A program made the translations under genes and the position numbers. Below are positions 1 to 8,129 of a stretch of 8,129 nucleotides of DNA, in pieces (the first letter of the stretch is position 1; every line of letters starts with the position of its first letter). The stretch covers positions 1-8,129 of the forward strand of contig JASHVC010000081.1 of assembly GCA_030039655.1 (NCBI GenBank), given 5' to 3'. The stretch is from Xanthobacteraceae bacterium (lineage in GTDB: Bacteria > Pseudomonadota > Alphaproteobacteria > Rhizobiales > Xanthobacteraceae). Below the pieces are notes generated by a model that worked only from the letters and a program-made list of their open reading frames with translations, was not told the origin of the DNA and made no database searches.

Positions 1-162
1 GGCCGCATGATCACCAATCCGGGTGGCGTCCTCATTCGCGACTCCGGCGGCGACGTTATCGGCGCCTGCGGCATTTCCGGCGATACCTCCGACAAGGACG
101 AAATGTGCGCCATCGCCGGAATCGAAGCGGCGGGCCTGAAGGCCGATCCGGGGACGGATTAA
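1..162 (+). CDS. GlcG/HbpS-like (DUF336) protein, C-terminal fragment
   Basis: The open frame enters from the left edge and ends at TAA 160-162, giving the last 53 residues of a protein whose start lies outside the window. The visible part reads NPGGVLIRDSGGDVIGACGI, followed by SGDTSDKDEMCAIAGIEAAG. This glycine-rich beta-hairpin followed by a helix with a D-x-x-x-A pattern is typical of the C-terminal end of the GlcG/HbpS family, which includes haem-binding and glycolate-locus proteins of about 130-170 residues. The molecular function of most members is unclear, and the haem-binding part, if any, is not visible. It lies 53 bases upstream of the glutathione transferase gene on the same strand, so the two may be cotranscribed. 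I am fairly sure of the family and unsure of the role. Confidence 0.72.
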   Translation, partial: GRMITNPGGVLIRDSGGDVIGACGISGDTSDKDEMCAIAGIEAAGLKADPGTD

Positions 163-196
163 GTTTCTCCCTCCCCCGGTTCGCGGGAGCGGAAAC
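163..196 (+). other. Imperfect hairpin between the GlcG-like gene and maiA
   Basis: GTTTC (163-167) pairs with GAAAC (192-196). CTCCC (171-175) pairs with GGGAG (185-189). CG (177-178) pairs with CG (182-183) around a three-base tip. There is one internal loop and one C-C mismatch. No T-run follows, so it is not a classical intrinsic terminator. It could be an mRNA-processing or attenuation structure, or a small intergenic repeat. Confidence 0.4.
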
Positions 197-215
197 AAAC
201 AAGGGAGCAATTGCA

Positions 216-866
216 ATGAAGCTTTTTTCATTCTGGCGGTCGCTGGCGACCTACCGGGTACGCATCGCGCTCAACCTCAAGAGCCTGGTGCCCGAAGAGG
301 TGATCTACGTCAATCTGATGAAAGGCGAGCAGCGCGAGGCATCGTTTCGCGCCGTCAACCCGATGATGGCGATCCCGGCGCTTGTCGACGGCGATGGTCC
401 GGCATTGTTCGAGTCACTAGCGATCATCGAGTATCTAGACGAGATCCATCCGAACCCGCCGCTATTGCCACGCGACCCACGCGGCCGCGCACGCGTGCGC
501 GGCATCGCCCAACTGATCGCCTGCGATTCGCATCCGCTGATCGTGCCGCGCGTGCGCGAATACCTCGCACATGAGTGCAAGTTCGACGAGCCGTCGGTGA
601 TGAAGTGGTGCCGGCACTGGCACACGGCAGCGCTGACCGCGCTCGAAACGCATCTGCAGGACAAAGCCACCGGCCGCTATGCCCACGGCGATGCGATCAC
701 GCTCGCCGACATCTGCCTCGCTACCCAGGCCGCGGGCGCGAAGTTCTTCAATGTCGAGCTTGCGCCGTTCCCCAAGTTCAACCGCATTGTCGACGAGCTT
801 GGCAAGATCGACGCGTTCACGCGCGCCCATCCGCTGAAGCAGCCCGGAGCCCCGGCGTCGCTGTAG
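216..866 (+). CDS. maiA: Zeta-class glutathione S-transferase, probable maleylacetoacetate isomerase
   Basis: This is a 216-residue protein, the usual length for maleylacetoacetate isomerase. That enzyme uses glutathione in the cytoplasm to isomerise maleylacetoacetate to fumarylacetoacetate in tyrosine/phenylalanine (homogentisate) breakdown. The start at 216 is chosen over an in-frame ATG at 105 because it has an AAGGGAG ribosome site (201-207) and begins directly with the thioredoxin-fold strand MKLFSFWRS. Family landmarks are YRVRIALNLK (13-22), NPM (49-51), IPALVDGDG (53-61) and ESLAIIEYLDE (66-76) in the N-terminal domain, and the helical-domain ITLADICLATQ (161-171). In the human enzyme the catalytic stretch is RSSCS; here residues 8-12 are RSLAT. 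The first serine (S9) is kept, but the second serine and the cysteine are replaced. No fumarylacetoacetase or homogentisate dioxygenase gene is adjacent, so the pathway assignment rests on similarity. A general zeta-like GST is the alternative. Confidence 0.82.
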   Translation: MKLFSFWRSLATYRVRIALNLKSLVPEEVIYVNLMKGEQREASFRAVNPMMAIPALVDGDGPALFESLAIIEYLDEIHPNPPLLPRDPRGRARVRGIAQLIACDSHPLIVPRVREYLAHECKFDEPSVMKWCRHWHTAALTALETHLQDKATGRYAHGDAITLADICLATQAAGAKFFNVELAPFPKFNRIVDELGKIDAFTRAHPLKQPGAPASL

Positions 867-1314
867 GCTTATCCTCATGTGAATCTGGCGCTGAGAGTGG
901 AGCTTTGTCAGGGTCTCCGGCGACCCGAAAGTAACCGACTTGCAGCCCAGCACCGCCATCGACCTTGCCTGGGTGATTTTTCGTTTGGACGAAACCACGA
1001 AGAGACGGTCGATAGTGACCATATACCGCAGTCCGCCCGATTAGACGGAGCTTGACAGCAACACCACGACGAACACGATGGGCAAGCTGTTCGCATTAGC
1101 TGGTTTACAAAACCCTGCAGGCTCCCGTCGCGAGCCGCTTTAGAAGCAGAGCAGGCGGCGATGGCGATCACGCGGTTGACCCTACGCAGCTTTCTTGAAA
1201 TGGCGGCCCTGGCCGCCTGATACGCGACACGTTTTGCGCGTGCCGCACATGCTTGCGGCGGTCGGCTGAAAATTACAGGCCCTCAATGTTGCACAGAATT
1301 CTGGGAGGACGCAC
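867..1314. other. 448-base stretch without a convincing gene
   Basis: No open frame here has both a credible start and a recognisable product. Short inverted repeats are present: GGGTC/GACCC (911-915/922-926), TTTCGT/ACGAAA (979-984/989-994, four-base loop), GGCTC/GAGCC (1120-1124/1132-1136) and GGCGGCC/GGCCGCC (1202-1208/1211-1217). None is followed by a T-run. On the minus strand one frame stays open for roughly 75-80 codons from about 1100 to 865 but has no plausible start, and it could be decayed coding sequence or a dispersed repeat. The last part must contain the promoter of the substrate-binding protein gene, but I cannot name -35/-10 boxes with confidence. Confidence 0.5.
1303..1309 (+). 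promoter_or_regulatory. Strong ribosome binding site of the substrate-binding protein gene
   Basis: GGGAGGA lies five bases before the ATG at 1315. It is close to the anti-Shine-Dalgarno complement and fixes the start, which is also where the signal peptide begins. Confidence 0.75.
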
Positions 1315-2520
1315 ATGCACTATCGTCACACGCTGGCGCTCGCCAGCGCGCTTTTGGCATCGTGGCCGCTCGCGGCGAACGCAGCGGACACGATCAAGAT
1401 CGGCTTCCCGATCCCGCTGTCCGGAGTCGTTGCGGTCTATGGCGAACCCGTCCTGAAGGGCGCCCAATTAGCGGTCTCCGAAATCAACTCCTCAGGCGGC
1501 GTACTTGGCAGGAAGCTCGAACTGCTGCCGCGCGACAGCAAGGCCAACGCCGACGAGGCGGTGCGCTTGTCGCGCGAGTTGATTATAAAGGACGGCGCGG
1601 ACTTTCTGGTCGGCACCGTGACCTCGGCCGAGGCGCCGGCGGTGTCGACCGTCGCCAAGGAAAACAAGATCGTCTTCATGGCACCGGTCGCGGAAACGAC
1701 GAGGCTTACCGATCCGCAGAACATCCATCCCTACGTATTCCGCACCAACTCGAACACCGATGTTGAGGGGTTAGCATCGGCGACCATAATAGCGCGTTGG
1801 AAGGACGTTAAAACCGTCGCGACGATCGGCCCTGACTATGCCTATGGCCGCGACCTTATCGCTGCGGTTGTCGCTAACCTCAAAAAGCTGCGGCCAGATA
1901 TCCAGATCGTCGACCAGCAGTGGCCGAAGCTGGGCGAACCCGATTTCACCTCGTTCATCACTGCGCAGATGAGCAAGAAGCCCGACGCGATCGATTGCGC
2001 CGAGTTTGCCGGCGATTTCGTTACCTTTAGCAAGGAAGCGGCGTCGCACGGCTATTTCAAAATGATCGACAACCGCATGGTAGACAGCGGCGCGGTCGGC
2101 AACATCGAGGAGGTCCGTGCGCTCGGCAACGACTATCCCTACGGGATCGTTGCCAACACAGAGGATCCGGTGGTCTGGAACGGCGGCAGCGAGCCGCCAG
2201 CGCACACAAAATACATCACCGCGCTACGGCAGTTCACCCATGAGCAATACCCACCGAGCTTTGCCATCCAAGGCTATATCACGATCAACGCCCTCGCGGA
2301 TGGGATCAGGAAGGCGGGCAGTACCAATTCCGACGCGGTGTCAAAGGCGCTGATTGGCATGACGTTCGACACGCCGGTCGGCAAGCGCACCTTCAGCATC
2401 AAATCTCATGAGACGTTTCAACCCGAGTTCTACGGCGTGATGGTCAAGGAGGCGGCCCATCCGTTCGCGGTGATGAAGGATCCGGAATTGCTGCCGACGT
2501 CCTTCACGCCGGCCAACTGA
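1315..2520 (+). CDS. ABC transporter periplasmic substrate-binding protein, branched-chain amino acid/amide type
   Basis: This is a 401-residue secreted protein of the type I periplasmic-binding (Peripla_BP_6, LivK/AmiC-like) family. Residues 1-24 form a signal peptide (MHYRH, a hydrophobic core, then AANAA before DTIKIG). No lipobox cysteine is seen, so it should be soluble in the periplasm. The mature start TIKIGFPIPLSGVVAVYGEP and the stretch LKGAQLAVSEINSSGGVLGR are classic for the first lobe. LVGTVTSAEAPAVSTVAKEN matches the ligand-facing G-x-x-x-S region, and TIGPDYAYGRD starts the second-lobe crossover. Family members capture branched-chain amino acids, amides, urea or aromatic compounds for import by LivHMGF-type permeases. 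No permease or ATPase gene lies next to it, since the thi operon follows in the opposite direction. The transporter partners must therefore be elsewhere, and the ligand cannot be read from sequence. Confidence 0.88.
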   Translation: MHYRHTLALASALLASWPLAANAADTIKIGFPIPLSGVVAVYGEPVLKGAQLAVSEINSSGGVLGRKLELLPRDSKANADEAVRLSRELIIKDGADFLVGTVTSAEAPAVSTVAKENKIVFMAPVAETTRLTDPQNIHPYVFRTNSNTDVEGLASATIIARWKDVKTVATIGPDYAYGRDLIAAVVANLKKLRPDIQIVDQQWPKLGEPDFTSFITAQMSKKPDAIDCAEFAGDFVTFSKEAASHGYFKMIDNRMVDSGAVGNIEEVRALGNDYPYGIVANTEDPVVWNGGSEPPAHTKYITALRQFTHEQYPPSFAIQGYITINALADGIRKAGSTNSDAVSKALIGMTFDTPVGKRTFSIKSHETFQPEFYGVMVKEAAHPFAVMKDPELLPTSFTPAN

Positions 2521-2588
2521 TCTGCCTCGCCGATACCCGCAATCTGCGCATCACCACGCGAGTGGGCGGCTTCGGGGGCATGGGCGCC

Positions 2589-2605
2589 ATCGTCATTTCG
2601 ACGAT
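2589..2605. terminator. Possible weak terminator hairpin between convergent genes
   Basis: ATCGTC (2589-2594) and GACGAT (2600-2605) form a perfect six-base inverted repeat with a five-base loop, in the gap between the ends of the substrate-binding protein gene and thiD. The position suits a shared terminator. There is no T-run on either strand, so the call is weak. The rest of the gap (2521-2653) shows nothing recognisable. Confidence 0.25.
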
Positions 2606-2653
2606 CGCTCATCCCCCATCAGTAATCGTCCGGCCGCAAATCGGCGAACGCGA

Positions 2654-3451
2654 TTACCACCACCTATGAAAATGATGCAGTGGGCCGTGCCCGGACCCGA
2701 CATTGAGCCGGTCCGCCGCCGCGATGGCGGCGGTCACGTAGGCCTTGGCTTCACGCACCGCACCTTGCAGCGGAAGTCCCTTGGCGAGCCCTGCGGCAAT
2801 AGCGGAAGACAGAGTGCAGCCGGTGCCGTGCGTGTTTTTGGTCGCGATGCGCGGCGCGGCAAACCGTTCAAAGCCATTGGCGTCGACGAGCAGGTCGACG
2901 CTTTCCTTACCGCCGGCGTGGCCGCCTTTTATCAGGACCGTCTCGGCGCCGAGTGCGCGCAGCTTTTCCGCCTGCACGCGCATGTCCACTTCGTCCCGAG
3001 CCATCGTTACTTCGAGCAGCGCCGCCGCTTCAAACAAATTGGGGGTGAACACGCCGACGCGACCGATCAGCTTGCGCAACGCATCCATCGCGTCCGCGCG
3101 CAAAAGATCGGCGCCCGTGCTCGCGACCATGACCGGATCGAGCACCACATTGCGCGCGCGATGACGATCCAAGCCAGTCGCCACCGCTTCGATCACAGTC
3201 GCGTTCGCCAGCATGCCGATCTTTACCGCGGCGACACCGAGGTCGGAAAACACGGCGTCCATCTGTGCCGCGATGAAGTCCGCAGGCACGTCATGAATGG
3301 CAAAAACACCTTTGGTGTTTTGCGCGGTGAGCGCGGTCACAACCGACGCGCCGTAAACGCCGAGCGCCGCGAAGGTCTTTAGATCGGCTTGAATGCCCGC
3401 GCCGGCGCTGGAGTCTGAGCCGGCAATGGTCAGCGCGACGGGGACGCTCAT
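2654..3451 (-). CDS. thiD: Bifunctional hydroxymethylpyrimidine kinase / phosphomethylpyrimidine kinase
   Basis: ThiD phosphorylates 4-amino-5-hydroxymethyl-2-methylpyrimidine twice with ATP, giving the pyrophosphate that ThiE uses to make thiamine phosphate. The 265 residues match the family's usual size and ribokinase fold. GSDSSAGAGIQADLKTF (11-27) is the substrate-side signature. VKIGML (76-81), DPVMVASTGADLL (105-117), TPNLFEAAAL (136-145) and VLIKGGH (172-178) follow in order. THGTGCTLSSAIAAGLA (207-223) is the anion-hole/ATP motif, with C212 in the position of the conserved cysteine. The C-terminal GHGPLHHFH is also typical. The ATG at 3449-3451 is preceded by an AAGGT ribosome site (3457-3461). 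The gene is the last in the operon and starts 61 bases after the TIR gene's stop. That spacing is wider than at the upstream junctions. Confidence 0.96.
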   Translation of the reverse strand: MSVPVALTIAGSDSSAGAGIQADLKTFAALGVYGASVVTALTAQNTKGVFAIHDVPADFIAAQMDAVFSDLGVAAVKIGMLANATVIEAVATGLDRHRARNVVLDPVMVASTGADLLRADAMDALRKLIGRVGVFTPNLFEAAALLEVTMARDEVDMRVQAEKLRALGAETVLIKGGHAGGKESVDLLVDANGFERFAAPRIATKNTHGTGCTLSSAIAAGLAKGLPLQGAVREAKAYVTAAIAAADRLNVGSGHGPLHHFHRWW

Positions 3452-3512
3452 GGGCTACCTTGCGGCTTCACAAGCTCCCCGCACAGGACAAGCAAAGAGC
3501 CGTAGCGAGGTC

Positions 3513-4454
3513 TTACTGCCAATTTCGCAGCTGCCTCAGTCTCGTAATATAGGCGGTGCGGAGGCAGGCGTCGTCTTTTTTGCAGGACTTTCGCCGCTCG
3601 AGCCAAGCACTTTCATCGGCCGCGAGCGCGGCTTGCTTGTCCTTGTCAAGGTGCGCGCGCAAGACCGAATAGGCCACCGTGAGACTGCGATCGAGTTCCG
3701 CAAGCTCGGAATTCCGGCATATCTCCTGCTCGTCGGCGTCCACCGCCGAATAGCAATCGAAGCCCGGAGGTTTTCCGCTGCGGAAGAACACGATAACAAT
3801 CGCAACGGTCAGCGCCACGCCGGCGAGTAGCCCCACTCCACCGAAAAGCACCGGCCGAGAGAATAGTGAACGCCGCGGCGCTGCCATGGCGATCACGCCT
3901 TGTGGCGCCGCGCTGTTCGCGAGCGGCGCCACTGGAGCCTCGGCCGCCTTAGCCGCAGCGCTTTCCTGTCGGCGCGGCGGTGCCATGCCTTTTGCGGCAA
4001 AAATCTGATCCAGTGCGCGAGTCAAACTCTCAATGTGATGATCGAAATCCCGGCCGCCATCCACTTGCACCGCGTGGCGAAAGGCAAAATCCTTCAGCGT
4101 AGCCGGAAGTTCACTGGGCTCCGGCATTGTCATACCGCTGACCAAGACCGGAATGACCGGGATATCGCGCTTGAGCGCCATCTCCACTTCAACGCGGACC
4201 GGATCACTCTCTTTGTCCATTCTGCTTTCGACACCGTCGCCACGGCCCAGCCATCGCGGCCCGACGATCACCAGCAGCACATCGGTCGCCGTGAGTGCAT
4301 CGGCGATTTGGGCGCGAAAATCGATGCCGGGCTGAATGCTGTCGATGTCGCGGAATACCGTGTCCCTTCCATATTGCTGCGCGAGGCGGTCGAATATGCG
4401 CCCGGTGATGTCCTGCGAGTCCGATCTGCGATATGAGATCGCAATCTTCGCCAT
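3513..4454 (-). CDS. TIR domain - transmembrane helix - LprI-like (DUF1311) protein
   Basis: This is a 313-residue protein with three parts. Residues 3-150 are a TIR domain: IAISYRRSD (4-12), the loop FRDIDSIQPGIDF (34-46), DVLLVIVGPRWLG (58-70), then RVEVEMALKRDIPVIPVL (87-104). Aligned by eye with SARM1, E89 falls where the NADase glutamate lies. Residues 155-195 are a proline/alanine-rich linker. Residues 201-224 form one hydrophobic helix preceded by RRSLFSR, which by the positive-inside rule puts the TIR domain in the cytoplasm. Residues 231-313 resemble the lysozyme-inhibitor LprI family (DUF1311): FDCYSAVDADEQEIC, ELAELDRSL, DESAWLERRKSC and ACLRTAYITRLRQL, with cysteines 234, 246, 291 and 297 suited to periplasmic disulphides. 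The gene begins six bases after thiE, and its TGAGGA ribosome site overlaps the thiE stop, so it is translated within the thi operon. Domain calls are firm. NAD cleavage and envelope sensing are inference, and no link to thiamine chemistry can be read from the protein. Confidence 0.88.
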   Translation of the reverse strand: MAKIAISYRRSDSQDITGRIFDRLAQQYGRDTVFRDIDSIQPGIDFRAQIADALTATDVLLVIVGPRWLGRGDGVESRMDKESDPVRVEVEMALKRDIPVIPVLVSGMTMPEPSELPATLKDFAFRHAVQVDGGRDFDHHIESLTRALDQIFAAKGMAPPRRQESAAAKAAEAPVAPLANSAAPQGVIAMAAPRRSLFSRPVLFGGVGLLAGVALTVAIVIVFFRSGKPPGFDCYSAVDADEQEICRNSELAELDRSLTVAYSVLRAHLDKDKQAALAADESAWLERRKSCKKDDACLRTAYITRLRQLRNWQ

Positions 4455-4463
4455 GTGTCCTCA
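4455..4463 (-). promoter_or_regulatory. thiE stop / TIR gene ribosome site overlap
   Basis: On the minus strand the thiE stop TGA (4463-4461) is the first half of TGAGGA, a good Shine-Dalgarno match, and the TIR gene's ATG follows six bases after the stop (4454-4452). This arrangement implies translational coupling. Confidence 0.7.
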
Positions 4464-5132
4464 CGCGCCTCGTTTGGCAAGCATGGCGTCGACGACTTGC
4501 CGCAGTAAGCGGGCCGCGGCGGTTGGATCGGACGCCAGCGAGAGCGCCGAAATGACGGCAACACCGTCGGCACCGGCAGCGATCACCGGTGCGGCGTTGC
4601 TCGCATCGATGCCGGCGATGCCGCAGACCGGCAGCTCTTTGCGCTCCCTTTGCGCGCGGCTGCGCAGCACGCCGACGATCCGGGTCAAGCCATCAGGGCC
4701 GATCGGCGCGTTCTTCTGCTGCTTGGACATCGTCGCATAGACGCCGCCGGAGCCGACGTAGTCGATCAGCGCGACTGGTGCTGCCTCCGCCTCGCTCACG
4801 TTTTTGACCGAAAGGCCGATGATGGCACCGGAGCCGAGGAGACGCCGCGCGTCCTCGACCTTCATATCGTCCTGGCCAAGATGCACGCCGTCAGCGCCCA
4901 CGGCGAGCGCCACGTCTACGCGATCGTTGACAACAAATGGCACGGAGAACGGCGCCAGCGCCGTCTTGATGGCGCGCGCTTCATCGACCATGGCGCGCGT
5001 TTCGCTCAGCTTGTCGCGCAATTGCACGAGCGTAGCGCCGCCCTCAGCGCACAACCGCGCCAACTCGGCAAGATCGCGGCCGCCGGCGCGCTCGGGATCC
5101 ACGATAGCATTGAGGCGGAGGTCAATCTTCAT
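4461..5132 (-). CDS. thiE: Thiamine phosphate synthase
   Basis: ThiE couples hydroxymethylpyrimidine pyrophosphate with thiazole phosphate to give thiamine phosphate and pyrophosphate, in the cytoplasm. The protein is a 223-residue TIM barrel, of normal length. Visible landmarks are LVQLRDK (35-41; Q37, R39 and K41 bind pyrimidine and pyrophosphate), FVVNDRVDVALAVGADGVHL (66-85, with the N-D pair) and GQDDM (86-90). GLSVKN (106-111), GSGGVYATMSKQQKNAPIG (127-145, the pyrophosphate loop) and CGIAGI (170-175) followed by GADGVAVISAL complete the set. The frame is open further upstream to 5339, but the ATG at 5132 is chosen because it begins at the first barrel strand, has an AAGGTG ribosome site, and shares one base with the thiM stop. 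The pyrophosphate loop differs from the E. coli form, but a similar loop is usual, as far as I remember, in alphaproteobacterial ThiE. Confidence 0.95.
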   Translation of the reverse strand: MKIDLRLNAIVDPERAGGRDLAELARLCAEGGATLVQLRDKLSETRAMVDEARAIKTALAPFSVPFVVNDRVDVALAVGADGVHLGQDDMKVEDARRLLGSGAIIGLSVKNVSEAEAAPVALIDYVGSGGVYATMSKQQKNAPIGPDGLTRIVGVLRSRAQRERKELPVCGIAGIDASNAAPVIAAGADGVAVISALSLASDPTAAARLLRQVVDAMLAKRGA

Positions 5133-5134
5133 CA
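5130..5134 (-). promoter_or_regulatory. TGATG overlap of thiM stop and thiE start
   Basis: The minus strand reads TGATG: the TGA of thiM and the ATG of thiE share the A at 5132. An AAGGTG ribosome site lies just upstream inside thiM. This is a standard sign of coupled translation. Confidence 0.85.
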
Positions 5135-5899
5135 CGGCACCTTCGCGCGCGCGCGCAACGCGGCGCGATCGAGGCTGTGCAGAGCATCGAGAATCCAGCT
5201 GGCAAACCGGCCAGGCCCGTGCGCCCACTCCGCGGCCACTTCGCCAGCGACCCCGAGCGCGATCAGCGCCGCATTGGTGGCAAGCCACGCGTCGGGTTCC
5301 ACCGCAAGTGCGGCGCACACCAGAGCCGAACCCGCACACCCCATTCCCGTGACGAGGCTCATGAGCGGATCGCCGTTGGCGATGGCAACGCGGCGTGCGC
5401 CATCGGTCACGATGTCGGCGTTGCCGGTCAGCGCTACCACGGTACTGGAGGCTTTCGCGGCCCGGGACGCCGCTTCGGCGGCGGGATCGCCACCGAACAG
5501 CGGCACGAACTCCGTCGCGTTGAGCCGCACGACTGTTGGCCGATGCGCCAAGAGCTCACGGCAAAATTGCGCGCGGCCCGGCGAGCGTTCGATAAAGACC
5601 GGGTCGAGCACCCAAGGCACGTGCGCCATTTGCGCGGCGCCCAGCGCGACACTGATCGCGCTGCGCCGTTCCGCATCGAAGGTCCCGAGGTTGACCAACA
5701 GCGCGTGGGCGCTGGCAACAAAGCTGCCGATCTCTTCGGGCGAGATCGTCATCGAGGGCACTGCGCCGGCCGCCAGCAGCATGTTCGCCGTGTAGTTCTG
5801 GGCCACCGTGTTGGTAATGCAATGCACCCGCGGCGCGCGATCGCGGATGCGCGCCAGCACGTCGGCGGCGATATCGGCGAGCTCGACCGGTGCATGCAT
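5132..5899 (-). CDS. thiM: Hydroxyethylthiazole kinase
   Basis: ThiM phosphorylates 4-methyl-5-hydroxyethylthiazole with ATP and so salvages the thiazole half of thiamine. The protein has 255 residues, slightly short but within the family's range, with a ribokinase-like fold. Key segments are HCITNTVAQNYTANMLLAAG (26-45, the thiazole-binding N-T-V/N-x-x-A-N signature), VPSM (47-50), LLVNLGT (67-73), VLDPVF (97-102), LNATEF (126-131) and ALTGNADIVTDG (156-167). VTGMGCAGSAL (183-193) carries the conserved cysteine C188 and anion hole. The ATG at 5897-5899 has an AGGAAG ribosome site (5909-5914). It is the first gene of the thiM-thiE-TIR-thiD operon. The absence of thiC or thiG nearby points to salvage rather than new synthesis. 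No TPP riboswitch precedes it; an inverted-repeat element does. Confidence 0.95.
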   Translation of the reverse strand: MHAPVELADIAADVLARIRDRAPRVHCITNTVAQNYTANMLLAAGAVPSMTISPEEIGSFVASAHALLVNLGTFDAERRSAISVALGAAQMAHVPWVLDPVFIERSPGRAQFCRELLAHRPTVVRLNATEFVPLFGGDPAAEAASRAAKASSTVVALTGNADIVTDGARRVAIANGDPLMSLVTGMGCAGSALVCAALAVEPDAWLATNAALIALGVAGEVAAEWAHGPGRFASWILDALHSLDRAALRARAKVP

Positions 5900-5908
5900 T
5901 TCTAGGTT

Positions 5909-5914
5909 CTTCCT
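5909..5914 (-). promoter_or_regulatory. thiM ribosome binding site inside a possible small hairpin
   Basis: AGGAAG on the minus strand lies nine bases before the thiM ATG. It sits in the loop between TCTAGG and CCTAGA (positions 5925-5920 and 5906-5901), which could pair. The first of these arms is also part of the large palindrome upstream, so two foldings exclude each other. Confidence 0.5.
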
Positions 5915-5919
5915 GGTAC

Positions 5920-6022
5920 CCTAGACCATGATCCGCTCTGACTTGATCGGATCATGGTCTAGGATTTTTCGAGGGCATGATCTTTTCGGAAAACCGGCAT
6001 CCACTTTTCCGGATCATGCTCT
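5920..6022. repeat. Composite palindromic intergenic repeat of rhizobial type, two hairpins
   Basis: Hairpin 1 is a perfect 16-base inverted repeat, CCTAGACCATGATCCG (5920-5935) and CGGATCATGGTCTAGG (5948-5963), with a 12-base loop. Hairpin 2 pairs GCATGATC (5975-5982) with GATCATGC (6012-6019) and CGGAAAA (5987-5993) with TTTTCCG (6005-6011), with a four-base T bulge and an 11-base loop. The right arms are near-identical direct repeats: CGGATCATGGTCTA (5948-5961) against CGGATCATGCTCTA (6010-6023), one mismatch in 14. Sequence of this kind is, as far as I remember, scattered in many copies through Rhizobiales genomes. It fills most of the divergent promoter region between thiM and the RAM-domain gene, so their promoters lie within or beside it. 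Short reading frames inside it are not genes. Confidence 0.8.
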
Positions 6023-6051
6023 AACCACGATACTACGTTTGGAGCGGTCCT

Positions 6052-6297
6052 ATGGTCCCCTTTTTCGTGCAGATCAAATGCCAGCTCGGCAAGTCCTACG
6101 AAGTGGCCAACAAGCTGGCTGATGCCGAAATCGCCTCGGAAATATATTCGACCGCCGGCGATTTCGATCTGCTGGTCAAGTTCTATGTCGATGAGGCGAC
6201 CGATATCGGCCATTTCATCGCCAACAAGGTGCAGACCATTCCGGGCGTGGCGGACACGCGCACCATCATCACGTTCAAGGCCTTCGGGGCGTCGTAG
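6052..6297 (+). CDS. Stand-alone Lrp/AsnC ligand-binding (RAM) domain protein
   Basis: This 81-residue protein consists only of the C-terminal RAM (AsnC_trans_reg) domain of Lrp-type regulators, with no helix-turn-helix. The order VPFFVQIKCQLGKSYEVANK, then EIASEIYSTAGDFDLLVKFY, then GHFIANKVQTIPGVADTRT and IITFKAF gives the expected beta-alpha-beta-beta-alpha-beta pattern. The family's turn motif G-D-F-D-L-L is at about 36-41. Such short proteins form oligomers like the effector-binding ring of Lrp and bind small molecules, often amino acids. What they do without a DNA-binding domain is not settled. The ATG at 6052 has GGAG at 6041-6044. The gene is divergent from thiM and its last 23 bases overlap the end of the permease gene on the opposite strand. 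Confidence 0.88.
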   Translation: MVPFFVQIKCQLGKSYEVANKLADAEIASEIYSTAGDFDLLVKFYVDEATDIGHFIANKVQTIPGVADTRTIITFKAFGAS

Positions 6298-7231
6298 CGG
6301 CGCCGGGCGCGGCCGGCATGATCTCTTCGGCGGTGCGATACTTGAGCGCGAGCTGATGCTCGCGCCAGATCACGAACAAGCCGGCGCCGGCGATGATTGT
6401 TGAGCCGAGTACGATCATGAAAGTCGGTTTTTCGCCGAACATCGCGTAGCCCAGCACGAGCGCCCAGATCATCGACGTATAGTCGAACGGCGCGACCACC
6501 GAAGCCGACGCATAGCGATAGCTCTCGGTGAGAAAAATATGGCCCATGCCGCCGAGAAAGCCGATGGCCGCCAGCACGGCCAGTTCGGTCCAGGTCGGGC
6601 TGGTCCACCAGAACGGCAGCGTGACAAGGCCCGACAGCGCGCAAATCAGCGAAAAATAGAACACGATCGAAGACGTGCGCTCGCTTTTCGTCAGATGCCG
6701 GGTTTGGATCATGGTGCCCGCATTGGTGACCGAGCCGGCAATCGCATACATCACGCCGCCGAGACTGGTGGCGCTCGCCATAGCGACGGTCAGCTCGTCG
6801 CCGGAGAGATGAGGCGCCAGCACGACCAGGACGCCTAGAAACCCGATCGTCACCGCCGTCCAGCGGTAGATACGCACGCGCTCCTTGAGCACCAAAGCGG
6901 CGAGCGCCACGCCGATCAGCGGAGACGTAAAGCTGATGGCATTGGCCTCGATCAGGGGCAGCCGCGCCAGCGCACCAAAATTGCAGAACATCCCGACAAT
7001 GCTGAGTGCGCCGCGGCTGGCTTGGCCAAGCGGACTCTCCGTGCGCACAGCCGCGGCCAGTTCGCCGCGCCAGGCGTAGACGATCATCACAGGTACGATG
7101 GCGAAGGCCGAGCGGAAGAACACCACCTCGCCGATCGGATAGCGGGCGCCGAGATAGCGGATGAGCGCCGACATCACGGCGAACAGCACTGCAGACACAA
7201 GCTTGAGCGAAATGCCTTTGCCGGTGTTCAT
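6275..7231 (-). CDS. EamA/DMT-family membrane transporter
   Basis: This is a 318-residue inner-membrane protein of the drug/metabolite transporter superfamily, with two repeated EamA units (about 10-139 and 152-289) of five helices each. FFRSAFAIVPVMI (38-50), then LPLIEANAISFTSPLIGVAL (91-110) with ALVLKERVR (112-120), match the first unit. SYRYASASVVAPFDYTSMIW (237-256) and GEKPTFMIVLGSTIIAGAG (266-284) match the second. Members export amino acids, metabolites or drugs; the substrate cannot be told here. The frame opens at 7354, but the ATG at 7229-7231 is chosen because GGGGAGG precedes it and the first helix follows closely. The longer version would add a charged, arginine-rich leader and overlap the cytochrome gene. 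The start is 70 bases downstream of the cytochrome stop on the same strand, so cotranscription is possible but the functions look unrelated. Confidence 0.88.
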   Translation of the reverse strand: MNTGKGISLKLVSAVLFAVMSALIRYLGARYPIGEVVFFRSAFAIVPVMIVYAWRGELAAAVRTESPLGQASRGALSIVGMFCNFGALARLPLIEANAISFTSPLIGVALAALVLKERVRIYRWTAVTIGFLGVLVVLAPHLSGDELTVAMASATSLGGVMYAIAGSVTNAGTMIQTRHLTKSERTSSIVFYFSLICALSGLVTLPFWWTSPTWTELAVLAAIGFLGGMGHIFLTESYRYASASVVAPFDYTSMIWALVLGYAMFGEKPTFMIVLGSTIIAGAGLFVIWREHQLALKYRTAEEIMPAAPGAATTPRRP

Positions 7232-7238
7232 GCGATCT

Positions 7239-7262
7239 TTCCTCCCCTTTGAGGGAGAGGAA
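7239..7262 (-). promoter_or_regulatory. Hairpin covering the ribosome site of the DMT transporter gene
   Basis: TTCCTC (7239-7244) pairs with GAGGAA (7257-7262) and CCC (7245-7247) with GGG (7253-7255), leaving a single bulged A and a five-base loop. On the mRNA strand the 3' arm contains the GGGGAGG Shine-Dalgarno of the transporter, so folding would hide it. It may instead be a small intergenic repeat or a processing signal after the cytochrome gene. Confidence 0.5.
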
Positions 7263-7301
7263 GATCCAGCGTCTTCTCCTTCATCCAAATGTCCCGGCGG
7301 C

Positions 7302-8129
7302 TCAATTCTTCTTCGGCGGCGGAGATGGCCCCTGCCTCGGCGGCAGCGAAGCAATGTAGACGGCCATCGCCTCGCGGTCTTCCTTACTCAGCAAAGACGT
7401 ATTGCCGATGACCTCGGCCATGTCGCCGCCCGCAAAATCGCCGGATGGGTCCATGCCGTCGTCGAGGAAGCTCGCGATGTCCTTGACCGACCAGGCGATC
7501 TTGTCCTCGCCCCAATGACCGAGCCCAGCCGGCGTGATGTTCGGCACCCAGCCTTTGCCGTCGGGCGACGGGCCGCCGGCGAAGCGCTCGCTCTCGATGA
7601 TGCCGCCGAGGACATTGCGCGGACTATGGCATTCGGCGCAATGTCCGGGGCCGTTCACCAGATAAGCGCCGCGATTCCATTGCGCCGATTGCGACGGGTC
7701 GGGCACGAACGGTCCGCCGCGGAGGAACAACAGATTCCAGACTCCGACCATACGGCGGATGTTGAAGGGGAATGCCAGATCGTGGTCGCGCACCTTGCCC
7801 GTCACCTGCGGCAGCGTTTTCAGATACGCAAACAGATCGCGCACGTCGTTGAGCTGCATGTGCCGATACGACGAGTAGGGAAACGCGGGGAACAGGTGAT
7901 AGCCACTCGGCGCCGTTCCGTTCCACAGCGCGCTGATGAAATTCGCCTCGGTCCAGTTGCCGATTCCGTCCGTGGGATCGGGCGAGATGTTGGGCGCGTA
8001 GAACGTCCCGAACGGCGAAACCAGTGCCAACCCCCCGCCCAGCCGCGTGCGATCGACCTTTTGCGGGTCCTTGTTGGGAACGGCGTGGCAGGACGCGCAA
8101 CCGCCGATGTTGAACATGGTCTGGCCGTT
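7302..8129 (-). CDS. c-type cytochrome with two haem motifs, C-terminal part
   Basis: The frame runs off the right edge, with 275 residues visible. The first in-window ATG (8115-8117) is internal, since NGQT precedes it in frame and haem motif 1 follows at once. Counting from that Met, two CXXCH haem sites are visible: CASCH (7-11) and CAECH (160-164). APNISPDPTDGIGNWTEANF (41-60) and HLFPAFPYSSYRHM (74-87) lie in the first haem domain, and VPNITPAGLGHW (191-202) in the second. These are typical of membrane-associated cytochrome subunits of periplasmic dehydrogenases, like the alcohol dehydrogenase or gluconate 2-dehydrogenase cytochrome subunit. M87 and M233 are possible haem ligands. Such subunits pass electrons from a dehydrogenase to ubiquinone or an oxidase. 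The dehydrogenase partner would lie beyond the edge. A third haem site or a signal peptide in the missing part cannot be excluded. The protein ends in a proline/lysine-rich tail. Confidence 0.87.
   Translation of the reverse strand, partial: NGQTMFNIGGCASCHAVPNKDPQKVDRTRLGGGLALVSPFGTFYAPNISPDPTDGIGNWTEANFISALWNGTAPSGYHLFPAFPYSSYRHMQLNDVRDLFAYLKTLPQVTGKVRDHDLAFPFNIRRMVGVWNLLFLRGGPFVPDPSQSAQWNRGAYLVNGPGHCAECHSPRNVLGGIIESERFAGGPSPDGKGWVPNITPAGLGHWGEDKIAWSVKDIASFLDDGMDPSGDFAGGDMAEVIGNTSLLSKEDREAMAVYIASLPPRQGPSPPPKKN

Follow-up and report, generated by a model that had tools for sequence, protein, structure and literature searches.

A predicted transmembrane TIR–LprI protein encoded between thiE and thiD in a thiamine salvage operon

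TIR enzymes of immunity cut NAD, and a TIR gene lying among genes for vitamin B1 salvage raises the question of whether its chemistry serves thiamine metabolism or whether the operon only hosts it. The locus was analysed within a DNA stretch of 8,129 nucleotides (the window), and its features are listed in Table 1. The minus-strand order proposed in an earlier sequence-only reading, thiM, thiE, TIR gene and thiD, agrees with the ORF coordinates. By annotation thiM, thiE and thiD form a thiamine salvage operon on a single strand, since the three enzymes exceed curated cut-offs; for ThiM this holds for one model of two, with 226.7 bits against NF006830 (cut-off 180) and 179.2 bits against TIGR00694, below its cut-off of 256.4. 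In E. coli K-12, thiM and thiD overlap and are co-directional, and both genes also share one strand in the window. However, the E. coli thiM–thiD pair has no thiE in between and no TIR gene within the 6 kb examined. A promoter scan of the region found none. Terminator-like sites on both strands numbered 7 against 3.3 ± 1.9 expected, including a minus-strand hairpin within the TIR gene (3819–3801), and the scan placed no site at the thiE/TIR or TIR/thiD junction.

Table 1. Features of the thiamine salvage operon and of the TIR–LprI protein encoded in it.
Feature	Position	Strand	Evidence
thiM, hydroxyethylthiazole kinase, 255 aa, first gene of the operon	5132–5899	−	NF006830; PF02110
thiM/thiE stop-start overlap TGATG, one base in common	5130–5134	−	sequence
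thiE, thiamine phosphate synthase, 223 aa	4461–5132	−	TIGR00693, 182.4 bits (cut-off 145.1); PF02581
thiE/TIR junction: TGA, six bases, ATG	4452–4463	−	sequence
TIR–TM–LprI protein gene, 313 aa	3513–4454	−	ORF, Pfam, structure prediction
TIR domain, residues 1–155, predicted cytoplasmic, SARM1-like fold	3990–4454	−	Pfam, predicted structure
Glu89 codon, candidate catalytic glutamate	4188–4190	−	alignment
Low-complexity linker, residues 156–203, weakly conserved	3846–3989	−	identity, pLDDT
Membrane helix, residues 204–224	3783–3845	−	hydropathy, predicted helix
LprI/DUF1311-like domain, residues 230–312, predicted periplasmic	3519–3767	−	Pfam, cysteines
TIR/thiD spacer, 61 bases	3452–3512	−	sequence
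thiD, HMP/HMP-P kinase, 265 aa, last gene of the operon	2654–3451	−	TIGR00097, 326 bits (cut-off 204.95)

The one-base overlap of thiM and thiE described in that reading is present, with TGATG spanning the stop and the start, and so is the six-base gap between thiE and the TIR gene with a ribosome site over the thiE stop. The thiE stop TGA occupies 4463–4461, the TIR ATG begins at 4454, and a Shine-Dalgarno-like GAGGA at 4462–4458 overlaps the stop and ends 3 bases from the ATG. Because this distance is short for independent initiation, re-initiation after thiE is the likelier route to the TIR start, and translational coupling is suggested by the spacing. At the other end, thiD has its own well-placed AAGG (3461–3458), six bases upstream of its ATG, and with the long spacer this junction is not tightly coupled. 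The tight spacing of the TIR gene is therefore on the thiE side only. The view of the gene as a coupled operon member holds in that it is operon-internal and close behind thiE, but co-translation with thiD is weaker than had been supposed. The spacer, the membrane helix and the LprI-like domain were absent from the earlier description.

The TIR ORF (4454–3513) is intact without an internal stop, and a homologue search, in which 1936 of 7998 scored candidates passed E ≤ 0.001, indicates that it is no chance frame. TIR_2 (PF13676) matched residues 4–127 with 45.8 bits (cut-off 28), and the predicted structure of the domain has a TIR fold with an active NADase as its nearest structure. A sequence search of the PDB gave no match for the protein or for an 86-row profile. 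Glu89 is invariant in 86 of 86 aligned proteins; we take it to be the equivalent of SARM1 E642 on the basis of the local motif, which makes it a candidate catalytic residue. Beyond the TIR domain, pLDDT falls below 50 across residues 165–210. The hydropathy maximum at 206–224 and a predicted helix at 205–222, of low confidence, point to one membrane span. LprI (PF07007) matched residues 239–293 with 21.9 bits (cut-off 22). Ten other proteins were scanned, nine from the homologue search with the window's protein and P0247 from another; six matched PF07007 at 25.3–32.5 bits and P0002 at 21.2 bits, and no match was given by P0085 and P0077, which both end before the domain, or by P0247, which has another C-terminus. 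The four C-terminal cysteines are conserved (C234 and C246 in 73/73, C291 in 72/73, C297 in 71/73), and 71 of 72 TIR–LprI proteins have no cysteine within the first 160 residues. Modelled alone from a single sequence, the LprI domain formed three helices with a mean pLDDT of 84.1, and Foldseek found no match among solved structures at E ≤ 0.001. Against the 18 closest relatives, the TIR and LprI domains average 88% and 89% identity and the membrane helix 69%, whereas the linker averages 50% (residues 156–198, which have 13% identity to middle-distance relatives). Both ends of the protein thus appear to be constrained. Hydropathy, the arginines before the helix and the distribution of cysteines suggest an N-in/C-out topology, with TIR inside and LprI outside. 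By this predicted layout the protein is a one-component transmembrane receptor and not a thiamine enzyme.

Its parts can be compared with several known systems. The TIR domain has the predicted fold of the TIR of SARM1, the animal NADase. SARM1 is autoinhibited by its ARM domain and octameric through its SAM domains, whereas the window's protein is predicted to cross the membrane once and carries an LprI-like domain. Thoeris ThsB and ThcB4 have an N-terminal TIR segment in common with it (residues 3–69; PADLOC ThsB 33.1 bits, a model with no cut-off; NCBIfam ThcB4 38.8 bits against an equivalog cut-off of 220), but the membrane helix and LprI domain are extra. A score so far below the cut-off does not identify the protein as Thoeris, and a Pfam scan of the nine genes in the 8.1-kb window gave no ThsA-type partner. 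Animal Toll-like and IL-1 receptors combine an outer sensor, a single membrane helix and a cytoplasmic TIR, as outlined in PMC8635717. The layout of the window's protein is alike, but its domain order is reversed, the TIR being N-terminal; neither an LRR nor an Ig domain was found in it, and descent is not claimed. The C-terminal domain resembles LprI/DUF1311 proteins such as M. tuberculosis LprI and Salmonella ScwA, as Pfam indicates for six relatives, and its four cysteines are as in ScwA. ScwA is a periplasmic LprI-domain protein with two disulfides that controls peptidoglycan hydrolases and reportedly has no role in lysozyme resistance (PMC7933661). Unlike ScwA, the domain in the window is tethered to a predicted cytoplasmic TIR, and it stays 0.1 bit below the PF07007 cut-off. 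Since ScwA controls peptidoglycan hydrolases and has two disulfides, cell-wall state is a plausible input for the outer domain. The action of ScwA in peptidoglycan homeostasis, together with the fact that no window gene was seen to receive a nucleotide signal, would also suit a catalytically dead TIR that only assembles, in a protein that works through its LprI domain in cell-wall homeostasis; ScwA itself is presumably without a TIR domain. This alternative is improbable given that Glu89 is kept throughout the alignment and that the fold lies nearest to an active NADase.

The doubt that the arrangement might belong to a single strain is answered by two divergent relatives, P0085 and P0077, in which the placement behind thiE recurs. 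Their junctions were deduced on the thiE/TIR side from frame-shifted or over-extended database proteins. P0085 (449 aa) opens as ThiE, shifts frame after about residue 148 and continues into TIR; just ahead of the TIR methionine, reading in a shifted frame gives a fit to VDAMLAKRGA-stop, the end of thiE, with eight bases to the ATG. A true ThiE–TIR fusion was rejected for P0085, because the ThiE half shifts frame and the TIR half does so again near its end; the protein is read as two adjacent genes with frameshifts. The 12-residue extension of P0077 fits, in another frame, AMLAKRGA-stop with seven bases to the ATG. None of 15,000 random 13-residue pieces from the TIR family had a run of nine (maximum eight, in 4 pieces), and the longest run among 18 other extended proteins, some with very short extensions, was five. 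In a second control pool of 20,000 pieces, which included frame-shifted thiE proteins, 6 had a run of at least nine. The gaps of 6, 7 and 8 bases in the window, P0077 and P0085 are read as one kind of junction. In the TIR-domain tree (130 rows out of 135 candidates), P0085 and P0077 belong to a 33-row clade (support 96) and the window to a 41-row group (93), within a 20-row clade of support 98. The placement therefore spans a deep split of the TIR–LprI group. A match of P0325 to thiE (E 1.7e-4, 25% identity) was not credited. In the thiE relatives P0135 and P0239 the ThiE tails matched shifted thiE frames and, weakly, TIR, but both were rejected as further cases because what lies past thiE in them resembles neither TIR nor thiD. 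No credible TIR-to-thiD join was found among 231 TIR proteins, with the best match within thiD at E 0.007 (P0330).

Among the 120 ThiE proteins listed, thiE runs straight into thiD in 29 joined proteins and into TIR in one, P0085; joined database proteins are a biased sample rather than genomes, and they show which gene adjoins thiE, not whether TIR lies elsewhere. The ThiD start is in frame a few residues from the thiE end in 23 of the 29 joins, and it was seen in a shifted frame in six (P0122, P0123, P0191, P0193, P0217 and P0234). The other 90 showed nothing clear, P0188 being ambiguous, and P0236 probably also joins thiE to thiD. In the ThiE tree (120 rows; gaps led to the removal of P0238, which is among the 29 joins), the window and P0085 fall in a seven-row clade (support 93) with five rows in which thiD follows directly, and the most economical history requires two changes. 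The window's nearest ThiE relatives thus have no TIR gene behind thiE. With thiD-direct rows around the window and P0085, the thiE–thiD junction is probably ancestral and the TIR gene probably an inserted accessory cistron. TIR may have been inserted twice, or once with later spread and loss via recombination in the flanking thi genes, and support is too low to choose. In P0175 and P0177, an N-terminal extension of ThiE matches a frame of the window region upstream of thiM, which suggests that in these cases thiM is missing and thiE adjoins a gene from that region. A scan of genome contigs gave 29 stretches that fit a pattern, of which one was confirmed, a cyanobacterial TIR (L003). Of 192 genomes related to G001, 186 have a ThiE match; the matches listed have 37–48% identity, mostly in frames of 340–450 aa that are taken for cyanobacterial ThiE. 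For 39 relatives of G001, no match among those listed spans both the TIR and LprI parts.

The TIR gene had also been described as possibly a stably maintained passenger. Its recurrence in P0085 and P0077 agrees with this, but its presence is patchy, with five of the seven rows in the ThiE clade going directly from thiE to thiD. In the strict form of this idea, the gene comes from a TIR family that is mobile or expanding, is tolerated at its site between thiE and thiD because thiD expression stays unbroken, and holds a position without functional meaning. The patchiness among close ThiE relatives, the many paralogous TIR architectures and the separate ribosome site of thiD behind a 61-base spacer would all be expected. 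The TIR gene also has the lowest third-position GC of the nine genes measured (GC3 0.68, with 0.67 in the TIR-domain part, against 0.74–0.81), which fits an accessory gene. Its relative codon use of 0.886 to the rest is no outlier, with lower values for thiD (0.852) and the AsnC gene (0.818). However, the junction of 6–8 bases behind thiE recurs in three lineages, and the TIR and LprI domains are strongly constrained relative to the linker. The operon contains short repeats only; the phage search gave no match, and nine plasmid records had partial matches, none of them covering 80% of the query. In viral contigs, two loci had a 24-residue match, and none of 29 pattern matches was confirmed. 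We regard a meaningless position as possible but rather unlikely.

The proposal that TIR activity is tied to cofactor supply found no support: thiD directly follows thiE in most of the ThiE clade, the C-terminal half is envelope-like and the C-terminal fusions of the family are varied. A functional link would couple NAD+ chemistry to B1 salvage: TIR might sense how much cofactor is available, or it might act on a precursor of thiamine. The tight spacing behind thiE, recurrent across the deep TIR–LprI split, argues for such a link. SARM1 reportedly has base-exchange activity, which makes a reaction with a heterocycle such as hydroxyethylthiazole conceivable, and on this assumption placement directly behind thiE would pair the enzyme with its precursor. 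An envelope signal might then cause TIR, besides hydrolysing NAD+, to move ADP-ribose from it onto thiamine or a thiamine precursor, giving an adenylated thiazole or thiamine compound as alarm signal or store, but this version is highly speculative and very improbable. Against any link stand the 29 joined proteins in which thiE and thiD occur together without TIR, the envelope type of the outer domain, and the window itself, where no TPP riboswitch or other Rfam thiamine element is listed at E ≤ 5. The open-licence literature gave no description of a TIR gene in a thiamine operon, and in passages of papers with both TIR and thiamine terms these had no connection, occurring in growth media, for a prophage TIR or in a table row. 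A link is therefore unlikely, but if it were true, it would give TIR chemistry a metabolic role.

We favour, with a probability of about 0.5, an envelope-sensing inner-membrane TIR receptor, an accessory defence-like cistron hosted by a housekeeping thi operon, because thiE and thiD join without TIR in the joined relatives, the outer half is of envelope type and the inner half resembles an NAD enzyme. The anatomy, junctions, family and placement come from sequence, the topology, fold and catalytic glutamate are predicted, and we infer the signal, NAD chemistry, outcome and expression level. A flexible linker and one transmembrane helix would connect a SARM1-like cytoplasmic TIR enzyme to a periplasmic domain of LprI type, stabilised by disulfides. 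This outer domain may read an envelope or cell-wall signal, such as lysozyme-like attack, peptidoglycan damage, or phage entry or lysis. The signal would bring the TIR domains together, and the clustered domains might cleave NAD+ or convert it to a nucleotide signal, leading to a growth stop or a triggered response. The window showed neither an effector partner nor a known defence gene. The TIR gene would have been inserted between thiE and thiD of an ancestral thiM–thiE–thiD operon, and stop-start coupling to thiE would provide steady low TIR expression; the protein itself would carry out no thiamine salvage step. If TIR is merely hosted, a real thiamine link still keeps some plausibility, because the gene recurs at one junction on both sides of a deep split in its family. 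If the hosted-receptor reading is true, several lineages of little-known bacteria carry in a vitamin operon a one-component bacterial receptor with a reversed Toll layout, the sensor outside and a SARM1-like TIR inside. Housekeeping operons could then host TIR immune-type enzymes where neighbourhood-based defence searches miss them, and an envelope-sensing TIR family would be open to direct test.

The TIR gene is ordinary as a member of its family and unusual in its genomic address, and the placement is real, recurrent and patchy. Among the best 120 of the 1936 homologues, 18 besides the window's own cover the full protein at 75–86% identity; a few homologues are labelled as Xanthobacteraceae MAGs. 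The matches listed for the same TIR subfamily include Sel1 repeats and FGE-sulfatase, caspase, WD40, PDZ/peptidase, peptidoglycan-binding, patatin and periplasmic-binding domains, and the subfamily thus appears to be combinatorial and receptor-like. LprI-bearing proteins group on the TIR tree with modest support (80–88), and the group also takes in three Sel1 proteins and some truncated rows. The open-licence literature searched gave no enzyme activity, ligand or phenotype for the TIR–LprI family. In P0247 (817 aa), a TIR of the same subfamily is fused to Peripla_BP_6, the family of a stand-alone window gene at 1315–2520, which suggests TIR receptors with ligand-binding outer domains. P0241 and P0240 have two or three TIR-like units per chain, and by eye a caspase-like region appears in the sequence of P0241. 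The genome of L003 has 71 TIR_2 matches, and downstream of this cyanobacterial TIR gene lie, by eye, an unknown gene, an AAA-type ATPase gene and a gene with an FGE-like end. The window's host bacterium is probably soil-dwelling. Between thiM and the AsnC-type gene, REP-like palindromes lie at 5907–6031 (arms 5920–5938/5945–5963, repeat 5941/6003), and the Brucella sRNA CI27 matches weakly in the same interval in Rfam, at 37.7 bits (cut-off 59.8).
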